Assembly (NCBI RefSeq): GCF_920984735.1
Contig: NZ_CAKLBU010000010.1
Span: forward strand, 1-64,000
Direction of reading: 5' to 3'
Source: Pedobacter sp. Leaf250
GTDB taxonomy: Bacteria; Bacteroidota; Bacteroidia; Sphingobacteriales; Sphingobacteriaceae
Length of the DNA stretch: 64,000 nucleotides
Of this stretch, positions 1-64,000 are shown piece after piece. The stretch's first letter is position 1. Every line of letters starts with the position of its first letter. The position numbers and the translations under genes are program-made. The notes below the pieces were generated by a model. It was not told the origin of the DNA. It searched no databases and saw only the letters and a program-made list of their open reading frames with translations.

Positions 1-59
1 CAGCCTATGACAACCAGTATTTACTAAAAGAGAATAGCGTACAGACACAAATTGCATAA
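1..59 (+). CDS. 3' end of an unidentified CDS cut by the window edge
   Basis: One plus-strand frame is open from position 3 and closes with TAA at 57-59, giving about 18 C-terminal residues that end in VQTQIA. The fragment is too short for any family assignment, and chance openness cannot be excluded. A 9-bp inverted repeat (34-42 with 60-68, ATAGCGTAC) straddles the stop and could be a 3' hairpin, although no T-run follows it. Confidence 0.3.
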   Translation, partial: AYDNQYLLKENSVQTQIA

Positions 60-258
60 GTACGCTATACAGGCTAGTTCTGGACTGCCTTAGAATAACA
101 AAAGTATGAAAATTAATATTTCATTTGCAAATCAACACAGAATCTTACATGTTTAAAACCTAATCTAAGAGAGCAACTTTCATTGAATTCGGAAAATATT
201 GAGCTGAGGTTTTCATCATCCTTCCATCGGGAAATTGCCCGCATAGCGGATAATCATA

Positions 259-1665
259 CTAATTCCAGCCCCCTCCTAAACTCCTGTATAAACCAACCAC
301 TGCATTCAGTTGCTCGGTTTTAATTGCAGTTAACTCCAGTTCGCTTTGCAATAAATTCCCCTGAGCAGTAATCACCTCTAAATAATTTGCCATGCCGCTC
401 TTAAATAATAAACTTGCATTTTTCGAAGCCTGCTGCAAAGTTTGCGCCCTCTTTTCTGCAATGCTGTATTGCGTTTTCAGCTTCTCAACTTTAGTTAACT
501 CATCGGAAACCTCGCCTACAGCATTAATTACCGATTGACGGAATTGAATAACTGTTTTCTCTCTATCAATTTTTGCCAACTCCAAATTAGATTTCAGCTG
601 TCCTCTTTGAAAGATCGGTTGGGTAATTCCACCCGAAACCAAACCAAATAAAGAGGCTGGCATACTGAACCAATTGCTGGCCTTGAACGAATTTACACCG
701 CCACTAGCCGTAATAATCAGAGAAGGATACAAACTGGCTTTCGCCACACCAACTTTAGCATTTGCTACATTTAAAGCCAGTTCTGCAGATTTAATATCTG
801 GCCTGCGGCTGAGCAAAGCGGATGGAAAACCTGCATTCAAATCTTGCGGTATAGCCATTTTATCCAAACGGCTGGTGCGATTGATCGATTGAGGCAATGT
901 ACCGATTAAAACACTTAAAGCATTTTCCTGCAGGGTTACATTTTGCTCCAGTCGAGGAATCAGTTGTGCCGCATTTAGCTGCTGTGCTTCTGCCTGCTGA
1001 ATGGCTAGCGAAGTAACCTGACCGGCATCAAACTGTAAATGGATAATCCTCAATGTACTATCATTAAGCTTTAGGTTTTTCTTAGCAATTTCCAGTTGAG
1101 CATCTAACATCAAAAGATTATAATAACCTTGCGCAACGTTTGCCACCAACCGGGTTTGAACTGCCTTGCGGGCTTCTTCTGTTTGCAAAAAACTGGCTAA
1201 AGCGCCAGCTTTCTGATTGCGTATTTTACCCCAGATATCGGCTTCCCAAAACACACCAAGGTTAGCACTGTAATCTTCAATATGCGTGGAGCCTGTAAAC
1301 TGGTTCAGGCTCAAACCATTTAAACTATTGTCAGAAGGGCGACTAGAACTGGCCGCAACCTGCAACTTCAATTCAGGTAAATAACCCAGTTTCGATTGTT
1401 TAAATAAAACCTCCGCAGCATCAATATTTTTCAATGCAATTTGCATGTCGTAATTTTTAAGCAATGCAGTGTCAATTAAATGCTGAACCGTAAGGTCGTT
1501 GATAAAATTCTTCAAAGGCAAATCGCCTATGCTCGAAGAATCTTTTTGTATGGCATTTCTAAATAATCCTGGCGCAACATTTGGCAAGGATAAATCTTTC
1601 GAAACCGAACATCCGCTCCAGATTAAGGCAAGAAGCAGGATGGCAATAATATTAAACCGTTTCAT
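259..1665 (-). CDS. RND efflux outer-membrane factor (TolC/OprM/NodT-like lipoprotein)
   Basis: This is the outer-membrane channel of a tripartite efflux system that exports substrates from the periplasmic pump-adaptor complex. From the chosen ATG at 1665 the product has 468 residues, begins with a lipoprotein signal (hydrophobic stretch, then WSGC with Cys19 as the lipidation site) and contains two OEP-type repeats with long helical stretches; LLSRRPDI and the GGITQPIF segment near residue 350 are typical of the NodT/CusC family. An upstream in-frame start would add 31 residues before the signal peptide, so it is rejected. The start overlaps the 3' end of the pump gene by 14 nt, which indicates translational coupling. 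Substrate unknown. Confidence 0.93.
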   Translation of the reverse strand: MKRFNIIAILLLALIWSGCSVSKDLSLPNVAPGLFRNAIQKDSSSIGDLPLKNFINDLTVQHLIDTALLKNYDMQIALKNIDAAEVLFKQSKLGYLPELKLQVAASSSRPSDNSLNGLSLNQFTGSTHIEDYSANLGVFWEADIWGKIRNQKAGALASFLQTEEARKAVQTRLVANVAQGYYNLLMLDAQLEIAKKNLKLNDSTLRIIHLQFDAGQVTSLAIQQAEAQQLNAAQLIPRLEQNVTLQENALSVLIGTLPQSINRTSRLDKMAIPQDLNAGFPSALLSRRPDIKSAELALNVANAKVGVAKASLYPSLIITASGGVNSFKASNWFSMPASLFGLVSGGITQPIFQRGQLKSNLELAKIDREKTVIQFRQSVINAVGEVSDELTKVEKLKTQYSIAEKRAQTLQQASKNASLLFKSGMANYLEVITAQGNLLQSELELTAIKTEQLNAVVGLYRSLGGGWN

Positions 1666-4600
1666 ATATTTCTTGATTGATAAGCTTTTCCTCGTGATGA
1701 GAAGAAACCTCATGTGAATTTTTAGAGAACTTTTCTTGTAGTGCCTGGAAGATGACAAACAGTACCGGAATGATAAATAAGCCCAGAATTACTCCAGAAA
1801 CCATTCCTCCTGCAGCACCAATACTAATCGAATGGTTACCTTGAGCCGATGGACCTGTAGCGCCCATCATCGGAATTAAACCTACAATGAAAGCCAGGGA
1901 TGTCATGATAATCGGACGCAACCTCGATTTCGAAGCTTCCAAAGCCGATGAAACCAAAGGTTCACCTGCTCGTCGTCGCTGTACCGCAAACTCCACAATT
2001 AGGATGGCATTTTTAGCTAACAAACCGATAAGCATAATCAGGGCTACCTGAACATAAATATTATTCTGAATTCCTGTTAAACCGATGGCAACGAATACAC
2101 CAAATATTCCCGCAGGGATGGATAAAATAACTGCCAGTGGCAGGATATAACTTTCATATTGTGCCGATAACAGGAAGTAAATGAACACCAAACACAACAG
2201 GAAGATTACAGTAGATTGGCCACCCGAAGAAATTTCTTCACGGGTTTGACCCGAAAATTCATAGCTGTAACCTGCAGGCAATTGTTTTTCTGCCACTTCT
2301 TCAATTGCTTTAATCGCCTGGCCTGAACTAAAGCCGGGTTTAGGAATCGCATTGATGGAAATGGAATTGAACAAATTATATCTGGATGCCGTTTCTGAAC
2401 CATAAATGCGGCTTAACTTCACCAAAGTATTCAATGGAACCATTTCGCCACGGTTGCTTTTTACAAAAACACGGTCGATGGATGACGGGTCTGCCCTATC
2501 CTGCACATCAGCCTGAACAACCACACGGTAATATTTACCAAAACGATTGAAATCTGAAGCCTGTGCACTACCAAAATAAGTCTGCATCGTTTGCAGAATG
2601 TCTTTCACATTCACACCCAATTGGTCAGCTTTTTCATCATTGATATCCAATTGTAACTGCGGATAATCTGCTTTGAAACTGGTAAAGGCCACGGCAATTT
2701 CCGGACGTTTCATCAGCTCGCCGATAAATTGTTGAGAAATACCGCTGAATTTATCCAGCTTACCACCTGTTTTATCCTGCAACACCATATCCAAAGCTTC
2801 CACATTACTAAATCCCGGTACCGTTGGAAAACTAAACACGAAGAAACTACCGCCAGAAATGGCACCTAATTTTCCACGCACCTGATTCATAATTTCCTCA
2901 ATGTTTTTCACGGCACCGCGTTCTTCATTCGGCTTAAGTAAAACAAAAACCACAGCTGAAGATGGACTGGTAGAATTCGTCAATAAGTTGAAACCCGATA
3001 TCGCAGTTACATCTCTCGAGGCATCAAGTTTACTTAATAAAGTTTCAGCTTCGGTCATTACTTTTTGTGTTCCATCCAGCGATGTTCCCGATGGCGTGTT
3101 TACCGCAATGGCGATAAAACCTTGATCTTCCGTTGGGATAAAGCCTGCTGGAGTAGTTTTTACCATGAAAACAGTGGCCAAAGTAATTAATACCAAACCA
3201 GCCATGCTCAACCATTTATGGCGTACCAAAAATTTTAATCCGCCAACATAGCGGTTAGTTAAGGAGTTGAAACTATGGTTAAATCCATTGAAGAAGCGTT
3301 GCTTAAAGTTTGGTTTCTCCTCTGGTTTTCCATGAGAATTGGAATGATTATCTTTTAAAAACAACGCTGCAAGTGCCGGACTCAAAGTCAAAGCATTAAC
3401 CGCTGAAATTACAATCGCAATGGCCATGGTAAAGGCAAACTGACGATAGAAAACCCCTGTCGAGCCCTCCATAAATCCAACGGGTAAAAACACCGCCGCC
3501 ATAACCAGGGTGATGGAAATAATCGCACCGGTAATTTCATGCATCGCCTCGTGGGTAGCTGCTTTCGGACCTAAATGTTTGTGCTCCATCTTGGCATGCA
3601 CCGCCTCAACCACCACAATTGCATCATCCACCACAATACCAATCGCCAGAATTAAAGCAAATAAGGTTAGTAAGTTGATCGAGAATCCAAACAACTGCAT
3701 AAAGAAAAATGTACCCAAAATAGCTACCGGAACGGCAATCGCCGGAATTAATGTCGACCTGAAATCCTGCAGGAACAAGAACACCACGATGAAAACCAGA
3801 ATAAAAGCTTCAACCAATGTATGCTCAACTTGTTCAATCGATTGGTCTAAAGAAACTTTTGTACTGTAGAAAATATTCTTTTTAATGCCCGCCGGGAAAG
3901 TCTTCTCTTGCTTTTCCATTAGCTTATTAATCGCCACCTGGATATCATTCGAATTGGAACCTGCCAACTGAATAATACCAATTACAATGGCTTTCTTACC
4001 GTTGATACGGGTAATACTGTTATAAGAATAGGCACCAAGTTCAATTCTTGCAACATCTTTCAGATGCAAGATTGAACCGTCGGCATTGGAGCGTATAGCA
4101 ATATTTTCATATTCTTCGGGTTTGGTTAGCTTGCCTTTATATTTAATTACATATTCAAAAACTTCTTTGCTTTTCTCTCCGAATTTACCCGGAGCAGCCT
4201 CCAAACTTTTATCCTGAATGGCCCGCATAATTTCGTTTGGCGTAACCTGATAAGTAGCCATCTGCGTAGGGTTTAACCACACACGCATCGAATAATCTTT
4301 TACACCACCAAAAATAGCCGCCGAACCCACGCCCGAAATACGCTTGATTTCAGGAATAATATTGATTTGCGCATAATTGGCTACAAAAGTCTGATCGTAT
4401 TTCGATTCATCATCAGTATACATGCCAATTGCCATGATGAAACTATTTTGTTGTTTCGCCGTGGTTACCCCTTGCTGTACCACTTCTGCCGGCAGCTGAC
4501 TGGTTGCTTGCGCCACACGGTTTTGAACGTTAACCGCAGCCTGGTCGGCATTTGTACCTAATTTGAAGAACACTGTAATGGCTAATGAACCATCATTACT

Positions 4601-4846
4601 GGCAGTAGAACTCATGTAAGTCATGTTTTCTACTCCATTTATCGATTCTTCGAGTGATGGTGCTACCGAACGTAAAACTGTTTCGGCATTCGCTCCGGGA
4701 TAAACAGCCGTTACCAAAACCGATGGCGGCGCAATATCTGGAAACTGTTGCAAAGGCAACTTAGTAAGACCAAGTACACCCAATATCACCAATAAAATGG
4801 AGATTACGGTAGCCAGTACAGGTCTTTGTATAAATATCTTAAACAT
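1652..4846 (-). CDS. RND efflux pump, HAE1 family (AcrB/MexB-like inner-membrane transporter)
   Basis: Proton-driven inner-membrane pump of the tripartite system; 1064 residues, the usual length for HAE1 transporters. It starts MFKIFIQRPVLATVISILLV (TM1), has two large periplasmic loops, the paired acidic residues of the proton relay in TM4 (GIVVDDAIVVVEAV, about residues 400-415) and the matching lysine in TM10 (LLAKNAILIVEFA). A linker with a His/Asn/Lys-rich segment near residue 500 joins the two halves. The adaptor gene lies upstream and the outer-membrane factor downstream with overlap. HAE1 pumps commonly export drugs, dyes or detergents, but the substrate cannot be read from sequence. 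Confidence 0.96.
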   Translation of the reverse strand: MFKIFIQRPVLATVISILLVILGVLGLTKLPLQQFPDIAPPSVLVTAVYPGANAETVLRSVAPSLEESINGVENMTYMSSTASNDGSLAITVFFKLGTNADQAAVNVQNRVAQATSQLPAEVVQQGVTTAKQQNSFIMAIGMYTDDESKYDQTFVANYAQINIIPEIKRISGVGSAAIFGGVKDYSMRVWLNPTQMATYQVTPNEIMRAIQDKSLEAAPGKFGEKSKEVFEYVIKYKGKLTKPEEYENIAIRSNADGSILHLKDVARIELGAYSYNSITRINGKKAIVIGIIQLAGSNSNDIQVAINKLMEKQEKTFPAGIKKNIFYSTKVSLDQSIEQVEHTLVEAFILVFIVVFLFLQDFRSTLIPAIAVPVAILGTFFFMQLFGFSINLLTLFALILAIGIVVDDAIVVVEAVHAKMEHKHLGPKAATHEAMHEITGAIISITLVMAAVFLPVGFMEGSTGVFYRQFAFTMAIAIVISAVNALTLSPALAALFLKDNHSNSHGKPEEKPNFKQRFFNGFNHSFNSLTNRYVGGLKFLVRHKWLSMAGLVLITLATVFMVKTTPAGFIPTEDQGFIAIAVNTPSGTSLDGTQKVMTEAETLLSKLDASRDVTAISGFNLLTNSTSPSSAVVFVLLKPNEERGAVKNIEEIMNQVRGKLGAISGGSFFVFSFPTVPGFSNVEALDMVLQDKTGGKLDKFSGISQQFIGELMKRPEIAVAFTSFKADYPQLQLDINDEKADQLGVNVKDILQTMQTYFGSAQASDFNRFGKYYRVVVQADVQDRADPSSIDRVFVKSNRGEMVPLNTLVKLSRIYGSETASRYNLFNSISINAIPKPGFSSGQAIKAIEEVAEKQLPAGYSYEFSGQTREEISSGGQSTVIFLLCLVFIYFLLSAQYESYILPLAVILSIPAGIFGVFVAIGLTGIQNNIYVQVALIMLIGLLAKNAILIVEFAVQRRRAGEPLVSSALEASKSRLRPIIMTSLAFIVGLIPMMGATGPSAQGNHSISIGAAGGMVSGVILGLFIIPVLFVIFQALQEKFSKNSHEVSSHHEEKLINQEIYETV

Positions 4847-4960
4847 TATTTCTATTAATTTATTTTCTCTTTTTTACTTTAAGCTGTAGTCTTTCAACAT
4901 TTTACGATCTAAGGCACCTGAGAATAGCTTTGTTTTTAGCGTTAACGTTTTCGCTCTAGC

Positions 4961-5112
4961 CTTTGAACTTTCAACCTCGAACTTCCGACTTCGAACCTCC
5001 GACTATTTGAACTTTTGACTTTTAACTTTAGACTTTCAACTTCTAACTTCTAACTTCCGACTTCGGACCTCCGACTATTTGAACTTTTAACTTTTGACTT
5101 TCAACTTTCAAC
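4961..5112. repeat. Degenerate AACTTTTGACTTT tract with a 72-bp imperfect tandem duplication
   Basis: The gap between adaptor and pump genes is filled with variants of a 7-8 base unit (AACTTT, GACTTT, AACTTC, CGACTTC). A longer block starting AACTTCCGACTTCG at 4980 recurs at 5052 with few changes, giving a 72-bp period. It sits inside the efflux operon, so it is transcribed as a spacer of about 270 nt. A shorter tract of the same flavour occurs at about 55895-55930 upstream of mqnC. No protein is encoded. Confidence 0.75.
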
Positions 5113-5119
5113 TCCCTAA

Positions 5120-6316
5120 CTACTTTCTTAAATTCGCTGCTTTATCAGTGGCTTTCTCCGGCGTAATCACTTGTCCTTCCTGTAAACGGTCTAAGCCGCT
5201 TAAAACAATTTGATCGCCTGATTTTACACCATCTTTAACCAGGTAGTTGTTTCCGCTTTTACCTACAACTGTAATGGGCATTTTACTCACCTTGTTGCCT
5301 TTATTCAATGCGAAAACGAAAACTTTATCCTGCATTTCAACAGTTGCCGATTGCGGAATTAAAATCGCATCATCATGTTTTAAACCCAGACGAAGTTTAC
5401 CTGTATTTCCCGAACGTAAGGTTCCGCTGGCATTGGGAAAACTAGCCCTGAGGGTAATGGCACCGGTATTTTTATCGAACTGACCATCAATCATATCAAT
5501 TTTACCTTTAATCGGATAGATGGATTGATCAGCCAAAACCAGTTCAACTGCAGGAAGATGTTTAATTCTATCCGCAGGACTTTTACCTGGATAATTTGCA
5601 TTAAAACTGTTGAAATCATTTTCTGCCAAAGCGAAATACACATGCACCTCGTGGATGTCAGATAATTGCGTTAATGCGATTTGATCAGTCGGCGAAACCA
5701 AACTTCCCTGTTTCTTTGGAATACGACCGATATAACCACTCACTGTTGCTTTAACATTCGTGTAACCTAGATTAATTTGTGCCGATGCAACACTTGCTTT
5801 TGCCTGCTCTGCATTAGCCTGAGCGATTTTGTAAGCAGTTTTTGCAGTCTTCAGTTGAAATTCAGAAACAACCTTGTTTTGAACCAAAGGTGTTAGCTTA
5901 TCAACCTCCAATTGAGCGTTAAGTATTGCGGCTTCGGCAGCATGTAAACTTGCCTTTGCATTATTCAAAGCCTCGCGAAAAGGATTTTCATTGATTTTAA
6001 AGAGTGTTTGTCCTGCTGATACATAAGCACCCTCGTTAACTAAAACACTTTGCAAGTAACCACTTACCTGCGGGCGAACATCAATATCTACAGCACCTTG
6101 GATTGCTGCCGGATATTCTATAAATGTAGTTTCTGTGCTTTCATTAACCAGGCTCACAGGCAAAACCGGTGGCGGTGGCGCAGCAGCAGATTGGTCTGGA
6201 GCTGATTTACAGCTAACCAGTATAACGGATAAAACTGAAACAATTAATACTGTCTTAACCTGGTTAAACCGTTTAACACTGTTAAGTAAAATAAACAAAC
6301 GATGGATGGCATTCAT
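5120..6316 (-). CDS. RND efflux periplasmic adaptor (membrane fusion protein, HlyD/AcrA-like)
   Basis: Connects the pump to the outer-membrane factor. The 398 residues show a lipoprotein signal (hydrophobic stretch ending in LVSC, Cys36), a split biotinyl/lipoyl-like domain (first half near VDIDVRPQVSGYLQSVLVNEG, second near NVKATVSGYIGRIPKKQGSLV), an alpha-helical hairpin of about 80 residues between them, and beta-barrel and membrane-proximal domains. It is the first gene of the operon. A palindrome TTAACACTGTTAA lies inside its first 15 codons (6273-6285), matching the operator core upstream, so repressor binding may extend into the coding region. Confidence 0.94.
   Translation of the reverse strand: MNAIHRLFILLNSVKRFNQVKTVLIVSVLSVILVSCKSAPDQSAAAPPPPVLPVSLVNESTETTFIEYPAAIQGAVDIDVRPQVSGYLQSVLVNEGAYVSAGQTLFKINENPFREALNNAKASLHAAEAAILNAQLEVDKLTPLVQNKVVSEFQLKTAKTAYKIAQANAEQAKASVASAQINLGYTNVKATVSGYIGRIPKKQGSLVSPTDQIALTQLSDIHEVHVYFALAENDFNSFNANYPGKSPADRIKHLPAVELVLADQSIYPIKGKIDMIDGQFDKNTGAITLRASFPNASGTLRSGNTGKLRLGLKHDDAILIPQSATVEMQDKVFVFALNKGNKVSKMPITVVGKSGNNYLVKDGVKSGDQIVLSGLDRLQEGQVITPEKATDKAANLRK
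6273..6285. promoter_or_regulatory. Operator-like palindrome inside the adaptor gene
   Basis: TTAACACTGTTAA is palindromic apart from its centre and matches the TAACANNGTTA core of the shared blocks at 6350-6369 and 7013-7032. It lies about 31-43 nt inside the adaptor coding region. It may be an auxiliary site of the adjacent TetR repressor; no binding data exist here. Confidence 0.45.
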
Positions 6317-6349
6317 ATGATCTAAAATTATAGTGGATTTATAGTGTAT

Positions 6350-6369
6350 AAATAATCTAACAGTGTTAA
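6350..6369. promoter_or_regulatory. Putative TetR operator upstream of the efflux operon
   Basis: On the plus strand, AAATAATCTAACA plus two bases plus GTTAA occurs here, 34-53 nt upstream of the adaptor ATG, and again at 7013-7032 upstream of the TetR gene. Only the two bases in the middle of the TAAC..GTTA dyad differ (GT versus CC). Identical blocks at a repressor gene and its neighbouring efflux operon are the usual sign of a shared autoregulated operator. Confidence 0.65.
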
Positions 6370-6387
6370 ATTATCGGGTAAAAAAAA

Positions 6388-6993
6388 TTAACTGTTAATG
6401 GATAATGTAATGCCTTTAATGGCATCTTTTAAAATTTGTTGGTTTAGTTCGTCTGTTGTTCTGCCGTTAGGGCGCACCAGATTGATGGAAATTAAGCCAT
6501 GAATAATCGACCAGTAGGTGTAATATTTCATGCAGATATCATTTTCAGAAACTGGTTTTTTAGTAAATAACGATTCAATCACATCTCCCAGCATAGCCGA
6601 AACCTGTTCAGCTTCTTGCATGGAGTTTTTAACCGTACAACAAACCATGTCTACACCATACATCAATTGATAAAATTCTTTATGCGAAAAGGCGAAGTTC
6701 CAATACGCAACCCACATGGCCTCCATTTTATTTTCAGCAGATTCATGTTTGTCGCGAGCTTCTCGAATATCTTTACCCAAAATCTGATAACCTCTTCTGG
6801 TTAATTCAAGCAGAATACCCTCTTTGTTGGAGAAATATTCATAAATAATAGGTGCGGTGTATTCAATCTGGTCTGCAATTTTACGCATACTCAAAGCTTG
6901 CCACCCTTCAGTTTGAACAATGTTCAAGGCTGCATCCAGAATACTGGTTCTGGTTTCTTCTTTTAGTCGTAAAATTCTTTCTTTACTTCCCAT
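6388..6993 (-). CDS. TetR/AcrR-family transcriptional repressor
   Basis: One-component regulator, 201 residues from the ATG at 6993 (MGSKERILRLKEET); an upstream GTG start would add 11 unlikely residues running into the operator. The N-terminal helix-turn-helix is visible (ILDAALNIVQTEG, then SMRKIADQIEYTAPIIYEYFSNKEGIL), and the C-terminal part is the variable ligand-binding and dimerisation domain. It lies directly upstream of the RND efflux operon on the same strand but has its own promoter; the two promoters share a conserved 20-bp block, so it very probably represses the pump and itself. The inducer is unknown. Confidence 0.93.
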   Translation of the reverse strand: MGSKERILRLKEETRTSILDAALNIVQTEGWQALSMRKIADQIEYTAPIIYEYFSNKEGILLELTRRGYQILGKDIREARDKHESAENKMEAMWVAYWNFAFSHKEFYQLMYGVDMVCCTVKNSMQEAEQVSAMLGDVIESLFTKKPVSENDICMKYYTYWSIIHGLISINLVRPNGRTTDELNQQILKDAIKGITLSINS

Positions 6994-7012
6994 CACGGAA
7001 TTTATTAAGTGT

Positions 7013-7032
7013 AAATAATCTAACACCGTTAA
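7013..7032. promoter_or_regulatory. Putative autoregulatory TetR operator
   Basis: Second copy of the block AAATAATCTAACA plus two bases plus GTTAA, located 20-39 nt upstream of the TetR ATG. Position and near identity with 6350-6369 support autorepression together with control of the efflux operon. Confidence 0.65.
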
Positions 7033-7200
7033 GCAAATGTAGAACCATTTCAGAAACTGACAATCATTGAATTGTCAAATAGATTTTGTTAAATCGAAAA
7101 GTAACGTTAAAAGTATTTAAACCCACATTTATTCTCCAATATTTTATAATAGATTTTTTGTAGCTCACTGAATTCATTGACAAGCCGACATTTTTTATTT

Positions 7201-7362
7201 TTTGGAAAGCAGTGCCTGTAGTCATTTTGAAACATCAGTCCCGCTCTTCATTACAATCTTTTTGGAATATCACTACATCAATTATCGTCACTACGATGAG
7301 GAACGACGAAGCAATCTCCTTCACCAGAGCTACAAAAAGTATTTTCATTGCGGTCGGGTTTA
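7201..7362 (-). repeat. Mosaic intergenic repeat, copy 1 (with a nested REP-like palindrome)
   Basis: Read on the minus strand it begins TAAACCCGACCGCAATGAAAATACTTTTTG, reported here in two parts: TAAACCCGACCGCAATG and AAAATACTTTTTGTAG. It continues with an AAGCAATCT-type palindrome (about 7290-7320), then AAAAAGATTGTAATG and AGAGCGGGACTG, and ends TGCTTTCCAAA. The arms recur in at least six other gaps of the window, while the interior differs each time. Confidence 0.7.
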
Positions 7363-7896
7363 GAAAACTTGGGTAAGTGCATTAACATACAAACCACCTC
7401 TAACACCTCAAAGTTTTTTAAGCACTCCACAATTCCCCTCTTTCAGAGAGGTGCCCGCAGGCGTGGTGTTTAATATAGGCTGTCTTCAAGATGGTCGTAA
7501 TTTATAATGGTGCGCAACTTATATTAATTTTACATCGGTAACAGAACTGCGAAATCTTTTAAACTGTACCTACTAATTTAAAAGATTTAGCTTCGCTGAG
7601 CACTTCGTGGTTCTCCGCTTCGGTCGAAAAGACGAAATATTAACAACCTATCCGCCTTTCCAAATTGTCTTTCCATCCAACTAAGCCTTACCACTCTATC
7701 TCCGTTTCGCCAAAATCCGGCCTAACAAATTTTTGGGGATGCACTATCCACGCCAAAGTAGAAACTTCAAAACAAAAATTTTCAGCCGGTGTTTTTTGTT
7801 TCTTTTTGACATCAAAAAAAAAGGCCCGTCCGGCCAGGACAAAAAACATTCATTCTCCCTTAGCGTAAATCCTTAGCCAAAGCAATATATTCGCTA
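7363..7896. other. Gap without a supportable gene
   Basis: About 530 nt between a mosaic repeat and the GNAT gene. It holds a short dyad (CCTCTTTCAGAGAGG, about 7437-7451) followed by GTGCCCGCAGGCGTGG, which resembles dispersed intergenic repeats of Bacteroidota, and low-complexity A/T runs. An open frame of 67 codons at 7665-7868 has a composition unlike a protein and is not called. No RNA gene was recognised. Confidence 0.5.
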
Positions 7897-8331
7897 ATGA
7901 TTTACCGCGAAGCCAAAACAACCGACATCCCTCAAATTCAAATTGTAAGACACACTGTAAAAGAAAATACCTTATCCAACCCGGCATTAGTTACCGATGC
8001 GAACTGCGAAGAGTTTATTACGCAACGCGGTAAAGGCTGGGTTTGTGAAGTCGAGGGAGAAATTGTTGGTTTTTCTATTGTAGATTTGAAAGAAAACAAC
8101 GTTTGGGCGCTTTTCCTACGACCAGAATTTGAAAACAAAGGCATCGGAAAAGAACTACATCAATTAACGATGGATTGGTACTTCAGTAAAACAAAACAAG
8201 CCGTTTGGCTCGGTACAGCTCCCAATACAAAAGCAGAAAGGTTTTACGAATTACAAGGCTGGAAAAAAGTAGGAATGGTAAATAAAGGCGAAGTGAAATT
8301 TGAAATGACTTATGAAGATTGGGTGAGATAA
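7897..8331 (+). CDS. GNAT-family N-acetyltransferase
   Basis: Predicted acetyl-CoA-dependent acetyltransferase of 144 residues, a typical single-domain GNAT length. It shows the beta4-alpha3 acetyl-CoA pyrophosphate loop (FLRPEFENKGIGKELHQL, about residues 70-88) and a C-terminal motif B with NTKAERFYELQGWKKVG, where the NxxAxxFYxxxGF-like segment is typical. The substrate (small amine or peptide N-terminus) cannot be deduced. It stands alone between repeat-rich regions. Confidence 0.88.
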   Translation: MIYREAKTTDIPQIQIVRHTVKENTLSNPALVTDANCEEFITQRGKGWVCEVEGEIVGFSIVDLKENNVWALFLRPEFENKGIGKELHQLTMDWYFSKTKQAVWLGTAPNTKAERFYELQGWKKVGMVNKGEVKFEMTYEDWVR

Positions 8332-8338
8332 CGCTACT

Positions 8339-8398
8339 CGTCATTGCGAGGCACGAAGCAATCTCAACTGATAGATTGCTCGTGCATCGCAATAATGG
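8339..8398. repeat. REP-like palindrome (AAGCAATCT type)
   Basis: CGTCATTGCGAGGCACGAAG and the following CAATCT form the left arm; AGATTGCTCGTGCATCGCAAT forms a degenerate right arm (given as AGATTGCTCGTG, CATCGCAAT). The same arms occur at 9188-9294, 16192-16281, 24592-24661 and nested in 7201-7362. It lies between the GNAT gene and trpA and could act as a 3' stabilising hairpin. Confidence 0.7.
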
Positions 8399-8406
8399 AA
8401 ATACGC

Positions 8407-9174
8407 TTACCCCTTAAACTTCTGCATAAAACCACTTACACTTTCCTCGATATTCCCATCCTCAATTGCTTTAACAAAAGCAGTTCCAATGATGGCACCG
8501 TTTGCGTAAGAACAAGCTTTATCAAAAGTTTGTTTATCACTAATCCCAAAACCAATCATTGTTGGGTTTGTAAGATTCATGTTTTTAATCCTGCTGAAAT
8601 AAGTTTCTGTCGTATCACCAACCTCAAGGTTTTTTCCTGTTGTTGCTGATGACGAAAGCAGATATATAAATCCATTAGTTAATCCATCAATTTTATGAAT
8701 ACGTTCATCGGCTGTTTGTGGAGTGATTAAGAACACATTACTTAGGTTGTGTTCCTCAAAGCAACCTTTATAAAATTCTTCATATTCTACCATAGGCAAA
8801 TCAGGAACGATGCAGCCATCTACGCCAACCTCAGCACAGGCTTTACAGAAATTTTCTACACCAAATTGCAAAACAGGGTTCACATAACCCATCAGTAAAA
8901 CTGGAATAGTAACTTTTTTACGCAGGTCTTTCAATTGTTCAAAAAGCAGTTTCAAGGTCATACCTTGATCTAACGATTTCTTGCTGCTCGCCTGAATTAC
9001 AGGACCATCTGCAACAGGATCTGAATATGGGAAACCAATCTCCAGCATATCAGCACCAGATTTTTCTAAAGCTTCTGCAATTTGTATCGTGTCGCCGATA
9101 TTTGGATAACCAGCAGTGTAGTAAATTGATAATATATTTTTCTTCTCTTGGAAGAGTTGTTTGATTCTGTTCAT
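8407..9174 (-). CDS. trpA: Tryptophan synthase alpha subunit
   Basis: Cleaves indole-3-glycerol phosphate to indole and glyceraldehyde 3-phosphate; indole is channelled to TrpB. The 255 residues form one TIM barrel with the family signature LEIGFPYSDPVADGPVIQ near residues 45-62, containing the catalytic Glu (LEIG) and Asp (YSDP), and the phosphate-binding GFGISDKQ segment near residue 213. It is the last gene of the trpD-F-B-A cluster, separated from trpB by 129 nt with a REP-like palindrome. Confidence 0.97.
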   Translation of the reverse strand: MNRIKQLFQEKKNILSIYYTAGYPNIGDTIQIAEALEKSGADMLEIGFPYSDPVADGPVIQASSKKSLDQGMTLKLLFEQLKDLRKKVTIPVLLMGYVNPVLQFGVENFCKACAEVGVDGCIVPDLPMVEYEEFYKGCFEEHNLSNVFLITPQTADERIHKIDGLTNGFIYLLSSSATTGKNLEVGDTTETYFSRIKNMNLTNPTMIGFGISDKQTFDKACSYANGAIIGTAFVKAIEDGNIEESVSGFMQKFKG

Positions 9175-9187
9175 AAACTTAATCTTT

Positions 9188-9294
9188 CCGTCAGTGCGAG
9201 GTACAGTTTATCCCGATTTCGGGAAAGCAATCCTACAACAATAGCGAGGTTTATAATCATAAAACATTAGGATTGCTTCATGCTTCGCAATAAC
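9188..9294. repeat. REP-like palindrome between trpB and trpA
   Basis: Left arm CGTCAGTGCGAGGTAC ... AAGCAATCCT and right arm AGGATTGCTTCATGCTTCGC with AATAACG enclose about 50 nt, including an inner dyad CCCGATTTCGGG. It is a degenerate copy of the AAGCAATCT family inserted inside the trp transcription unit. Confidence 0.65.
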
Positions 9295-9303
9295 GATCTA
9301 TCT

Positions 9304-10485
9304 TTATAATTTGAAATATTTTATATAAGTATCTAAATCCTTGTCGCCTCTACCAGAAAGGCAAACCACCACATTCTCGCCACCTTCAAATTCCATTTTC
9401 TCCAGATAAGCCAATGCATGTGCACTTTCTATTGCCGGGATAATCCCCTCCAGCTGGGTAAGTAACAAGCCCGCATCCAAACTTTCTTCATCGGTTATAG
9501 AAACATATTGACCACGACCGGATTTAAATAAATGTGCGTGTTGAGGACCTATACCAGGATAATCCAGCCCCGCAGAAACCGAATGCGGTTCTACTACTTG
9601 TCCGTCTTCCGTTTGCATTAAAATACTTCTGCTTCCATGCAAAACGCCTTCTTTACCAAGATAAGTTGTTGCAGCAGAAAATCCGCTTGAAACGCCTTTG
9701 CCAGCAGCTTCGACAGCTATTAGTTTTACGTTTTCATCATCCATAAAATGATAAAACATGCCCATAGCGTTACTTCCGCCACCAACGCAAGCTAAAACAT
9801 AATCAGGCTGGTCGTTACCGGTTTGTTCAATTAATTGCTTTTTAGTCTCTTCGGAAATAATCGATTGAAAAATCGCTACCATATCAGGATAAGGATGCGG
9901 ACCCACCACCGAGCCGATAATATAATGCGTATCAACCGGATTGTTAATCCAGTCACGCATCGCCTCATTAGTGGCATCTTTTAAAGTTTTACTTCCCGAA
10001 CTTGCAGGCACCACCTTTGCACCTAACATTTTCATGCGGGCAACGTTTGGCGCTTGTCGTTCTATATCCACTTCACCCATGTAAATTACGCACTCCAGAT
10101 TACGCAAAGCACAAACGGTAGCTGTTGCAACACCATGCTGCCCTGCCCCCGTTTCGGCGATGATTCTTTTTTTGCCTAACTTTTCAGCAAGTAAAATCTG
10201 CCCGATGGTATTGTTGATCTTATGAGCTCCGGTATGGTTTAAATCTTCCCTTTTAAGGAAAATGTTAGCACCATATCTTTCAGATAATCTTTTAGCCAAA
10301 TACAATGGCGATGGGCGACCAACATAATCTTTTAGTAACTGATGAAATTCTTTCTGAAAATCGGCATCATCAATAATGTTCAAATAGTTTTGACGCAATT
10401 CTTCTACGTTTGGATAAAGCATTTCTGGGATATATGCTCCACCAAAATCTCCGTAATATCCCTTTTCGTTTACTTTGTATTTCAT
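9304..10485 (-). CDS. trpB: Tryptophan synthase beta subunit
   Basis: PLP enzyme that condenses indole with L-serine to L-tryptophan in the alpha2beta2 complex with TrpA. From the ATG at 10485 it has 393 residues. The PLP-lysine motif [13 protein letters not shown] (about residue 88), the [10 protein letters not shown] active-site loop and the glycine-rich phosphate loop [12 protein letters not shown] are all intact. An upstream TTG start would add five residues and is less likely. It is the standard short TrpB1 type. About 184 nt containing palindromes separate it from trpF. Confidence 0.97.
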
Positions 10486-10568
10486 AATATTTTTTATCAA
10501 TCCGTCGGTTGAAACCGATTTTAGTTTTCCATGATTGAAATCATAGTCTTTGTCTCAGTTTTATAAGT

Positions 10569-10660
10569 CGTCATTTCGACCGGAGTGGAGAAATCTTTGT
10601 AATTGACATAAACTTTGTTCAAAGATTTCTCCATTACGCTACGCTACAGTCGAAATGACG
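10569..10660. repeat. REP-like palindrome (GAGAAATCTTTG type) between trpF and trpB
   Basis: CGTCATTTCGACCGGAGTGG followed by AGAAATCTTTG pairs with CAAAGATTTCTCC ... CAGTCGAAATGACG. The terminal GTCGAAATGACG is the sequence type next to which the IS110 element of this window is inserted (flank at 49752-49774). It lies inside the trp operon, so it is transcribed. Confidence 0.75.
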
Positions 10661-10669
10661 AATAATCGA

Positions 10670-11302
10670 TTACTTTATTGCTATTTTAAACTCTCTAATC
10701 TTTTCCACATCCTTAACTCCAGCCTCAATTTCAAACCTGCTGTTAATATCCAACGCATATAATCTCTTGTCTTCTATCCCAGCTATCGCTGTTGCGTGTT
10801 CCAAATCAATTCCACCGCTTAAAAAGTAAGGCTTATTTAATTTATAACTCTCCAAAATTTTCCAATCAAAAGTCCTTCCTGAGCCTCCATGCGTCTTTGT
10901 TTTGGTATCAAATAAAAAGTAATCAACAACGGCAGCATAATTATTTAGTACCGCAAAGTCAAAGTTCTCATCCACACCAAATGCTTTTATGACTTCAACA
11001 CCGCTAAATGTACTTTTCAATGCTATACAGTATTCCACCGACTCACTTCCATGTAACTGAACAGCTTTTAACTGATATAGATTTACTTTTTTCTTAACAG
11101 TTTCCAAATCCTCATCAACAAAAACGCCAACGGTTTTAACTTCTGATGGGATATATTTAATTAATTCTGCAGAAACATCACTTATAAGTCTTGGCGATTT
11201 CTCGTAAAATATGAAACCCAAATAATCAGGTTGCAAGCTGGCCACTGCAGCAATATTTGCAGCGAATTTCAGTCCGCAAACCTTTAATTTTACACTTCTC
11301 AT
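10670..11302 (-). CDS. trpF: Phosphoribosylanthranilate isomerase
   Basis: Amadori rearrangement of N-(5'-phosphoribosyl)anthranilate to CdRP in tryptophan synthesis. The 210 residues match a single (beta/alpha)8 barrel: LKVCGLKF at the N-terminus (catalytic Cys in KVCG), DYLGFIFYEKSPR, VGVFVDE, KAVQLHG, and FLSGGIDLEH near the C-terminus. Its start codon overlaps the trpD stop by one base (TAATG), so the two are translationally coupled. A trpC gene, usual at this point in Bacteroidota trp operons, is absent. Confidence 0.96.
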   Translation of the reverse strand: MRSVKLKVCGLKFAANIAAVASLQPDYLGFIFYEKSPRLISDVSAELIKYIPSEVKTVGVFVDEDLETVKKKVNLYQLKAVQLHGSESVEYCIALKSTFSGVEVIKAFGVDENFDFAVLNNYAAVVDYFLFDTKTKTHGGSGRTFDWKILESYKLNKPYFLSGGIDLEHATAIAGIEDKRLYALDINSRFEIEAGVKDVEKIREFKIAIK

Positions 11303-12288
11303 TATGCAACTAACTTTTTAAAGCTTTCTAAAGCTTTTTTGTTTGTCAATGATTCTTCAGCCTCATAGAAACAGTCTGCAAAACTTGCCATTGGTTTTAT
11401 GGTTTTAATCGCCAATGCAGAATTGCAAAGCACTACATTATTTTGAACATCAGTAGCATCTCCATTTAAAACATCCATAAATATTTTGGCAGAGGATTCT
11501 ACCGTATCGCCGCCCTTAATATCATTGATGGAAACCTTTTCAAAACCCATATCAGTTAGAGTTAAAATACTTTCACCTTTATTATTGAAAGTTTTCACAT
11601 CACAGGTAAGAGAGATTTCATCGTAACCCTCAAGAGCATGCACAATAGTGTAATTTTTGGTCGTATCCTGATATAAATAATTGTATAAACGAGCCAATTC
11701 AAGACTGAAAACGCCAACCATTTGATATTTCGGTTGGGATGGATTAACCATTGGCCCCAACATATTGAAGAATGTTTTAATGCCCAAATCCTTGCGTATT
11801 GGTGCTACAATTTTCATTGCAGGATTAAATAATGGTGCATGTAAAAAGCAAATTCCGGCATTATCAAGATTTCTTTTCAAAACATCCTGATCGTTAGTAA
11901 AATTATAACCCAGATATTCCATCACATTAGATGATCCGCAACCTGAAGAAACACCATAATTACCATGTTTGGCCACTTTATGTCCTGCACCTGCCACTAC
12001 GAATGAAGATAGTGTAGAGATATTAAATGTATCTTTTCCATCTCCGCCTGTCCCGCAAAGGTCGATTAATTCGAAGTCAGAAAAGTCTGCTTTAATCCCT
12101 AAATCTAACATCGCATCGCGGAAACCCTGCAACTCATCAACTGTGATGTTGCGCATGGCATAAGCCGTTATAAATGCAGCAATTTGCGATGAATTGAATT
12201 CGCCCTGCGTAATAGAAATGAGGATATTTTTTGCCTCTTCCCTGCTAAAACTTTTATTTTCAAATAAATGGTTTAATATCTTTTTCAT
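11302..12288 (-). CDS. trpD: Anthranilate phosphoribosyltransferase
   Basis: Transfers phosphoribose from PRPP to anthranilate. The 328-residue protein has the PRPP-binding signature DLCGTGGDGKDTFNIST (about residues 78-94), KHGNYGVSSGCGSSNVMEYLG with a serine/cysteine-rich variant of the usual KHGNRS loop, and the NMLGPMVNP segment. It is the first structural gene of the cluster. It is preceded by a 120-nt leader with a 65-nt imperfect hairpin (12301-12365) and, further up, by the trp leader peptide and attenuator, which therefore control D, F, B and A together. Confidence 0.96.
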   Translation of the reverse strand: MKKILNHLFENKSFSREEAKNILISITQGEFNSSQIAAFITAYAMRNITVDELQGFRDAMLDLGIKADFSDFELIDLCGTGGDGKDTFNISTLSSFVVAGAGHKVAKHGNYGVSSGCGSSNVMEYLGYNFTNDQDVLKRNLDNAGICFLHAPLFNPAMKIVAPIRKDLGIKTFFNMLGPMVNPSQPKYQMVGVFSLELARLYNYLYQDTTKNYTIVHALEGYDEISLTCDVKTFNNKGESILTLTDMGFEKVSINDIKGGDTVESSAKIFMDVLNGDATDVQNNVVLCNSALAIKTIKPMASFADCFYEAEESLTNKKALESFKKLVA

Positions 12289-12300
12289 TTTCCTTTTGTT

Positions 12301-12365
12301 TTAACCACAGATTCAAACAGATTTGTCTTCAATTTTATCTGTTCATCCTTCCCATCTGTGGTTAA
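12301..12365. repeat. Long imperfect inverted repeat between attenuator and trpD
   Basis: TTAACCACAGAT at 12301-12312 is mirrored by ATCTGTGGTTAA at 12354-12365, with an inner ACAGAT/ATCTGT pair. It would form a hairpin in the trpD 5' UTR just upstream of the start codon. The ACCACAGAT sequence resembles a widely dispersed bacterial repeat, so it may be a repeat insertion and not a regulatory structure. Confidence 0.65.
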
Positions 12366-12408
12366 TTATTTGCTAATGCTAATAAGGGGTTGTTTAAAAA
12401 TGTGCAAT

Positions 12409-12441
12409 AAAAAAAAGGATTGCTTTTTGGGCAATCCTTTT
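12409..12441 (-). terminator. trp attenuator: intrinsic terminator
   Basis: On the minus strand AAAAGGATTGC pairs with GCAATCCTTTT (11 bp, 7-nt loop) and is followed by a run of U (eight A on the plus strand at 12409-12416). It ends no gene on this strand: the next upstream gene points the other way. It lies 45 nt after the stop of a Trp-rich leader ORF and about 120 nt before trpD, the position expected for an attenuator. Confidence 0.85.
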
Positions 12442-12477
12442 CATCGTTTATAAAATATTTTAAAATATATAACAACA

Positions 12478-12486
12478 GAATTTGCC
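12478..12486 (-). promoter_or_regulatory. Candidate antiterminator arm at the trpL stop codon
   Basis: GGCAAATTC (minus strand), beginning with the last base of the leader-peptide stop codon, can pair with GGATTGCC of the terminator 5' arm (12430-12437) through eight pairs with one bulged A and one G-U. This pairing excludes the terminator. A ribosome at the stop codon would cover the arm; a ribosome stalled at the Trp codons (12504-12512) would leave it free. Confidence 0.65.
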
Positions 12487-12539
12487 TAACGAATTTCGTT
12501 ATGCCACCACCAATTGTTATTTAAGTTTTTAATTATCAT
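12486..12539 (-). CDS. trpL: trp operon leader peptide (three consecutive Trp codons)
   Basis: A 17-codon ORF on the minus strand encodes MIIKNLNNNWWWHNEIR, ending TAG. The three TGG codons at 12504-12512 are a very unlikely chance event in an AT-rich leader immediately upstream of trp genes. The ORF is followed by an antiterminator arm and a terminator hairpin with a U-tract. The product is a sensor and not a functional protein: scarcity of charged tRNA-Trp stalls the ribosome and should permit readthrough into trpD. A weak TAACG/CGTTA hairpin overlaps codons 14-18. A Bacteroidota trp-leader RNA motif has been described by comparative genomics; I cannot test whether this is a member. Confidence 0.87.
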   Translation of the reverse strand: MIIKNLNNNWWWHNEIR

Positions 12540-12551
12540 GTTTGTACAGAA

Positions 12552-12584
12552 CAAATATTGATATACTTTTTTATAATTCCAAAA
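12552..12584 (-). promoter_or_regulatory. Candidate trp operon promoter
   Basis: On the minus strand TTTTGG (12579-12584) and AATATTTG (12552-12559) are spaced like the TTTG / TAnnTTTG elements of the Bacteroidota primary sigma factor, with one mismatch in the -7 box. Transcription would start a few bases upstream of the leader-peptide ATG (12539), leaving a very short 5' UTR. Confidence 0.45.
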
Positions 12585-12599
12585 TCTTTCTAATAATTT

Positions 12600-13538
12600 A
12601 TGGCTTTTTTTAAGAGAAAAGTACAGTTTAACGATGATTTAGGTTTCAGTTCCGCTCCGGTGCTCAAAAATCAGCGGGTTTTAAATACCGACGGAACACC
12701 AAACATAGAACGAACCGGCTTGCCATGGTTTAAGTTTGATGATACTTATACCCGATTGGTGACCATGAGTTGGCCAAGGTTTTTTCTTGTTATCCTGATT
12801 ACTTACCTTATTGTAAATACGCTGTTTGCCGTAGCTTATAATGTGATTGGAATTGAAAATTTAGATGGCGCCAAAGGCACAACACTTAGAGATCAGTTTT
12901 TTGATGCTTTCTTTTTTTCTGCTCAAACCATTTCTACCGTAGGTTATGGACACATTTCGCCACAAGGTTTCATTACCAGTATTCTGGCCGCTTTCGAAAG
13001 TATGTTGGGTTTGTTAGCATTTGCATTGGCGACCGGATTACTTTATGGACGTTTTAGCCGCCCAACATCTAAAGTTACTTTCAGTAAAAAAATGGTTATT
13101 GCGCCTTATCAAGGTCGCACAGGCTTAATGTGCCGTCTGGCAAATTTGAGGAAAAACTCATTAATAGATGTAGAAGCGCAAATGTTCATGACATTTAACG
13201 AAACTGTTGATGGCAAACTCAAACGAAGTTTTTATCCTTTAGAATTGGAACGCAGTAAGATCAGTTTTCTTTCTTTAAATTGGACATTAGTGCATCCGAT
13301 TAATGAGGACAGTCCTATTTTTGAGAAAACTTTAGGCGAACTAAAAGTTGCTGAGGTGGAGATTTTCGTTATTTTAAGGGCGTTTGATGATACTTTCGCA
13401 CAAACCATTCATACCAGAACGAGTTACCAAGATGAAGACATAGAATGGAATGCTAAATTTAAAATCATGCATTACCATAATGAAGCCGGCAAAACCGTTA
13501 TGGATTTTAGCCTTTTCGACCATACAGAAAAACAGTGA
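12600..13538 (+). CDS. Inward-rectifier potassium channel (KirBac-like)
   Basis: Predicted tetrameric K+ channel subunit of 312 residues. After a cytoplasmic N-terminus there is TM1 (FFLVILITYLIVNTLFAVAY, about residues 60-80), a pore helix and the selectivity filter STVGYGHISP near residue 117, TM2 (about 125-150, SMLGLLAFALATGLLYGRFS), and a C-terminal immunoglobulin-like cytoplasmic domain of about 155 residues (KMVIAPYQGRTGLMCRLANLR is characteristic of Kir). It is divergent from the trp leader, with both promoters sharing about 60 nt. Confidence 0.93.
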   Translation: MAFFKRKVQFNDDLGFSSAPVLKNQRVLNTDGTPNIERTGLPWFKFDDTYTRLVTMSWPRFFLVILITYLIVNTLFAVAYNVIGIENLDGAKGTTLRDQFFDAFFFSAQTISTVGYGHISPQGFITSILAAFESMLGLLAFALATGLLYGRFSRPTSKVTFSKKMVIAPYQGRTGLMCRLANLRKNSLIDVEAQMFMTFNETVDGKLKRSFYPLELERSKISFLSLNWTLVHPINEDSPIFEKTLGELKVAEVEIFVILRAFDDTFAQTIHTRTSYQDEDIEWNAKFKIMHYHNEAGKTVMDFSLFDHTEKQ

Positions 13539-13552
13539 TTGATTAATTAGCT

Positions 13553-13786
13553 TTACCAGACTGGTGGCGCATAAAAATTTTGCAGGTTTTCGCAATCATA
13601 ACCAAATTTGGTTAATAACGATACAGCATCGCCAATTTTGTCCACGCTAGAATCTATTCTTAAAATTTTATCAGCATCCAATAAATCAACACTCCAGGTT
13701 GCGCCAGAAAGTAAGTTATTTAAATGTTTAGCGATTTTATTTAGCTCTACTCCTGTTTGAATATTGGTTTTAAAAATCGAGATCAT
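13553..13786 (-). CDS. Small hypothetical protein, possibly HMA-like fold
   Basis: A 77-residue frame with the pattern of small ferredoxin-like or heavy-metal-associated-domain proteins: an N-terminal strand (MISIFKTNI), a helix with KIAKHLNNLL, and a C-terminal AVSLLTKFGYDCENL resembling the last helix-strand of HMA domains. The metal-binding CxxC is absent, so metal transport is not claimed. It converges with the Kir gene with a 14-nt gap. Assignment is by pattern only. Confidence 0.6.
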   Translation of the reverse strand: MISIFKTNIQTGVELNKIAKHLNNLLSGATWSVDLLDADKILRIDSSVDKIGDAVSLLTKFGYDCENLQNFYAPPVW

Positions 13787-13962
13787 AGGGAAATTTATTA
13801 ATAGTTTATTTAGGGTTTCTGTAGTGAAGACGAATGAGAATTGAAATTACTTTAAATAAAAATAAATTAATTTAAATTGCCTGATATCCAATTATTTATA
13901 ACTTGCTTTGAAATAAATGTAGCGTACAACGGAAAGCCAGCGTTTCTTTGATAAACTTAAAT

Positions 13963-14325
13963 ATGAAATCTAAATTTATCTCATTGAAAACATTTGCTTC
14001 TGTAATTTCTATTGTTACGTTGCTTACATTTTTTAGTGCCTGCAAAAAAGATCAATTGAGTATTGATGGTGAAAAACAATTTTCGGAGGTGGGCCACAAG
14101 GCAGACCCTTTAAACCCATTTGATGGTGGCTGGGGCTTAACCTTGAAACCAGATGGTGTAGCAGATATTACTCCTGGAGGAGATATCGTATACAGGGGTA
14201 CTTATAAAATTAGTGGTAAAAATTTATCGGTAACAACCGACCAAGTCAAATTTAAATTTGAAATCTTATCGCAAACCGAAATCAAAGAAAAACAATATGG
14301 TACATTATTGAGGCTTAATCCTTAA
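13963..14325 (+). CDS. Hypothetical small lipoprotein
   Basis: From the ATG at 13963 there are 120 residues. The N-terminus is a lipoprotein signal (TFASVISIVTLLTFFSAC, lipid-modified Cys near residue 28, followed by KKDQ, as common in Bacteroidota). The mature part carries a GGWGLTLKPDGVADITPGGD stretch and short beta strands resembling a lipocalin-like or META-type 'threshold' domain that describes reference versus observed values, but I do not recognise the family. An upstream TTG would add five residues. No operon partner. Confidence 0.75.
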   Translation: MKSKFISLKTFASVISIVTLLTFFSACKKDQLSIDGEKQFSEVGHKADPLNPFDGGWGLTLKPDGVADITPGGDIVYRGTYKISGKNLSVTTDQVKFKFEILSQTEIKEKQYGTLLRLNP

Positions 14326-14374
14326 TCGGTTTTTGGGTGAGCAAACGCCATGATGAGCAGAGAATTAGGTAATC

Positions 14375-14478
14375 TAAACCCGATCGTAGTGAACACGAAA
14401 CCCAATTTCTTCAATCGGGTGAGTAAAACGGAGAGCGGGACTAACATATAATTAATACACAGGTTTTGCTTTCCAAAT
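14375..14478 (+). repeat. Mosaic intergenic repeat, copy 2
   Basis: It begins TAAACCCGATCGTAGTGAAC, contains CCCAATTTCTTCAATCGGG as interior hairpin, then ACGGAGAGCGGGACTAAC, and ends TGCTTTCCAAAT. Orientation is opposite to the copy at 7201-7362. The rest of the 14326-14732 gap holds no gene I can support; the segment before the arginine decarboxylase start includes TTACATTTTTGC, a possible promoter. Confidence 0.7.
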
Positions 14479-14732
14479 CAATTAAATTCTTAAAATGATT
14501 TAAGCGATTTATGTAGAACCCAGCCATATCATTCGAGAAATTTGCGATCGATAAAAGAATCAAAATTCTCCATAAAGTAAATAATTTAAACACATTTTAG
14601 TCGCTACTGTTTAAAAATGTAACATGAGAATATACTGCGCAGAGCTAATGCGTTTCTGTACAGTAAAAATATTTTTAATAAAGATTAATTCTCGATTTAA
14701 AATTACATTTTTGCAAAAATTATTTAAAGTAA

Positions 14733-16121
14733 ATGCAGAGTTACTCCGAATTTCTCGATCTAAGCGTTGGCTTTCCACAGGAAGGCTTTGATGTAATAGA
14801 TGATGAATTATATTTTCAGGATTTAAACCTGATGGAAATGATTGAAACTTATGGTACTCCATTGCGTTTCACGTACTTACCAATGGTTACAAAGAAAATT
14901 CAACAAGCGAAAATTCTTTTCCAAACTGCCATTTTAAAGAACAACTACCGCGGCGATTATAAATATTGTTATTGTACAAAAAGTTCGCATTTCCGTCATA
15001 TTGTTGAAGAAGCGTTGAAAAATAATATCCACCTGGAAACTTCTTCGGCTTTTGATATGCCAATGGTTGATGCGCTGGAGAAAAAAGGGCACTTAACTAA
15101 AGATACCACCATTATTTGCAACGGTTTTAAAACCTACCAATACAAGCAATATATTATTGATATGTTGCATGATGGTTATACCAATATTATTCCTGTATTG
15201 GATAATAAAGAGGAATTTAATCTTTTTGATGATGAAGTGGATATTGATACACCATGTAATTTAGGAATCCGTATTGCTGCAGAAGAACAGCCTGATTCGC
15301 AGTTTTATACTTCGCGTTTGGGTGTTCGTATGGAAGATATTATTGACTTTTACAACAATAAAATTGTTCATAACCCTAATTTCCGTGTTAAATTATTACA
15401 CTTTTTTATTAATTCCGGAATTACCGATTCGCCATATTACTGGAATGAGCTGGAGAAATACGTAACGCTTTATTGTAAGTTCAAAAAAATTAATCCTGAT
15501 TTAGATACCCTGGATATTGGTGGTGGTATGCCATTTAAAGATTCTTTGGTTTTCGATTTCGATTACGAGTACATGGTAAACGAAATTGTGAAAAGGATTA
15601 AGGAAATTTGTGCTATCCACGATGTTATGGAACCAGATATTATTACTGAATTTGGTAAATATACGGTTGCTGAAGCTTCGGGAATATTATACAAAGTGCT
15701 AGGTCGTAAACAACAAAACGACCGAGAACGTTGGTTAATGTTAGATGGATCATTTATCACCAATTTACCTGATGTTTGGGCGTTGAACCAGAAATACATT
15801 TTATTACCAATAAACAATTGGGATGCTGAATACGAGCGTGTAAACTTAGGTGGTATTACTTGCGATGGTCAGGATTATTACAATCAGGAAGCGCACATGA
15901 ACAGTGTATTTATGCCAAAAACGCGTAAAGTACAATATTTAGGTTTCTTCCACACGGGTGCTTATCAGGAGGTTTTAAGTGGCTACGGAGGTATTCATCA
16001 TTGCTTGTTGCCAAGTCCGAAACATGTTTTAATTCGCAGAAACCGCGATGAAAGCTTTAATTTTGAGGTTTTTGGCGAGGAACAAAATAGTAAGCAAGTT
16101 TTGAAGATATTGGGTTACTAG
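14733..16121 (+). CDS. speA: PLP-dependent arginine decarboxylase-like protein (group IV, alanine-racemase fold)
   Basis: Predicted biosynthetic decarboxylase making agmatine for polyamine synthesis. The 462 residues fit the shorter Bacteroidota SpeA-type proteins and not the ~630-residue enterobacterial form. An alanine-racemase-like PLP barrel is indicated by YKYCYCTKSSHFRHIVEEAL (PLP lysine in the CTKSS segment), LDIGGGMPF, EFGKY and a C-terminal beta domain with GGITCDGQDYY (Cys-Asp of decarboxylases). The substrate is inferred from family resemblance; diaminopimelate or another basic amino acid remains possible. A strong terminator follows. Confidence 0.8.
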   Translation: MQSYSEFLDLSVGFPQEGFDVIDDELYFQDLNLMEMIETYGTPLRFTYLPMVTKKIQQAKILFQTAILKNNYRGDYKYCYCTKSSHFRHIVEEALKNNIHLETSSAFDMPMVDALEKKGHLTKDTTIICNGFKTYQYKQYIIDMLHDGYTNIIPVLDNKEEFNLFDDEVDIDTPCNLGIRIAAEEQPDSQFYTSRLGVRMEDIIDFYNNKIVHNPNFRVKLLHFFINSGITDSPYYWNELEKYVTLYCKFKKINPDLDTLDIGGGMPFKDSLVFDFDYEYMVNEIVKRIKEICAIHDVMEPDIITEFGKYTVAEASGILYKVLGRKQQNDRERWLMLDGSFITNLPDVWALNQKYILLPINNWDAEYERVNLGGITCDGQDYYNQEAHMNSVFMPKTRKVQYLGFFHTGAYQEVLSGYGGIHHCLLPSPKHVLIRRNRDESFNFEVFGEEQNSKQVLKILGY

Positions 16122-16154
16122 ATAACCGCAAAGGACACAAAGTTTTTCGCAAAG

Positions 16155-16184
16155 AGCGCTAAGTTGATACTTGGCGCTTTTTTT
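16155..16184 (+). terminator. Intrinsic terminator after the arginine decarboxylase gene
   Basis: AGCGCTAAG (16155-16163) pairs with CTTGGCGCT (16170-16178) around a 6-nt loop and is followed by seven T. Its 5' arm is the end of a dispersed AACCGCAAAG repeat (from about 16124), so a repeat seems to have become the terminator. Confidence 0.85.
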
Positions 16185-16191
16185 ATATAAT

Positions 16192-16281
16192 CGTCATTGC
16201 AAGGCACGAAGCAATCTTAAGGCTGTATCATGAAATTTAATCCTATCGATTAATGAGATTGCTTCGTTCCTCGCAATGACG
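16192..16281. repeat. REP-like palindrome (AAGCAATCT type), best-conserved copy
   Basis: CGTCATTGCAAGGCACGAAG plus CAATCT is mirrored by AGATTGCTTCG plus TTCCTCGCAATGACG, an inverted repeat of about 26 bp with few mismatches around a 38-nt centre. It occupies most of the gap before the DUF72 gene. Confidence 0.8.
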
Positions 16282-16330
16282 GAAATTATAGTTTCTTTGC
16301 TAACTTAGCGTTTAGTTAAATAACTTCATT

Positions 16331-17227
16331 ATGCAATTCGGTAAAGTAGACGACCCATCAATTATAGATTATACCCTTCCTGCTGATGCGCCTGAAACGG
16401 TAGCAATTCTCAAAGCAAATAAACCAAATCAGGATTTTAAAGCTTATGTTGGTTGTGCCAAATGGAACAAAGCCGATTTGAAAGGCTTTTATCCAAAAGG
16501 AACAAAAGATGAGTTGACTTATTATTCTACACAGTTTAATTCAATTGAACTAAATGCTACTTTCTACGGAATGCCGAGCAGTGAACAGGTTATTACCTGG
16601 ACACAGAAAACTCCCGCTGATTTCAAATTTTTTCCAAAATTAACCAATACCATCAGTCACTTTAAAAGACTGATTAATGTTAAAGAGCCTGTTGAGCAAT
16701 ATTGCGATGCCATCAGTAATTTTGAGGACAAGTTAGGAATGGCATTTCTTCAGCTGCATGATAATTTTAAACCGAAAGATTTCGAACGACTTAAAATTGT
16801 TATCCAAGAGTTTCCAAAAGTAATTCCATTAGGCATTGAAGTAAGAAATTCGGAATGGTTTTCAAATCCTGCAATTGCTAAAGAATTTGAAAAATTATTT
16901 GAAGAACATGGTATGACCAATATCATTGTAGATACATCTGCCCGCAGAGATATGTTGCACATGCGATTAACAACACCTACAGCTTTTATTCGTTTCGTGG
17001 GTGCAAATGATGATGTGATCGACAAGAAGCGTTTAGATGATTGGATTGAGAGAATTGTGGAATGGAAAAAACAAGGACTCGAAAATTTATATTTTTTCGT
17101 ACATCAGAATGTAGAACTTTCATCTCCATTATTTTCAGCCTATTTTACCGAAAAATTAAATAAGGCTGTTGGAACAGATTTAAAGATTCCAATAATGGCA
17201 ACTCAAAATCCACCATCACTATTCTAG
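16331..17227 (+). CDS. DUF72 (YecE-like) family protein
   Basis: A 298-residue TIM-barrel-like protein of the widely distributed DUF72/YecE family, whose biochemical function is not established. Visible family marks are AYVGCAKWNKADLKGFYPKG near the N-terminus, YYSTQFNSIELNATFYGMPS, FKFFPKLTNTISH and a C-terminal LYFFVHQN stretch. About 35 extra N-terminal residues precede the domain. A hairpin (17234-17263) separates it from the convergent DUF1579-like gene. Confidence 0.88.
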   Translation: MQFGKVDDPSIIDYTLPADAPETVAILKANKPNQDFKAYVGCAKWNKADLKGFYPKGTKDELTYYSTQFNSIELNATFYGMPSSEQVITWTQKTPADFKFFPKLTNTISHFKRLINVKEPVEQYCDAISNFEDKLGMAFLQLHDNFKPKDFERLKIVIQEFPKVIPLGIEVRNSEWFSNPAIAKEFEKLFEEHGMTNIIVDTSARRDMLHMRLTTPTAFIRFVGANDDVIDKKRLDDWIERIVEWKKQGLENLYFFVHQNVELSSPLFSAYFTEKLNKAVGTDLKIPIMATQNPPSLF

Positions 17228-17233
17228 TTTAAA

Positions 17234-17263
17234 AACCTTGCAGGTTTTAAAGTCTGCAAGGTT
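17234..17263. terminator. Hairpin between convergent genes
   Basis: AACCTTGCAG (17234-17243) pairs with CTGCAAGGTT (17254-17263), overlapping the stop of the minus-strand gene. T- and A-rich flanks are short, so it may be a weak bidirectional terminator or a member of the AACCTGCAAGGTT-type repeats common in Bacteroidota. Confidence 0.5.
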
Positions 17264-17759
17264 AAATTCTTTTATAAATGGCTTCTATAGCTTTTGCTTC
17301 TTCTTCGCCTGGCATAATATTGTAAGCTGTAAATACAATCTCATTTTCATTAACGATTTCCAATTCAGTGCGCCAGCCAAACAGTTGATCGCCATATTCA
17401 GGATTTCCCCATGAGCCTAATATAGAAAAGCCTTTCTCTGTTGCTTCGCCAGTTGCCTGCATAATCTGTGTACCCATGTGGAAACTGTCAATCCAACTAA
17501 AAGTAAATTTTTGGTAAGGGATATCGAAACCAATAATCATTTTTCCTGTTAAGGGTTTACCATTTAAATTGCTATTATAATCGTATGAAATGAAACGCCC
17601 ATCTAAAATCGAGGTAATTTCAGCTTCTGTAGCAGATTCATCAGCCAGAACATCCTTCGCAAACCAAGTTTTAGCAGTGCCCTTCCAATTGCCAACTAAA
17701 TTTGTTATCTTTTGATGAGCGCCATCTTCTAAAGACTGCTCAAATTTACCTTTTGCCAT
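17262..17759 (-). CDS. DUF1579-like protein
   Basis: Small cytosolic protein of 165 residues from the ATG at 17759 (MAKGKFEQSLEDGAHQ); an upstream start would add 16 residues without similarity to the family. Lipocalin-like DUF1579 marks include LVGNWKGTAKTWF, FISYDYNSNLNGKPLTGKMIIGFD and FTFSWIDSFHMGTQIM. Function unknown. The divergent exonuclease gene starts 75 nt away. Confidence 0.78.
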   Translation of the reverse strand: MAKGKFEQSLEDGAHQKITNLVGNWKGTAKTWFAKDVLADESATEAEITSILDGRFISYDYNSNLNGKPLTGKMIIGFDIPYQKFTFSWIDSFHMGTQIMQATGEATEKGFSILGSWGNPEYGDQLFGWRTELEIVNENEIVFTAYNIMPGEEEAKAIEAIYKRI

Positions 17760-17834
17760 ACTCAAACTTAAAAAATAAAATCTGCAATGAAAACTGATCA
17801 TTGACAACTGTAAATTAATTTACTATCTTGTTTT

Positions 17835-18548
17835 ATGCTAAAAACGCTGGATCTTAGTCAGGTAATTGTGCTGGATATTGAAACTGTTCCTCAATACGCA
17901 AATTTCGAAGATGTTCCGCCCCATTTACAGTCACTTTGGGAACAGAAAACCCATTACCAAAGAAAACCAGATCAAGGTGCCGATGAGTTTTACGAGCGTG
18001 CAGGTATTTTAGCAGAATTTGGAAAGATTATTTGCATCAGTTTAGGAATCTTCAGTTATAATAATAAAACCTATTCGCTACGGCTTAAATCTTTTTTTGG
18101 CCACGATGAATATGAAATTTTACGCCAATTTACTTCCTTAATAAATAAACAAGTGCCCAGTTTAATGTTTTGTGCACACAATGGAAAAGAGTTTGATTAT
18201 CCTTATATCTGTAGAAGGTTACTGGTTAATAGACTTGAAATTCCCTCTCAACTGGATATTTCTGGCAAAAAGCCTTGGGAAGTTAATCATATAGATACGA
18301 TGGAAATGTGGAAATTTGGAGACTATAAACATTTCACATCGTTGAATTTATTAGCCGCTATTTTAAATATTCCGACTCCGAAAGATGATATTGATGGCAG
18401 CCAGGTAAGGCAGGTTTATTATGAAGAGCAAAACTTAGAACGAATTGTAACTTATTGTCAAAAGGATGTGGTTACCACTGCTCAAGTACTTTTAAAATTT
18501 AAAGGGATGGATATTATTTCACCAGAAAACATTACCATTGTATCCTGA
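17835..18548 (+). CDS. DEDDy 3'-5' exonuclease (PolB-like, PF10108 type)
   Basis: Predicted 3'-5' exonuclease of the DnaQ/RNase H-like fold, 237 residues. The metal ligands are readable: Exo I VLDIETVPQ (DxE, about residue 14), Exo II CAHNGKEFDYPYICRR (about 116) and Exo III YCQKDVVTTAQ (YxxxD, about 214), which marks the DEDDy subclass. Such stand-alone proteins are related to the proofreading domain of family B polymerases; their role in vivo is unclear. The TGA stop overlaps the next ATG by one base (TGATG), indicating coupling with the ABC ATPase. Confidence 0.88.
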   Translation: MLKTLDLSQVIVLDIETVPQYANFEDVPPHLQSLWEQKTHYQRKPDQGADEFYERAGILAEFGKIICISLGIFSYNNKTYSLRLKSFFGHDEYEILRQFTSLINKQVPSLMFCAHNGKEFDYPYICRRLLVNRLEIPSQLDISGKKPWEVNHIDTMEMWKFGDYKHFTSLNLLAAILNIPTPKDDIDGSQVRQVYYEEQNLERIVTYCQKDVVTTAQVLLKFKGMDIISPENITIVS

Positions 18549-20251
18549 TGCTAAACGTTGAAAACTTAACTATCGATTTCTATAATCGAGACGAAAAAAC
18601 CTGGTTTAAAGCTGTAAAAACCATCAGTTTTAATGTAAAAAAAGGAACTGTTTTAGGTATTGTTGGCGAATCGGGTTCGGGCAAATCGGTTACCTCATTT
18701 TCCATTATGCGTTTGCATGATGAAAGATCAGCAAAAATTACCGGAGATATTGATTTTGAAGACATCAGTTTACCCAACTTAAGTTCTAACGAAATTCGTC
18801 AGATCAGAGGCAACCAAATCTCCATGATTTTTCAGGAACCGATGACTTCTTTAAATCCTGTTTTTACCTGCGGAGAGCAAGTTGCCGAAGCAATAATCCT
18901 GCATCAGAAAGTCGATAAAAAAACAGCTAAAGAAAGGTCAATCGAGCTTTTTAATGAGGTTCAACTTCCGCGTCCAGAGAAAATATTTGACAGCTACCCA
19001 CACCAAATTTCCGGCGGACAAAAGCAAAGGGTAATGATTGCAATGGCTTTGAGCTGCAATCCAAAGCTATTAATTGCCGATGAGCCGACAACTGCTTTGG
19101 ATGTTACCGTTCAAAAAACGATTCTTCAATTGCTTTTGAAATTAAAAGAAGAGCGGCAGATGGCCATGATTTTTATCTCACACGATTTGGGTGTGGTAAA
19201 TGAAATTGCTGATGAAGTCGCCGTGATGTACAAGGGAGAAATTGTTGAGCAAGGCCCTTCGAAATCGATATTTGAAAATCCACAACATCCTTATACCAAA
19301 GGCTTATTGGCTTGTCGCCCCTCGCCTAGTTTGCAATTGAAAAAATTACCTGTAGTCGCTGATTTTTTGACAGGAGAAATTGATAATGCGAATGCGCATC
19401 TGAAGGCATCAAATCAGTTAACAGAAGAAGAAATTACCTCTCGAAGAACAATGCTTTATGCACAAAAGCCATTACTTCAAGTTAAGAATTTATGTACCTA
19501 TTACCCAATTAACAATGGATTATTTGGGAAAACAGCAGATTACGTAAGAGCAGTTGACCAGATTAATTTTGAAGTTTTTCCCGGGGAGACTTTGGGTTTG
19601 GTTGGTGAATCTGGCTGTGGTAAAACAACGCTTGGTAGAACAATTTTACGGTTAATCGAACCAACATCTGGCAGCATTATTTTCAACGGACAAGATATTA
19701 CAAATATTAACAGAACTGAATTAAGGAAATTGAGGAAGGATATTCAAATCGTTTTTCAGGATCCATATGCTTCTTTAAATCCTAAACTAAATATTGGACA
19801 ATCTATACTGGAACCGCTTCAAGTTCATAAACTCTTCAAAAACGATGCGGAAAGAAAACAGAAAGTGTTGGAATTATTAATTAAAGTTGGTTTAAAGGAA
19901 GAACATTATAACCGCTATCCACATGAATTTAGCGGCGGGCAACGCCAGCGTGTAGTTATTGCAAGGGCTTTAGCTTTAGAACCTAAATTTATCATTTGTG
20001 ATGAATCTGTTTCCGCTTTGGATGTTTCCGTACAGGCACAGGTTTTAAATCTTATCAAAGATCTTCAACGAGAATTTGGTTTAACTTATATTTTTATTTC
20101 ACACGATTTAGCAGTTGTAAAGCATATATCTGATCGGATTTTGGTGATGAATAAAGGAAAAATTGAAGAAGAGGGATTTCCGGAACAAATTTTCTATGCA
20201 CCAAAAGCCGCATACACTAAAAAGTTAATTGAGGCCATTCCAGGAAATTAA
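18548..20251 (+). CDS. Fused dual-domain ABC transporter ATPase (peptide/nickel, DppD-DppF-like)
   Basis: Energises an oligopeptide- or nickel-type ABC importer. The 567 residues contain two complete nucleotide-binding domains. Domain 1: Walker A GESGSGKS (about 38), signature SGGQKQR, Walker [13 protein letters not shown]. Domain 2: Walker A GESGCGKT, signature SGGQRQR, Walker [13 protein letters not shown] (Glu present). The oligopeptide ABC C-terminal motif [13 protein letters not shown] follows domain 1. No permease or substrate-binding gene is adjacent, so its membrane partner lies elsewhere. It is coupled to the exonuclease upstream and 2 nt from the sialidase-like gene downstream. Confidence 0.93.
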
Positions 20252-20253
20252 TT

Positions 20254-21291
20254 ATGAAATCATTTACGTTCGTTTTCATTATTAGCTTTTTTCTCTTTTC
20301 CAAAATTGCAACTGCTCAAAAAATCGAAATCATTCAGTCTGCTTATATTTTTGATAAAGCCCCTTTTGCCGCTTGTCATGCATCCTCTTTGGTTGAATTA
20401 AAAGATGGAAGTATTATGGCAAGTTGGTTTGGCGGTAAATATGAAGGAAGTAAAGACGTTGTAATTTGGTCGGCAATTAAAAAAAACAATAAGTGGAGCC
20501 CACCAACAGAAATAGCCAATGGAATTAAGCAAGATACTGTTCAATATCCATGTTGGAATCCTGTTCTTTTTCGCACGCAAAATGGAGTTTTGTTTCTTCA
20601 TTATAAAGTTGGAAAAAATCCAAGAGAATGGTGGGCTGAATTTAAAACCTCAATTGATGATGGAAAAACATGGTCAAAAGCTGAAAAATTAAAAGATGGA
20701 TTTTTAGGTCCGATTAAAAATAAACCTGTTCAATTGCCAAACGGAACCATACTTTATCCTTCTAGTACCGAAAGTTTAGATGAAAAAATTTGGAATATCC
20801 ATCTCGAAAAATCAGATTCACACGGTAAAAAATGGACAAAAATCAATATAGATTGCGATACTTTTGGAGTAATTCAACCCTCGATTTTAACCTATCCAAA
20901 TGGAAAGCTTCAGCTATTATGCAGAAGCAGACAGAATGTTATTGTAGAAAGCTGGTCAACTGATAATGGAGAGCATTGGTCAAAATTAGCCCCAACAAAC
21001 TTGCCAAATCCAAATTCTGGAAGTGATGCTGTCACTTTGCAAAACGGCAGTCAACTTTTAATTTATAATCCCTTAATTGCTGGGAAAAACTGGTGGGACG
21101 GACGCTCTGTTCTAAAGCTGGCGATTTCCAAAGATGGTAAAAATTGGAATGATATTTATACGCTGGAAAATCACGAAAAAGGAGAATACAGTTATCCAGC
21201 CATTATACAGGCCAAAAATGGAAATGTGCATTTAAGCTATACGGCAGAGCGGAAAAATATAAAATATGTTGAGTTAAAAATATTAGAATAA
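20254..21291 (+). CDS. Secreted sialidase-like (BNR/Asp-box) protein
   Basis: Exported six-bladed propeller-type protein of 345 residues. It begins with a signal peptide (KSFTFVFIISFFLFSKIATAQ). Asp-box motifs SxDxGxxW recur: SIDDGKTW, KSDSHGKKW, STDNGEHW and SKDGKNW. RSRQNVIVESWSTDNG and an early HASSLVELKDGSIMASWFGG match the exo-alpha-sialidase superfamily. Many Bacteroidota members of this group are not proven sialidases, so the substrate (sialic acid or another sugar) is open. It is the last gene of the exonuclease-ABC unit. Confidence 0.85.
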   Translation: MKSFTFVFIISFFLFSKIATAQKIEIIQSAYIFDKAPFAACHASSLVELKDGSIMASWFGGKYEGSKDVVIWSAIKKNNKWSPPTEIANGIKQDTVQYPCWNPVLFRTQNGVLFLHYKVGKNPREWWAEFKTSIDDGKTWSKAEKLKDGFLGPIKNKPVQLPNGTILYPSSTESLDEKIWNIHLEKSDSHGKKWTKINIDCDTFGVIQPSILTYPNGKLQLLCRSRQNVIVESWSTDNGEHWSKLAPTNLPNPNSGSDAVTLQNGSQLLIYNPLIAGKNWWDGRSVLKLAISKDGKNWNDIYTLENHEKGEYSYPAIIQAKNGNVHLSYTAERKNIKYVELKILE

Positions 21292-21426
21292 ATAAGAATC
21301 TATTCTGTTCGGGCTAACATTTTTCTGTTAAATTATTCCTTTCCGTCATCCAGCAACCATATTCCCGCTTCCATCTTTCCATCCTTTACATCTTTTCTGT
21401 ATCTTCGATAAATTCAGTTTTAACAT

Positions 21427-23559
21427 ATGGCAAAGAAGAAATCGGGTAATATAAAATTGGTTCTGAATCAATTGGTTAGTGATGTATTTGAAAAAAACAA
21501 CAATCAGCTCCTTAATTATAAACAGGTTTCGGCCAAGTTAAATCTGAATGACCAGGAATCAAGAGAAACTATTCTCGAAATATTAAAGGATGGAAAGAAT
21601 GCTGGAATCTATCTTGAACCTGAAAAAGGAAAATTTAAACTGAAAGAACTTCAAAACTTTATTATTGGAACGGTTGATATGACCGCAGATGGTTCAGCTT
21701 ATATTGTTCCGCAGGATGAATTTGAAAAAGACGTTTTCGTTGCTCCACGTAAACTAAAGAACGCACTCCATGGCGATACCGTTAAAGCTTATGTTTTTGC
21801 GAAGAAAAGCGGCCGCAAAAATGATGGCGAAGTTGTTGAAATTATTAAAAGAGCCAAGTCAGATTTTACGGGCGTAATTAAAATATCCGATCGTTTTGCA
21901 TTTGTTATTGCTGATGATAAAAAAATGATGCACGATATTTTTGTTCCTTTGGCCGATACACTGGAAGCAAAAAACGGTCAGCGGGTATTGGTAACCTTAT
22001 CTGATTGGCCTGAAAGCGCTAAAAATCCAATTGGTGTTGTAAAACACGTACTGGGTAACCAGGGTGAGAACAATACAGAAATGAACGCCATTCTGGCGCA
22101 ATATGGTTTTCCCTTAGAATTCCCGCCACAGGTAGAACGAGAAGCAAATGCCATTCCTGAAGAAATTTCGGCTGAGGAAATTGCTAAACGTAAAGATTTT
22201 AGAAATATATTAACATTTACCATCGATCCGGCTGATGCGAAAGATTTTGATGACGCCATTTCCTATCAAAAACTTCCAAATGGAAACCATGAAATTGGTG
22301 TACACATTGCTGATGTTTCTCATTACGTGATCCAGGGAACAGATTTAGATAAAGAAGCTTACAGTCGTGCAACTTCAGTTTATCTGGTCGATCGTGTGAT
22401 TCCGATGTTGCCAGAACGATTGAGTAACGGCGTTTGTTCACTTCGTCCGCATGAAGATAAATTGTGTTTCGCCGCGGTTTTTGAGTTAGATGAACAGGCA
22501 AATATCCAATCTGAATGGTATGGTAGAACAGTAATCCATTCTGACAGAAGATTCAGCTATGAAGAGGCGCAGGAAGTGATCGAGAATAAAGAAGGCGACT
22601 ACGCAAAAGAAATATTGAAACTAAATGAATTGGCTTACATCTTACGCGATCGTAAATTTAAAAATGGCGCCATCAGTTTCGAAAGTACTGAAGTAAAATT
22701 TAAACTCGATGAATCAGGCAAACCAATTGGTGTTTATGTAAAAGAACGCAAAGATGCCCACAAACTGATTGAAGATTATATGCTTTTGGCCAATAGGAAA
22801 GTAGCAGAATTCGTAGCGAAGAAACAAAAAGGCGAAAAGAAATTAACGTTCGTTTACCGAGTTCACGATTCTCCAAATATGGAAACGCTGAATACTTTTG
22901 CAACATTCGCATCACGGTTTGGTTATAAAATCAATACCAAATCCGATAAGGAAATTGCAAAATCGCTAAACCATTTAATGGCCGATGTAGAAGGTAAAAA
23001 GGAACAAAACATTTTGACCTCTTTGGCCATTCGTTCAATGGCAAAAGCCATTTATTCCACCAAAAAAACCAGTCACTACGGTTTAGCATTTGAATATTAT
23101 ACCCACTTTACCTCTCCTATTCGTCGTTATCCCGACGTAATGGCTCACCGACTTTTGCAAACATATTTAGATGGAGGCAAATCTGCTGATGCAGAATTTT
23201 ACGAGGTAGCTTGCGCACATTCTTCGGCCATGGAAAAACGTGCTGCCGATGCCGAAAGAGCATCGATTAAATATAAACAAGCCGAATATCTGGAAGAAAA
23301 CATCGGTACTGAATACAAAGGAATTATTTCTGGCGTTACCGAATGGGGAATGTATGTAGAAATTGAAGAAAATAAATGCGAAGGCATGATACGCCTGCGT
23401 GATATATCTGATGATTTTTATGTTTTGGATGAAAAGAACTACTGCATTGTAGGACAAAGAAAAAAGAAAAAGTATCAACTTGGAGATGAAGTGATGATCC
23501 GTGTAAAGAAAGTTGATCTTTCTAAACGTCAGATTGATTTTACACTTATTCCTGATTAA
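21427..23559 (+). CDS. rnr: Ribonuclease R
   Basis: 3'-5' exoribonuclease of the RNB family for structured RNA and rRNA/mRNA turnover. The 710 residues contain an N-terminal winged-helix segment, cold-shock domains (FIIGTVDMTADGSAYIVPQ; FTGVIKISDRFAFV), the RNB catalytic domain with TIDPADAKDFDDAIS (metal-binding Asp residues, about 265) and FTSPIRRYPDVMAHR (about 560), and a C-terminal S1 domain (IGTEYKGIISGVTEWGMYVE), followed by a short basic end. Length is normal for RNase R. Confidence 0.96.
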   Translation: MAKKKSGNIKLVLNQLVSDVFEKNNNQLLNYKQVSAKLNLNDQESRETILEILKDGKNAGIYLEPEKGKFKLKELQNFIIGTVDMTADGSAYIVPQDEFEKDVFVAPRKLKNALHGDTVKAYVFAKKSGRKNDGEVVEIIKRAKSDFTGVIKISDRFAFVIADDKKMMHDIFVPLADTLEAKNGQRVLVTLSDWPESAKNPIGVVKHVLGNQGENNTEMNAILAQYGFPLEFPPQVEREANAIPEEISAEEIAKRKDFRNILTFTIDPADAKDFDDAISYQKLPNGNHEIGVHIADVSHYVIQGTDLDKEAYSRATSVYLVDRVIPMLPERLSNGVCSLRPHEDKLCFAAVFELDEQANIQSEWYGRTVIHSDRRFSYEEAQEVIENKEGDYAKEILKLNELAYILRDRKFKNGAISFESTEVKFKLDESGKPIGVYVKERKDAHKLIEDYMLLANRKVAEFVAKKQKGEKKLTFVYRVHDSPNMETLNTFATFASRFGYKINTKSDKEIAKSLNHLMADVEGKKEQNILTSLAIRSMAKAIYSTKKTSHYGLAFEYYTHFTSPIRRYPDVMAHRLLQTYLDGGKSADAEFYEVACAHSSAMEKRAADAERASIKYKQAEYLEENIGTEYKGIISGVTEWGMYVEIEENKCEGMIRLRDISDDFYVLDEKNYCIVGQRKKKKYQLGDEVMIRVKKVDLSKRQIDFTLIPD

Positions 23560-23589
23560 AAATTAAGACATTTGTGCCATTACAACACA

Positions 23590-24579
23590 ATGTTTACGCA
23601 AAGCATGCATACTACAGAACAATTACAACAAATTCTAGATACAGCAATACAAAATTTAAAGTTTCCTGATCAGCCTAAACAGCTTTACGATCCGATAACT
23701 TATATTATCAACCTGGGTGGCAAACGTGTTCGTCCGCTTTTAGTTTTAATGGCTACCGAATTATTCGGTAAAGACGCTCACGATTCGATTCATGCTGCCA
23801 TGGCCATTGAAGTGTTTCACAACTTTACGCTGGTACATGATGACATTATGGATAATGCCCCCTTGCGTAGAGGAAAAGCAACCGTACACGAAAAATGGAG
23901 TACCAATACCGCCATTTTAAGTGGAGATGTAATGATGGTAGAGGCAAACAAAAACCTCGCTAAAGTAAATCCTATTTTCCTTAAAGACGTTTTAGATACC
24001 TTTAACGCCACAGCTCAAGGCGTTTGTGAAGGGCAGCAACTCGACATGGAATTCGAAAATCGTGATGATGTGAGTATTGAAGAATACATCAACATGATTA
24101 GATTGAAAACTGCAGTTCTTTTGGGTGGAGCTTTAAAATTAGGTGCAATCATCGCAGGCGCTTCAGAAAAAGATGCTGATCTGATTTATAAATTCGGAGA
24201 AAACATCGGTATTGCTTTTCAATTGCAGGATGATATTTTAGACGTTTACGCAGACCCTGAAAAATTTGGCAAACAAGTAGGTGGAGACATTATTGCCAAT
24301 AAGAAAACATTCTTGCTTTTAAAAGCCTTCGAACTGGCCGAAGGAGATATAAAAGAATCTTTAGATACCTGGACCAGCTATAAAGATTTCGATATTAAGG
24401 AAAAGGTTGAAACAGTACGATCTGTTTATGATACACTTGATGTTCAGAATATTGCTAAAGAAAGCATGAACAAATATTTAGGTAACGCTTTGAATTTATT
24501 TGCCCAAATCAATGCAAGCGATGAACAAAAAAACAATCTGTTAACGCTTACCAATCAGTTAATGGCTAGAGAATATTAA
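23590..24579 (+). CDS. Polyprenyl diphosphate synthase (IspA/IspB-type trans-prenyltransferase)
   Basis: Elongates isoprenoid diphosphates with IPP; the product could be geranylgeranyl-, heptaprenyl- or octaprenyl-PP, probably for menaquinone side chains or carotenoids. About 329 residues. First aspartate-rich motif HDDIMDNAPLRRGKATVH (about 88) and second FQLQDDILDVYAD (about 220) are intact, with GGKRVRPLLVLMA near the N-terminus. Starts at 23590 (used) or 23605 are equally credible; a TTG at 23572 is less so. Chain length cannot be fixed by eye. Followed by a REP and a strong terminator. Confidence 0.93.
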   Translation: MFTQSMHTTEQLQQILDTAIQNLKFPDQPKQLYDPITYIINLGGKRVRPLLVLMATELFGKDAHDSIHAAMAIEVFHNFTLVHDDIMDNAPLRRGKATVHEKWSTNTAILSGDVMMVEANKNLAKVNPIFLKDVLDTFNATAQGVCEGQQLDMEFENRDDVSIEEYINMIRLKTAVLLGGALKLGAIIAGASEKDADLIYKFGENIGIAFQLQDDILDVYADPEKFGKQVGGDIIANKKTFLLLKAFELAEGDIKESLDTWTSYKDFDIKEKVETVRSVYDTLDVQNIAKESMNKYLGNALNLFAQINASDEQKNNLLTLTNQLMAREY

Positions 24580-24591
24580 AATTTATAAATT

Positions 24592-24661
24592 CTCATTGCA
24601 ATCCACGAAGAAAAGTTGGAAAAATTATCTCATTAAGATTGCTTCGTACCTCGCAATGACG
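24592..24661. repeat. REP-like palindrome (AAGCAATCT type)
   Basis: Left arm CTCATTGCAATCCACGAAG is degenerate; right arm AGATTGCTTCGTACCTCGC plus AATGACGG is well conserved. It directly precedes the terminator of the polyprenyl synthase gene. Confidence 0.65.
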
Positions 24662-24668
24662 GTATAAC

Positions 24669-24704
24669 AATGAAGCCAATGCTTGCGCATTGGCTTCATT
24701 TTTT
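24669..24704 (+). terminator. Strong intrinsic terminator
   Basis: AATGAAGCCAATGC (24669-24682) and GCATTGGCTTCATT (24687-24700) form a perfect 14-bp stem with a 4-nt loop, followed by TTTTTT. It ends the rnr-prenyl synthase unit. Confidence 0.93.
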
Positions 24705-24757
24705 CTTGACAAGTTCCGAAATACGTTAACTCACTAGCTTACTAATTACAGAAAAAC

Positions 24758-24788
24758 AAAAAAAGTCCTGATTTTCATCAGGACTTTT
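24758..24788 (-). terminator. Terminator of the rplU-rpmA operon
   Basis: AAAAGTCCTGA and TCAGGACTTTT form an 11-bp stem around a short loop. On the minus strand it is followed by a T7 run, 20 nt after the rpmA stop. Confidence 0.9.
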
Positions 24789-24808
24789 CAAATATCAGTT
24801 GATACTAA

Positions 24809-25219
24809 TTATTCTGCAACTGCAGCTTCTTCAGTAGCTTCGTCTTTTTTAACAGCTTTTTTCGCTGGTGCTTTTTTAGCTGGAGCTTCTGCAACAACTT
24901 CTTTAGCTTCTGCTTCTTTTTTAGCAGCTGGTTTCTTAGCTAATGCTTCTTCAATTTCAGCATCAGAGATAGGAAGAACAGATACATAAGATTTATTATC
25001 TTGTTTCTTTCTAAAAACGACAGTACCATCAATCAAAGCAAATAATGTATGATCTTTTCCTAAACCAACATTTTTATCTGGATGGTGTTTTGTACCACGT
25101 TGACGTACTAAAATGTTTCCAGCGATAGCTAACTGACCACCGAAAATTTTAATACCTAAACGCTTACTATGCGATTCACGTCCGTTTTTCGAACTACCGG
25201 CTCCTTTTTTGTGTGCCAT
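24809..25219 (-). CDS. rpmA: Ribosomal protein bL27 with Ala/Lys/Glu-rich C-terminal extension
   Basis: Large-subunit protein whose N-terminus approaches the peptidyl-transferase centre. Residues 1-86 are a standard bL27 ([20 protein letters not shown], then GVKxxGGQ-like [20 protein letters not shown] and [13 protein letters not shown]). Unusually the protein is 136 residues instead of about 85-90: the last ~45 are a repetitive A/K/E tail ([27 protein letters not shown]) like histone-H1-type or other disordered tails. There is no N-terminal pro-sequence of the Firmicutes type. It lies 51 nt downstream of rplU. Confidence 0.96.
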
Positions 25220-25270
25220 GATTTTATATTTTGTAACTCGCTAAAAGCGAATTATTGGGTTAACAATTAA

Positions 25271-25582
25271 TTATAACGTGATATCAGAGATCTGAATCTT
25301 TGTGAAAAACTGGCGGTGACCATTTTTCTTTTTGTAACCTTTTCTACGTTTCTTGTGGAAAACGATTACTTTATCACCTTTTAAATGAGATACGATAGTA
25401 GCTGAAACTTTAGCACCTTTAACTGCAGGAGCTCCTACAGTGATTGCACCACCATTATCAACCAACAATACATTATCAAATTCAATACTAGCGCCTTCAT
25501 CTCCTTGCAATCTGTGTACAAAAAGGTGCTGGTCTTTAGCAACTTTAAATTGCTGCCCTGCTATATTTACTATTGCGTACAT
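25271..25582 (-). CDS. rplU: Ribosomal protein bL21
   Basis: Large-subunit 23S-binding protein, 103 residues, the usual length. [18 protein letters not shown] at the N-terminus and [21 protein letters not shown] near the C-terminus (the bL21 RNA-binding signature) are clear. First gene of the rplU-rpmA operon; a -7 promoter box lies about 40 nt upstream. Confidence 0.97.
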
Positions 25583-25622
25583 TGTTTAAATATTAGTTTT
25601 TTAATTTTTATTTAACGAGGTG

Positions 25623-25630
25623 CAAATATA
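25623..25630 (-). promoter_or_regulatory. -7 promoter box for rplU-rpmA
   Basis: TATATTTG on the minus strand matches the Bacteroidota -7 consensus TAnnTTTG exactly and is 41 nt upstream of the rplU ATG. The -33 element is not obvious. Confidence 0.55.
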
Positions 25631-25727
25631 GAACAAATTCAATTAACACACAAACACATATCGAAAATATTTTTATGATAATCAGGATTTAAAATATTTA
25701 AGAATCTGCGCTAATCATTTTTTATGA

Positions 25728-25831
25728 TTTGGAAAAGCAAAGTACAGCATCTATAGGTTACTCCTGCCCTGCCATCCGCTTTACTGGCCTCATAAAAAAA
25801 TTCGGCTGCGTGTTCGCTCCTGTCAGGTTTA
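25728..25831 (-). repeat. Mosaic intergenic repeat, copy 3
   Basis: Minus-strand reading starts TAAACCTGACAGGAGCGAAC, goes through an interior with GCAGCCG and AATTTTTTTATGAGGCC, then AAGCGGATGGCAGGGCAG, and ends TGCTTTTCCAAA. This interior type resembles the copy at 49588-49650. Confidence 0.7.
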
Positions 25832-25904
25832 TTTTACGCAGGCTAGTATTTCTATTCTTGTTGGCACCTGGCAAACTGCATTGGGTTAGTGCTGCCTTTG
25901 TAAC

Positions 25905-26067
25905 TAAACCCGATTGAACGAAAATACTTTTTGTAGCACTGTTCATCCTGAGCTTGTCGAAGGATTCGGCCAATATTTGCAGGCGCTTCTATAAACTCAG
26001 CCTAGCAACATTAAGTGATACCATTCATAAAAAGATTGCAGTGAAAGCGGGACAGCATTCTGCCAAA
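25905..26067 (+). repeat. Mosaic intergenic repeat, copy 4
   Basis: Left arm TAAACCCGATTGAACGAAAA then TACTTTTTGTAGCACTG; the interior contains the separate dispersed motif CATCCTGAGCTTGTCGAAGG; right arm AAAAAGATTGCAGTGAAAGC then GGGACAGC. Copies 3 and 4 together fill most of the 600-nt gap before the GLPGLI gene, which otherwise shows no gene. Confidence 0.7.
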
Positions 26068-26139
26068 CCCCACTGAACATTCGTTTTCAAATTAAATTTA
26101 ACAATACAAATGGTTAAAAAATGTTAAAGCATTTTCATA

Positions 26140-26169
26140 ATTACGAATATTTCGTAGATTTACGAAAAT
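26140..26169. promoter_or_regulatory. BlaI-type operator upstream of the GLPGLI gene
   Basis: ATTACGAATATTTCGTAG followed by ATTTACGAAAAT contains three TACGA/TCGTA half-sites forming two overlapping dyads. The first 29 bases differ at only three or so positions from 31842-31870 in front of the blaI-like gene. A -7-like TAGATTTA (26155-26162) lies inside it, so a bound repressor would block the promoter. ATG of the GLPGLI gene is 30 nt downstream. Confidence 0.8.
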
Positions 26170-26198
26170 TAAATAACAAACTTAACCGCATAAAATTT

Positions 26199-27152
26199 AT
26201 GAAACGCACCTTAATTACTTTAATTATGGCTTTTTTTGCCATTTCAGCTTCAGCTCAAAATCCCGACCAGGCACTTGCCAGAGTGAGATACACTTACATA
26301 CACATTCAGGATACGACACAAAAAGATAAACCGCACAAGGAGAACATGTTGCTGGTAACCGGAAAAAATGCTTCTGTTTACACCAGTTATGATAAATTGA
26401 ATCAAGCTGTAAATGCGAAAAAGCAAATCGAAGAACAGCTTAAAAATCAGGCAGGCAGTAGCAACATGAAAATAGAAATTAAAAGCGAAATGAAATCGCC
26501 CACTACAGCCGTAGATTATTTCTTTTTTGCCAATGAGCATAAAATGTTTAGCAAAGAAAAATTATATACCAACTATCTTATTGAAGAAAATGCGCCACAA
26601 ATCGATTGGAAAATAGCAAAAGACACGATGAGTTTTTCTGGTATCAATTGCCAAAAGGCCACTGCTAATTTTAAAGGCAGAAATTGGATTGCGTGGTTCG
26701 CTACAGAAATTCCTTTTCAAAGTGGCCCTTGGAAGCTGAATGGTCTGCCTGGATTAATTGTTGATGCACATGATGATAAAAATGAAGTGAAATTTGAATT
26801 TGCCGGACTTGAAAACGTAACTGCAGATGATGCTAAAAATGCTTCGGATGGTGATCAAAAAATTACTATGCCTAATGGCACAGTGGGAACATTAAAAATT
26901 ACAGGATTAGAAACGAACACCGTTTACTTAGGCTCGGAAATTAAACTTCCAACCGACGCTGTAAAAACGACTAGAAAAGAACTTGATAAACTTAAAGCTG
27001 CTCGAGATAAAGATCCGCAGGGTTTTATGCAAGCACAAATGGCAGCCAACGGTATTCAAGGAACATTTAAAAGAGGCACGTCAACACCTACTGGTCAACC
27101 AATTGCTAAACGCGAAATCAACAACCCTATCGAAATTCCTGAAAAAAAATGA
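26199..27152 (+). CDS. GLPGLI family protein
   Basis: Exported protein of unknown function, 317 residues from the ATG at 26199; a longer frame from 26121 would run through the operator and promoter, so the downstream start is chosen. It has a signal peptide (KRTLITLIMAFFAISASAQ) and the family-naming motif GPWKLNGLPGLIVDAHD (about residues 183-199). GLPGLI proteins are Bacteroidota-specific and often occur next to large outer-membrane proteins, as here: its stop overlaps the next start by 4 nt (ATGA). Expected location is the periplasm or outer membrane. Likely repressed by the BlaI homologue encoded at 31477-31839. Confidence 0.9.
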   Translation: MKRTLITLIMAFFAISASAQNPDQALARVRYTYIHIQDTTQKDKPHKENMLLVTGKNASVYTSYDKLNQAVNAKKQIEEQLKNQAGSSNMKIEIKSEMKSPTTAVDYFFFANEHKMFSKEKLYTNYLIEENAPQIDWKIAKDTMSFSGINCQKATANFKGRNWIAWFATEIPFQSGPWKLNGLPGLIVDAHDDKNEVKFEFAGLENVTADDAKNASDGDQKITMPNGTVGTLKITGLETNTVYLGSEIKLPTDAVKTTRKELDKLKAARDKDPQGFMQAQMAANGIQGTFKRGTSTPTGQPIAKREINNPIEIPEKK

Positions 27153-29812
27153 GAAAGGCTATTTTGATTATGACGTTGTTCTTTTTGGGGATGGCATCGG
27201 TTTTCGCTCAAAAACCAATCAGAGGAAGTGTGAAAGATGTTAAAGGTAAAGGTATTGAATCTGTAAATGTTAATCTGAAGGATAACGAAGGAAACATCAT
27301 CAGTTTTACCCGAACAAATAAAGATGGCTTATTTAGTCTGCAAGTTAAAAATGATCAGCTTACTGGTTACAAAATTGAAGCATCGAGTATTGGTTATAAA
27401 AAGGAATCCATTTCCATTATAGATGTTAGCAAGAATCAGGATTTAATTTTATCGGCCAGCGAAACTCATTTAGAAACAGTAACCGTTAAAAACCGTCCAT
27501 TATTAACTTCTAAAGGAGATACATTAAATTATAGAACTTCTGATTTTGCAGATAAGCAAGACCGAACCATTGGCGATGTACTCAAAAAAATGCCAGGAAT
27601 TGAAGTTGAAGAGAATGGTAAAGTGAGCTATAATGGCAAAGCCATATCGAATTTATACATCGATGGAGATAATCTGCTAGATGATAAATATAACATCGGC
27701 ACAAAAAGTATCCCACAAGGTGCGGTTGAAAAGGTTCAGGTTATTCAAAATGATCAGCCTATTAAAATGATGAGAAAAAACAACATGAGCGATGATGTTG
27801 CTTTAAATCTCGTTATAAAAGATGATGCTAAACTTAAGGTAATGGGCGATGCAACTGTTGGCGCTGGAACGCCAAATCGTTTCTATGAAAACCTAACCGC
27901 CATGTTGTTTAATAAAAAATTAAAATTCATCAACAATATCAAAGGCAATAACATAGGCAATGACCCTGGTATTGATTTAACTTCACATAATTTAGCTGAT
28001 TATTCGAAGCGTATAGATAACAGCAAACCTAGCGGTTTATTATCTACCGGTGCAGCGGGTGTACCCTCTTTGCCACAAAACAGATACTTGTTTAATAAAG
28101 CCGGGGTTTTGAATTTAAATAACTTATACAAGTTTAATCAGGATTTGCAGTTGAGGGCGAATTTGTCTTATCTATTAGATGAACGCAGGCAACAATACAA
28201 TAAATTTTCACAAACTTACCTGGCTGATGAAACCATTAGCTTTACAGAGTTTCAGAACAATGTGGTTAATCCGCAGAAATTAAGAGCGCAATTTAATTTG
28301 AACAAAAATGCGGAGAATGAATATTTTAACAATAGTTTCAATTTGGATTATACACCATTCAAAACAAATTCAGCCTTCTCAATCAATAACGTAGCAGCAA
28401 ATCAAATTTTAAGGCAAGAAACTTTCGATATTTCAAATGAGTTCAATTATCGGAAGAAACTAAAATCGGAAAATGTAATTCTTCTTTACTCCTATTTAAA
28501 TAGAACAACGCAACCAGAAACTCTGAATATTTCGCCTGGTTTAAACGCCGACATCCTAAACAATGGAAATAGTTACCTGGGGTTAAATCAGTATATCAAA
28601 TTACCTACCTGGTACACAAACAATTACTTATCTTTTGCTTTTGTGAAGAATGGATTTGCACAGACTTATAAAACAGGGTTTAATCTTCAGCAGCAAAATT
28701 TAAATTCTGAACTTTACCGGATCCAGAACGATCAAAGTTCTGAACTGGTTTCGCAGCAAACAGTAAATGATTTGAACTGGTTTAAAGGCAGGGTTTATGC
28801 CGATGCTACTTACGAATACACCAATGATAAGTTAAAAGCTGGTTTAAGTTTGCCTTTGAGTTACAACCACATCAATTATAGCGACCCTGTGAATGAACTG
28901 GATAATCGTTTAAACAAACTATTTGTAAATCCATCGTTAAATATCAAATACCAAACCGGGATAGAAAACTATGTATCGGCTAATTATTTTTATAAGAATG
29001 AACTTGGCGGAATAGATGACGTTTATCGGGGAACAGTTTTAAAAAATTACCGTTCATTATTTGCAAACAATGCCCCAATTTCTGAATTAAAAACGCATAG
29101 CTTTCGCGGTGAATTTAATTTTAGAAAAGCGATGCAGATGTTTTTCTTCAATGCATCAGCCAGTTATAGCAATACCGAACTCAATACCATTTCATCTTTC
29201 AACTTGAGTAATAATATTCAACAAAGAGTAGTTTTGCCCCTGGAAAATCATATTAAAAGCTTATCAGTAAGTGCAAATGCCAGCAAATATCTTTTTGCAT
29301 TTAAAAGTACTATCAACTTGGGTGTGAATTTATCGCAAAGCCAATACAGCCAGCTTCAAAATGGCGAACTTTTGCCTTTTAATACGAAAACGATTTCTTA
29401 CAAAGCTACTATTGACGCCAAGCTCAACAATTTTATGAACTGGTCATACGGTGCAACTTATGCCGTGACCGATAACCGGGCTGAAATCGCAGATGCGATC
29501 AAAACAAGTTTCAGGCAATTAAGACAACAATCTACAATATCGATTACAACATTTCAAAATGTATATGTTAACTTATCTGCTGAATATTTATTTACACAGC
29601 AAGCCAATCAGCCAAATTTAAAATACCTTTTTGCTGATGCCAATGTGAAATATAAAATATTAAAACTGAAAACAGATCTGGAGTTTGGAATAACTAATCT
29701 GGCCAATATCAAACAGTTCGACGCGGTTTATCTTTCAGCAAACGCATTAACTACAGGAACATATTTAATTCCGGGAAGAGTGGCCATGTTAAAAGCTACA
29801 TTCAATTTTTAA
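27149..29812 (+). CDS. TonB-dependent-receptor-like outer-membrane protein with carboxypeptidase-regulatory N-domain
   Basis: Large outer-membrane beta-barrel protein, 887 residues, with signal peptide (RKAILIMTLFFLGMASVFAQ). An N-terminal CarboxypepD_reg-like beta-sandwich (GSVKDVKGKGIESVNVNLKD) is followed by a plug-like domain (about 110-215, DVLKKMPGIEVEENGKVSYNG ... LYIDGDNLLDDKY, given here in parts) and a barrel ending in the aromatic C-terminal strand MLKATFNF. No TonB box is evident. Translationally coupled to the GLPGLI gene and therefore under the same BlaI-type operator. Cargo or partner unknown; related pairs are widespread in Bacteroidota. Confidence 0.88.
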   Translation: MRKAILIMTLFFLGMASVFAQKPIRGSVKDVKGKGIESVNVNLKDNEGNIISFTRTNKDGLFSLQVKNDQLTGYKIEASSIGYKKESISIIDVSKNQDLILSASETHLETVTVKNRPLLTSKGDTLNYRTSDFADKQDRTIGDVLKKMPGIEVEENGKVSYNGKAISNLYIDGDNLLDDKYNIGTKSIPQGAVEKVQVIQNDQPIKMMRKNNMSDDVALNLVIKDDAKLKVMGDATVGAGTPNRFYENLTAMLFNKKLKFINNIKGNNIGNDPGIDLTSHNLADYSKRIDNSKPSGLLSTGAAGVPSLPQNRYLFNKAGVLNLNNLYKFNQDLQLRANLSYLLDERRQQYNKFSQTYLADETISFTEFQNNVVNPQKLRAQFNLNKNAENEYFNNSFNLDYTPFKTNSAFSINNVAANQILRQETFDISNEFNYRKKLKSENVILLYSYLNRTTQPETLNISPGLNADILNNGNSYLGLNQYIKLPTWYTNNYLSFAFVKNGFAQTYKTGFNLQQQNLNSELYRIQNDQSSELVSQQTVNDLNWFKGRVYADATYEYTNDKLKAGLSLPLSYNHINYSDPVNELDNRLNKLFVNPSLNIKYQTGIENYVSANYFYKNELGGIDDVYRGTVLKNYRSLFANNAPISELKTHSFRGEFNFRKAMQMFFFNASASYSNTELNTISSFNLSNNIQQRVVLPLENHIKSLSVSANASKYLFAFKSTINLGVNLSQSQYSQLQNGELLPFNTKTISYKATIDAKLNNFMNWSYGATYAVTDNRAEIADAIKTSFRQLRQQSTISITTFQNVYVNLSAEYLFTQQANQPNLKYLFADANVKYKILKLKTDLEFGITNLANIKQFDAVYLSANALTTGTYLIPGRVAMLKATFNF

Positions 29813-29880
29813 ATAAAAAGTGAAGGTGGGAATTGAAGAGTTTTGTTATTTTGGTCAAGGCGAAACCCAAAATCTGTATA

Positions 29881-29918
29881 GAGAAATCTTTGAATCAATT
29901 CAAATTCAAAGATTTCTC
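29881..29918. repeat. Perfect 15-bp inverted repeat (GAGAAATCTTTG type)
   Basis: GAGAAATCTTTGAAT (29881-29895) and ATTCAAAGATTTCTC (29904-29918) flank an 8-nt loop between the convergent outer-membrane and M56 genes. Same core as in 10569-10660 and 49752-49776. It may serve as a 3' hairpin; no T-run follows. Confidence 0.8.
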
Positions 29919-29999
29919 GGCTTTATTCAAATGAATATATAAAGCAGAATAAGATATTTGATTATTCGAGAGGTTAATCATAATTTATTCGCGATATTT

Positions 30000-31472
30000 T
30001 TATGGCTTAGTTCTAATATGAATTGCTCCGTTATTCCCCTTTACAACCCGAATATCCAAAATTTTGTTAACATCAAGGCTTTTAAATTCAGCATTCGATG
30101 CCTTCTCGCCATCAATATAATAATCGATTTTATTAGATGATGCAGTAACAGCCTCTGCACTATTAGGATCATTTAATGATTTGCTACGAACTTTTATCAA
30201 CACCACATTATTAATGGTGCCTTTAATTGACTTAATAGGCTGTTGCGAACCTGTATCCCCTAAAAGAACGCCCATTGTGGCAGGACCTGCTTTCAAACTA
30301 TCTTTAAAGGTAAAATGCTGTACAAAGGCTTTTCCTTCAGTACTTTCATTGCCTTTAAAGTCAATTACTTTACCAACAAGTTTACCCAGTTCATGTGAAA
30401 TAGATTGATGTGTTGTATCTACAGTTTCAAAACTTGTGTTAAACACGAAGCTCACTTTTTTAACTGAATCTAATTTTTGCGCTGGCTCCTGTGCAGATTT
30501 GACTTTAACCTTTTGCCCGGCTTTAGCTGGTTTAATGATGGATGATTTAAGATCACTATTTGGCAGCGTGATCTTATCTGTATTGGTTAACGGCACCATT
30601 GCTTTTGGAGCATTTTTTCTATCGATGGTAAAAGCTAGGGTAACACAAAGCAAAACAGGTAAAACCAATAAATAACGAGACAGATTAACCTGTGATGAAC
30701 GTTTAGCATTCATCATTATAATTCGTTTTTTAAGGTCTGAAAGATTAAAATTATTTACAATGGCAATAGATGGCTGTAAGCTTCCAACATCCAATAAGCT
30801 GTATTGATAAGCTTTTTTGTCAATTCCTTTTTTCAGTATTTTCGCGTCGGTAATGAATTCAATATTTTCTCTCACGGCTTTCTTCATCAACCAAACGCCA
30901 GGATTAAACCAATAGAAAACCACACAAATTTCTGCCAGGATAATATCTAAAGTATGCCATTCTTCAACGTGTACTTTTTCATGTTCGAGGATATTATTTA
31001 AATCCTGTGTTTTATGCAATGCAGGGTTTATGTAAATGGTTTGCCAAAAACTAAATGGACTTACTTCTTCATTCAATATCCTGACATTAAAATCTCGTAT
31101 TTTGCTGACGGAAGATTTTTTATGCATTTGGTGAAGTGAAATAAACTGAATCATCAGCCTGATTGCCATTAGCAAAACGCCCAAGTAAAAAAATAAGGTT
31201 ATCGCTTGCCAGAAAATGGAAACAGAATCTTGCTGCACAAACTGTTTAACATTTTGATTAAACTGTGGTATAAAAGCTGGAACAGAAGGTTTATCAGCAA
31301 AAAAACTATTTAAATTGATAAACGGATAAGCGGATGAAAAAGCAATCCCAAAAATTAAAAAAAAGCGATTCAGTGAGTAAAAAGTTAATTTTCTAAGCAC
31401 AAGATAATAGGTGGCAGCAAACAAAATCAGCACCAAGTTAATCTTCAATAAGATAAGGAAGAATTGCGGCAT
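30000..31472 (-). CDS. BlaR1-like M56 membrane metallopeptidase
   Basis: Predicted integral-membrane zinc protease and signal transducer partnering the BlaI repressor. The 490 residues show four N-terminal membrane segments (residues about 5-25, 35-50, 90-110, 260-280), and the zinc motif HEKVH within ILEHEKVHVEEWHTLD between TM3 and TM4. The extracytoplasmic C-terminal part (~200 residues) is not a penicillin-binding sensor; it contains KIDYYIDGEKASNAEF and ends IRVVKGNNGAIHIRTKP, resembling plug-like or secretin-short domains found on Bacteroidota M56 proteins. Starts 4 nt after the repressor gene. Confidence 0.9.
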   Translation of the reverse strand: MPQFFLILLKINLVLILFAATYYLVLRKLTFYSLNRFFLIFGIAFSSAYPFINLNSFFADKPSVPAFIPQFNQNVKQFVQQDSVSIFWQAITLFFYLGVLLMAIRLMIQFISLHQMHKKSSVSKIRDFNVRILNEEVSPFSFWQTIYINPALHKTQDLNNILEHEKVHVEEWHTLDIILAEICVVFYWFNPGVWLMKKAVRENIEFITDAKILKKGIDKKAYQYSLLDVGSLQPSIAIVNNFNLSDLKKRIIMMNAKRSSQVNLSRYLLVLPVLLCVTLAFTIDRKNAPKAMVPLTNTDKITLPNSDLKSSIIKPAKAGQKVKVKSAQEPAQKLDSVKKVSFVFNTSFETVDTTHQSISHELGKLVGKVIDFKGNESTEGKAFVQHFTFKDSLKAGPATMGVLLGDTGSQQPIKSIKGTINNVVLIKVRSKSLNDPNSAEAVTASSNKIDYYIDGEKASNAEFKSLDVNKILDIRVVKGNNGAIHIRTKP

Positions 31473-31476
31473 GGTA

Positions 31477-31839
31477 TTATTTGTCAGGGTTTTCGATCAG
31501 ATTGATTATCTCCTTTAATTCCTCTGCACTGATCTTTTTATCTTTTGCAAAAAACGCAACCAATTCTTTATACGAGCTTTGGAAATAATTGTTCACAAAA
31601 CCATTCATGAAACGCTTTTTATAATCAACCTCTTTCACCTTTGCACCATAACGGTTGGCATTGGCAAAGCGTTCGCTAACGAGATAACCTTTTTTTTCAA
31701 GATTCTTTATGGTTGATGCAAGCGTGGTATATGGTGGTTTGGGTTCAGGCAAAACATCCATAAAATCTTTTATGAAACCTTTTCCAAACTGCCATACGGC
31801 TAACATGGCTTCTTCTTCCTGAATTGTTAATTTTTCCAT
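31477..31839 (-). CDS. BlaI/MecI/CopY-family transcriptional repressor
   Basis: Winged-helix repressor of 120 residues, normal for the family. The N-terminal domain includes LTIQEEEAMLAVWQFGKGFIKD and YTTLASTIKNLEKKGYLVSERF (recognition helix and wing); the C-terminal helices mediate dimerisation and are the proteolytic target in the staphylococcal paradigm. It is followed by the M56 protease gene. Its own promoter carries the TACGA/TCGTA operator at 31842-31870, matched upstream of the GLPGLI gene, so autorepression and repression of the GLPGLI unit are inferred. Confidence 0.94.
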   Translation of the reverse strand: MEKLTIQEEEAMLAVWQFGKGFIKDFMDVLPEPKPPYTTLASTIKNLEKKGYLVSERFANANRYGAKVKEVDYKKRFMNGFVNNYFQSSYKELVAFFAKDKKISAEELKEIINLIENPDK

Positions 31840-31841
31840 TT

Positions 31842-31870
31842 ATTACGAATATATCGTAAATATACGAAAT
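31842..31870. promoter_or_regulatory. BlaI-type operator at the blaI-M56 promoter
   Basis: ATTACGAATATATCGTAAAT followed by ATACGAAAT: the same three-half-site arrangement as 26140-26168. On the minus strand it contains TATATTTA, a -7-like box, and ends 3 nt before the repressor ATG. Confidence 0.8.
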
Positions 31871-31885
31871 CATCCTAAAAAGAAA

Positions 31886-31930
31886 AAGACTTTATTAAAA
31901 CTCTAAATCTTAGGGCCTTAATAAAGTCTT
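31886..31930 (-). terminator. Terminator downstream of the 31952-32452 gene
   Basis: AAGACTTTATTAA (31886-31898) pairs with TTAATAAAGTCTT (31918-31930), and the minus strand continues into TTTTCTTTTT. It insulates the blaI promoter from the upstream gene. Confidence 0.8.
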
Positions 31931-31951
31931 AAACATTTATTTTGAGTAAAA

Positions 31952-32452
31952 TTATTTTCCAGATCTTATTTCTGCCTGGTTTAATGTTTCCTGAATTACT
32001 TTGCGCATTTGAACTGCAGCATCTAATAACTTGGGATTGCCATCAAAATCACCGTAAATTACTACATGTTTCGATTTTTCTTTGTAATTAAAAGTAATAT
32101 CGTAGCGTGGAACAGCTCTTGATTTAGCACTTTTTTGGCCAATTGTATCTGGAAAATTCCACAATCCTATTTCATTAGCCTTTCTGTGCATGTATAAGAT
32201 GTCATCGCTTTTTAGAAAAAACTTCTTTGTAATTACCGAATCCCTGTTGTTTACATATTGATAAACACCAGTTTTCGAATCATATTTATTTTCTAAAGTA
32301 TCTTTTAAACCGTAGCTAAATTGCATCGAAACGAAATCAGCCTTGCGAAAAGGTGCATTCTGGATGATCGGTTTGTAATAGATGTAACAATAAATAATCA
32401 TCGGTACGATGATGGTAATGGCTAAGAATATTTTTTTTCCTCTACTTGACAC
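31952..32452 (-). CDS. Hypothetical membrane-anchored protein
   Basis: A 166-residue product with an N-terminal signal anchor (KKIFLAITIIVPMIIYCYIYY) and a soluble domain with YDSKTGVYQYVNNRDSVI and KSKHVVIYGDFDGNPKLLDAA. The start is GTG (no upstream ATG, and the next Met lies within the membrane segment). I do not recognise the family. It is followed by a terminator and lies upstream of, but is probably not co-transcribed with, the blaI unit. Confidence 0.72.
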   Translation of the reverse strand: MSSRGKKIFLAITIIVPMIIYCYIYYKPIIQNAPFRKADFVSMQFSYGLKDTLENKYDSKTGVYQYVNNRDSVITKKFFLKSDDILYMHRKANEIGLWNFPDTIGQKSAKSRAVPRYDITFNYKEKSKHVVIYGDFDGNPKLLDAAVQMRKVIQETLNQAEIRSGK

Positions 32453-32589
32453 GGATATTAGTTATTGAATTTTGAATGAATGAATTATTGGATTTTAATA
32501 AATCTCAAAAACGCTGCAAATCTGATAAATTTTATCGAACATCTAAACATTTCAAAATCATTTAATAATTACAATTCAACATGCAATGT

Positions 32590-33966
32590 TTAAGCGTCTT
32601 TCAACTCCCCTTCCCACTTACTCACTACAGCAGTTGCGATGGAATTACCCACTACGTTAGTAGCTGAACGGCCCATATCCAAAAGTGGATCGATACCGAT
32701 TAATAGTGCCAAACCAGCTTCGGGAATATTAAAACTGGCAATTGTACCAGCGATTACCACTAATGAAGCTCTCGGCACACCTGCAATACCCTTACTGGTT
32801 AACATCAATATTAGCAACATAGAAATTTGCTGTTCGAAACCTAAATGAATGCCATAAGCCTGTGCAATAAAAAGAGATGCGAACGTCATGTACATCATCG
32901 AACCATCTAGGTTAAATGAATAACCCAACGGCAAAACGAAACTCACAATTTTATCTTTACAACCAAAACGTTCTAAAAGCATCATCGTTTTAGGATAAGC
33001 TGCCTCGCTACTTGCTGTACTAAAAGCCAAAATTGCTGGCTCTTTCATGTCGCTTACCAATTTAAATACTCTTTTCTTAAGGATTAAAAAGCCTATAAAA
33101 ATTAACATTGCCCATAAAATGCCCAATCCTAAATAAAATTCACCAATAAATATGGCGTATGTGTTTAATACGTTCAGTCCTTGTTTAGCAACGATAGCCG
33201 TCATGGCACCAAAAACTGCCAAAGGCGCAAAATTCATCACATAACCCGTCATTTTTAAGATAACATGAGCAATGGCATCAAATGCCTTGATTACAACCTG
33301 ACCTAAATCGCCAATTGCGGCAGTAGCCACACCAAAAAACAACGAGAAAACAACAATTTGAAGAATTTCATTTGTAGCCATTGATTCGGCAATACTTTTT
33401 GGAAAAACGTGTGCAATAAAATCTTTTACGCTCATTGCTGCTTTTTGAATTCCGGTGTTTACCATTTGATCAGGCAGTGTTAATTGCATGTGTTTCCCTG
33501 GTTCGAAAAGATTTACTAAGATTAATCCTAAAACCAACGACATTAGCGACATAGCCATAAACCAGCCCAATGTTTTACCACCAATACGTCCAACAGCTTT
33601 AATATCGCCCACTTTTGCAACGCCCACAACTAAAGTGGTAAATACGAGTGGTGCCACAATCATCTTAATTAAACGAAGAAAAATATCACTCAAAAGCGTA
33701 AAATATTCAAGTTTCTTTTCCCTGATATCTTCATTTTCTTTTTTGATTTGTGCATTAACTTTCCTATCAGCTTTCAACTGGGTAAATACTGCCGATGTGG
33801 TATCAGGAGTTTTTTTAATGGCAACTTCGATACTCTTAACTTTTGCATCAGCATTAAGTATATTTTGATTGTAAACATCAATGGAATTAACGTTCAGAAT
33901 GTAGCCTAATGCAACTCCGGCAATCAGCGCTATAAAAATGAAAAGCGTGAGTTTGTTTTTCTTCAT
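32590..33966 (-). CDS. Dicarboxylate/amino acid:cation symporter (DAACS, GltP/DctA-like)
   Basis: Sodium- or proton-coupled uptake of glutamate, aspartate or C4-dicarboxylates. The 458 residues carry the hairpin-1 serine motif STASSEAAYPKT (about 315), GYSFNLDGSMMYMTFASLF in TM7, and the TM8 motif GIDPLLDMGRSATNVVGNS (about 430). Unusual for the family is a charged, helical insertion of about 45 residues (about 35-80, VKSIEVAIKKTPDT ... KKENEDIREKKLEYF) between TM1 and TM2, on the periplasmic side by topology. Substrate preference is not resolved. Confidence 0.94.
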   Translation of the reverse strand: MKKNKLTLFIFIALIAGVALGYILNVNSIDVYNQNILNADAKVKSIEVAIKKTPDTTSAVFTQLKADRKVNAQIKKENEDIREKKLEYFTLLSDIFLRLIKMIVAPLVFTTLVVGVAKVGDIKAVGRIGGKTLGWFMAMSLMSLVLGLILVNLFEPGKHMQLTLPDQMVNTGIQKAAMSVKDFIAHVFPKSIAESMATNEILQIVVFSLFFGVATAAIGDLGQVVIKAFDAIAHVILKMTGYVMNFAPLAVFGAMTAIVAKQGLNVLNTYAIFIGEFYLGLGILWAMLIFIGFLILKKRVFKLVSDMKEPAILAFSTASSEAAYPKTMMLLERFGCKDKIVSFVLPLGYSFNLDGSMMYMTFASLFIAQAYGIHLGFEQQISMLLILMLTSKGIAGVPRASLVVIAGTIASFNIPEAGLALLIGIDPLLDMGRSATNVVGNSIATAVVSKWEGELKDA

Positions 33967-34127
33967 GAATATAAAAAGTTTGTGGCTCTGTTAATTTGGT
34001 AAAACTACGATATTTACGCTGTGTAACAAATTTTGAGTGCAGTGCTATTTAAAAATTATTTTAATTTCTATTTTCGCTGTAACAATAAATCATCCTCTAC
34101 ATCTAAAAACTATCTATAATCCCATAA

Positions 34128-34625
34128 ATGGAACAAAAAGACAAGCTATTTAAAGAAATCTTCGATTCGAATTCCAAAAAAATATTCCATTTATGTTATG
34201 GTTATACAGGAGATACTGATGCTGCCAACGATCTTTTACAAGAAACATTTTTAAAAGTTTGGCAAAACCTGGATAAGTTTAGAAACAAATCACTGATATC
34301 TACCTGGATTTATAGAATAGCAGTTAACACCTGTTTAACGTATTTGCGATCGGAAAAAAGACAAGCCAAAGACGAGCTTACGGATAACATTATTGAAAAC
34401 AAAATTGAAGAGTTTTCAGAAAAGAACGAACAGGTTGCCTTGCTTTACAAATGTATCTCCAAGCTTGAAGAAAATGATCGTTTAATTATTACAATGGTGC
34501 TTGATGAGCTTCCATACCACGAAATTGCTGATATTTCCGGAATTAGTGAGGGCAATTTAAGGGTAAAAATTCATCGTATTAAACAAAAATTAACAGAACT
34601 ATATAACCAGTATGCAAGCGTTTGA
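34128..34625 (+). CDS. ECF RNA polymerase sigma factor
   Basis: Group 4 sigma factor, 165 residues. Region 2 is DTDAANDLLQETFLKVWQNLDKF plus ISTWIYRIAVNTCLTYLRSEKR (about 27-75), and region 4 is LPYHEIADISGISEGNLRVKIHRIKQKL at the C-terminus. The downstream gene overlaps it by 14 nt and encodes a small membrane protein, the arrangement expected for a sigma factor and its membrane-bound regulator, although no canonical anti-sigma motif is seen. Confidence 0.95.
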   Translation: MEQKDKLFKEIFDSNSKKIFHLCYGYTGDTDAANDLLQETFLKVWQNLDKFRNKSLISTWIYRIAVNTCLTYLRSEKRQAKDELTDNIIENKIEEFSEKNEQVALLYKCISKLEENDRLIITMVLDELPYHEIADISGISEGNLRVKIHRIKQKLTELYNQYASV

Positions 34626-35217
34626 TCAAATACAAGAGTTGTGGCAAAAACACGATGTAGCAGTTAAGGTTTCTGCTGATGAAATGTTGCAACAAGCTAA
34701 AAAAGAGGTAAATGGCTTGAAGTTTAAATCTACTTTAAATCTACTGGGTATGCTGGCATCATTCATTGCAATTGCGGCATTGTGGATATTTTTTCACTTC
34801 GAATCGTGGACAACCCATGTGGGCATTAGCATTACCATGATTGCCATTGGGGTATATATATTAATTTTATACCGTGATCATAGGCTAATCTCTAAAAATG
34901 ATTATACGGTACATCCCAATGAATATCTTAGTAACTTAAAAACGTATCAATTAAATAGATACAAGCTTTATAATTCTTTATATTGGTTTTACACCGTAGC
35001 ACTTTCTTTAGGTTTAATTTTTTACTTCATTGAAATTCTTGCTCACTTAAGTACCACTATGCGAGTGGTTGCAATTGGTTTAACCTTCCTTTGGATTTTA
35101 TTCTGTTCAACTATTCTGAGGAAAGCAGTAATCAAAAGAGAGAAAGAAAGAATTTCACTTTTAATTGAAAAGTTCGAACGCATTAGCAGTCAGATTTCTT
35201 CGCCAGAGCAATTTTAG
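34612..35217 (+). CDS. Putative membrane regulator of the ECF sigma factor
   Basis: A 201-residue protein with a soluble N-terminal ~35 residues (FDQIQELWQKHDVAVKVSAD) followed by four predicted membrane segments (about 40-60, 67-85, 122-143, 150-170) and a cytoplasmic helical tail. Overlap with the sigma gene and the N-terminal helical stub suggest an anti-sigma-like role, inferred from context only; no ZAS motif (HxxxCxxC) is present. Confidence 0.7.
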   Translation: MQAFDQIQELWQKHDVAVKVSADEMLQQAKKEVNGLKFKSTLNLLGMLASFIAIAALWIFFHFESWTTHVGISITMIAIGVYILILYRDHRLISKNDYTVHPNEYLSNLKTYQLNRYKLYNSLYWFYTVALSLGLIFYFIEILAHLSTTMRVVAIGLTFLWILFCSTILRKAVIKREKERISLLIEKFERISSQISSPEQF

Positions 35218-35246
35218 GCACGGTTTTTTCTCTGCTAAAATTACAC

Positions 35247-35816
35247 ATGAGAAAACTGACTTTATCCATATTATTGCTAATGATCTTGCCCATTACTTTT
35301 GGCTTTAAGCAAGATTTTACAGAGCCTGTTCAATTGGATTGGGAAACATATTTTAAAGGTAAAGCTGATGTTCGTTCACCATTTTTTGCTTTAACCGCAA
35401 TGACATGGAAATACAGTTATGAATCTACCATTTACCGCAACAGGGTTGTCATCAAGTTGAAAAATGAAATATCAATCGATAAAGACCGATCGTGGGTTAA
35501 ATGGGATAAAATAAAGGATCCAAATATAAGTGCAAGTTTACTTCATCACGAGCAAGGCCATGTAGATATTCAATATATACTTCTTTCTGAAGCCGAGCGG
35601 GTATTAAAAAACAGAAATTATTCAGTAAAAAATTATAAAGCACAAATTTCGCAGTTGGCAAACGAAATCAGCAATTATTTTGACACCATGCAACGCAATT
35701 ATGATGAAGAAACCGAACATGGAAGTAACCATAAAATGCAAGCCCGCTGGGATAAAATCATTAGCGATAAAATGGATGAGTCGCGAGCAGCTACATTAGC
35801 TAATGATTCAAGATAA
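35247..35816 (+). CDS. DUF922-type predicted secreted zinc protease
   Basis: Exported 189-residue protein with signal peptide (RKLTLSILLLMILPITFGF). The central SLLHHEQGHVDIQYI (about residue 107) contains HExxH, and the family DUF922 is regarded as a predicted zinc-dependent protease in Bacteroidota and proteobacteria. WVKWDKIKDPNIS and the preceding FALTAMTWKYSYES fit the family. It is 29 nt downstream of the membrane protein and may belong to the sigma operon. Activity is untested. Confidence 0.78.
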   Translation: MRKLTLSILLLMILPITFGFKQDFTEPVQLDWETYFKGKADVRSPFFALTAMTWKYSYESTIYRNRVVIKLKNEISIDKDRSWVKWDKIKDPNISASLLHHEQGHVDIQYILLSEAERVLKNRNYSVKNYKAQISQLANEISNYFDTMQRNYDEETEHGSNHKMQARWDKIISDKMDESRAATLANDSR

Positions 35817-36179
35817 GTGGGGCAGAAAAATAATCAAACCCACTGCAATAGCCAGAAATGCTGTCACTAATACAGCTGCAGCGGCTAGATCTTTAACAAT
35901 TTTAATCTTGGGATGATACGCTGGTGAAACAATATCCGCTAGTTTCTCTATCGATGAATTAATTATTTCGGCTACGATAACACCAGTAATTACTGAAAGA
36001 ATGGCAATCCACTCTAAACCTGAAAGCTGCAAATAAAAGGAAAATAAAATAACAAATACGGCTGCAAATAAATGAACACGCCCGTTGTGCTCATTTATAA
36101 AAAATAATTTCAATCCGTTAAAAGCATGCTTAAAGCTTTTAATTCTTGCGAGGATTGAAAATTTTTTGTGTTCTTGCAT
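35808..36179 (-). CDS. dgkA: Diacylglycerol/undecaprenol kinase-like protein (DgkA family)
   Basis: Small integral-membrane lipid kinase, 123 residues, in the usual 120-130 range. NEHNGRVHLFAAVFVI leads into TM1, and the catalytic motif AEIINSSIEKLADI (Glu in EIxNSAIExxxD form, about residue 72) and the acid/lysine-containing KIKIVKDLAAAAVL are present. Gram-positive and Bacteroidota members often phosphorylate undecaprenol; here the substrate is not distinguishable. Its 3' end overlaps the convergent DUF922 gene by 9 nt. Confidence 0.88.
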   Translation of the reverse strand: MQEHKKFSILARIKSFKHAFNGLKLFFINEHNGRVHLFAAVFVILFSFYLQLSGLEWIAILSVITGVIVAEIINSSIEKLADIVSPAYHPKIKIVKDLAAAAVLVTAFLAIAVGLIIFLPHLS

Positions 36180-36273
36180 AAAATATCTGTTGTAAAGATT
36201 CTGAAATAAATTCAGGATTATGATCTTTAATCTACGGTTATTTTACTGATAACCTGAATTGAATTGATTATTC

Positions 36274-36876
36274 TTATTTGTCTTTCAATTCAATACTAGA
36301 AAAAGTATTTCCTCTTAAACTGTATTGATAAGTTTTAGATATTTTCTTTGTAGAATCTGCTGAATCCTCAACCGGAAATGACCTCAATAAATCTCCATTT
36401 TTTATAAAAAATTTATCATTTCCAGCATAACCTTTTTTTTGGTTCGTATTTAGTGATGGAAAATTTATCTTGTTAAAATCTCCACCTGAAAATTCAAAAA
36501 CATTTAAATCTGCAACATTTTTTTTATTTAACAATTGAACATAGATCTCTGGATTTCCATCATTATCCAAATCCATATTCCAGGCATCGGTAATAATCCC
36601 TAAACGCTCAACAGCTTGCGATTTGTAGTTTTTATTAACAGAATCTGACATTAAAATCTGGTAACCTCCGATAGAATCAACTCCCTTCCCCCAGCTGACT
36701 ACTTCAAAATTTAATCCCGGCTTCACCTCTATATCTTTGTAAAACTTAAAAGGATTTTTGGTTACTACAGGTGTTTCAACTTTGATTTCAGAGGGTTTAT
36801 CTTCATTGCAAGCAAAACAAAACAGCATCCCTGTAATTAAAAAGAGATGCTGCCAGGTGTTATTGTTTAATTTCAT
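36274..36876 (-). CDS. Hypothetical lipoprotein with FG-GAP-like character
   Basis: From the ATG at 36876 it has 200 residues; the TTG at 36900 would precede a less plausible signal. The N-terminus carries a lipobox (MLFCFAC, Cys about residue 23). The mature part has a segment IITDAWNMDLDNDGNPEIYVQ that matches calcium-binding VCBS/FG-GAP (DxDNDGxxE) style repeats, suggesting a small surface or periplasmic protein. Family not otherwise recognised. It lies between dgkA and the hexosaminidase gene. Confidence 0.72.
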   Translation of the reverse strand: MKLNNNTWQHLFLITGMLFCFACNEDKPSEIKVETPVVTKNPFKFYKDIEVKPGLNFEVVSWGKGVDSIGGYQILMSDSVNKNYKSQAVERLGIITDAWNMDLDNDGNPEIYVQLLNKKNVADLNVFEFSGGDFNKINFPSLNTNQKKGYAGNDKFFIKNGDLLRSFPVEDSADSTKKISKTYQYSLRGNTFSSIELKDK

Positions 36877-36935
36877 TTTTTGGGATATTTGATTTCCCAA
36901 AATAATGAATTTAGCATTTTAATGCAAGGTGTTTT

Positions 36936-38846
36936 TTACTTCTTGGCTTCAGTTTTTTCTGCTGGTGCACCATTATCTAAAGTAGTTTTTGTAGTTACGC
37001 TTCTTTTTCCGCTAGGAGCGATAACGATGGTTGTTAATACACGTTTTTCACCTTGTGGAACGGTTACTCTAATCGGCGTTGTATATAAAAATGCATTTTC
37101 TGACGGACGTGAACCATCCAGAGAATAATAAATTTTTCCACCAACTACAGGAACTTTTAAATCGATGGTAAAATCGCCACCGGTTAATGCTTTTTCACTT
37201 TGGCCGATTGGTGTTGGCACCCAATAATTAATATTCATTTTATCTAAGCGAGCCAAATGTTTAGGCAAACGCTCTTCAGAAAAATTCTTCAAATCTTTAC
37301 GATCAACCGGGCTCCAGGCAATTTCAGATAATGCCATTATACGTGGAAAGGCGTGGTTTTCAGCTTTTTCAGGAGTTTTGATGTATTCTGTCCACATATT
37401 GGCCTGCACACCTTTAATGTATTTTCTCTGATCAGCCGTTAATACTTTAGGAATTGGATCGTAAGCATATATTTTTTGATAAGGGGCAAAGCCACCTATG
37501 GTAACAGGTTCATCAGGCGAATTAGATTGTTTGTGATCAATATATAAACCCATGGAACCTGGTGTCATAATTACATCGTGGTTTTGTTGAGCGGCAGCAA
37601 TTCCTCCGGCCTCTCCCCTCCAGCTCATCACTGTAGCATTGGGTGCCAAACCACCTTCTAAAATCTCATCCCATCCAATGATAGATCTACCCTTTTCATT
37701 TACATGTTTTTCAATTCTTTGAATAAAATAGCTTTGTAATTCGTGTTCATCCTTTAAACCTTTTTCTTTCATTAGAGCCTGGCAAAAAGGCGATTCTTTC
37801 CAATAAGTTTTTGGTGCTTCGTCTCCTCCAATGTGAATATATTTTGAAGGAAAAATAGCGATTACTTCATCCAGAACATTTTCTAGAAAGGTGAAGGTAT
37901 TGTCTGTTGGTGTAAAAATATCATCAAAAACACCCCAGGTTTGTTGTACTAATTTACCTTTCCTGGTTCCAGCCCAAGGCGTTTTATCGCTTATAAAAGT
38001 ATCACGGTTCGGAAATGTGCTCAATTCAGGATATGCTGCAATGGCTGCAGATGCATGTCCGGGTAATTCAATTTCTGGGATTACGGTAATGTATCGTTCT
38101 GCTGCATATTTTACAATATCTTTTGCTTCATCTTGCGTATAAAACCCCTTAACTTCTGTTAAATAGTTTCCATTACCTGGATAATTTCCAATAACGGAGC
38201 CTGGGCGGGTTGAACCAACTTGGGTAAGCTTAGGATATTTTTTAATCTGCAATCTCCAGCCTTGATCATCAGTTAAATGCCAGTGGAAAGTATTGATTTT
38301 ATAATATGCCAACTGATCGATATACTTTTTGATAAATGAAATCGGAAAAAAATGACGACAAACATCCAACATTGTTCCGCGGTAACCGAAGCGGGGGTAA
38401 TCGTTAATATCTACTGCAGGAATGGTAATTTTATCCGCAACTTTTTCTGGCATCATTTGCATGGCCGATTGAACGCCATAAAATAATCCTGCTCCTTTAC
38501 CTGTAATTGTTATCTGATTCGGAGTAACTTTAATTTTATATCCTTCAGCCGGCAATTGATCCGATCCAGCTGATGTTAATACAATGCTTTTTTGGTTGGG
38601 TTGATTTACCTTACTTTCTCGTAAAGCAAAACCTGCTTTATTTACAATGAAAGCATTCAATAAATCGGCAGATCTTGCGCCATCAACGCTTTGATTAATC
38701 AAAAGAGTTGTTTTATCTAAAATAAAATTACCACTCGCTCGGATAATGGAAACGGGTGCAGGTATGATTCCAAGATTGGGATCGCTCTGCGCAAATGCAC
38801 CTGTACTGATTAATACTCCAATAAAAATCGATAATGCTTTGTTCAT
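36936..38846 (-). CDS. GH20 beta-N-acetylhexosaminidase
   Basis: Exported glycosidase of 636 residues cleaving terminal GlcNAc/GalNAc. Signal peptide (LSIFIGVLISTGAFAQ), a GH20b-type N-terminal domain (about 25-140), then the TIM barrel: DYPRFGYRGTMLDVCRHFFP, FHWHLTDDQGWRLQIKKYP, the catalytic Asp-Glu pair in YIHIGGDEAPKTYW (about 340), and SWRGEAGGIAAAQQNH. The C-terminal ~90 residues (KIYYSLDGSRPSENAFLYT) form a chitobiase C-terminal-type beta-sandwich. Probable role in chitin or glycan turnover. Confidence 0.95.
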   Translation of the reverse strand: MNKALSIFIGVLISTGAFAQSDPNLGIIPAPVSIIRASGNFILDKTTLLINQSVDGARSADLLNAFIVNKAGFALRESKVNQPNQKSIVLTSAGSDQLPAEGYKIKVTPNQITITGKGAGLFYGVQSAMQMMPEKVADKITIPAVDINDYPRFGYRGTMLDVCRHFFPISFIKKYIDQLAYYKINTFHWHLTDDQGWRLQIKKYPKLTQVGSTRPGSVIGNYPGNGNYLTEVKGFYTQDEAKDIVKYAAERYITVIPEIELPGHASAAIAAYPELSTFPNRDTFISDKTPWAGTRKGKLVQQTWGVFDDIFTPTDNTFTFLENVLDEVIAIFPSKYIHIGGDEAPKTYWKESPFCQALMKEKGLKDEHELQSYFIQRIEKHVNEKGRSIIGWDEILEGGLAPNATVMSWRGEAGGIAAAQQNHDVIMTPGSMGLYIDHKQSNSPDEPVTIGGFAPYQKIYAYDPIPKVLTADQRKYIKGVQANMWTEYIKTPEKAENHAFPRIMALSEIAWSPVDRKDLKNFSEERLPKHLARLDKMNINYWVPTPIGQSEKALTGGDFTIDLKVPVVGGKIYYSLDGSRPSENAFLYTTPIRVTVPQGEKRVLTTIVIAPSGKRSVTTKTTLDNGAPAEKTEAKK

Positions 38847-39010
38847 GCTTGGGTTTTTAGGATAATTGAATTGGTTATTTTAATACAAGATAGATATTAC
38901 ATTCAAATCGTTAATCTCACTTTTTTGTTACAATACAGATCAACCGTTTGACTTCAAAATCTTAACTGAAAATTAATAAGCGTTTTGAGAAAATTTGGAG
39001 ATTAGGCATA

Positions 39011-39044
39011 AAAAAAGAGAAATCATTACTGGTTTCTCTTTTTT
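39011..39044 (-). terminator. Terminator after trxB
   Basis: AAAAAAGAGAAA pairs with TTTCTCTTTTTT around a 10-nt loop, 17 nt past the trxB stop; U-tracts are available on both strands. Confidence 0.88.
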
Positions 39045-39060
39045 ATAAATATTGTAAAGC

Positions 39061-40017
39061 TTAAGCCTCTACCGGATGCTCTTTAGCAGCCAGATATCTT
39101 TCAGCATCTAATGCAGCCATACAACCAGAACCCGCAGCTGTTACAGCCTGACGATAGTACATATCCTGAACATCGCCAGAAGCGAAAACACCTTCCACAT
39201 TGGTTAAAGTAGTACCAGGTTTGGTTAGCAAATATCCCGTTTCATCCATATCTAACTGACCTTTGAAAATATCGGTATTTGGTTTATGTCCGATGGCTAC
39301 GAAAAAGCCTTCAACAGGAATTTCAGATGTAATATTCGTTTTATTATCCAAAACTTTTACAGCCGTTACGTTTTTACCGTTACCCAAAATCTCTTGAGTT
39401 TCGGTATTGTAATGCACTACAATGTTCGGCGTTGCTAAAACGCGGGCAACCATCGTTTTTGATGCTCTAAATTCATCACGACGAACCAATAAATGTACCA
39501 TTTTGCAAAGCTTAGCTAAATACGTGGCTTCTTCAGCAGCAGTATCTCCAGCCCCAACAATTGCCACATCCTGTCCTTTAAAAAAGAAACCATCGCAAAC
39601 CGCACAAGCTGAAACACCAAATCCATTATATTGTTGCTCGCTTGGTAAACCCAACCATTTTGCAGTTGCACCAGTTGCAATAATTACAGTATCGGCAGTA
39701 ATGGTTTTAATTTCATCAACTACAACTTTGTGCGGCGCCGAAGAAAAATCAACTGAACTGATATACCCAAAACGGATATCTGTTCCGAAGCGTTCTGCCT
39801 GCTTACGGAAATCTTCCATCATTTCCGGACCCATAATTCCTTGCGGGTAACCAGGGAAGTTTTCTACATCGGTGGTTTGTGTTAATTGGCCACCAGCCTG
39901 CATACCAGTGTACATAATTGGTTTTAAATCTGCTCTGGCCGCATAAATTGCTGCAGTGTAACCCGCCGGACCAGAACCTATAATTAAACACTGAACGTGT
40001 TCGTTTTCTTGTGACAT
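39061..40017 (-). CDS. trxB: Thioredoxin-disulfide reductase
   Basis: FAD/NADPH flavoenzyme reducing thioredoxin. The 318 residues carry the FAD loop IIGSGPAGYTAAIYAAR (about 10-26), the redox-active CAVC in SACAVCDGFFF (about 136), the NADPH loop VAIVGAGDTAAEEA (about 152) and the C-terminal FAD motif GVFASGDVQDMYYRQA. A -7 promoter box TAAATTTG lies at 40052-40059 about 35 nt upstream of the ATG. Confidence 0.97.
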   Translation of the reverse strand: MSQENEHVQCLIIGSGPAGYTAAIYAARADLKPIMYTGMQAGGQLTQTTDVENFPGYPQGIMGPEMMEDFRKQAERFGTDIRFGYISSVDFSSAPHKVVVDEIKTITADTVIIATGATAKWLGLPSEQQYNGFGVSACAVCDGFFFKGQDVAIVGAGDTAAEEATYLAKLCKMVHLLVRRDEFRASKTMVARVLATPNIVVHYNTETQEILGNGKNVTAVKVLDNKTNITSEIPVEGFFVAIGHKPNTDIFKGQLDMDETGYLLTKPGTTLTNVEGVFASGDVQDMYYRQAVTAAGSGCMAALDAERYLAAKEHPVEA

Positions 40018-40051
40018 TATATTATGTATTTGAAATTCATTAATTGTAGCA

Positions 40052-40059
40052 CAAATTTA
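40052..40059 (-). promoter_or_regulatory. -7 promoter box for trxB
   Basis: TAAATTTG on the minus strand, matching TAnnTTTG, 35 nt upstream of the trxB ATG. No clear -33 TTTG was assigned. Confidence 0.5.
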
Positions 40060-40146
40060 CTGCATTAAATAATTGTTAGCAAATATGCATTGTCAACATA
40101 GTTTACTTATTAACAACTCAAACTAAACTGAGCAAAAAATATCTAA

Positions 40147-40782
40147 TTATTTGTAAAAGTTCTCTGTTAAATAAAATATTGTATCTATAAAATAAATAAT
40201 CCCATTATTTGAAAGGACATTTTCATCATGCAAATCTTCAAAAAAAATCCCTAATTCTTTATTGATATAGTCGTGGTTTCTATTGTTGTCAAAATTGTTA
40301 AATGAGAGAAACTTCTTCACAGCTTCTAAATCAGTAATCTCATTTGCAATGATGAAATCTTATTTTACTACAGCAAAAAGTTGCCCATTTATTTGTTTAA
40401 ATCCTAAGAAACAATAAGATGTTGATTGAAAGAAATAGTTATGAATTAATAGGCTATTGAAGTAATCTATCCAGTATTTATAAAAGACTGAATCATTTAA
40501 TTTGATAACACTAAAGTCATTGTAAAGATAAACCCTTTGTTCTGCACCTGCACTTATAAATTCTTGCTCTGATATTTCAGGCTCATAAAAAAGATTTTCT
40601 TGCTTAGCGAAATCAATTAAGCTTATTTCTTCTTCACTTTTGAGATGCTTTTGTTTTTTAATTCTGAGGCTTGTTTCCTCATTTCCTCTAAGGAAATTTT
40701 GTGTTTTTTTGAGTTGGCTTGTCTTGCCAATTGATCCATCGCCGATAATGATATTTCGTAATTCATCTTTGATATTTTTCAT
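40147..40782 (-). pseudogene. Kinase-like 'polyvalent' protein gene interrupted by one in-frame TAA
   Basis: The frame from the ATG at 40782 is open for 140 codons (MKNIKDELRNIIIGDGSIGK ... GQLFAVVK), hits TAA at 40360-40362, then continues in the same frame for 70 codons to TAA at 40147-40149. The second half contains GIFFEDLHDENVLSNNGIIY and FIDTIFYLT, a kinase-like catalytic HxxN/D pattern (EDLHDENVL, then YFID) seen in putative polyvalent protein kinase domains; the first half has AEQRVYLYNDFSVIKLND with the expected lysine. VVK-stop-DFII reads like a family VVxQPFII with a C-to-T nonsense change (inference from memory of the family). One point mutation could explain it; a sequencing error or readthrough are alternatives. 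Confidence 0.75.
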
Positions 40783-40838
40783 TAAAATAATGCTTAAAGA
40801 TACAAATTATTTTCAACTCAAAAATTGAAACTATACTA

Positions 40839-42002
40839 TTAACTCCCCTTATTCTCCCTTATCAACCTAATCACATTTCCTCCCAGAATTTTCTTAATGT
40901 CAGTTTCCGAGTATCCATTTTTCAATAATTCTTTTGTTATTTTTGGGTAGTCAGCTACACTATTCATCCCTAGTGGAAAAGATTCCGCACCATCAAAATC
41001 GGCACCTAAACCAACATGATCGATTCCAATTAATTTCACCACGTAATTAATATGTTTTATCAATAATGAAATTGGTGGACGATTGGCATCTGCTTCAGCC
41101 TGATGATTTGAAATTAGCGTATCAATTGCACTACTTCTACCATACTTAATTGACAGTGACTTTAACTCCTTATCGTATTTAGCGAAAAAGGCCTTTTGTT
41201 TTCTATTAAAAGTTGAATCTAAAAATCCACTGTAAAAGTTGATGCAAACCACACCACCATTTTTCCCAACAGCTTTAATTTGATCATCCTTTAAATTCCT
41301 CGGAACAGGATTTAAACTGTAAGCACAACTGTGCGAAACAATTATGGGTTTTGAAGTTACCATCATGGCATCGTAAAAAGTTTTTTCGCCTACATGAGAT
41401 AAATCGACCATTACACCAAGCTTGTTTAAACGTTGAACAACTTGTTTACCATAAGCGTTTAAACCTGCATTTGCTGGTTTAACTTTTCCTGATGTTTCAT
41501 CGGCGGCAGAACTCGCCCAGGATGTACTGTTGTTCCAGGTTAAGGTTAGATAAGCCATTCCGCGGTTGGCTAAACTATCGATATAATCAAGGCGGTTTTC
41601 TATCATGTGGCCACCTTCAACACCAATCATTGCGGCCAGTTTTTTCTGCTTAACTGCTTGTTCCAAATCAATAGCAGTTTTTATCAGCTGAATTTTATTT
41701 GGATATCTTTTAATTAAGCTATATAGCGAATCTATTTCCTGATTTGCAAGCGCATAACCACCGGTTTCATCGCACCAGATAGAAAAAAACTGTACATCTA
41801 AACCACCTTGCTTTGCTCGTATTAAATCGAAATTTCCTTTGGCCTGAAGTTCACCTATATCAATTCCCGATTTAATTTGATTGAAAAGAATATCGCCATG
41901 CGTATCAATTACAATCGCATTCTGATGAATATTCTTTAAATTTTGTGCAAAAAGATTAGTTTGTATTGAAGTAAAAAAGAGAATGGCATAAACTATTTTC
42001 AT
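40839..42002 (-). CDS. Membrane dipeptidase family protein (M19, renal-dipeptidase-like)
   Basis: Exported zinc dipeptidase of 387 residues. Signal peptide (KIVYAILFFTSIQTNLFAQ); metal ligands in IVIDTHGDIL (HxD, about 34), the bridging Glu in IGVEGGHMI (about 123), and His in VDLSHVGE and VSHSCAYSLNPVPRNL; DHVGLGADFDGAESFP near the C-terminus completes the site. Substrates are usually dipeptides with broad tolerance, sometimes including D-residues. Not in an obvious operon with its neighbours. Confidence 0.93.
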   Translation of the reverse strand: MKIVYAILFFTSIQTNLFAQNLKNIHQNAIVIDTHGDILFNQIKSGIDIGELQAKGNFDLIRAKQGGLDVQFFSIWCDETGGYALANQEIDSLYSLIKRYPNKIQLIKTAIDLEQAVKQKKLAAMIGVEGGHMIENRLDYIDSLANRGMAYLTLTWNNSTSWASSAADETSGKVKPANAGLNAYGKQVVQRLNKLGVMVDLSHVGEKTFYDAMMVTSKPIIVSHSCAYSLNPVPRNLKDDQIKAVGKNGGVVCINFYSGFLDSTFNRKQKAFFAKYDKELKSLSIKYGRSSAIDTLISNHQAEADANRPPISLLIKHINYVVKLIGIDHVGLGADFDGAESFPLGMNSVADYPKITKELLKNGYSETDIKKILGGNVIRLIRENKGS

Positions 42003-42062
42003 GAGTTAAAATTAAGCATTTGAACCTTGTGATTATTCAAATGCTTAACCTTAATTTACATG

Positions 42063-42443
42063 CTATTTAATTTTCCTTACATACGCATCGGCACCTGAAA
42101 CACTCGATATTGCCTTGCCATTTTTGTTAGGACTGGATTTGTATACGACACCTGAATCTGCACCTTGAACTCTTATTAACTTTACACCTTGCGCCTTTAC
42201 TTTAATGGCCGCACCAGTAACTGTTATTGTATTGCAATTCCCCGTAATGGTAACATTAATATCGCTACCAGAAATATTAATATCCTCATTACCAGTGGCT
42301 TCAATTGTTTTGGTTATACTGCTTCCAGCTACATTTATTGTTTCGGCTGTTTCTTTATTCGTTGTTTGAGCAGGTGAAATAAATGGGATCGCAAATAGAA
42401 ATGCAAACACACATAACCATGAGATTTTTTTTAGGTTTTTCAT
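42063..42443 (-). CDS. DUF3060-type exported protein
   Basis: A 126-residue secreted protein with signal peptide (SWLCVFAFLFAIPFISPAQ). The mature part is a regular beta-repeat: NVAGSSITKTIEA, NINISGSDINVTITGNCNTITVT, GAAIKVKAQGVKLIRVQGAD, with the NCNTIxVTG pattern typical of DUF3060 (right-handed beta-helix-like). Function unknown. It stands between the M19 dipeptidase and the carboxylase subunit. Confidence 0.8.
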   Translation of the reverse strand: MKNLKKISWLCVFAFLFAIPFISPAQTTNKETAETINVAGSSITKTIEATGNEDINISGSDINVTITGNCNTITVTGAAIKVKAQGVKLIRVQGADSGVVYKSSPNKNGKAISSVSGADAYVRKIK

Positions 42444-42498
42444 ATTTAGCTGGATTAGGTTTTTTTAAATGCTTACCAAATATCATACCATACAAAGT

Positions 42499-44127
42499 CT
42501 ATGTCTGAATCACACCAACACTAAATTTCTTAGTTATAGGCGATTGATTTGCAGCCTCAATACCCATAGAAATCACTTTTCTGGTTTCCAGCGGATCGAT
42601 AATTCCGTCTACCCAAAGTCGTGATGCAGCGTAATATGGTGTAGTTTGACTATCATATCTATCCGAAATTTCTTTTAATAGTTTGGCCTCTTTTTCAGGG
42701 GTTATCACTTCGCCTTTTGCCTTTAAAGATGCTTCCTGAATTTGCAATAAAGTCTTCGCCGCTTGTGATCCGCCCATTACTGCAATTTTTGCCGTTGGCC
42801 AGGCGTAAATTAAACGTGGATCATAAGCTTTACCACACATGGCATAATTACCTGCACCATAAGAATTGCCGATTACGATTGTAAATTTAGGCACAACAGA
42901 GTTTGCAACCGCATTGACCATTTTAGCACCGTCTTTTATAATACCTCCGTGTTCCGAGCGGCTTCCAACCATAAAACCTGTTACATCCTGTAAGAAAACC
43001 AATGGAATTTTCTTTTGGTTGCAGTTCATAATAAAACGAGCGGCTTTATCGGCACTGTCAGAATAAATTACGCCACCGAACTGCATCTCCCCTTTTTTCG
43101 ATTTTACAACTTTACGTTGATTGGCAACGATTCCGACAGCCCAGCCATCTATACGCCCTAAACCACAAACAATACTTTGTCCGTAACCTTGCTTGTATTC
43201 TTCAAATTCAGATTGATCAACCAAACGGTTTATAATATCCAAAATTTCGTATTGTTTATCTCTATTTTCGGGGATAATACCATACAATTCATTTTCGCTT
43301 TCTTTAGGTTTTGCAGCTTTAATTCTATCAAACCCTGCATTTTGAGGCGCACCCAACATGCTCATAATGTTACGAATACTATCCAAACAAGCTTCATCAT
43401 TAGGATGTTTGTAATCGGTAACTCCAGAAATTTCGCAATGTGTTGTTGCACCACCCAAAGTTTCATTATCAACTTCTTCGCCAATGGCAGATTTCACCAA
43501 ATAAGAACCTGCTAGAAATACCGAGCCGGTTTTATCAACAATCATGGCTTCATCACTCATAATTGGTAAATATGCACCACCCGCTACACAAGCACCCATA
43601 ATTGCAGAAATTTGTACTATTCCTTCTGAAGACATGATGGCGTTATTGCGAAACATCCTTCCAAAATGTTCTTTATCAGGAAAAATTTCATCTTGCATAG
43701 GTAGATAAACGCCGGCACTATCCACCAAATAAATCACAGGTAAACGGTTTTCCATGGCAATTTCCTGAGCCCGCAGATTTTTCTTAGCCGTCATAGGGAA
43801 CCATGCGCCAGCTTTAACAGTTGCATCATTAGCCACAATCATACATTGCCTACCGCTAACATAGCCTATTCCACAAACTACGCCTGCCGACGGACAGCCA
43901 CCTTGTTCCGCATACATCCCATCGGCTGTGAAAGCCCCAACTTCTAAAAATTCAGAATTTTTATCAATCAAATACGCGATTCGTTCTCGAGCTAAAAGTT
44001 TGCCTTTTTCTTTCTGCTTGGCAGCATTTTTCTCGCCACCACCTTGATAGATTTTATTAAGTTTGGTTTTTAGCTCATAAACCAGTTGCTTATTTACGTC
44101 TTCGTTTTTGTTGAATTCGATATTCAT
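42499..44127 (-). CDS. Acyl-CoA carboxylase beta (carboxyltransferase) subunit, MCC-like
   Basis: Transfers CO2 from carboxybiotin to an acyl-CoA. The 542 residues contain two crotonase-like carboxyltransferase halves: N-terminal GGGEKNAAKQKEKGKLLARERI, QGGCPSAGVVCGIGYV, IMGACVAGGAYLPIMSDE (oxyanion hole 1, about 180), and C-terminal LVFLQDVTGFMVGSRSEHGG plus GNSYGAGNYAMCGKAYDPR (about 415). The FMVG...EHGGIIKDGAKM stretch and the absence of a fused biotin domain fit methylcrotonyl-CoA carboxylase beta better than PccB, but this is a resemblance call. The alpha (biotin) subunit is not in the window. Confidence 0.9.
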   Translation of the reverse strand: MNIEFNKNEDVNKQLVYELKTKLNKIYQGGGEKNAAKQKEKGKLLARERIAYLIDKNSEFLEVGAFTADGMYAEQGGCPSAGVVCGIGYVSGRQCMIVANDATVKAGAWFPMTAKKNLRAQEIAMENRLPVIYLVDSAGVYLPMQDEIFPDKEHFGRMFRNNAIMSSEGIVQISAIMGACVAGGAYLPIMSDEAMIVDKTGSVFLAGSYLVKSAIGEEVDNETLGGATTHCEISGVTDYKHPNDEACLDSIRNIMSMLGAPQNAGFDRIKAAKPKESENELYGIIPENRDKQYEILDIINRLVDQSEFEEYKQGYGQSIVCGLGRIDGWAVGIVANQRKVVKSKKGEMQFGGVIYSDSADKAARFIMNCNQKKIPLVFLQDVTGFMVGSRSEHGGIIKDGAKMVNAVANSVVPKFTIVIGNSYGAGNYAMCGKAYDPRLIYAWPTAKIAVMGGSQAAKTLLQIQEASLKAKGEVITPEKEAKLLKEISDRYDSQTTPYYAASRLWVDGIIDPLETRKVISMGIEAANQSPITKKFSVGVIQT

Positions 44128-44196
44128 GGAGGCAATTTAAATTTATTTTTATATAAAAGTGTGGAGACCAAATTGGTTTCTGGTATACACCTGTAT

Positions 44197-44242
44197 TTAA
44201 CCGCAAAGAGCACTAAGAAAAAGCGCAAGGTCCGCAAAGAAT
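44197..44242. repeat. AACCGCAAAG-type dispersed repeat, copy A
   Basis: TTAACCGCAAAGAGCACTAAG begins a stretch (reported as TTAACCGCAAAG, AGCACTAAG, AAAAAGCGCAAGG, CCGCAAAG). It is inverted relative to 44495-44536 and similar to 16124-16163. The 44128-44585 gap otherwise holds no gene. Confidence 0.65.
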
Positions 44243-44433
44243 TTAAACAAAAAGGGCACAACGAAAATATAAAGAGTCACTAAAAAAGTTTTTGATGGTT
44301 AGCGTGTAAAACCTCACCCTGTTAAAGTTAGTGGTAATTGTTCTTTTAATGCAATCCCTCTCCTTAAAAAGAAGGAAACAATGGCTTTATTGTAGAAGCA
44401 AAATAGTAGAGAAAAGGTAAATATCCAGATAAC

Positions 44434-44536
44434 TCTGTTGTGCTCTGTGAAAACTCGGTGTACTCTGTGGTAAATCCTTGGAAACCTAAACCCAACTTTG
44501 CGTTCTTAGCGAAAAACTTTGCGCCCTTTGCGGTTA
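44434..44536. repeat. CTCTGTGGT and CTTTGCGGTTAA dispersed repeats, copy B
   Basis: CTCTGTTGTGCTCTGTG then GTGTACTCTGTGGT is the inverse of an ACCACAGAG-type repeat; 44495-44536 (CTTTGCGTTCTTAGCG, AAAAACTTTGCGCCCTTTGC, GGTTAA) is the inverse complement of copy A. Both are known sorts of widely dispersed bacterial intergenic repeats. Confidence 0.6.
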
Positions 44537-44585
44537 AATAAACAAATATCCATTTAAAATAATAATTTTGAATAAATCTCATTTA

Positions 44586-45029
44586 ATGGAATTAACCGTA
44601 AATATCCCTGCACTATTATTTCCTGCCATAAGCTTAATTATGCTGGCTTACACCAATCGGTTTTTGGCATTGGCAGCTTTGGTTAGGAGTTTGAAATCAA
44701 AATATGAAGAAAGCGAGAAAAATATCGGCTTGCAAAATCAGATTAGAAACCTACGTTATAGGTTAAAGTTGATAAAAAACATGCAGGCTTTGGGCGTTTT
44801 AAGTTTTTGCCTTTGCCTGTTCTGCATGTTTTTTATCTATCTGGAATGGAATATTATTGCCGAAATCCTCTTTGCGCTAAGCTTAATATTATTTATGCTT
44901 TCGCTGATTATCTCCTTAATTGAAATTCAAATTAGTACCAAAGCGTTAGAATTAGAACTGAGTACGCTCGAAGATTTAGAGGATGAATCACTTGGCGGCT
45001 TTATTAAAAAGAAATTTAAAAAAGATTAG
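44586..45029 (+). CDS. DUF2721-type membrane protein
   Basis: A 147-residue protein (from the ATG at 44586; a TTG six codons upstream is less likely) with a first membrane segment IPALLFPAISLIMLAYTNRF, a charged helix with LAALVRSLKSKYEESEKN, and two further membrane segments (about 80-100 and 105-125). The order ExN..P, FxALxxRxRxL fits DUF2721, whose role is unknown. Convergent with the MaoC gene with 5 nt between stops. Confidence 0.78.
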   Translation: MELTVNIPALLFPAISLIMLAYTNRFLALAALVRSLKSKYEESEKNIGLQNQIRNLRYRLKLIKNMQALGVLSFCLCLFCMFFIYLEWNIIAEILFALSLILFMLSLIISLIEIQISTKALELELSTLEDLEDESLGGFIKKKFKKD

Positions 45030-45034
45030 AACAT

Positions 45035-45499
45035 TTAGGCAACAATGAAGTGGTACAAGAAAACAACTTCACCTGTAAAAGCAGGCTTCTTCTGACCATC
45101 AATTTCCATTTCGATACCCATATTCACTTTAGTAACACCACGCAAATTAACAATGGAAGCCAACTTAGCCTTCAATCTAATTTTGCTATTTACCAAAACA
45201 GGTTGTGCAAATTTTAAACTTTCAATACCGTAATTAATCTCCATTTTTAGGTTTTGGATATCAACAATTTCTTTCCATAAATAAGGAATTAACGATAATG
45301 TTAAGTAACCATGGGCAATTGTACCACCAAAAGGTCCTTCATTTTTTGCTCTTTCCTCATCGGTATGAATCCACTGATAATCCAGTGTAGCATCGGCAAA
45401 TTTATTTATTTGTTCCTGGGTAATGGTATGCCATGATGAAACGCCCAATTCTTTGCCTAAATGTTGTTCAAATTCTGCGTGTGAAGTAATAATTTGCAT
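45035..45499 (-). CDS. MaoC-like (R)-hydratase family protein
   Basis: Hot-dog-fold protein of 154 residues resembling (R)-specific enoyl-CoA hydratases. The hydratase motif is present: DATLDYQWIHTDEERAKNEGPFGGTIAHGYLTLSL (about 35-70), cited here as YQWIHTDEERA and FGGTIAHGYLTLS, with catalytic Asp replaced in the usual D-x-NxxH arrangement by YQWIH, so activity is uncertain. Possible role in acyl-CoA metabolism. Confidence 0.87.
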   Translation of the reverse strand: MQIITSHAEFEQHLGKELGVSSWHTITQEQINKFADATLDYQWIHTDEERAKNEGPFGGTIAHGYLTLSLIPYLWKEIVDIQNLKMEINYGIESLKFAQPVLVNSKIRLKAKLASIVNLRGVTKVNMGIEMEIDGQKKPAFTGEVVFLYHFIVA

Positions 45500-45563
45500 T
45501 GTAAAGTATTTATCGCTTTGCGTTTAGCGGTTTAAAAATTGTTTAAAGTTATTTGTTAAGCTC

Positions 45564-46157
45564 TTAGATTAAATTTCTTTCTCTAAACCAAACTTCGTCA
45601 GGCACAGCAGAAAAGTTATCCATTTTATCGATTAAAATTTCAGCATCCGCCTCATTAAAAACTAAATCACGGTTGGCAGGTTTTAGGAATTTACTTTGTA
45701 CCATCATTTCCATTTGAGCGAATAACGGATCGTAAAAACCGCCAACATTTAATACTCCAATTGGTTTATTGTGCAAGCCCAATTGTAACCAGGTAAGCAC
45801 TTCAAAAAACTCTTCGAGTGTACCAAAACCACCCGGAAGAATCACGAAGCCATCGCTTAAATCGGCCATTTTTTGCTTCCTCTGATGCATATTTTCAGTA
45901 ATAATCATTTCTGTTACACCTTTATGACCAACTTCCTTATCCATTAAAAATTGAGGAATTACTCCAGTAACCAAACCACCCATTTCTAAGATATCGTTTG
46001 CCAAAACACCCATAACGCCTACACTTCCACCACCGTAAACCAACCTAATGCCTTGTTTCACAAGTGTTTCTGCAAGTTGTTTTATCGCCTTGCGTAACTG
46101 CACATCGCCATTAAAATTTGAGCCGCAATACACGCAAACTGCCTTAAGCTTATTCAT
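45564..46157 (-). CDS. LOG family protein (TIGR00730, cytokinin-riboside 5'-monophosphate phosphoribohydrolase-like)
   Basis: Rossmann-like enzyme, 197 residues, hydrolysing nucleoside 5'-monophosphates to base and ribose 5-phosphate. VCVYCGSNF starts the fold, GGGSVGVMGVLAND follows, and the signature motif PGGFGTLEEFFEVLTWLQLG (PGGxGTxxE, about 108) with MHQRKQKM (substrate Arg/Lys) is intact. The natural base in bacteria is often AMP; a cytokinin role is not implied. Confidence 0.93.
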   Translation of the reverse strand: MNKLKAVCVYCGSNFNGDVQLRKAIKQLAETLVKQGIRLVYGGGSVGVMGVLANDILEMGGLVTGVIPQFLMDKEVGHKGVTEMIITENMHQRKQKMADLSDGFVILPGGFGTLEEFFEVLTWLQLGLHNKPIGVLNVGGFYDPLFAQMEMMVQSKFLKPANRDLVFNEADAEILIDKMDNFSAVPDEVWFRERNLI

Positions 46158-46249
46158 TTTGTTTTAAAATTTACCGAAGTTAAGATTTTATCAGCTTTCT
46201 ATAAATTTTAATTCTGAACAAAGCTGTGACAAGTATCTTTTTTAAAGGT

Positions 46250-46352
46250 TTTGGAAAGCAATTGCAGTAGTTTATTTTAACGTCCGTCCTTCTATCTCTT
46301 CAAGTCCTCTCCCGATAAATCGGGATGTGGGCTTTCCGTTCTATAAGGTTTA
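46250..46352 (-). repeat. Mosaic intergenic repeat, copy 5
   Basis: On the minus strand TAAACCTTATAGAACGG plus AAAGCCC is followed by a CCCGATTTATCGGG hairpin interior, then AAGGACGGACG, and ends TTGCTTTCCAAAA. More diverged than the other copies. The rest of the 46158-46523 gap holds two AACCT-type dyads (about 46425-46455) and the terminator below. Confidence 0.55.
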
Positions 46353-46465
46353 TACAGTTTGGCTTGTAGAAAAAACAATGGCTAAGATAAATAGACCTGA
46401 AGGTTTATCTACAGACCATTAAAAAACCTCGGAGGTTATAAAAACCTGCTAGGTTTTAGTTAACA

Positions 46466-46493
46466 AAAAACGTCGAATAAAATCCGACGTTTT
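46466..46493 (-). terminator. Terminator after the TonB-dependent receptor gene
   Basis: AACGTCG (46469-46475) and CGACGTT (46485-46491) form the stem; the minus strand continues with TTTTT. It lies 31 nt past the receptor stop. Confidence 0.82.
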
Positions 46494-46523
46494 AACCAAA
46501 TATATAAGAGAGAAAAATTTAAT

Positions 46524-49103
46524 TTAGAACGAGAATCTTAAAGTTGCTCCGTAAGTTCTTGGATCGCCGAGTACACCAGCATATAAGCCAGAGTTACCTG
46601 CGGCTGCTTGCAACTGCTCGAAATAGTTTTTGTTGCCAATATTTCTGCTCCAAACAAATGCCGAAAACTTTTCAGACCTAAATCCTAATCTCGCATTAAA
46701 TAACGAGTAACCTGCAACATTTAAAACTGCTGATGGAGTAGCGTTTGAGGAATAATCAGAACGATAACTTACATCACCTGCAATAAAATATCTTCCTGCT
46801 TTTGTAGCTAAATTTCCTGATGTGCTTAATTCTGCACCACCAGAAACATTGTATTTTGATATCCCTGGCAATCTACCTCCGGAGGCATCTTTAAAAGCAA
46901 CCTGCGTGGCAACACCATTAACCAATTCGGTATGGCCTGTTTCTTCTAGTGGCAATGGTGCGTTTGTAAAAGTTACATATTTGCCATCAAGATAAGATAA
47001 CGCCGCATTTAAGTTTAGAAATCTTTCCAATTGATAAGTTCCATCAATTTCGAAACCTCTTACTTTTACCCTTTCGGCATTTGCCAAATAACCTCTGTTA
47101 ACACCTAATTGTGGCGATTGCACATTGGTTTGATAATCTTTAATATCAGTATTAAAAGCCGTTACATTTAAAATTGCACCTTTGAAAGGTTTGGTTTTTA
47201 AACCCAATTCATAATGTTCAACATATTCGGGTTTTACAACGGCCAAAGTTAAATCTGCAGCACCAATAGAGGTTGTTGGCAAACCACCAACATTTACACC
47301 AACTGGCTTGTAAGCAGTTGAGAAAGTTGCATAAGCATTTAATTTAGGCGTTGGACGGTATGAAACGGTGATATTTCCTGATAAATTGTTATTATCTACA
47401 TCAGTTGTAAATTGTTGGTTGGCATAAACTGCTGCTTTAAGCGCCAGCAATGCAGCGTCGGTTGTTTGCAAACCGCCATAAGTATTTCTATTATAATCTA
47501 CATCCTTTTTATCGTATGTATATCTTAAACCTGGTAAAATGTGGAGATTTTTAACAACTTCCCAATCTATTTGACCGAAAACAGCTGCACTTAAGGATTT
47601 AATGGTTGAATTTGTTTTTATACCAAAACCATCTAACAAGCCTGGGGTAGAATATAAAGCTTGAGCACCTGTTGCACTTGTTTGTACGAAGCGCCATTGG
47701 TCTTTACCAGTTTCTTCGGTTTGATCTAAACCTTTTAAATTCTGTCCGAGTAAAAAAACGCCAATCACACCGCTTAATTTATCATTGATGTTACCCGCAT
47801 ATCTAATTTCTTGAGAGTATTGGTCGTGACGAGAGTTACCTTGCGATTTAGTTAAAGCGGCTAACTCCGAAAAATCTCTGTCGTTAGTTGGGTCCCAGTT
47901 CCAAAATCTCCATGCCGTTGTTGAAGTTAAGGTTCCACCTCCAATTTTATAATCTACGTTTACCGATACACCACCAATAGATTGATTGTGTCGCCAAGGT
48001 GTGTTGGTATTTATTTCCCTTGCGAATGGGTCGATTTTTGGTTGTTGATAACCGAGAGCAGATACAATTGTTGCATATTGACGATAGGCACTTCTTTCTG
48101 TTGGCGTTACACCAGCAATAACCAATGGATATCCCGCCGGATGTTGTACACTCACATCGCCACTTAATAAAATCTTTAATCGATCGGATGGTGTGAAATA
48201 TAGTTGCCCTTTAAAACCTAAATTGTTTTGTCCGCTATAACGGCGTTCTTCTTTTGTATTCCAAATGGTTCCATCACGCTGCGTCCCTGATAAGGAAATT
48301 TTTGCAGCCAGATTTTTGGCTAAACCGCCAGAAACCGATGCCTTTGCCTGAAGAAAATTATAATTTCCTACACTCATTTCCACTTTGGCTGTTGGAGTTT
48401 GTGTAGGTTTAGTTGTGGTGATGTTAAATGCGCCAGCTGTAGTATTCTTACCAAATAAGGTTCCTTGCGGACCACGAATTACTTCTATTTGTTCTATATC
48501 GAGGAAATCTGTTGAAGTTGCAGCCGGACGGGCATGATACACTCCATCAACATAAAATCCAACTCCCGGGTCGATACCATCATTTGTTAAACCAAATGTA
48601 GAACCTAAACCACGAATATTTAGCGTAGTATTACGAGCATTTGAGGCATACAACTGTACGGATGGAACCAATTCTTTTAAACGATTTACGTTAAAAGCAC
48701 CAGCATTTTCTGCAGCTTGTCCACCGATAACTGTAATTGGAATTGGCACATCCTGCAATACTTCGGAGCGTCTTCTTGAAGTTACCACAATTTCATCAAG
48801 TTGAGTATCTTCAACCAATGTAAGTTCGATTGGTGTTTCCTGTAATTTTAGAATCTGAAAATCTTGAGGTTTATAACCCACATAACTAACTCTGATATAA
48901 AATGGCGGTTGTTGTTTAGCATCGATGGTAAAAGCACCATTTGCATCACTTGTAATAGCAATAGTTGTACCTCTAACGGTAATTGTTGCTCCAGGGATGG
49001 TGGTATTATTTGAACCTTTTACTATACCGGTTACTGTATTTTGAGCGAAAACAGTACCTGCCGAAAAGATTATTGAAAATAATAAAAATAAAGTTTTTTT
49101 CAT
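46524..49103 (-). CDS. TonB-dependent receptor (CarboxypepD_reg + plug + barrel)
   Basis: Active outer-membrane transporter, 859 residues, with signal peptide (KKTLFLLFSIIFSAGTVFAQ). An N-terminal regulatory-like domain (TVTGIVKGSNNTTIPGATITV, about 22-100), then plug (LQDVPIPITVIGGQAAENAGAF ... NIRGLGS, IEVIRGPQGTLFGKNTTAGAFN, about 105-230) and a barrel ending GATLRFSF. The plug marks resemble receptors for siderophores or other large ligands, but the cargo is unknown. No SusD partner is adjacent, so it is probably not a SusCD pair. A palindrome overlaps the predicted transcription start (49233-49248). Confidence 0.95.
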   Translation of the reverse strand: MKKTLFLLFSIIFSAGTVFAQNTVTGIVKGSNNTTIPGATITVRGTTIAITSDANGAFTIDAKQQPPFYIRVSYVGYKPQDFQILKLQETPIELTLVEDTQLDEIVVTSRRRSEVLQDVPIPITVIGGQAAENAGAFNVNRLKELVPSVQLYASNARNTTLNIRGLGSTFGLTNDGIDPGVGFYVDGVYHARPAATSTDFLDIEQIEVIRGPQGTLFGKNTTAGAFNITTTKPTQTPTAKVEMSVGNYNFLQAKASVSGGLAKNLAAKISLSGTQRDGTIWNTKEERRYSGQNNLGFKGQLYFTPSDRLKILLSGDVSVQHPAGYPLVIAGVTPTERSAYRQYATIVSALGYQQPKIDPFAREINTNTPWRHNQSIGGVSVNVDYKIGGGTLTSTTAWRFWNWDPTNDRDFSELAALTKSQGNSRHDQYSQEIRYAGNINDKLSGVIGVFLLGQNLKGLDQTEETGKDQWRFVQTSATGAQALYSTPGLLDGFGIKTNSTIKSLSAAVFGQIDWEVVKNLHILPGLRYTYDKKDVDYNRNTYGGLQTTDAALLALKAAVYANQQFTTDVDNNNLSGNITVSYRPTPKLNAYATFSTAYKPVGVNVGGLPTTSIGAADLTLAVVKPEYVEHYELGLKTKPFKGAILNVTAFNTDIKDYQTNVQSPQLGVNRGYLANAERVKVRGFEIDGTYQLERFLNLNAALSYLDGKYVTFTNAPLPLEETGHTELVNGVATQVAFKDASGGRLPGISKYNVSGGAELSTSGNLATKAGRYFIAGDVSYRSDYSSNATPSAVLNVAGYSLFNARLGFRSEKFSAFVWSRNIGNKNYFEQLQAAAGNSGLYAGVLGDPRTYGATLRFSF

Positions 49104-49232
49104 GATTGTGTTAAAATGTTTGGTTTAGATGTGTTATTAATAACTCGTTCGGAAATTTTTGAATTGCTTGCTTAAAGGGCAACAACAACACTGTTTTAAG
49201 TTTTGAGTAATATTCATCATGGTTAATTATAT

Positions 49233-49248
49233 TAAATCTATAGATTTA
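49233..49248. promoter_or_regulatory. 16-bp perfect palindrome at the receptor promoter
   Basis: TAAATCTATAGATTTA is its own reverse complement. It lies directly downstream of the -7 box TATATTTG (49254-49261, minus strand), at the expected transcription start, and 130-145 nt before the receptor ATG. That position fits an operator of an unidentified dimeric regulator. Confidence 0.6.
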
Positions 49249-49253
49249 GTCGA

Positions 49254-49261
49254 CAAATATA
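49254..49261 (-). promoter_or_regulatory. -7 promoter box of the TonB-dependent receptor gene
   Basis: TATATTTG on the minus strand fits TAnnTTTG exactly. It implies a 5' UTR of about 145 nt and places the palindrome 49233-49248 at +1. Confidence 0.5.
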
Positions 49262-49446
49262 TTAAAAAAAAGCATCTGCCAAATTTTATTTTGCGAATTG
49301 TTTTTTGCGAATTAACTCTGGGTGTATTAATCGCTTGAATTATAGCAAAATTTCAATAAAATTTTCGAAAATGGTAAGCATCTTAAGGTCGTTGAAAGAT
49401 GTGGCACCGCTAATGTTAAGTTATCGGGTTTAATAGTAAATTTGGT

Positions 49447-49494
49447 AAGTTACTAACTCTAACAGGCCTGATATTTATTAAGAGTTAGTAACTT
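49447..49494. repeat. Perfect 14-bp inverted repeat (AAGTTACTAACTCT)
   Basis: AAGTTACTAACTCT (49447-49460) pairs with AGAGTTAGTAACTT (49481-49494) and is followed by TTTT. The same stem occurs inside the mosaic repeat at 57258-57303. It lies in the 690-nt gap upstream of the receptor gene, which holds no gene I can support apart from this, the promoter and repeat copy 6. Confidence 0.75.
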
Positions 49495-49587
49495 TTAATA
49501 AACCAATAAAATGATACAGTTTTTAATCCTGTTTAATAGGCCAGGCTAAATGCAGCCATTTACGGTTCGAGGCACAATCTGCGTTAA

Positions 49588-49650
49588 TAAACCTGACAGC
49601 AGCGGCAGCCCCGAGTTTTTCTACGAGGGCTATAGCGAATGGCAGGACTG
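49588..49650 (+). repeat. Mosaic intergenic repeat, copy 6
   Basis: TAAACCTGACAGCAGCGGC then AGCCCCGAG, loop, CGAGGGCTATAGCGAATGG and CAGGACTG. Its interior is a short CCC..GGG hairpin, as in copy 3. It lies between the receptor and the IS110 element. Confidence 0.75.
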
Positions 49651-49751
49651 TGCTAACCGATGAGCTATAACGCTCATTTACAAAAAGATTAAGATTAAGC
49701 TCTTAAATAATCGGGAGTAATTCATTATATCAAAACACTCAATTTAAAAGA

Positions 49752-49774
49752 TTTCTCCTCTGCGGTCGAAATGA
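49752..49774. repeat. Half of a GAGAAATCTTTG-type repeat abutting the IS110 element
   Basis: AGATTTCTCCTCTGCGGTCG with AAATGA matches the repeat arm at 10569-10660 (in reverse complement, AGATTTCTCC..CGGTCGAAATGACG) but stops at GAAATGA, where the inferred IS right end begins. The mirrored half is missing. Confidence 0.65.
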
Positions 49775-49795
49775 TTGTTATGATAAATACAAGTT

Positions 49796-50818
49796 CTATG
49801 CAGCTATTTTATAATTATTTTTAAATGCCGTTTGGTTTTTGATAACAGCTGCTACCCTAAGTACTATTTTGTTTCTGACCGCATTTAGAACCGCCATGCC
49901 GTGCTTTCCTTCATCCCTTTTTCTGTTGTAGTAGTTTTTGATTTCTTGGTTATACTGTATAGCAGATAATGCTCCTAGATGTAACAATCTTTTTAGCTCC
50001 TTGTTGGCCATTCTATGAACCCTGGTTTTGCCTTTTATGCTGATACCACTGCTATGCTCAAATGGAGCTACGCCTGCATAACAGGCAAGTTGTTTTCCGG
50101 TGGGACTACCTGCAAAGGTAGCTGTACAGCCGATAAGATATACAGCAGTTACGTGTCCTATTCCGGGTATGCTGATTAGTAGCTTATAATTGTTCTTGAA
50201 AGCATTGTTTTCTTCTATTATTTTTTTTATCTCCTGCTCAATATTCCTGATGGACTTAACTATGCCGTCAATGGCGGATTTTAGTGATCTCTCAATGATT
50301 TTCTGATGTGCTTTTTCATTTACATTTCCCAGTTCCTTAATGGAAACCCTCAGGCTGGTAATCTGTTTGAGAAGTTTTGTCCTGGCAGATATAAAGTCTT
50401 TAAGGTGTAACAAGATAGGGTTTAATGGCATTGTAGCGGTTAAAGTATCCGATTCTTTGAACGCGTAATTACATAGACGAATACTGTCTATCTTATCATT
50501 CTTTCCTCTGGCTATACCAAAGCTCCACTTGATGTGGGCTGCATTGCCAATGTGGATCGGAAGATGTTTTCTGCTGCAGAAAGACCAGATCTGACGATGA
50601 TAAATGCCCGTGTTTTCGATCACTACAAGGGAGTTCCCATCCATAGTTACCCCATGGGCCTTAAGCCATTTATCGAATACCTTTATTCCAGGATTGGTAT
50701 TTTCAAAGCGAGCTGTTTCAACCCCCTGTTTTACATGGCTTAGAACAGTCATTAAAGAAACGTCGAAGTACGGTTTTGAAACATCAATACCGATGAAGAA
50801 TTTTGTTGGGCCTTTCAT
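49796..50818 (-). CDS. IS110-family transposase (DEDD recombinase)
   Basis: Recombinase of 340 residues from the ATG at 50818; an upstream start adding 13 residues is less plausible. The N-terminal RuvC-like DEDD domain shows FIGIDVSKPYFDVSL (Asp), LVVIENTGIYHRQIW (Glu) and GKNDKIDSIRLCNYA (Asp pair). After a coiled-coil stretch comes the IS116/IS110/IS902 C-terminal domain: LLISIPGIGHVTAVYLIG and ACYAGVAPFEHSSGISIKG with the catalytic serine region (HSSG). The frame is intact, so the element may be active. In this family the protein is guided by a non-coding RNA to its target. Confidence 0.94.
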   Translation of the reverse strand: MKGPTKFFIGIDVSKPYFDVSLMTVLSHVKQGVETARFENTNPGIKVFDKWLKAHGVTMDGNSLVVIENTGIYHRQIWSFCSRKHLPIHIGNAAHIKWSFGIARGKNDKIDSIRLCNYAFKESDTLTATMPLNPILLHLKDFISARTKLLKQITSLRVSIKELGNVNEKAHQKIIERSLKSAIDGIVKSIRNIEQEIKKIIEENNAFKNNYKLLISIPGIGHVTAVYLIGCTATFAGSPTGKQLACYAGVAPFEHSSGISIKGKTRVHRMANKELKRLLHLGALSAIQYNQEIKNYYNRKRDEGKHGMAVLNAVRNKIVLRVAAVIKNQTAFKNNYKIAA

Positions 50819-50829
50819 TCTGTTTTTTT

Positions 50830-51000
50830 TATGTTTGTAGCAATTACCTGATTCCAACCCATCGATCCAAGTCCTTAATAATGGGTAATGCCCTAATTGT
50901 TATCTGGTCACTAAGGGAGAAAATCGGTAGCGGATTGCATCATTTCATAGGTATAAAAACCTTGACGAAGTATTAATGTGCCGCTACCGATTAGGTAATA
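50830..51000 (-). ncRNA. Candidate IS110 bridge RNA (two-loop guide RNA)
   Basis: Upstream of the transposase, AATCGGTAGCGG (50922-50933) and CCGCTACCGATT (50981-50992) form a perfect 12-bp stem around a 47-nt loop that contains an inner AGGT/ACCT stem. Closer to the gene, GCAATTACC (50840-50848) can pair with GGTAATGC (50884-50891), or ACCCAT with ATGGGT, giving a second loop. Two internal loops, one for target and one for donor, are the hallmark of IS110 bridge RNAs. Guides in the first loop (plus strand ATCATTTC 50939-50946; TGACGAAGT 50963-50971) read as overlapping parts of GAAATGACGAAGT. Exact RNA ends are not determinable. Confidence 0.65.
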
Positions 51001-51170
51001 TCTAAATCTCTTATTCAAATTTAAGCAAATAATAATATTCGATTAATCCTTAAATAGATACTGATACAAATCTAAAGGACGGCTTAGCTAGGGAAATCAG
51101 ATTTGTGCAATTAAAACAGTTATCGTTTAAAGCGTAGAGATTATTTAGTTATTTAAAGCTACACATTAAA

Positions 51171-51201
51171 TAAAAACGAGGCTATCGTTTCTGATGCCTC
51201 G
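51171..51201 (-). terminator. Terminator after guaB
   Basis: CGAGGC (51177-51182) pairs with GCCTCG (51196-51201), and the minus strand continues TTTTTATTT. It lies about 90 nt past the guaB stop. The remaining part of the 50819-51289 gap is IS end sequence and an ACAAATCT/AGATTTGT dyad (51064-51116). Confidence 0.75.
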
Positions 51202-51289
51202 CTTCTAATTTTATTTAAGCTAAATTCTCTATCGCGGCTGAAATAACCACGGTATAGAAAACTATATACTTTTTACTTTTTACTTTATT

Positions 51290-52759
51290 TTATCTCGTAT
51301 AATTCGGCGCTTCCTTGGTAATTGTAATATCATGTGGATGACTTTCACGCATACCCGCAGCGGTAATTTGCACAAATTGTGCTTCCTGCAAAGCCTCGAT
51401 ACTTGCAGCACCACAATAGCCCATACTTGCACGTAAACCACCAATGTATTGATACATCACTTCTGCCAGAGTACCCTTAAATGGCACTCTACCTACAATT
51501 CCTTCAGGAACTAACTTTTTGATATCATCTTCTACATCCTGGAAATAACGGTCTTTTGAGCCTTGCTCCATTGCTTCAATAGAGCCCATTCCGCGGTAAG
51601 ATTTAAATTTACGACCTTCATAAATGATGGTTTCACCAGGAGATTCTTCAACTCCGGCAAATAATGAACCAGCCATAACCGTACTTGCCCCAGATGCAAT
51701 AGCTTTAGCAATATCGCCAGTATGTTTAATTCCACCATCGGCAATAACCGGAACGCCTGTACCTTTTAATGCTTTAGCACATTCGTATACGGCATATAGT
51801 TGAGGAACACCAACGCCCGCAATAATTCTGGTGGTACAAATTGAACCCGGACCAATACCAACTTTAACAGCATCAGCACCTGCATCAGCCAAAAATTTAG
51901 CAGCAGCACCAGTTGCGATGTTACCTACAATAACCTGTAAATCAGGATATTTTGCTTTTACTTCTTTTAATTTATCAACTACTCCTTTCGAATGTCCGTG
52001 AGCAGTATCGATTGTAATTACATCAACACCAGCATGAACCAAAGCATCAACACGCTGTAAGGTATCGGCAGTTACGCCAACCGCAGCGCCTACGCGTAAA
52101 CGTCCACGTTCATCTTTACAAGCTGCCGGGTAGTTTTTAACTTTTGAAATATCTTTGAAAGTGATTAAACCACTTAGATAGCCATCTTTTGAAACAACTG
52201 GCAATTTTTCAATTTTATGATTTTGAAGAATTTCTTCTGCCTGAACTAAGGTTGTTCCTTCCGGAGCAATGATTAAATTATCTTTAGTCATTACCTCGGC
52301 AATTGGACGTTGCATGTTTTTTTGGAAGCGCAAATCGCGATTTGTAATGATACCTACCAGTTTATTATCGTTACTAACCACCGGAATACCGCCAATCTTG
52401 TGTTCTTTCATAATTTTGAAAGCATCGGCAACTACTGCAGTTTCTAGTAAAGTTACTGGGTCTTGAATCATTCCGCTCTCCGAACGTTTCACCTTGCGCA
52501 CTTCGTTAGCCTGTCTCTCGATAGTCATGTTTTTGTGCAACATACCGATACCGCCATTTTGCGCAATGGCAATGGCCAGTTCAGCTTCTGTTACCGTATC
52601 CATGGCTGCAGAAATCAATGGAACGTTAAGCTTAATTTTTTTAGTTAAGAAAGTGGCTGTATTTACATCACGAGGCAGAATTTCCGAATATGCGGGCACT
52701 AAAAGTACGTCGTCATATGTTAAACCTGTAGCAATAAATTTTGTGGAGTCGAGTTGCAT
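51290..52759 (-). CDS. guaB: Inosine-5'-monophosphate dehydrogenase
   Basis: NAD-dependent oxidation of IMP to XMP, the committed step to GMP. The product has 489 residues from the ATG at 52759 ([20 protein letters not shown]), the normal IMPDH length. A longer open frame to 52933 is rejected because a -7 promoter box (52792-52799) lies inside it. [13 protein letters not shown], two CBS domains (about 95-205), [13 protein letters not shown], and the catalytic Cys loop [20 protein letters not shown] (about 305) are present, then the MGSIEAM and flap segments. Confidence 0.97.
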
Positions 52760-52791
52760 AGCAAATAAATTACGATTTATTATTTGCCAGG

Positions 52792-52799
52792 CAAAGATA
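52792..52799 (-). promoter_or_regulatory. -7 promoter box of guaB
   Basis: TATCTTTG (minus strand) fits TAnnTTTG and lies 33 nt upstream of the chosen guaB ATG; it decides against the longer frame. Confidence 0.55.
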
Positions 52800-52932
52800 C
52801 AAAAAAACCATGGAAATAAAAGCGTAAAGCTAAAAATGGATAAATATTGAGGTTGGCTGACAAATGAAAATTTGCGATAAATAGATAATTTATTCAAAGG
52901 CTTTATTATCATTGCAATAAAATAGAACCACA

Positions 52933-53214
52933 ATGATTACAGAAAACAGCTACTTTGAAGGAAATGTAAAATCTTTAGGTTATCAAACCGCAGAAGGAAA
53001 ATCTACCATTGGTGTAATTAATCCTGGTGAATATACTTTTGGAACGGCACAGCTGGAAGTTATGCATGTTATTGAGGGCGAATTAGAGGTTCTCTTACCT
53101 GAACAAAACGATTGGAAAACTTTCGAAGCAGGAACGAATTTCAATGTTGAAGCCAATACATCTTTTAGTGTTAAAACAGCAGTACAAACAGCTTACTTAT
53201 GCCAGTATAGATAA
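52933..53214 (+). CDS. ppnP: Pyrimidine/purine nucleoside phosphorylase PpnP
   Basis: Small cupin-fold phosphorylase of 93 residues (family DUF1255), converting nucleosides and phosphate to bases and ribose 1-phosphate. Marks: [27 protein letters not shown] at the N-terminus (cited as [16 protein letters not shown]), the cupin strand [13 protein letters not shown], and the C-terminal [13 protein letters not shown] with the terminal YLCQYR. Nearby guaB fits nucleotide salvage. A hairpin terminator follows at once. Confidence 0.92.
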
Positions 53215-53217
53215 ATA

Positions 53218-53248
53218 AAGAAGTCAAGTTTAAAAAACCTGACTTCTT
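53218..53248. terminator. Bidirectional terminator between ppnP and the M16 operon
   Basis: AAGAAGTCAAGTT and AACCTGACTTCTT form a stem with one mismatch around a short A-rich loop, between the convergent stops at 53214 and 53260. Confidence 0.8.
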
Positions 53249-53259
53249 CAAATCTTATA

Positions 53260-54531
53260 TTATTTTTTACCCACCACTACTTCGGTGAGGTCGTCGTTGT
53301 TTAAATATTTATTAGCTAAAGTTAATATTTCTTCGGCAGTTATGTTCTTTACTTTGGCAATGTATCGATCGTAATAATCATAATCCAGCCCGAAAAAGTA
53401 AATGTTTTTGAACTTATCTGCATGAGAAAAAATATTCTCTAAACTACCCAACATCGATCCTAGCATGTAGTTTTTTACCAAATTTAGTTCTTCTTCACCA
53501 ATAAGTTCGGTTTTAAGCAATTCCATTTCTTTGTAAATTTCAACCAGCGCATCTGCACAAACTTCAGCACCTACTTCGGTAGCAATAAAAAAGTAGCCTG
53601 CATCCTGCAGAGATGAAATTCCTGACCCAATACCGTAAGTATACCCTTTATCTTCCCTAATGTTGTTCATTAATCGAGAACCAAAATAACCACCCAAAAC
53701 AGTATTTAAAATCTGTAAGCCAGGGAAATCCTCATGTTTTCGGTTAACTGCAATTTTACCAATTCGTATGGCCGATTGTATGGCTTCAGGCCTTTCCTTG
53801 TAAACTGATTGTTTACTCAAAGCCTTAAATTGAAATGTATTGGTTTTTGAATCGCTTTTTTCCCAATGGCTTCCAAATTGTTGATTGAGCAAATCGAAGC
53901 TATCATCATCAAATTTTCCTGATACTACTATGGTACAATTATTTGGCGTATAGGCCGCTTTAAAATAATCAACCAAATCTTCTCTTCGCAATTCATCATA
54001 ATGTTTGGCTTGAATATCAACTCCATAAGCCGTATCGCCAAATAAGGCATGGGCAAATTCTTTACGGGATAAGATATCGTTCTTCTGCAAGTTTACCTGC
54101 AATTTTTGCTTCTGGTTCTGAATATATATATCAAGTTCCTGTTGAGGAAATTGGCTATCGCTCAATACATTTTTTACAATTGGTAATACTGAAGCCAGAT
54201 GTTTGTTTAAAGTGTAAAGTGTTACTGCAGATTGATCTTGTGCATATTCGGTTTGGAAAAAAGCACCGTAAAAATCAATTTGCTCTGCAATTTCTTTAGA
54301 TGAAAGTTTGCTGGTTCCATTATTTAGCATGGCACTCACCGCAATAGCCTGCAAGGGTTTTTCTACATTCCAATTTACATTGTTAAATAAAAATTCAATT
54401 CGAACTAAATCCTGTTCTCCAGAATAAACCACATATACCGGAACATCATTGTCTAGTTTCTTTTGCTGTGGCTGAATAATATTTATGGTTGATACCTGCT
54501 TGAAATCAGGCGCCTGTTGTCTGTTAAGCAT
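53260..54531 (-). CDS. M16 peptidase family protein, probably non-catalytic partner
   Basis: A 423-residue insulinase-type (M16) protein with the two-domain beta/alpha roll but without the HxxEH zinc motif in its N-terminal half (the expected place reads AVSAMLNNGTSKLSSKEIAEQ). The C-terminal half has RIGKIAVNRKHEDFPGLQILNTVLGGYFGSRLMNNIREDKGYTYG, cited as LNTVLGGYFGSRLMNNIRE, the conserved substrate-binding R...Y segment. This split, inactive plus active, matches heterodimeric M16B peptidases; its start overlaps the preceding catalytic gene by 8 nt. Confidence 0.88.
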   Translation of the reverse strand: MLNRQQAPDFKQVSTINIIQPQQKKLDNDVPVYVVYSGEQDLVRIEFLFNNVNWNVEKPLQAIAVSAMLNNGTSKLSSKEIAEQIDFYGAFFQTEYAQDQSAVTLYTLNKHLASVLPIVKNVLSDSQFPQQELDIYIQNQKQKLQVNLQKNDILSRKEFAHALFGDTAYGVDIQAKHYDELRREDLVDYFKAAYTPNNCTIVVSGKFDDDSFDLLNQQFGSHWEKSDSKTNTFQFKALSKQSVYKERPEAIQSAIRIGKIAVNRKHEDFPGLQILNTVLGGYFGSRLMNNIREDKGYTYGIGSGISSLQDAGYFFIATEVGAEVCADALVEIYKEMELLKTELIGEEELNLVKNYMLGSMLGSLENIFSHADKFKNIYFFGLDYDYYDRYIAKVKNITAEEILTLANKYLNNDDLTEVVVGKK

Positions 54532-55768
54532 CTTTTTCGGTTAAATAGTACAATGTAGACGATGATTCTTTTTTAAAGGTATTGTTAGAAATTCTCTTGA
54601 TGTCATCAGCTGTAACTTTTAAAAACTCCTCTGCTTCTTGGTTAAGTAATTTTGCATCTCCAAGTAATTCGTAATAAGCAAGGTTCATGGCTTTATCCAA
54701 CAAACTCATCTCTGAAAACACCAAAACAGATTCTACTTTATTTTTCACTTTGGTAAGTTCATTATCGGTTACCAATTCTGCCTTTAGTTGATTTAGCTCA
54801 TTCCAAATAGCTTTTTCTGCCTGTTCGGTAGTTACGCCTTCAACCAATTTACCTTCTACAACAAATAAACCTGGATCCAAACTGCTTGATATGTAAGCGT
54901 TAATATCGCTGAATAACTTTTGCTCTTTTAACAAGCTATTGTACAATCTAGATGACTGTCCACGAGACATAATATCTGATAATAAATCAAATGCATAATA
55001 ATCCGCATCTAATCTGCCTGGCATTTTAAAAGCAATATAAATGGCATTAAGAGGTACATTTGCCTTAACGGTTTCAGCTCTTTCTTCTAATTGAGGTTCT
55101 TCATGAATCAGATTGCGCTCATATTTTTCTCCTGCGGGAATGGGCTCAAACCATTTTTCAGCCAATTTTTTTACATCATCCGTTTTCACATTGCCACCAA
55201 CAACTAGAATGGCGTTTTGAGGCGTATAATGTTTCTTGAAAAATGCCTTAACATCTTCCATTGTTGCATTTTCAATATGTGAAAGTTCTTTGCCAATTGT
55301 TGCCCAACGGTACGAATGTTTCTTATAAGCCAAAGGGCGTAGTTTCAACCAAACATCGCCATAAGGCTGATTTAGATAACGCTGTTTAAATTCTTCGCTC
55401 ACCACATTTCGTTGTGTATCTAAACTTTTTTCTGAGAAAGCCAAACTCAACATGCGATCGCTCTCCAACCAGAAAGCAGTTTCGATATTTTCTGCGGGCA
55501 GAGTAATGTAATAGTTAGTAATATCGTTACTGGTAAAAGCATTGTTTTCGCCCCCTACCCTTTGTAATGGTTCATCGTAATTGGGAATATTGATAGAACC
55601 ACCGAACATTAAATGTTCAAATAAGTGTGCAAAACCAGTTTTTTCGGCGTCCTCATCACGAGCACCCACATCGTACAAAATATTTAAAACTGCCATTGGA
55701 GTTGTTGGATCTTCGTGAACCAAAACCTTTAACCCGTTAGCGAGTGTAAAACGATTAAAATCTACCAT
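54524..55768 (-). CDS. M16 zinc peptidase (catalytic subunit)
   Basis: Insulinase-family metallopeptidase of 414 residues. The inverted zinc motif is intact: GFAHLFEHLMFGGS (HxxEH, about residue 44) with the distal Glu expected near residue 120 (NATMEDVKAFFKKHY). The C-terminal half carries the usual FxxxRGQ-like ILSDIMSRGQSSRLYNSLLK. It is co-transcribed with the non-catalytic partner (8-nt overlap). Probable role in processing or degrading small peptides; no signal peptide is obvious. Confidence 0.92.
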   Translation of the reverse strand: MVDFNRFTLANGLKVLVHEDPTTPMAVLNILYDVGARDEDAEKTGFAHLFEHLMFGGSINIPNYDEPLQRVGGENNAFTSNDITNYYITLPAENIETAFWLESDRMLSLAFSEKSLDTQRNVVSEEFKQRYLNQPYGDVWLKLRPLAYKKHSYRWATIGKELSHIENATMEDVKAFFKKHYTPQNAILVVGGNVKTDDVKKLAEKWFEPIPAGEKYERNLIHEEPQLEERAETVKANVPLNAIYIAFKMPGRLDADYYAFDLLSDIMSRGQSSRLYNSLLKEQKLFSDINAYISSSLDPGLFVVEGKLVEGVTTEQAEKAIWNELNQLKAELVTDNELTKVKNKVESVLVFSEMSLLDKAMNLAYYELLGDAKLLNQEAEEFLKVTADDIKRISNNTFKKESSSTLYYLTEKDA

Positions 55769-55894
55769 ATAATTTTTTAGAGTGGTAAAGATATACTTTT
55801 AGGGTAAAATGTGAGATGGAAAATGTAAGATGGAAGACACAATTTTAAAAGCTTTAAGAATAGTTTATTTAGAACTATAATTCTTTGACTAAAG

Positions 55895-55935
55895 ACTGAC
55901 GACTTTAAACTTTCCACTTCGGACTTTTGACTATC
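55895..55935. repeat. Short AACTTT/GACTTT tract upstream of mqnC
   Basis: GACGACTTTAAACTTTCCAC, TTCGGACTTTTGACTATC: the same degenerate unit as at 4961-5112, ending right at the mqnC promoter box. Confidence 0.55.
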
Positions 55936-55939
55936 TTTG
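55932..55939 (+). promoter_or_regulatory. -7 promoter box of mqnC
   Basis: TATCTTTG fits TAnnTTTG exactly and ends only 4 nt before the ATG at 55944. The mRNA would be leaderless or nearly so if this box is used. Confidence 0.5.
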
Positions 55940-55943
55940 TGCT

Positions 55944-57068
55944 ATGAATACAGCCGATTTACTGCAGCGGGCTTTGCATTTTGATTTTTTAAGCCAAGAA
56001 GAAGGTGTTTTTTTATATCATAATGCTGATACCGCATCGTTGATGTTCGTGGCTAATGAATTAAGAAAAATTCAAGTTCCGAATGGTAAAGTTACCTGGC
56101 AAATCGATCGCAATGTAAACACTACCAATGTATGTATTGCCAACTGTAAATTCTGTAATTTCTTTCGCAGACCTGGTCATGATGAAAGTTATATTACTGA
56201 TATTGAAACCTATAAAGTTAAAATTGAAGAAACTTTTCGTTTAGGTGGCGATCAATTGCTTTTGCAAGGTGGGCACCACCCCGATTTAGGATTGGCCTTT
56301 TATGCCGATCTTTTTAAGAAACTGAAAGAATTATATCCTGATTTAAAACTTCATGCTTTAGGCCCACCCGAGATTGCACACGTTGCAAAACTGGAAGGCA
56401 TTTCGCATACCGAAGTATTACAAGTTTTAAAAGACGCCGGGATGGACTCCCTTCCAGGTGCTGGTGCAGAGATTTTGAATGATCGCGTTCGCCGTTTAAT
56501 TTCAAAAGGTAAATGTGGCGGACAAGAATGGTTAGATGTGATGCGTGCCTGCCATCAACTGGATATTACCACTTCAGCAACAATGATGTTTGGCCACGTG
56601 GAAACCATTGAAGAACGCTTTGAGCATTTGGTTTGGATTCGCCAGGTACAAAGTGAAAAACCTGCTGATGCAAATGGATTTTTAGCATTTATTCCATGGC
56701 CATTTCAGGATGACGGCACTCTACTGAAACGTTTACGCGGCATTAGCAATAATGTAACTGCTGATGAATATATCCGGATGATTGCTTTGAGCAGAATTAT
56801 GCTGCCAAATGTTAAGAATATTCAGGCAAGCTGGTTAACAGTTGGAAAAACCACAGCTCAGCTTTGTTTACATGCAGGTGCTAATGATTTTGGTTCAATT
56901 ATGATTGAAGAGAATGTAGTTTCAGCGGCTGGAGCGCCCCACCGTTTTACCGCAAATGGTATTCAACAATCGATAAGAGCGGCTGGATTTGAACCTCAAT
57001 TACGTGGGCAAAAATACAACTATAGAGATTTACCTGAACATTTAGAAGAACAGGTGATTACTTATTAG
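55944..57068 (+). CDS. mqnC: Cyclic dehypoxanthine futalosine synthase (radical SAM)
   Basis: Radical-SAM enzyme of the futalosine route to menaquinone. The 374 residues carry the cluster motif NVCIANCKFCNFF (CxxxCxxC, about 58), GGDQLLLQGGHHPDLGL, DSLPGAGAEILNDRVR (about 168), and the C-terminal GANDFGSIMIEENVVSAAG typical of MqnC/MqnE; the PGAGAEIL form and length favour MqnC over MqnE. Other mqn genes are not in the window. Confidence in the split MqnC/MqnE is high but not absolute. Confidence 0.9.
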   Translation: MNTADLLQRALHFDFLSQEEGVFLYHNADTASLMFVANELRKIQVPNGKVTWQIDRNVNTTNVCIANCKFCNFFRRPGHDESYITDIETYKVKIEETFRLGGDQLLLQGGHHPDLGLAFYADLFKKLKELYPDLKLHALGPPEIAHVAKLEGISHTEVLQVLKDAGMDSLPGAGAEILNDRVRRLISKGKCGGQEWLDVMRACHQLDITTSATMMFGHVETIEERFEHLVWIRQVQSEKPADANGFLAFIPWPFQDDGTLLKRLRGISNNVTADEYIRMIALSRIMLPNVKNIQASWLTVGKTTAQLCLHAGANDFGSIMIEENVVSAAGAPHRFTANGIQQSIRAAGFEPQLRGQKYNYRDLPEHLEEQVITY

Positions 57069-57227
57069 AATTATTGGATGATTGAATGAGTGAATGAATG
57101 AATCATCATTTAAAACAATTCCAATTACCTTAGTGCAATATAAAACTTAAGCTTTCATTAATGTGGAGGCTTTTTTTAGGCTTTGGAAAAGCAGCAGGCT
57201 TATTTTTGAAGCACTAATTGTGTTCAA

Positions 57228-57365
57228 TAAACCTGATTGCAGCGGAAATACTTTTAAAGTCACTAACTCTATCCGCACCTAGTCAATCAGAGTTAGTAAC
57301 TTTGCCAGTAAAAGATTGAAGCGAGCAGGATGGGCATAAATTGAAAAACAGAATCCTGCTTTTCT
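57228..57365 (+). repeat. Mosaic intergenic repeat, copy 7
   Basis: Left arm TAAACCTGATTGCAGCGG then AAATACTTTT; the interior is the GTCACTAACTCT/AGAGTTAGTAAC stem (57258-57303); right arm AAAAGATTGAAGCGAGCAGG; end TGCTTTTC. An inverted TTTGGAAAAGCAG (57183-57195) precedes it. The 57069-57500 gap otherwise holds no gene. Confidence 0.75.
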
Positions 57366-57500
57366 AATAATAAATGAAATAAACCCTGATCTTAAAAATC
57401 TTATAAAATCCTGGGCAAAAATAAAGGGAAACAGAACCCAGTTCTGCCTCCCTACCTTAAACTAAACATTACCTAATCAATAATGTAAATTCTTTTTGGC

Positions 57501-58361
57501 TTATGTTAATTTCGAACCAGTTCTGATGAACAAGTTTGCAATTGTTTTAACTTCAGCTCCTGTTAAAAACTCATCAAAAGATTCTGCTGCTGCAGCTCTA
57601 GTTACAGCTGTTCCGTTTATACCAGTAATTTCGATATTTGCTTGAATAGTGTTGTTTTCACGAGCGTAAACAGGATCTACTTGAGGAACTCCAGTATCGT
57701 TAGAAACTCCATTTGCACCTAAACCTACCCATGGTTTCAGCGGAACATTTAAAAATGCTGCCGTCATTTGGCGTAAGTGTGAAGCGTGACGTGCTTCTAC
57801 TGAGTGAATTTGTAATGCAGTAGTTAACACTGGCATGCCTTTTAATATAGGCGCCTGACCTTTGTAAGCTCTAACACCAGTATCTTCGAAAGCTGTAGCA
57901 ACTTTTAAGAATGTTCCGTAGTTTGTGAAAACATCGCCAAAAGTATTTCCAGCAGTAAAATCAAAGTTAGCCTCAGTTAATGCAATTGGTGTACCACCTG
58001 CACCTGTAATTGCGCTTCTCAATAAGTTAACGTGAGCCAACTCATGTGTACGAATTGTAGTAATTGCAGTTGTTGCAGCACCAGCCGGAATTAAACCAGT
58101 ACTTAATAAAGCTCTGTTGTAAAAGTTATATTCTAAATGCTCCAATGCCAATGCAAAGTTTAATACTTCGGTAACATTTGCCGGGTTTGATTGTCCGTAA
58201 GCTTTTTGAAACATAGAACCTAAAGCCAATGGTAAAGCTGCCAAAGAAATTTTCTTTCCAACGTTGAAGAAACTCTTCATTGCTGCTCTACGTGGATTTA
58301 ATCTTTCATAGATCTCTCCATCAACTTTTTCAATTTCGTCTAATATATTTATGATATTCAT
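57501..58361 (-). CDS. Ferritin-like domain protein (exported)
   Basis: A 286-residue four-helix protein with two ExxH-type modules: NFALALEHLEYNFY and THELAHVNLLRSA in the first half, FEDTGVRAYKG and IHSVEARHASHLRQM in the second. An N-terminal 24-28 RRAAMKSF followed by KKISLAALPLALGSMFQKAYG is a Tat-like signal. This is the ferritin-like/desiccation-related type found in Bacteroidota and plants; metal content and enzyme activity are unknown. It is 17 nt downstream of a second member, same strand. Confidence 0.88.
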   Translation of the reverse strand: MNIINILDEIEKVDGEIYERLNPRRAAMKSFFNVGKKISLAALPLALGSMFQKAYGQSNPANVTEVLNFALALEHLEYNFYNRALLSTGLIPAGAATTAITTIRTHELAHVNLLRSAITGAGGTPIALTEANFDFTAGNTFGDVFTNYGTFLKVATAFEDTGVRAYKGQAPILKGMPVLTTALQIHSVEARHASHLRQMTAAFLNVPLKPWVGLGANGVSNDTGVPQVDPVYARENNTIQANIEITGINGTAVTRAAAAESFDEFLTGAEVKTIANLFIRTGSKLT

Positions 58362-58378
58362 GATTTCTGAGTTTAAGA

Positions 58379-59101
58379 TTATAGGTTGATAACGTTAATT
58401 TTTGTTTTGATGAATGGAGCAGCTAATGGCAACACTTTATCTGGTGTTAATGCACCATCTAATCCATTTGCATCTACAGCGCCGAAAGCAGTAAGTGTAC
58501 CTAAATCAGCAAATGTACCGTTAGAAATCTGATCTCTAACATATGCAGCATGACGTGCTTCAACAGAAACAATCTGACCAGCCAATACTAAATAAGCAGT
58601 TTCTTTCAATCTTACTCCAGCACCGTTATAAGCCGCAACACCTAAATCTTCAAATGTTTTTGCAGTAGCTAAAACACTTGCACCACTAGTGAAATCTACA
58701 GCCGAGAAGTTAACTTCTAAGCTACCAATTGCAGCTGTACCCAACGCTTTTTTGAAAAACTCCCTGTGAGCAATTTCATGAAATTGAACATCTTGGAAAT
58801 ATGCTTTTTGTGCTGTAGTAAATCCTGATGGATTAGAGTTAGCAACCTGAATGTAAAATGCTGCTTCTAATTGCTCTAATGCATAAGCATAATTTAATAC
58901 ACCAAAATCATCTTTAAAATCAAGCGTTACACCAGCAACAGGGTCGGTATAATTACGATCTTTTCTACAACCTGCTGCTACTAAAGCTAAAACGGCTGCA
59001 CTTGCACCAGCATATTGAAGAAAGGATCTCCTACCTACTGTGCTTTTTAATAAACTTTCCTCTTGAAGTTCACTTTTTGTTTCTAGTTCATTGTTTTTCA
59101 T
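58379..59101 (-). CDS. Ferritin-like domain protein with Tat-type signal
   Basis: From the ATG at 59101 the product has 240 residues. The N-terminus shows a twin-arginine signal with lipobox-like end: VGRRSFLQYAGASAAVLALV then AAGC (probable lipidated Cys). The ferritin-like core repeats the partner's spacing: YALEQLEAAFY, QFHEIAHREFFKKA, FEDLGVAAYNG, SVEARHAAYVRDQ. A longer frame to 59212 lacks a signal and is rejected. Its promoter region is shared with the divergent LytTR regulator at 59225. Confidence 0.88.
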   Translation of the reverse strand: MKNNELETKSELQEESLLKSTVGRRSFLQYAGASAAVLALVAAGCRKDRNYTDPVAGVTLDFKDDFGVLNYAYALEQLEAAFYIQVANSNPSGFTTAQKAYFQDVQFHEIAHREFFKKALGTAAIGSLEVNFSAVDFTSGASVLATAKTFEDLGVAAYNGAGVRLKETAYLVLAGQIVSVEARHAAYVRDQISNGTFADLGTLTAFGAVDANGLDGALTPDKVLPLAAPFIKTKINVINL

Positions 59102-59224
59102 AGTGACTATGTTTAGGGTTTTTTGAATTCGTTGATGATACATACGTGACAATTCTATGCCCGGTTTTTTGTTTTTACATTTTTTTTTATTAATCGATTT
59201 TGATACATTCACAAACCCATAAAT

Positions 59225-60010
59225 ATGACTGTATTTAAAGCCATTATTGTTGATGATGAGGAGTTTGCACGATCATCATTATTTTTTTTGCTTCAGCAAA
59301 ATTGTCCTGAAGTAGAAATTACCGGCATAGCTAGATCTGTTGCAGAAGCAAAAGATATTTTAGCCCATCATCCCATCGATTTAATTTTTTTAGATATTGC
59401 CATGCCTGGCGGAAATGGCTTTGATTTAATACCTGATGCACAAAAGCATAATGCTGCAGTTATTTTTACAACAGCTTATGATCAATATGCGCTAAAAGCG
59501 ATAAAGGCGAATGCTTTGGATTATTTATTAAAGCCTATCGATATTGATGAATTGAAAATTGCGGTTGACAAAGTATCGCAACACATTAAATTATTTAAAA
59601 ATCAAAATGCAAACGATGAAAGGATAAGCAATCTGGCATCGAACCTGGCATCAAAATCAGAAATCAGAAAATTGACTTTACCTTACGGACAGGGCTTTAA
59701 AATGATTGATGTTGATGATATTATTTATATCGAAGCTGATAGTAATTACTCCATTGTTCATCTGAGCAATCAAGAAAAAATTACAGTTTCAAAGGTTTTA
59801 AGAGAATTTGAGGAGTTACTACCTACAGAACAGTTTGTTCGGGTACATAAATCTACCATCATCAATTTAAATCATTTAAAAGAATACAATTCGAAAAATG
59901 GATTGCAGGTATTTTTAAAGAATGGCGAAAGTATTAATATCTCAAGAAGAAGAGCTAGCGATTTTTTTGATAAAATAAAATCTTTTATAAAGGCGGGCAG
60001 TGATCATTAA
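59225..60010 (+). CDS. LytTR-family response regulator
   Basis: Two-component response regulator of 261 residues. Receiver domain with DDEE acidic pair (IVDDEEFARS), phosphoacceptor Asp in LIFLDIAMPGGNGFD (about residue 58), Thr/Ser in FTTAYD and Lys in LLKPID; then a LytTR DNA-binding domain (IIYIEADSNYSIVHLSNQEKI ... FVRVHKSTIINLNHLKEY, cited in parts). The histidine-kinase gene follows with an 11-nt overlap. It is divergent from the ferritin-like genes, 123 nt away, and a candidate regulator of them. Confidence 0.95.
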   Translation: MTVFKAIIVDDEEFARSSLFFLLQQNCPEVEITGIARSVAEAKDILAHHPIDLIFLDIAMPGGNGFDLIPDAQKHNAAVIFTTAYDQYALKAIKANALDYLLKPIDIDELKIAVDKVSQHIKLFKNQNANDERISNLASNLASKSEIRKLTLPYGQGFKMIDVDDIIYIEADSNYSIVHLSNQEKITVSKVLREFEELLPTEQFVRVHKSTIINLNHLKEYNSKNGLQVFLKNGESINISRRRASDFFDKIKSFIKAGSDH

Positions 60011-63002
60011 ACAAAATAAGTGTGAAAATAAAATAGCCTCCAGTGCTTCCTTCCTATATTTTAGGAACTACTTCTTCATTGCTTGTTTATTTTTTATAAG
60101 CATCACACAAAGCCAAGTTGCTACAGCTCAAATGACATATTTGCCGCACTATACCTCTAAAAATGGTTTGGCAAGCAATAATTGTTATTTTATCCTTCAA
60201 GATCAAAAAGGCTTTATCTGGATTGCAACGGATAATGGAATAAGTCGTTTCGATGGTACAAATTTTCAAAACTTTACCATTGAAGATGGATTGCCCGATA
60301 CCCAAATTCTTCAAATGAAGGAAGATCAATTTGGAAGAATTTGGTTTTTTGCACTAAACGGGCAACTGAGCTATTTACAAGATGGAAAATTTTATAATCG
60401 CGATAATAGCGAGCTTTTAAAAAAATTAAGTCTGAATACTGTTATTGTTTCTTTTTTAATGGATAAGCAAGGTAGAATCTGGCTGGGAACAAATTCAAAT
60501 TTGATTGTTTGTTGGGATGGAAAAAGAATAAATAAATACGTTTCTCCTAATGCAAATGATAAATTTATCAATGCTTTTATCCACGAAGATGATAAGGGAG
60601 ACATCTATTCTTATAGTGATTTAAGTATTCAAAAGTTTGATGGAAAAACCTTTTCGGTGATTAAATCAGATGTTCAGCCACTCTCTTACATGACTGCGGT
60701 TAACACCAAAAACAAATCGCTTTTATATTTAGATAAGGGTGGATTAAAGGAATTGGATAAAGGAAAAATCACCTCCATCATTCCAATCCCGCAAAACCTG
60801 ATTAAAAACATGTCGGGCTATTTTTATTATGATAATGATGCGAAGGAAGTTTGGATTGCCAATGCAAATGGTTCGTTCGCACTGGATAAAAATGGGAAAA
60901 CTGTTCAATACCTTCAAGATATTCCGGTTAATCAGGTTATAAAAGATAGCAACCAAAATATGTGGTTTGCTACAAGCATTGGAATTTACATGTTGCCAAA
61001 TGCAAATAATCGTTTATCTATCATCGATGCAGAATCTGGTTTGAGCAGTAATGTAATTAAAAGCATTACAAAGGATGGAAAAAACAGACTTTGGCTAGGC
61101 ACTGATGATGCTGTTATTGATGTTTTAACCATCAGTAATTATCAGGTTAATGAAATTGGATTGGATGATTTTAAAAAATACAAAACGGTAAAACAGCTAA
61201 ACTTCGATCCAAAAAACCAATCGATATATTTTTCCTCTGATTATGGAATGGGGGTTTTTAAAAACATTTACAATACCACCAATGAGGTTGCCTATTTAAA
61301 GGAAACCAATAATTCCATGTTTGTAATTAAACATTTTAGTGTAGATGAAAAAAGTAACCATTTGGCTTTGGCGCTTTCATCAGGAGTGGTTTTTCTTTCC
61401 GATCGGTTGAATAATTTTGAATTCAACTCCTTAAAATATAGGGAGAAAGAAGATTTTTTTAAAGATCGCTCCTATCATGTTTTCTATGATCGTAATGGTA
61501 GTTTATGGTTTTCAAACATCAACGGCCTGTCGCAATTTGCCAACGGAAAACTGATCAAACATTTTGAAAAAAATCCCTTGTTAACAAAAAGGATCAATGA
61601 TATTCAACAACTAAGTGATGGCACATTAATTTTGGCCACCGATGGTTATGGATTGCTATTTTATAAAAATGATCAAATTATAAAACAGATTACGCTGAAA
61701 GATGGCTTAACCAATAACATTTGCACCAAAATTTTTATCAAGAACAATGAAATTTGGGTATTAACAAATAAGGGCGTAAACAAAATTGCAAATTACCCTA
61801 GGCAGCCTAGTGTGGCGAATTTTGATTATGGGAAAGATTTGCTAAGCGATGATATTAACAGTTTATTTATTGATGACAGCACAGCTTATTTTGCTACCAA
61901 TAAAGGTTTAATACTTTTCAAATACAATAATAAAAACATCAGCCGGAATTTACCTAAAGTTTATGTTACTTCCATAATTAAGGATAATGAAAGATTACCA
62001 GTTAACCAGAAAAATTTTACCTTCGAAACTGGTAATAACACCATTTTATTTACTTTTAGTGCAGTTGATTTTACTACGAGCGATATAACCTATCGTTATC
62101 GGTTAAGCGAAAATTCGGCTTGGGTAGAAACCAGAACAAGGCGACTGGATTTCTCTTCTCTTCAATCGGGAGATTATAATTTCGAAGTTTCTGCAAAAAG
62201 CCAAAACGGAAATTGGGGTCCATCAGCAAAAATCGCATTCACTATTACTAAACATTTTTGGCAAAGCTTATGGTTTTTATCTATCCTAATTCTCCTGGTG
62301 GCTTATATTTTTTACAAGGGCGCAGTTTATATAACCAGGAAACAGAAAGACAAGGAGCAAGAACAATTATTGCTAAAAAACAAAGTGCTGATGTTGGAGC
62401 AACAGGCTTTGCAGGCTATGATGAATCCACATTTTGTTTTCAATGTAATGAATTCAATTCAGCACTACATTAACACACAAAATACGGCTTCGGCAAATAG
62501 GGTGTTAACAGGCTTTGCCCGATTGATAAGAAAGAATTTAGAAATTTGCACCAAAAGTTATATCACACTTGATGAAGAGCTTGAATATTTAAATCTCTAT
62601 TTAAAATTGGAAAAAAATCGATTTGGAGAGAAGCTAAAATATAGTTTTTCTATTGATGAAGAGATAGATAAAGAAGAAACTTTAATCCCATCAATGTTAT
62701 TGCAACCTTATGTAGAAAATGCTATATGGCATGGCATTATGCCGAAAGAAACAGGAGGAGAAATTCAGATTAATATTAAAATACATCATACTGATTATTT
62801 AAATATCGACATTATTGATGATGGTATTGGGATTAATAATTCGTTACGTGATAAAAAGGAAACACACACAAGTAAAGGAATGCAGATGACCAAAGAGCGT
62901 TTGAATCTTTTAAGCCAGATTGGAGCAAAACCTATACACTTAAATGTAAAACAATTGGCTACCAATGGTACAATTGTATCTATATCAATTCCCTTAAAAT
63001 AA
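60000..63002 (+). CDS. Sensor histidine kinase with beta-propeller sensor (LytS/YesM-like, His_kinase type)
   Basis: Membrane sensor of 1000 residues. A GTG at 60000 is the likely start because the signal peptide (FFIACLFFISITQSQVATAQ) precedes the next ATG. The periplasmic part is a two-component-regulator propeller (WIATDNGISRFDGTNF, IWLGTNS, MWFATSIGIYM, LWLGTDDAV, LWFSNINGLS) followed by a Y_Y_Y domain (FTTSDITYRYRLSENSAW ... GDYNFEVSAK). After a TM segment (about 750-770) comes the kinase core: MMNPHFVFNVMNSIQHYI (phosphoacceptor His) and LQPYVENAIWHGI (N-box), DDGIGI (G-box). Overlaps the regulator gene. Confidence 0.94.
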   Translation: MIIKQNKCENKIASSASFLYFRNYFFIACLFFISITQSQVATAQMTYLPHYTSKNGLASNNCYFILQDQKGFIWIATDNGISRFDGTNFQNFTIEDGLPDTQILQMKEDQFGRIWFFALNGQLSYLQDGKFYNRDNSELLKKLSLNTVIVSFLMDKQGRIWLGTNSNLIVCWDGKRINKYVSPNANDKFINAFIHEDDKGDIYSYSDLSIQKFDGKTFSVIKSDVQPLSYMTAVNTKNKSLLYLDKGGLKELDKGKITSIIPIPQNLIKNMSGYFYYDNDAKEVWIANANGSFALDKNGKTVQYLQDIPVNQVIKDSNQNMWFATSIGIYMLPNANNRLSIIDAESGLSSNVIKSITKDGKNRLWLGTDDAVIDVLTISNYQVNEIGLDDFKKYKTVKQLNFDPKNQSIYFSSDYGMGVFKNIYNTTNEVAYLKETNNSMFVIKHFSVDEKSNHLALALSSGVVFLSDRLNNFEFNSLKYREKEDFFKDRSYHVFYDRNGSLWFSNINGLSQFANGKLIKHFEKNPLLTKRINDIQQLSDGTLILATDGYGLLFYKNDQIIKQITLKDGLTNNICTKIFIKNNEIWVLTNKGVNKIANYPRQPSVANFDYGKDLLSDDINSLFIDDSTAYFATNKGLILFKYNNKNISRNLPKVYVTSIIKDNERLPVNQKNFTFETGNNTILFTFSAVDFTTSDITYRYRLSENSAWVETRTRRLDFSSLQSGDYNFEVSAKSQNGNWGPSAKIAFTITKHFWQSLWFLSILILLVAYIFYKGAVYITRKQKDKEQEQLLLKNKVLMLEQQALQAMMNPHFVFNVMNSIQHYINTQNTASANRVLTGFARLIRKNLEICTKSYITLDEELEYLNLYLKLEKNRFGEKLKYSFSIDEEIDKEETLIPSMLLQPYVENAIWHGIMPKETGGEIQINIKIHHTDYLNIDIIDDGIGINNSLRDKKETHTSKGMQMTKERLNLLSQIGAKPIHLNVKQLATNGTIVSISIPLK

Positions 63003-63189
63003 CAAATTTACCGTTTACTCAATTATTAATACCACTCACTAAATAGAAGTTACACTGCACCATGTTTAGCCTTAAACTTGTGTTAGAAATAAACGATAGT
63101 GTTTATCAAAACGTTCTTATAGAATTGATATAGATATTTAATAACCTAACCTAAAACTATATCTTAATTCAGGTTTCATTTGTGTGTTG

Positions 63190-63228
63190 AAAGCGGTCTT
63201 GTTTTTTAAAAGCGAGACCGCTTTTTTT
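63190..63228 (+). terminator. Terminator after the histidine kinase gene
   Basis: AAAGCGGTCT (63190-63199) pairs with AGACCGCTTT (63215-63224), followed by TTTT; the T-run is 63222-63228. It lies 190 nt past the stop and 25 nt before scpB. Confidence 0.88.
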
Positions 63229-63242
63229 ATGGCCAAAAATTA

Positions 63243-63250
63243 TATTTTTG
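63243..63250 (+). promoter_or_regulatory. -7 promoter box of scpB
   Basis: TATTTTTG fits TAnnTTTG and ends 3 nt before the ATG at 63254, implying a leaderless or nearly leaderless transcript. Confidence 0.45.
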
Positions 63251-63253
63251 TGT

Positions 63254-63820
63254 ATGCCCCAAATTAATATCACCAGGCACATAGAAGCCCTTATATTTTC
63301 TTCAGTTCAAAGCATTACCGTACAAGAAATCTTATTGGCATTAAATGCAGTTTTTGAAACAGAACATATTGAGCAACAAGTTTTCGAAAGCTTGGATCAT
63401 ATTCAAGAAAAATATAACCATGAAGATTTTGCAATTGAATTGGTAAATCTGAACAAGGGTTATCAGTTTTTAACCAAAAAAGATTACCACGAAACGGTAA
63501 ATCAGCTGCAATTACATCGCTCAAAGAAAAAACTTAGTCAGGCAGCGATGGAAACACTGGCCATAATTGCTTATCGCCAACCCATTACCAAGTTAGAAAT
63601 CGAACAAATTAGAGGTGTAAATTCTGATTATTCAGTACAGCGATTGCTGGAAAAAGAATTGATCAGCATTGATGGCAAGGCTGAAACTCCTGGTCGCCCG
63701 ATACTGTACAGCACCAGCGGTATTTTTATGGATTATTTTGGTTTAAATCACATCAATCAACTTCCACAATTAAAAGATATCGCCAAAGAAGAAAATACCG
63801 TTGGAGAAAATGTTGATTAG
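63254..63820 (+). CDS. scpB: Segregation and condensation protein B
   Basis: Subunit of the SMC-ScpAB chromosome condensation complex. The 188 residues from the ATG at 63254 (MPQINITRHIEALIFSSVQS) form two winged-helix domains; AAMETLAIIAYRQPITKLEIEQIRGVNSD, cited as ETLAIIAYRQPITKLEIEQ, is the ScpB signature, and TPGRPILYSTSGIFMDYFGL near the end is conserved. A TTG start two codons earlier is not needed. ScpA is not in the window. Confidence 0.95.
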   Translation: MPQINITRHIEALIFSSVQSITVQEILLALNAVFETEHIEQQVFESLDHIQEKYNHEDFAIELVNLNKGYQFLTKKDYHETVNQLQLHRSKKKLSQAAMETLAIIAYRQPITKLEIEQIRGVNSDYSVQRLLEKELISIDGKAETPGRPILYSTSGIFMDYFGLNHINQLPQLKDIAKEENTVGENVD

Positions 63821-63908
63821 AATAATTTAATTTATTTGTTTTCAGGTTGTTATTAGAAAAAGTTTTTTTGTATTTTTAAAGTATAAAAGCAATTTTTATT
63901 TTTGTGAT

Positions 63909-64000
63909 ATGAAAGCGCCAAAGAAACTCCCTACTAAGCCGACTACCAAAAAACAGGTAGATGAAGATGATGATCTTGAAGATGACGATATTCAAACTAC
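63909..64000 (+). CDS. N-terminal fragment of an acidic/lysine-rich protein (cut by window end)
   Basis: An ATG at 63909 opens a frame of 30 codons still open at the window edge: a basic start (KAPKKLPTKPTTKKQ) followed by an acidic stretch (DEDDDLEDDD). A low-complexity charged N-terminus of this kind is common in small nucleic-acid-associated proteins of Bacteroidota, but no family can be named from the fragment. Confidence 0.55.
   Translation, partial: MKAPKKLPTKPTTKKQVDEDDDLEDDDIQT

Follow-up and report, generated by a model that had tools for sequence, protein, structure and literature searches.

How is tryptophan synthesis regulated in Pedobacter, a genus of soil-type bacteria in the less studied phylum Bacteroidota? 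The question is raised by a short leader on the minus strand of a 64,000 nt stretch of the genome of Pedobacter sp. Leaf250 (the whole stretch is called the window below), upstream of a group of tryptophan genes. In a preliminary description, made from the letters of the DNA, the leader was read as a ribosome-mediated tryptophan attenuator, and we find this reading very probably right for the operon trpDFBA. It is supported by conserved Trp codons, by a terminator and an antiterminator that recur in Pedobacter and in the sampled other genera, and by folding of the leader in three states of translation.

The leader in the window and the genes around it

The leader ORF, MIIKNLNNNWWWHNEIR, has 17 codons; it begins with an ATG at 12539 and ends with a TAG at 12488-12486 (12486-12539 with the stop codon, minus strand), and its codons 10-12 are three consecutive Trp codons, TGG TGG TGG, at 12512-12504. 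Behind it lies an intrinsic terminator with a U-tract (12409-12442), written AAAAGGATTGC-CCAAAAA-GCAATCCTTTT at 12441-12413 of the minus strand, a perfect stem of 11 bp followed by T's to 12409. The arm GGCAAATTC at 12486-12478 overlaps the leader stop codon, and with one more base (12486-12477, from here on arm 2, the putative upstream strand of an antiterminator) it can form nine pairs and one bulge with 12438-12430, a segment made up of the terminator's 5' arm and the base that opens its loop. The ORF with its three TGG codons, the 11-bp terminator and the pairing arm at the stop codon had all been described beforehand, and every coordinate given for them was right. Directly 3' of the Trp codons is a small hairpin, UAACGA-AAU-UCGUUA (12487-12501), seen in the sequence and in the rows of a second group of leaders, and immediately 5' of them is arm 1, AUAACAAU (12513-12520), which comes from the predicted fold only; in the ribosome-free leader it would pair with 12469-12476 and enclose arm 2, in a fold that 28 of 200 shuffles equal.

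The combination is rare. Only one short ORF (8-40 codons) with TGGTGGTGG is found on both strands of the 64 kb, and it has a terminator behind it, while 100 dinucleotide shuffles of the window gave in sum two such ORFs and none with a terminator. The duplex of arm and terminator is in the window sequence alone unremarkable, as 8 of 200 shuffles equal it, and its support comes from the conserved position and the covariation instead.

Read along the minus strand the order is TTTG, 20 nt, AATATTTG, 12 nt, the leader ATG, the ORF, an A+U-rich spacer, the terminator and its T's. The TTTG (12580-12583) is like the -33 element and AATATTTG (12552-12559) like the -7 box of a predicted Bacteroidota promoter, with the first T of the consensus TAnnTTTG unmatched. 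Of 80 trpD leaders, 78 have the box as NAnnTTTG at a distance of 5-13 nt from the ATG and none has the full TAnnTTTG; the two leaders in which no -7 box is recognisable are L104 and L107. Leaders of trpE, which are treated below, have TAnnTTTG 6-7 nt before the ATG in 53 of 53 cases, and a TTTG 16-24 nt before the box is present in 72 of the 80 trpD and 29 of the 53 trpE leaders. Since the -7 box spans -12 to -5 (PMC9723704), the position of the box predicts a transcription start near 12547 in the window, and the 5' UTRs would be about 1-9 nt in trpD leaders and 2-3 nt in trpE leaders, which means that the mRNAs of both types are probably nearly leaderless. Leaderless mRNAs make up 5.5% in Flavobacterium psychrophilum (PMC9723704). 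Of the 5' UTRs of Bacteroides thetaiotaomicron no more than about 3.7% are reported to be shorter than 10 nt (PMC7366714), so that a nearly leaderless start would be unusual. If true, it would tie the loading of the ribosome closely to transcription.

The operon behind the leader consists of trpD (11302-12288; TIGR01245, 294 bits), trpF (10670-11302; NF002295, 172 bits, under its cut-off of 216), trpB (9304-10500; TIGR00263, 587 bits) and trpA (8407-9174; TIGR00262, 232 bits), all on the minus strand. The genes trpE, trpG and trpC lie together on another contig of the same genome, and the tryptophan pathway is thus divided into an EGC and a DFBA part; that trp genes can be spread over two operons is known from elsewhere, with EGDC and FBA as the parts (PMC2395257). 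The nearest named relatives of the trpD are from Pedobacter, those of P. frigidisoli and P. rhodius being 97% identical to it. For comparison we used the best 80 of 388 confirmed relatives (78 Pedobacter, one Sphingobacteriales bacterium and one Flavobacteriaceae bacterium), and among these best 80 loci trpF, trpB and trpA are on the strand of trpD in 79, and trpC and trpE are in none within the available flanks.

On the other side of the leader a divergent gene starts at 12600, a putative ion-channel gene by a weak match only, which scores 21 bits where the cut-off is 300. It begins 61 nt from the leader ATG (12539-12600), and its promoter therefore probably overlaps the trp leader or the trp promoter; a putative ion-channel gene is divergent and less than 300 nt from the leader in 47 of 79 loci. 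Beyond trpA, at 1652-7026 and on the same strand, there are ORFs that by eye read like an RND efflux pump with its membrane-fusion partner, and a TetR-like regulator. A multidrug operon is regulated by a trp leader peptide in Sinorhizobium (PMC7298713).

Between the terminator and trpD is a spacer (12289-12411, minus strand) that contains an inverted repeat, TTAACCACAGAT...ATCTGTGGTTAA, at 12298-12366. We considered that it might belong to a repeat family, but a search of the genome at E 0.001 gave its own copy only. Different repeat-like inserts are seen at this place in several species. One might take the repeat in the spacer, and the absence of any sign of activity in the genome, to mean that the leader is a conserved relic, whose anatomy has been inherited while the regulation was lost in this strain, but the Trp codons, the terminator, the arm and the promoter-like elements are all kept without visible damage, and we hold a relic to be extremely improbable.

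The length of the spacer differs between two groups of Pedobacter leaders, which are set by sequence (L036-L080, the group of the window, and L081-L115). In the 44 loci of the window's group it ranges from 24 to 397 nt, with a median of 118 nt, and in the 35 loci of the second group from 5 to 89 nt, where the terminator stem is only 5-16 nt from the trpD ATG in 17 of the 35. This matters for another explanation, in which the leader would be a small gene in its own right. Its terminated RNA or its peptide would act in trans, the terminator would do no more than end it, and trpD would be transcribed from another promoter after the terminator. The long spacer in the window's group could hold such a promoter, and a trans-acting trp leader peptide, peTrpL, has been reported in Sinorhizobium (PMC7298713). 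The 5-16 nt in those 17 loci of the second group are however too little for a promoter, and the antiterminator arm covaries with the terminator, as is described below, which a stand-alone gene would not need. We regard this explanation as very unlikely, and return to attenuation in cis.

Conservation and folding of the trpD leaders

An ATG ORF with WWW precedes trpD in 79 of the 80 named loci (the best 80 of 388), and the sole locus in which it is not seen, L040, has only 204 nt of upstream sequence. The 79 loci and the window give a set of 80 leaders, of which 66 are distinct up to the terminator. All three TGG codons are invariant in these 66, and many other codons vary; homologous leaders in which the Trp codons are not conserved, which the preliminary description had considered fatal to its own proposal, were thus not met with among them. 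It had also suggested a covariance search of the leader in Sphingobacteriaceae; in the alignment of the Pedobacter leaders the terminator and the antiterminator both covary, and the search of the family gave matches in 18 of 25 genera.

In the alignment of the 66 distinct leaders the terminator has 90.5% of its cells paired, against 69.0% in the best version with one strand slid, and 39 cells with both sides changed, against at most 8 in slid versions. In the antiterminator, the helix of arm 2 and the terminator's 5' arm, 84.3% of the cells are paired against 61.6%, and 36 cells have both sides changed against at most 32. Its compensatory changes are from UA to CG in 28 of the 66 rows and from CG to UA in 7, and two of its pairs also change in step with the 3' arm of the terminator, so that three strands vary together. 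Counted as pairs, the double changes are three in the antiterminator, a number that 52 of 500 column shuffles attain, and two in the terminator, which 338 of 500 attain, with a control that overstates the support where sequences are related. Two slid versions of the antiterminator have four double-change pairs, but these comprise 28 and 13 cells against the 36 of the real one. Its two basal pairs are broken in about half of the rows, because the foot of the helix shifts register between the two leader groups.

The small hairpin was tried as a single conserved helix across the 66 leaders, and it is unsupported as such, since its register differs between the groups. In the second group (28 of 32 rows, with L104, L107, L114 and L115 excluded) all of its 196 cells are paired, with one double-change pair, which 461 of 500 shuffles reach. 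Two of the excluded leaders, L104 of P. cryoconitis and L107 of P. antarcticus, have a longer peptide end, MKLTNGLKQWWWHNATSVV.

The effect of a ribosome was computed by folding the leader with a footprint that extends 14 nt upstream and 15 nt downstream from the first base of the codon in the P site, and the pairing of the antiterminator was taken before the 3' arm of the terminator emerges. Over the 66 distinct trpD leaders the mean antiterminator pairing is 0.11 with no ribosome, 0.85 with the A site on any of the Trp codons and 0.01 with the A site on the stop codon; the stalled state exceeds the stop state in 66 of 66 and the free state in 64 of 66. For the window leader the values are 0.97 stalled, 0.16 at the stop and 0.19 free, and none of 100 shuffles of the region 3' of the Trp codons match the real difference; over the six trpD leaders shuffled in this way the numbers are 0, 0, 1, 0, 0 and 2 of 100. 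When the ribosome is walked along the window leader arm 2 is open at codons 4-14, half open at codon 15 and closed at codons 16-18. The classical logic that had been proposed, in which a stall at Trp frees the arm and a ribosome at the stop codon covers it, is what this model predicts, with the refinement that the leader without a ribosome would hide the arm as well, since arm 2 is then enclosed by a helix that AUAACAAU closes.

When the full window leader is folded to equilibrium, the terminator prevails in all ribosome states (with a stall at the third Trp codon, 0.96 for the terminator and 0.00 for the antiterminator), and antitermination must therefore come about by kinetic pre-emption. 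Kinetic switching is usual for attenuators. The well-known trp attenuator trpL of Escherichia coli has adjacent Trp codons, alternative pairings and a terminator with a U-tract, and the Pedobacter leader has these as well. It differs from trpL in having three adjacent Trp codons and probably a nearly leaderless start, and in that two unlinked operons each have an attenuator.

We propose the following sequence of events. RNA polymerase would start about 8 nt 5' of the leader ATG and a ribosome would load at once. When tryptophanyl-tRNA is scarce, the ribosome should stall at the UGG codons 10-12, where it would cover arm 1 together with the base of the small hairpin. Arm 2 would then be available for pairing with the terminator's 5' arm as this emerges, and transcription would continue into trpD. 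When tryptophan is ample the ribosome would reach the stop codon and sit on top of arm 2, and the terminator could form; without translation the leader would fold on itself with arm 2 hidden, and transcription would be expected to terminate then too. What characterises a trp attenuator is a short ORF in the leader of trp genes in which Trp codons are adjacent, a terminator with a mutually exclusive antiterminator, and a ribosome whose position selects the structure. The ORF precedes trp genes here and both structures are conserved, and the selection by the ribosome is what the computed folding predicts. Trp attenuation in Sphingobacteriaceae is now on comparative evidence.

A second leader upstream of trpE

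The picture of one attenuator holds for the trpDFBA operon, but this is half of a split pathway, and the other half has a putative attenuator of its own. In the genome of the window the trpE leader, with an ORF that starts at position 5113 of the region L035, reads MINNIHTWLWQSNSTQNCAGCV, with the Trp codons arranged as W-x-W, and it is followed by a G+C-rich terminator, to the 5' arm of which the leader has a pairing arm, GCGCCGGCT. A trpE match is present in 59 of 60 genomes of the genus, and 58 upstream regions were read, one partial match (G042) being left out. All 58 of these Pedobacter regions have a W-x-W leader, 57 of them visible directly and the one of G040 starting with GTG. For alignment, 53 of the 58 passed a strict pattern, five of these had no terminator by our rule, and the remaining 48 gave 41 distinct rows.

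In these 41 rows 95.9% of the terminator cells are paired, against at most 53.4% in slid versions, and 77.0% of the antiterminator cells against at most 40.8%; four antiterminator pairs have both sides changed, which 11 of 500 shuffles reach. A hairpin 3' of the Trp codons is 94.1% paired (slid versions at most 60.0%), and it has two double-change pairs, against four in one slid version. Footprint folding gives a mean antiterminator pairing of 0.14 in the free leader, 0.89 with the ribosome at the second Trp codon and 0.30 at the stop, and the stalled state exceeds the stop state in 38 of the 41. The test is weaker than for trpD: in six chosen leaders the real difference was equalled by 1, 2, 10, 31, 13 and 18 shuffles out of 100. 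The reading frame at the end of the trpE leader varies among species and the arm is constant, which fits selection on the pairing rather than on the peptide.

A single target of arm 2 could not be assigned to the trpE leaders of Pedobacter, where the preference is divided between the 5' arm of the terminator (24) and its loop with the 3' arm (10) in 42 leaders with a terminator, of 46 distinct ones. In other genera the corresponding numbers are 15 and 1, for 17 leaders from 18 loci.

Between the leader ORF and the terminator there is a nearly invariant box without G, UUUAUCAACCUAAACC, at about 5191-5206 of L035, in the 41 aligned Pedobacter trpE leaders (L154 deviates). It is recognisable in several other genera as AUCAACCAAAACC, and was not seen in the alignment of trpD leaders. 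Such a box would suit the site of a factor, and it could be argued that attenuation is brought about in trans by a Trp-binding protein or a tRNA-sensing RNA, with the leader ORF being incidental. Nothing else speaks for this, and nothing directly. Against it are the invariant Trp codons, the placing of the pairing arm just where a ribosome at the stop codon would cover it, and the searches with Rfam, in which no family reached its gathering score in the whole window or in the trpE leader region L035. This makes a trans-acting factor with an incidental ORF very improbable to us, and ribosome-mediated attenuation is still the reading that we prefer.

With a second attenuator of the same plan on trpEGC, both halves of the pathway should respond to charged tRNA-Trp. 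They would be a natural pair that reads the same tRNA in one cell, and to find attenuators on both halves of a split pathway was unexpected. It is possible, and we put this forward as a tentative idea, that the split pathway of Sphingobacteriaceae is controlled by a pair of ribosome attenuators, both nearly leaderless and acting in parallel but unlike in RNA design, one for trpDFBA and one for trpEGC, that the trpE type is an undescribed RNA family, and that its nearly invariant box sets the timing of polymerase and ribosome or binds a factor, so that the two halves differ in set point for the same tRNA signal.

Relatives of the two leaders

A trp-leader motif from Bacteroidota was brought up in the preliminary description, and it is found in Rfam as RF01692, Bacteroid-trp, a cis-regulatory candidate (Weinberg et al. 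2010, PMC2864571). The model aligns over its whole length to the window leader with 40.4 bits (E 0.01 in 2 kb), which is below its gathering score of 49. In 60 genomes of the genus it gives 34 matches at E 0.1, none of them over gathering, and one of the loci, L031, was set aside as it has no WWW leader; Rfam at its cut-off thus misses Pedobacter in 60 of 60 genomes. Three matches in the genome of the window (L002-L004, E 1.8-6.6) have no WWW leader either and look like chance, and RF01692 is not among the 11 Rfam matches at E up to 1 in L035 5000-5350. A search of 247 genomes of the phylum gave 26 with a match at E 0.001, of which 24 pass gathering; 25 are in one family, one is in another, and none is in Sphingobacteriaceae.

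The 26 loci precede trpE (25) or trpB (1), and they are like the Pedobacter trpD leader in having WWW near codon 10, a terminator and trp genes downstream, but the Pedobacter leader stands before trpD. We built two models, R2 from Pedobacter trpD leaders and R1 from trpE leaders, and R2 matches the leader in all 26 RF01692 loci fetched (E 3e-9 to 0.061). The search thus finds homology in both directions, the two weakest R2 matches (0.024 and 0.061) being unconvincing alone. By duplex energies the best partner of arm 2 is the terminator loop with the 3' arm in 24 of the 26 RF01692 loci, and the 5' arm of the terminator in all 66 distinct Pedobacter trpD leaders and in 15 of 17 from other genera (in L242, one of the two others, the terminator was probably misplaced by the finder). 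The antiterminator pairing is by this measure not the same, and Rfam may not define the family in that way. On sequence grounds we conclude that the trpD leader is related to Bacteroid-trp but divergent from it, with a score under gathering, and that it is of a kind already known.

Bacteroid-trp RNA is said to be conserved before the trp operon of F. psychrophilum (PMC6414381), for which there are also clues for leader-peptide attenuation before amino-acid operons (PMC9723704), and in both respects this bacterium is like Pedobacter. The parts of the two accounts available to us make no mention of trpD leaders, of a second trp leader or of Sphingobacteriaceae, and we found no description of Pedobacter trp leaders, or of two trp leaders in Bacteroidota, in the open-licence literature. 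There are precedents by description in Actinobacteria, in another phylum and with another make-up of the operons. In Corynebacterium diphtheriae each of the two trp operons, trpB1EDGC and trpB2A, is preceded by an attenuator, and there are leader peptides in which UGG is doubled or tripled (PMC1262725), and in Streptomyces lividans leader peptides for other amino acids are transcribed leaderless (PMC8079986).

Within the family and at E 0.01, R2 has matches in 123 of 151 genomes, which belong to 18 of 25 genera, with the caution that weak R2 matches may be trpE leaders or plain terminators, and R1 matches 69 of 151 genomes and 12 of 25 genera; both match in 65 of the 151. One R2 locus from each of 17 other genera was read, and all 17 are before trpD, with WWW in 13 and two Trp in 4. 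The 14 R1 loci from 11 other genera are all before trpE, with WWW in 8, WW in 5 and two separated Trp in one. Among 198 genomes of the class, at E 1e-4, R2 matches seven, six of which are Sphingobacteriaceae, and R1 three, all Pedobacter. We fetched 12 secondary R2 matches as candidates for attenuators of other pathways, and rejected them as such: seven are plain terminator-like without a WW leader, and five (L287, L290, L292, L293 and L295) have a WWW leader and a next ORF that by eye reads like trpE. That R2 also finds some trpE leaders suggests that the trpD and trpE leader types may share an origin.
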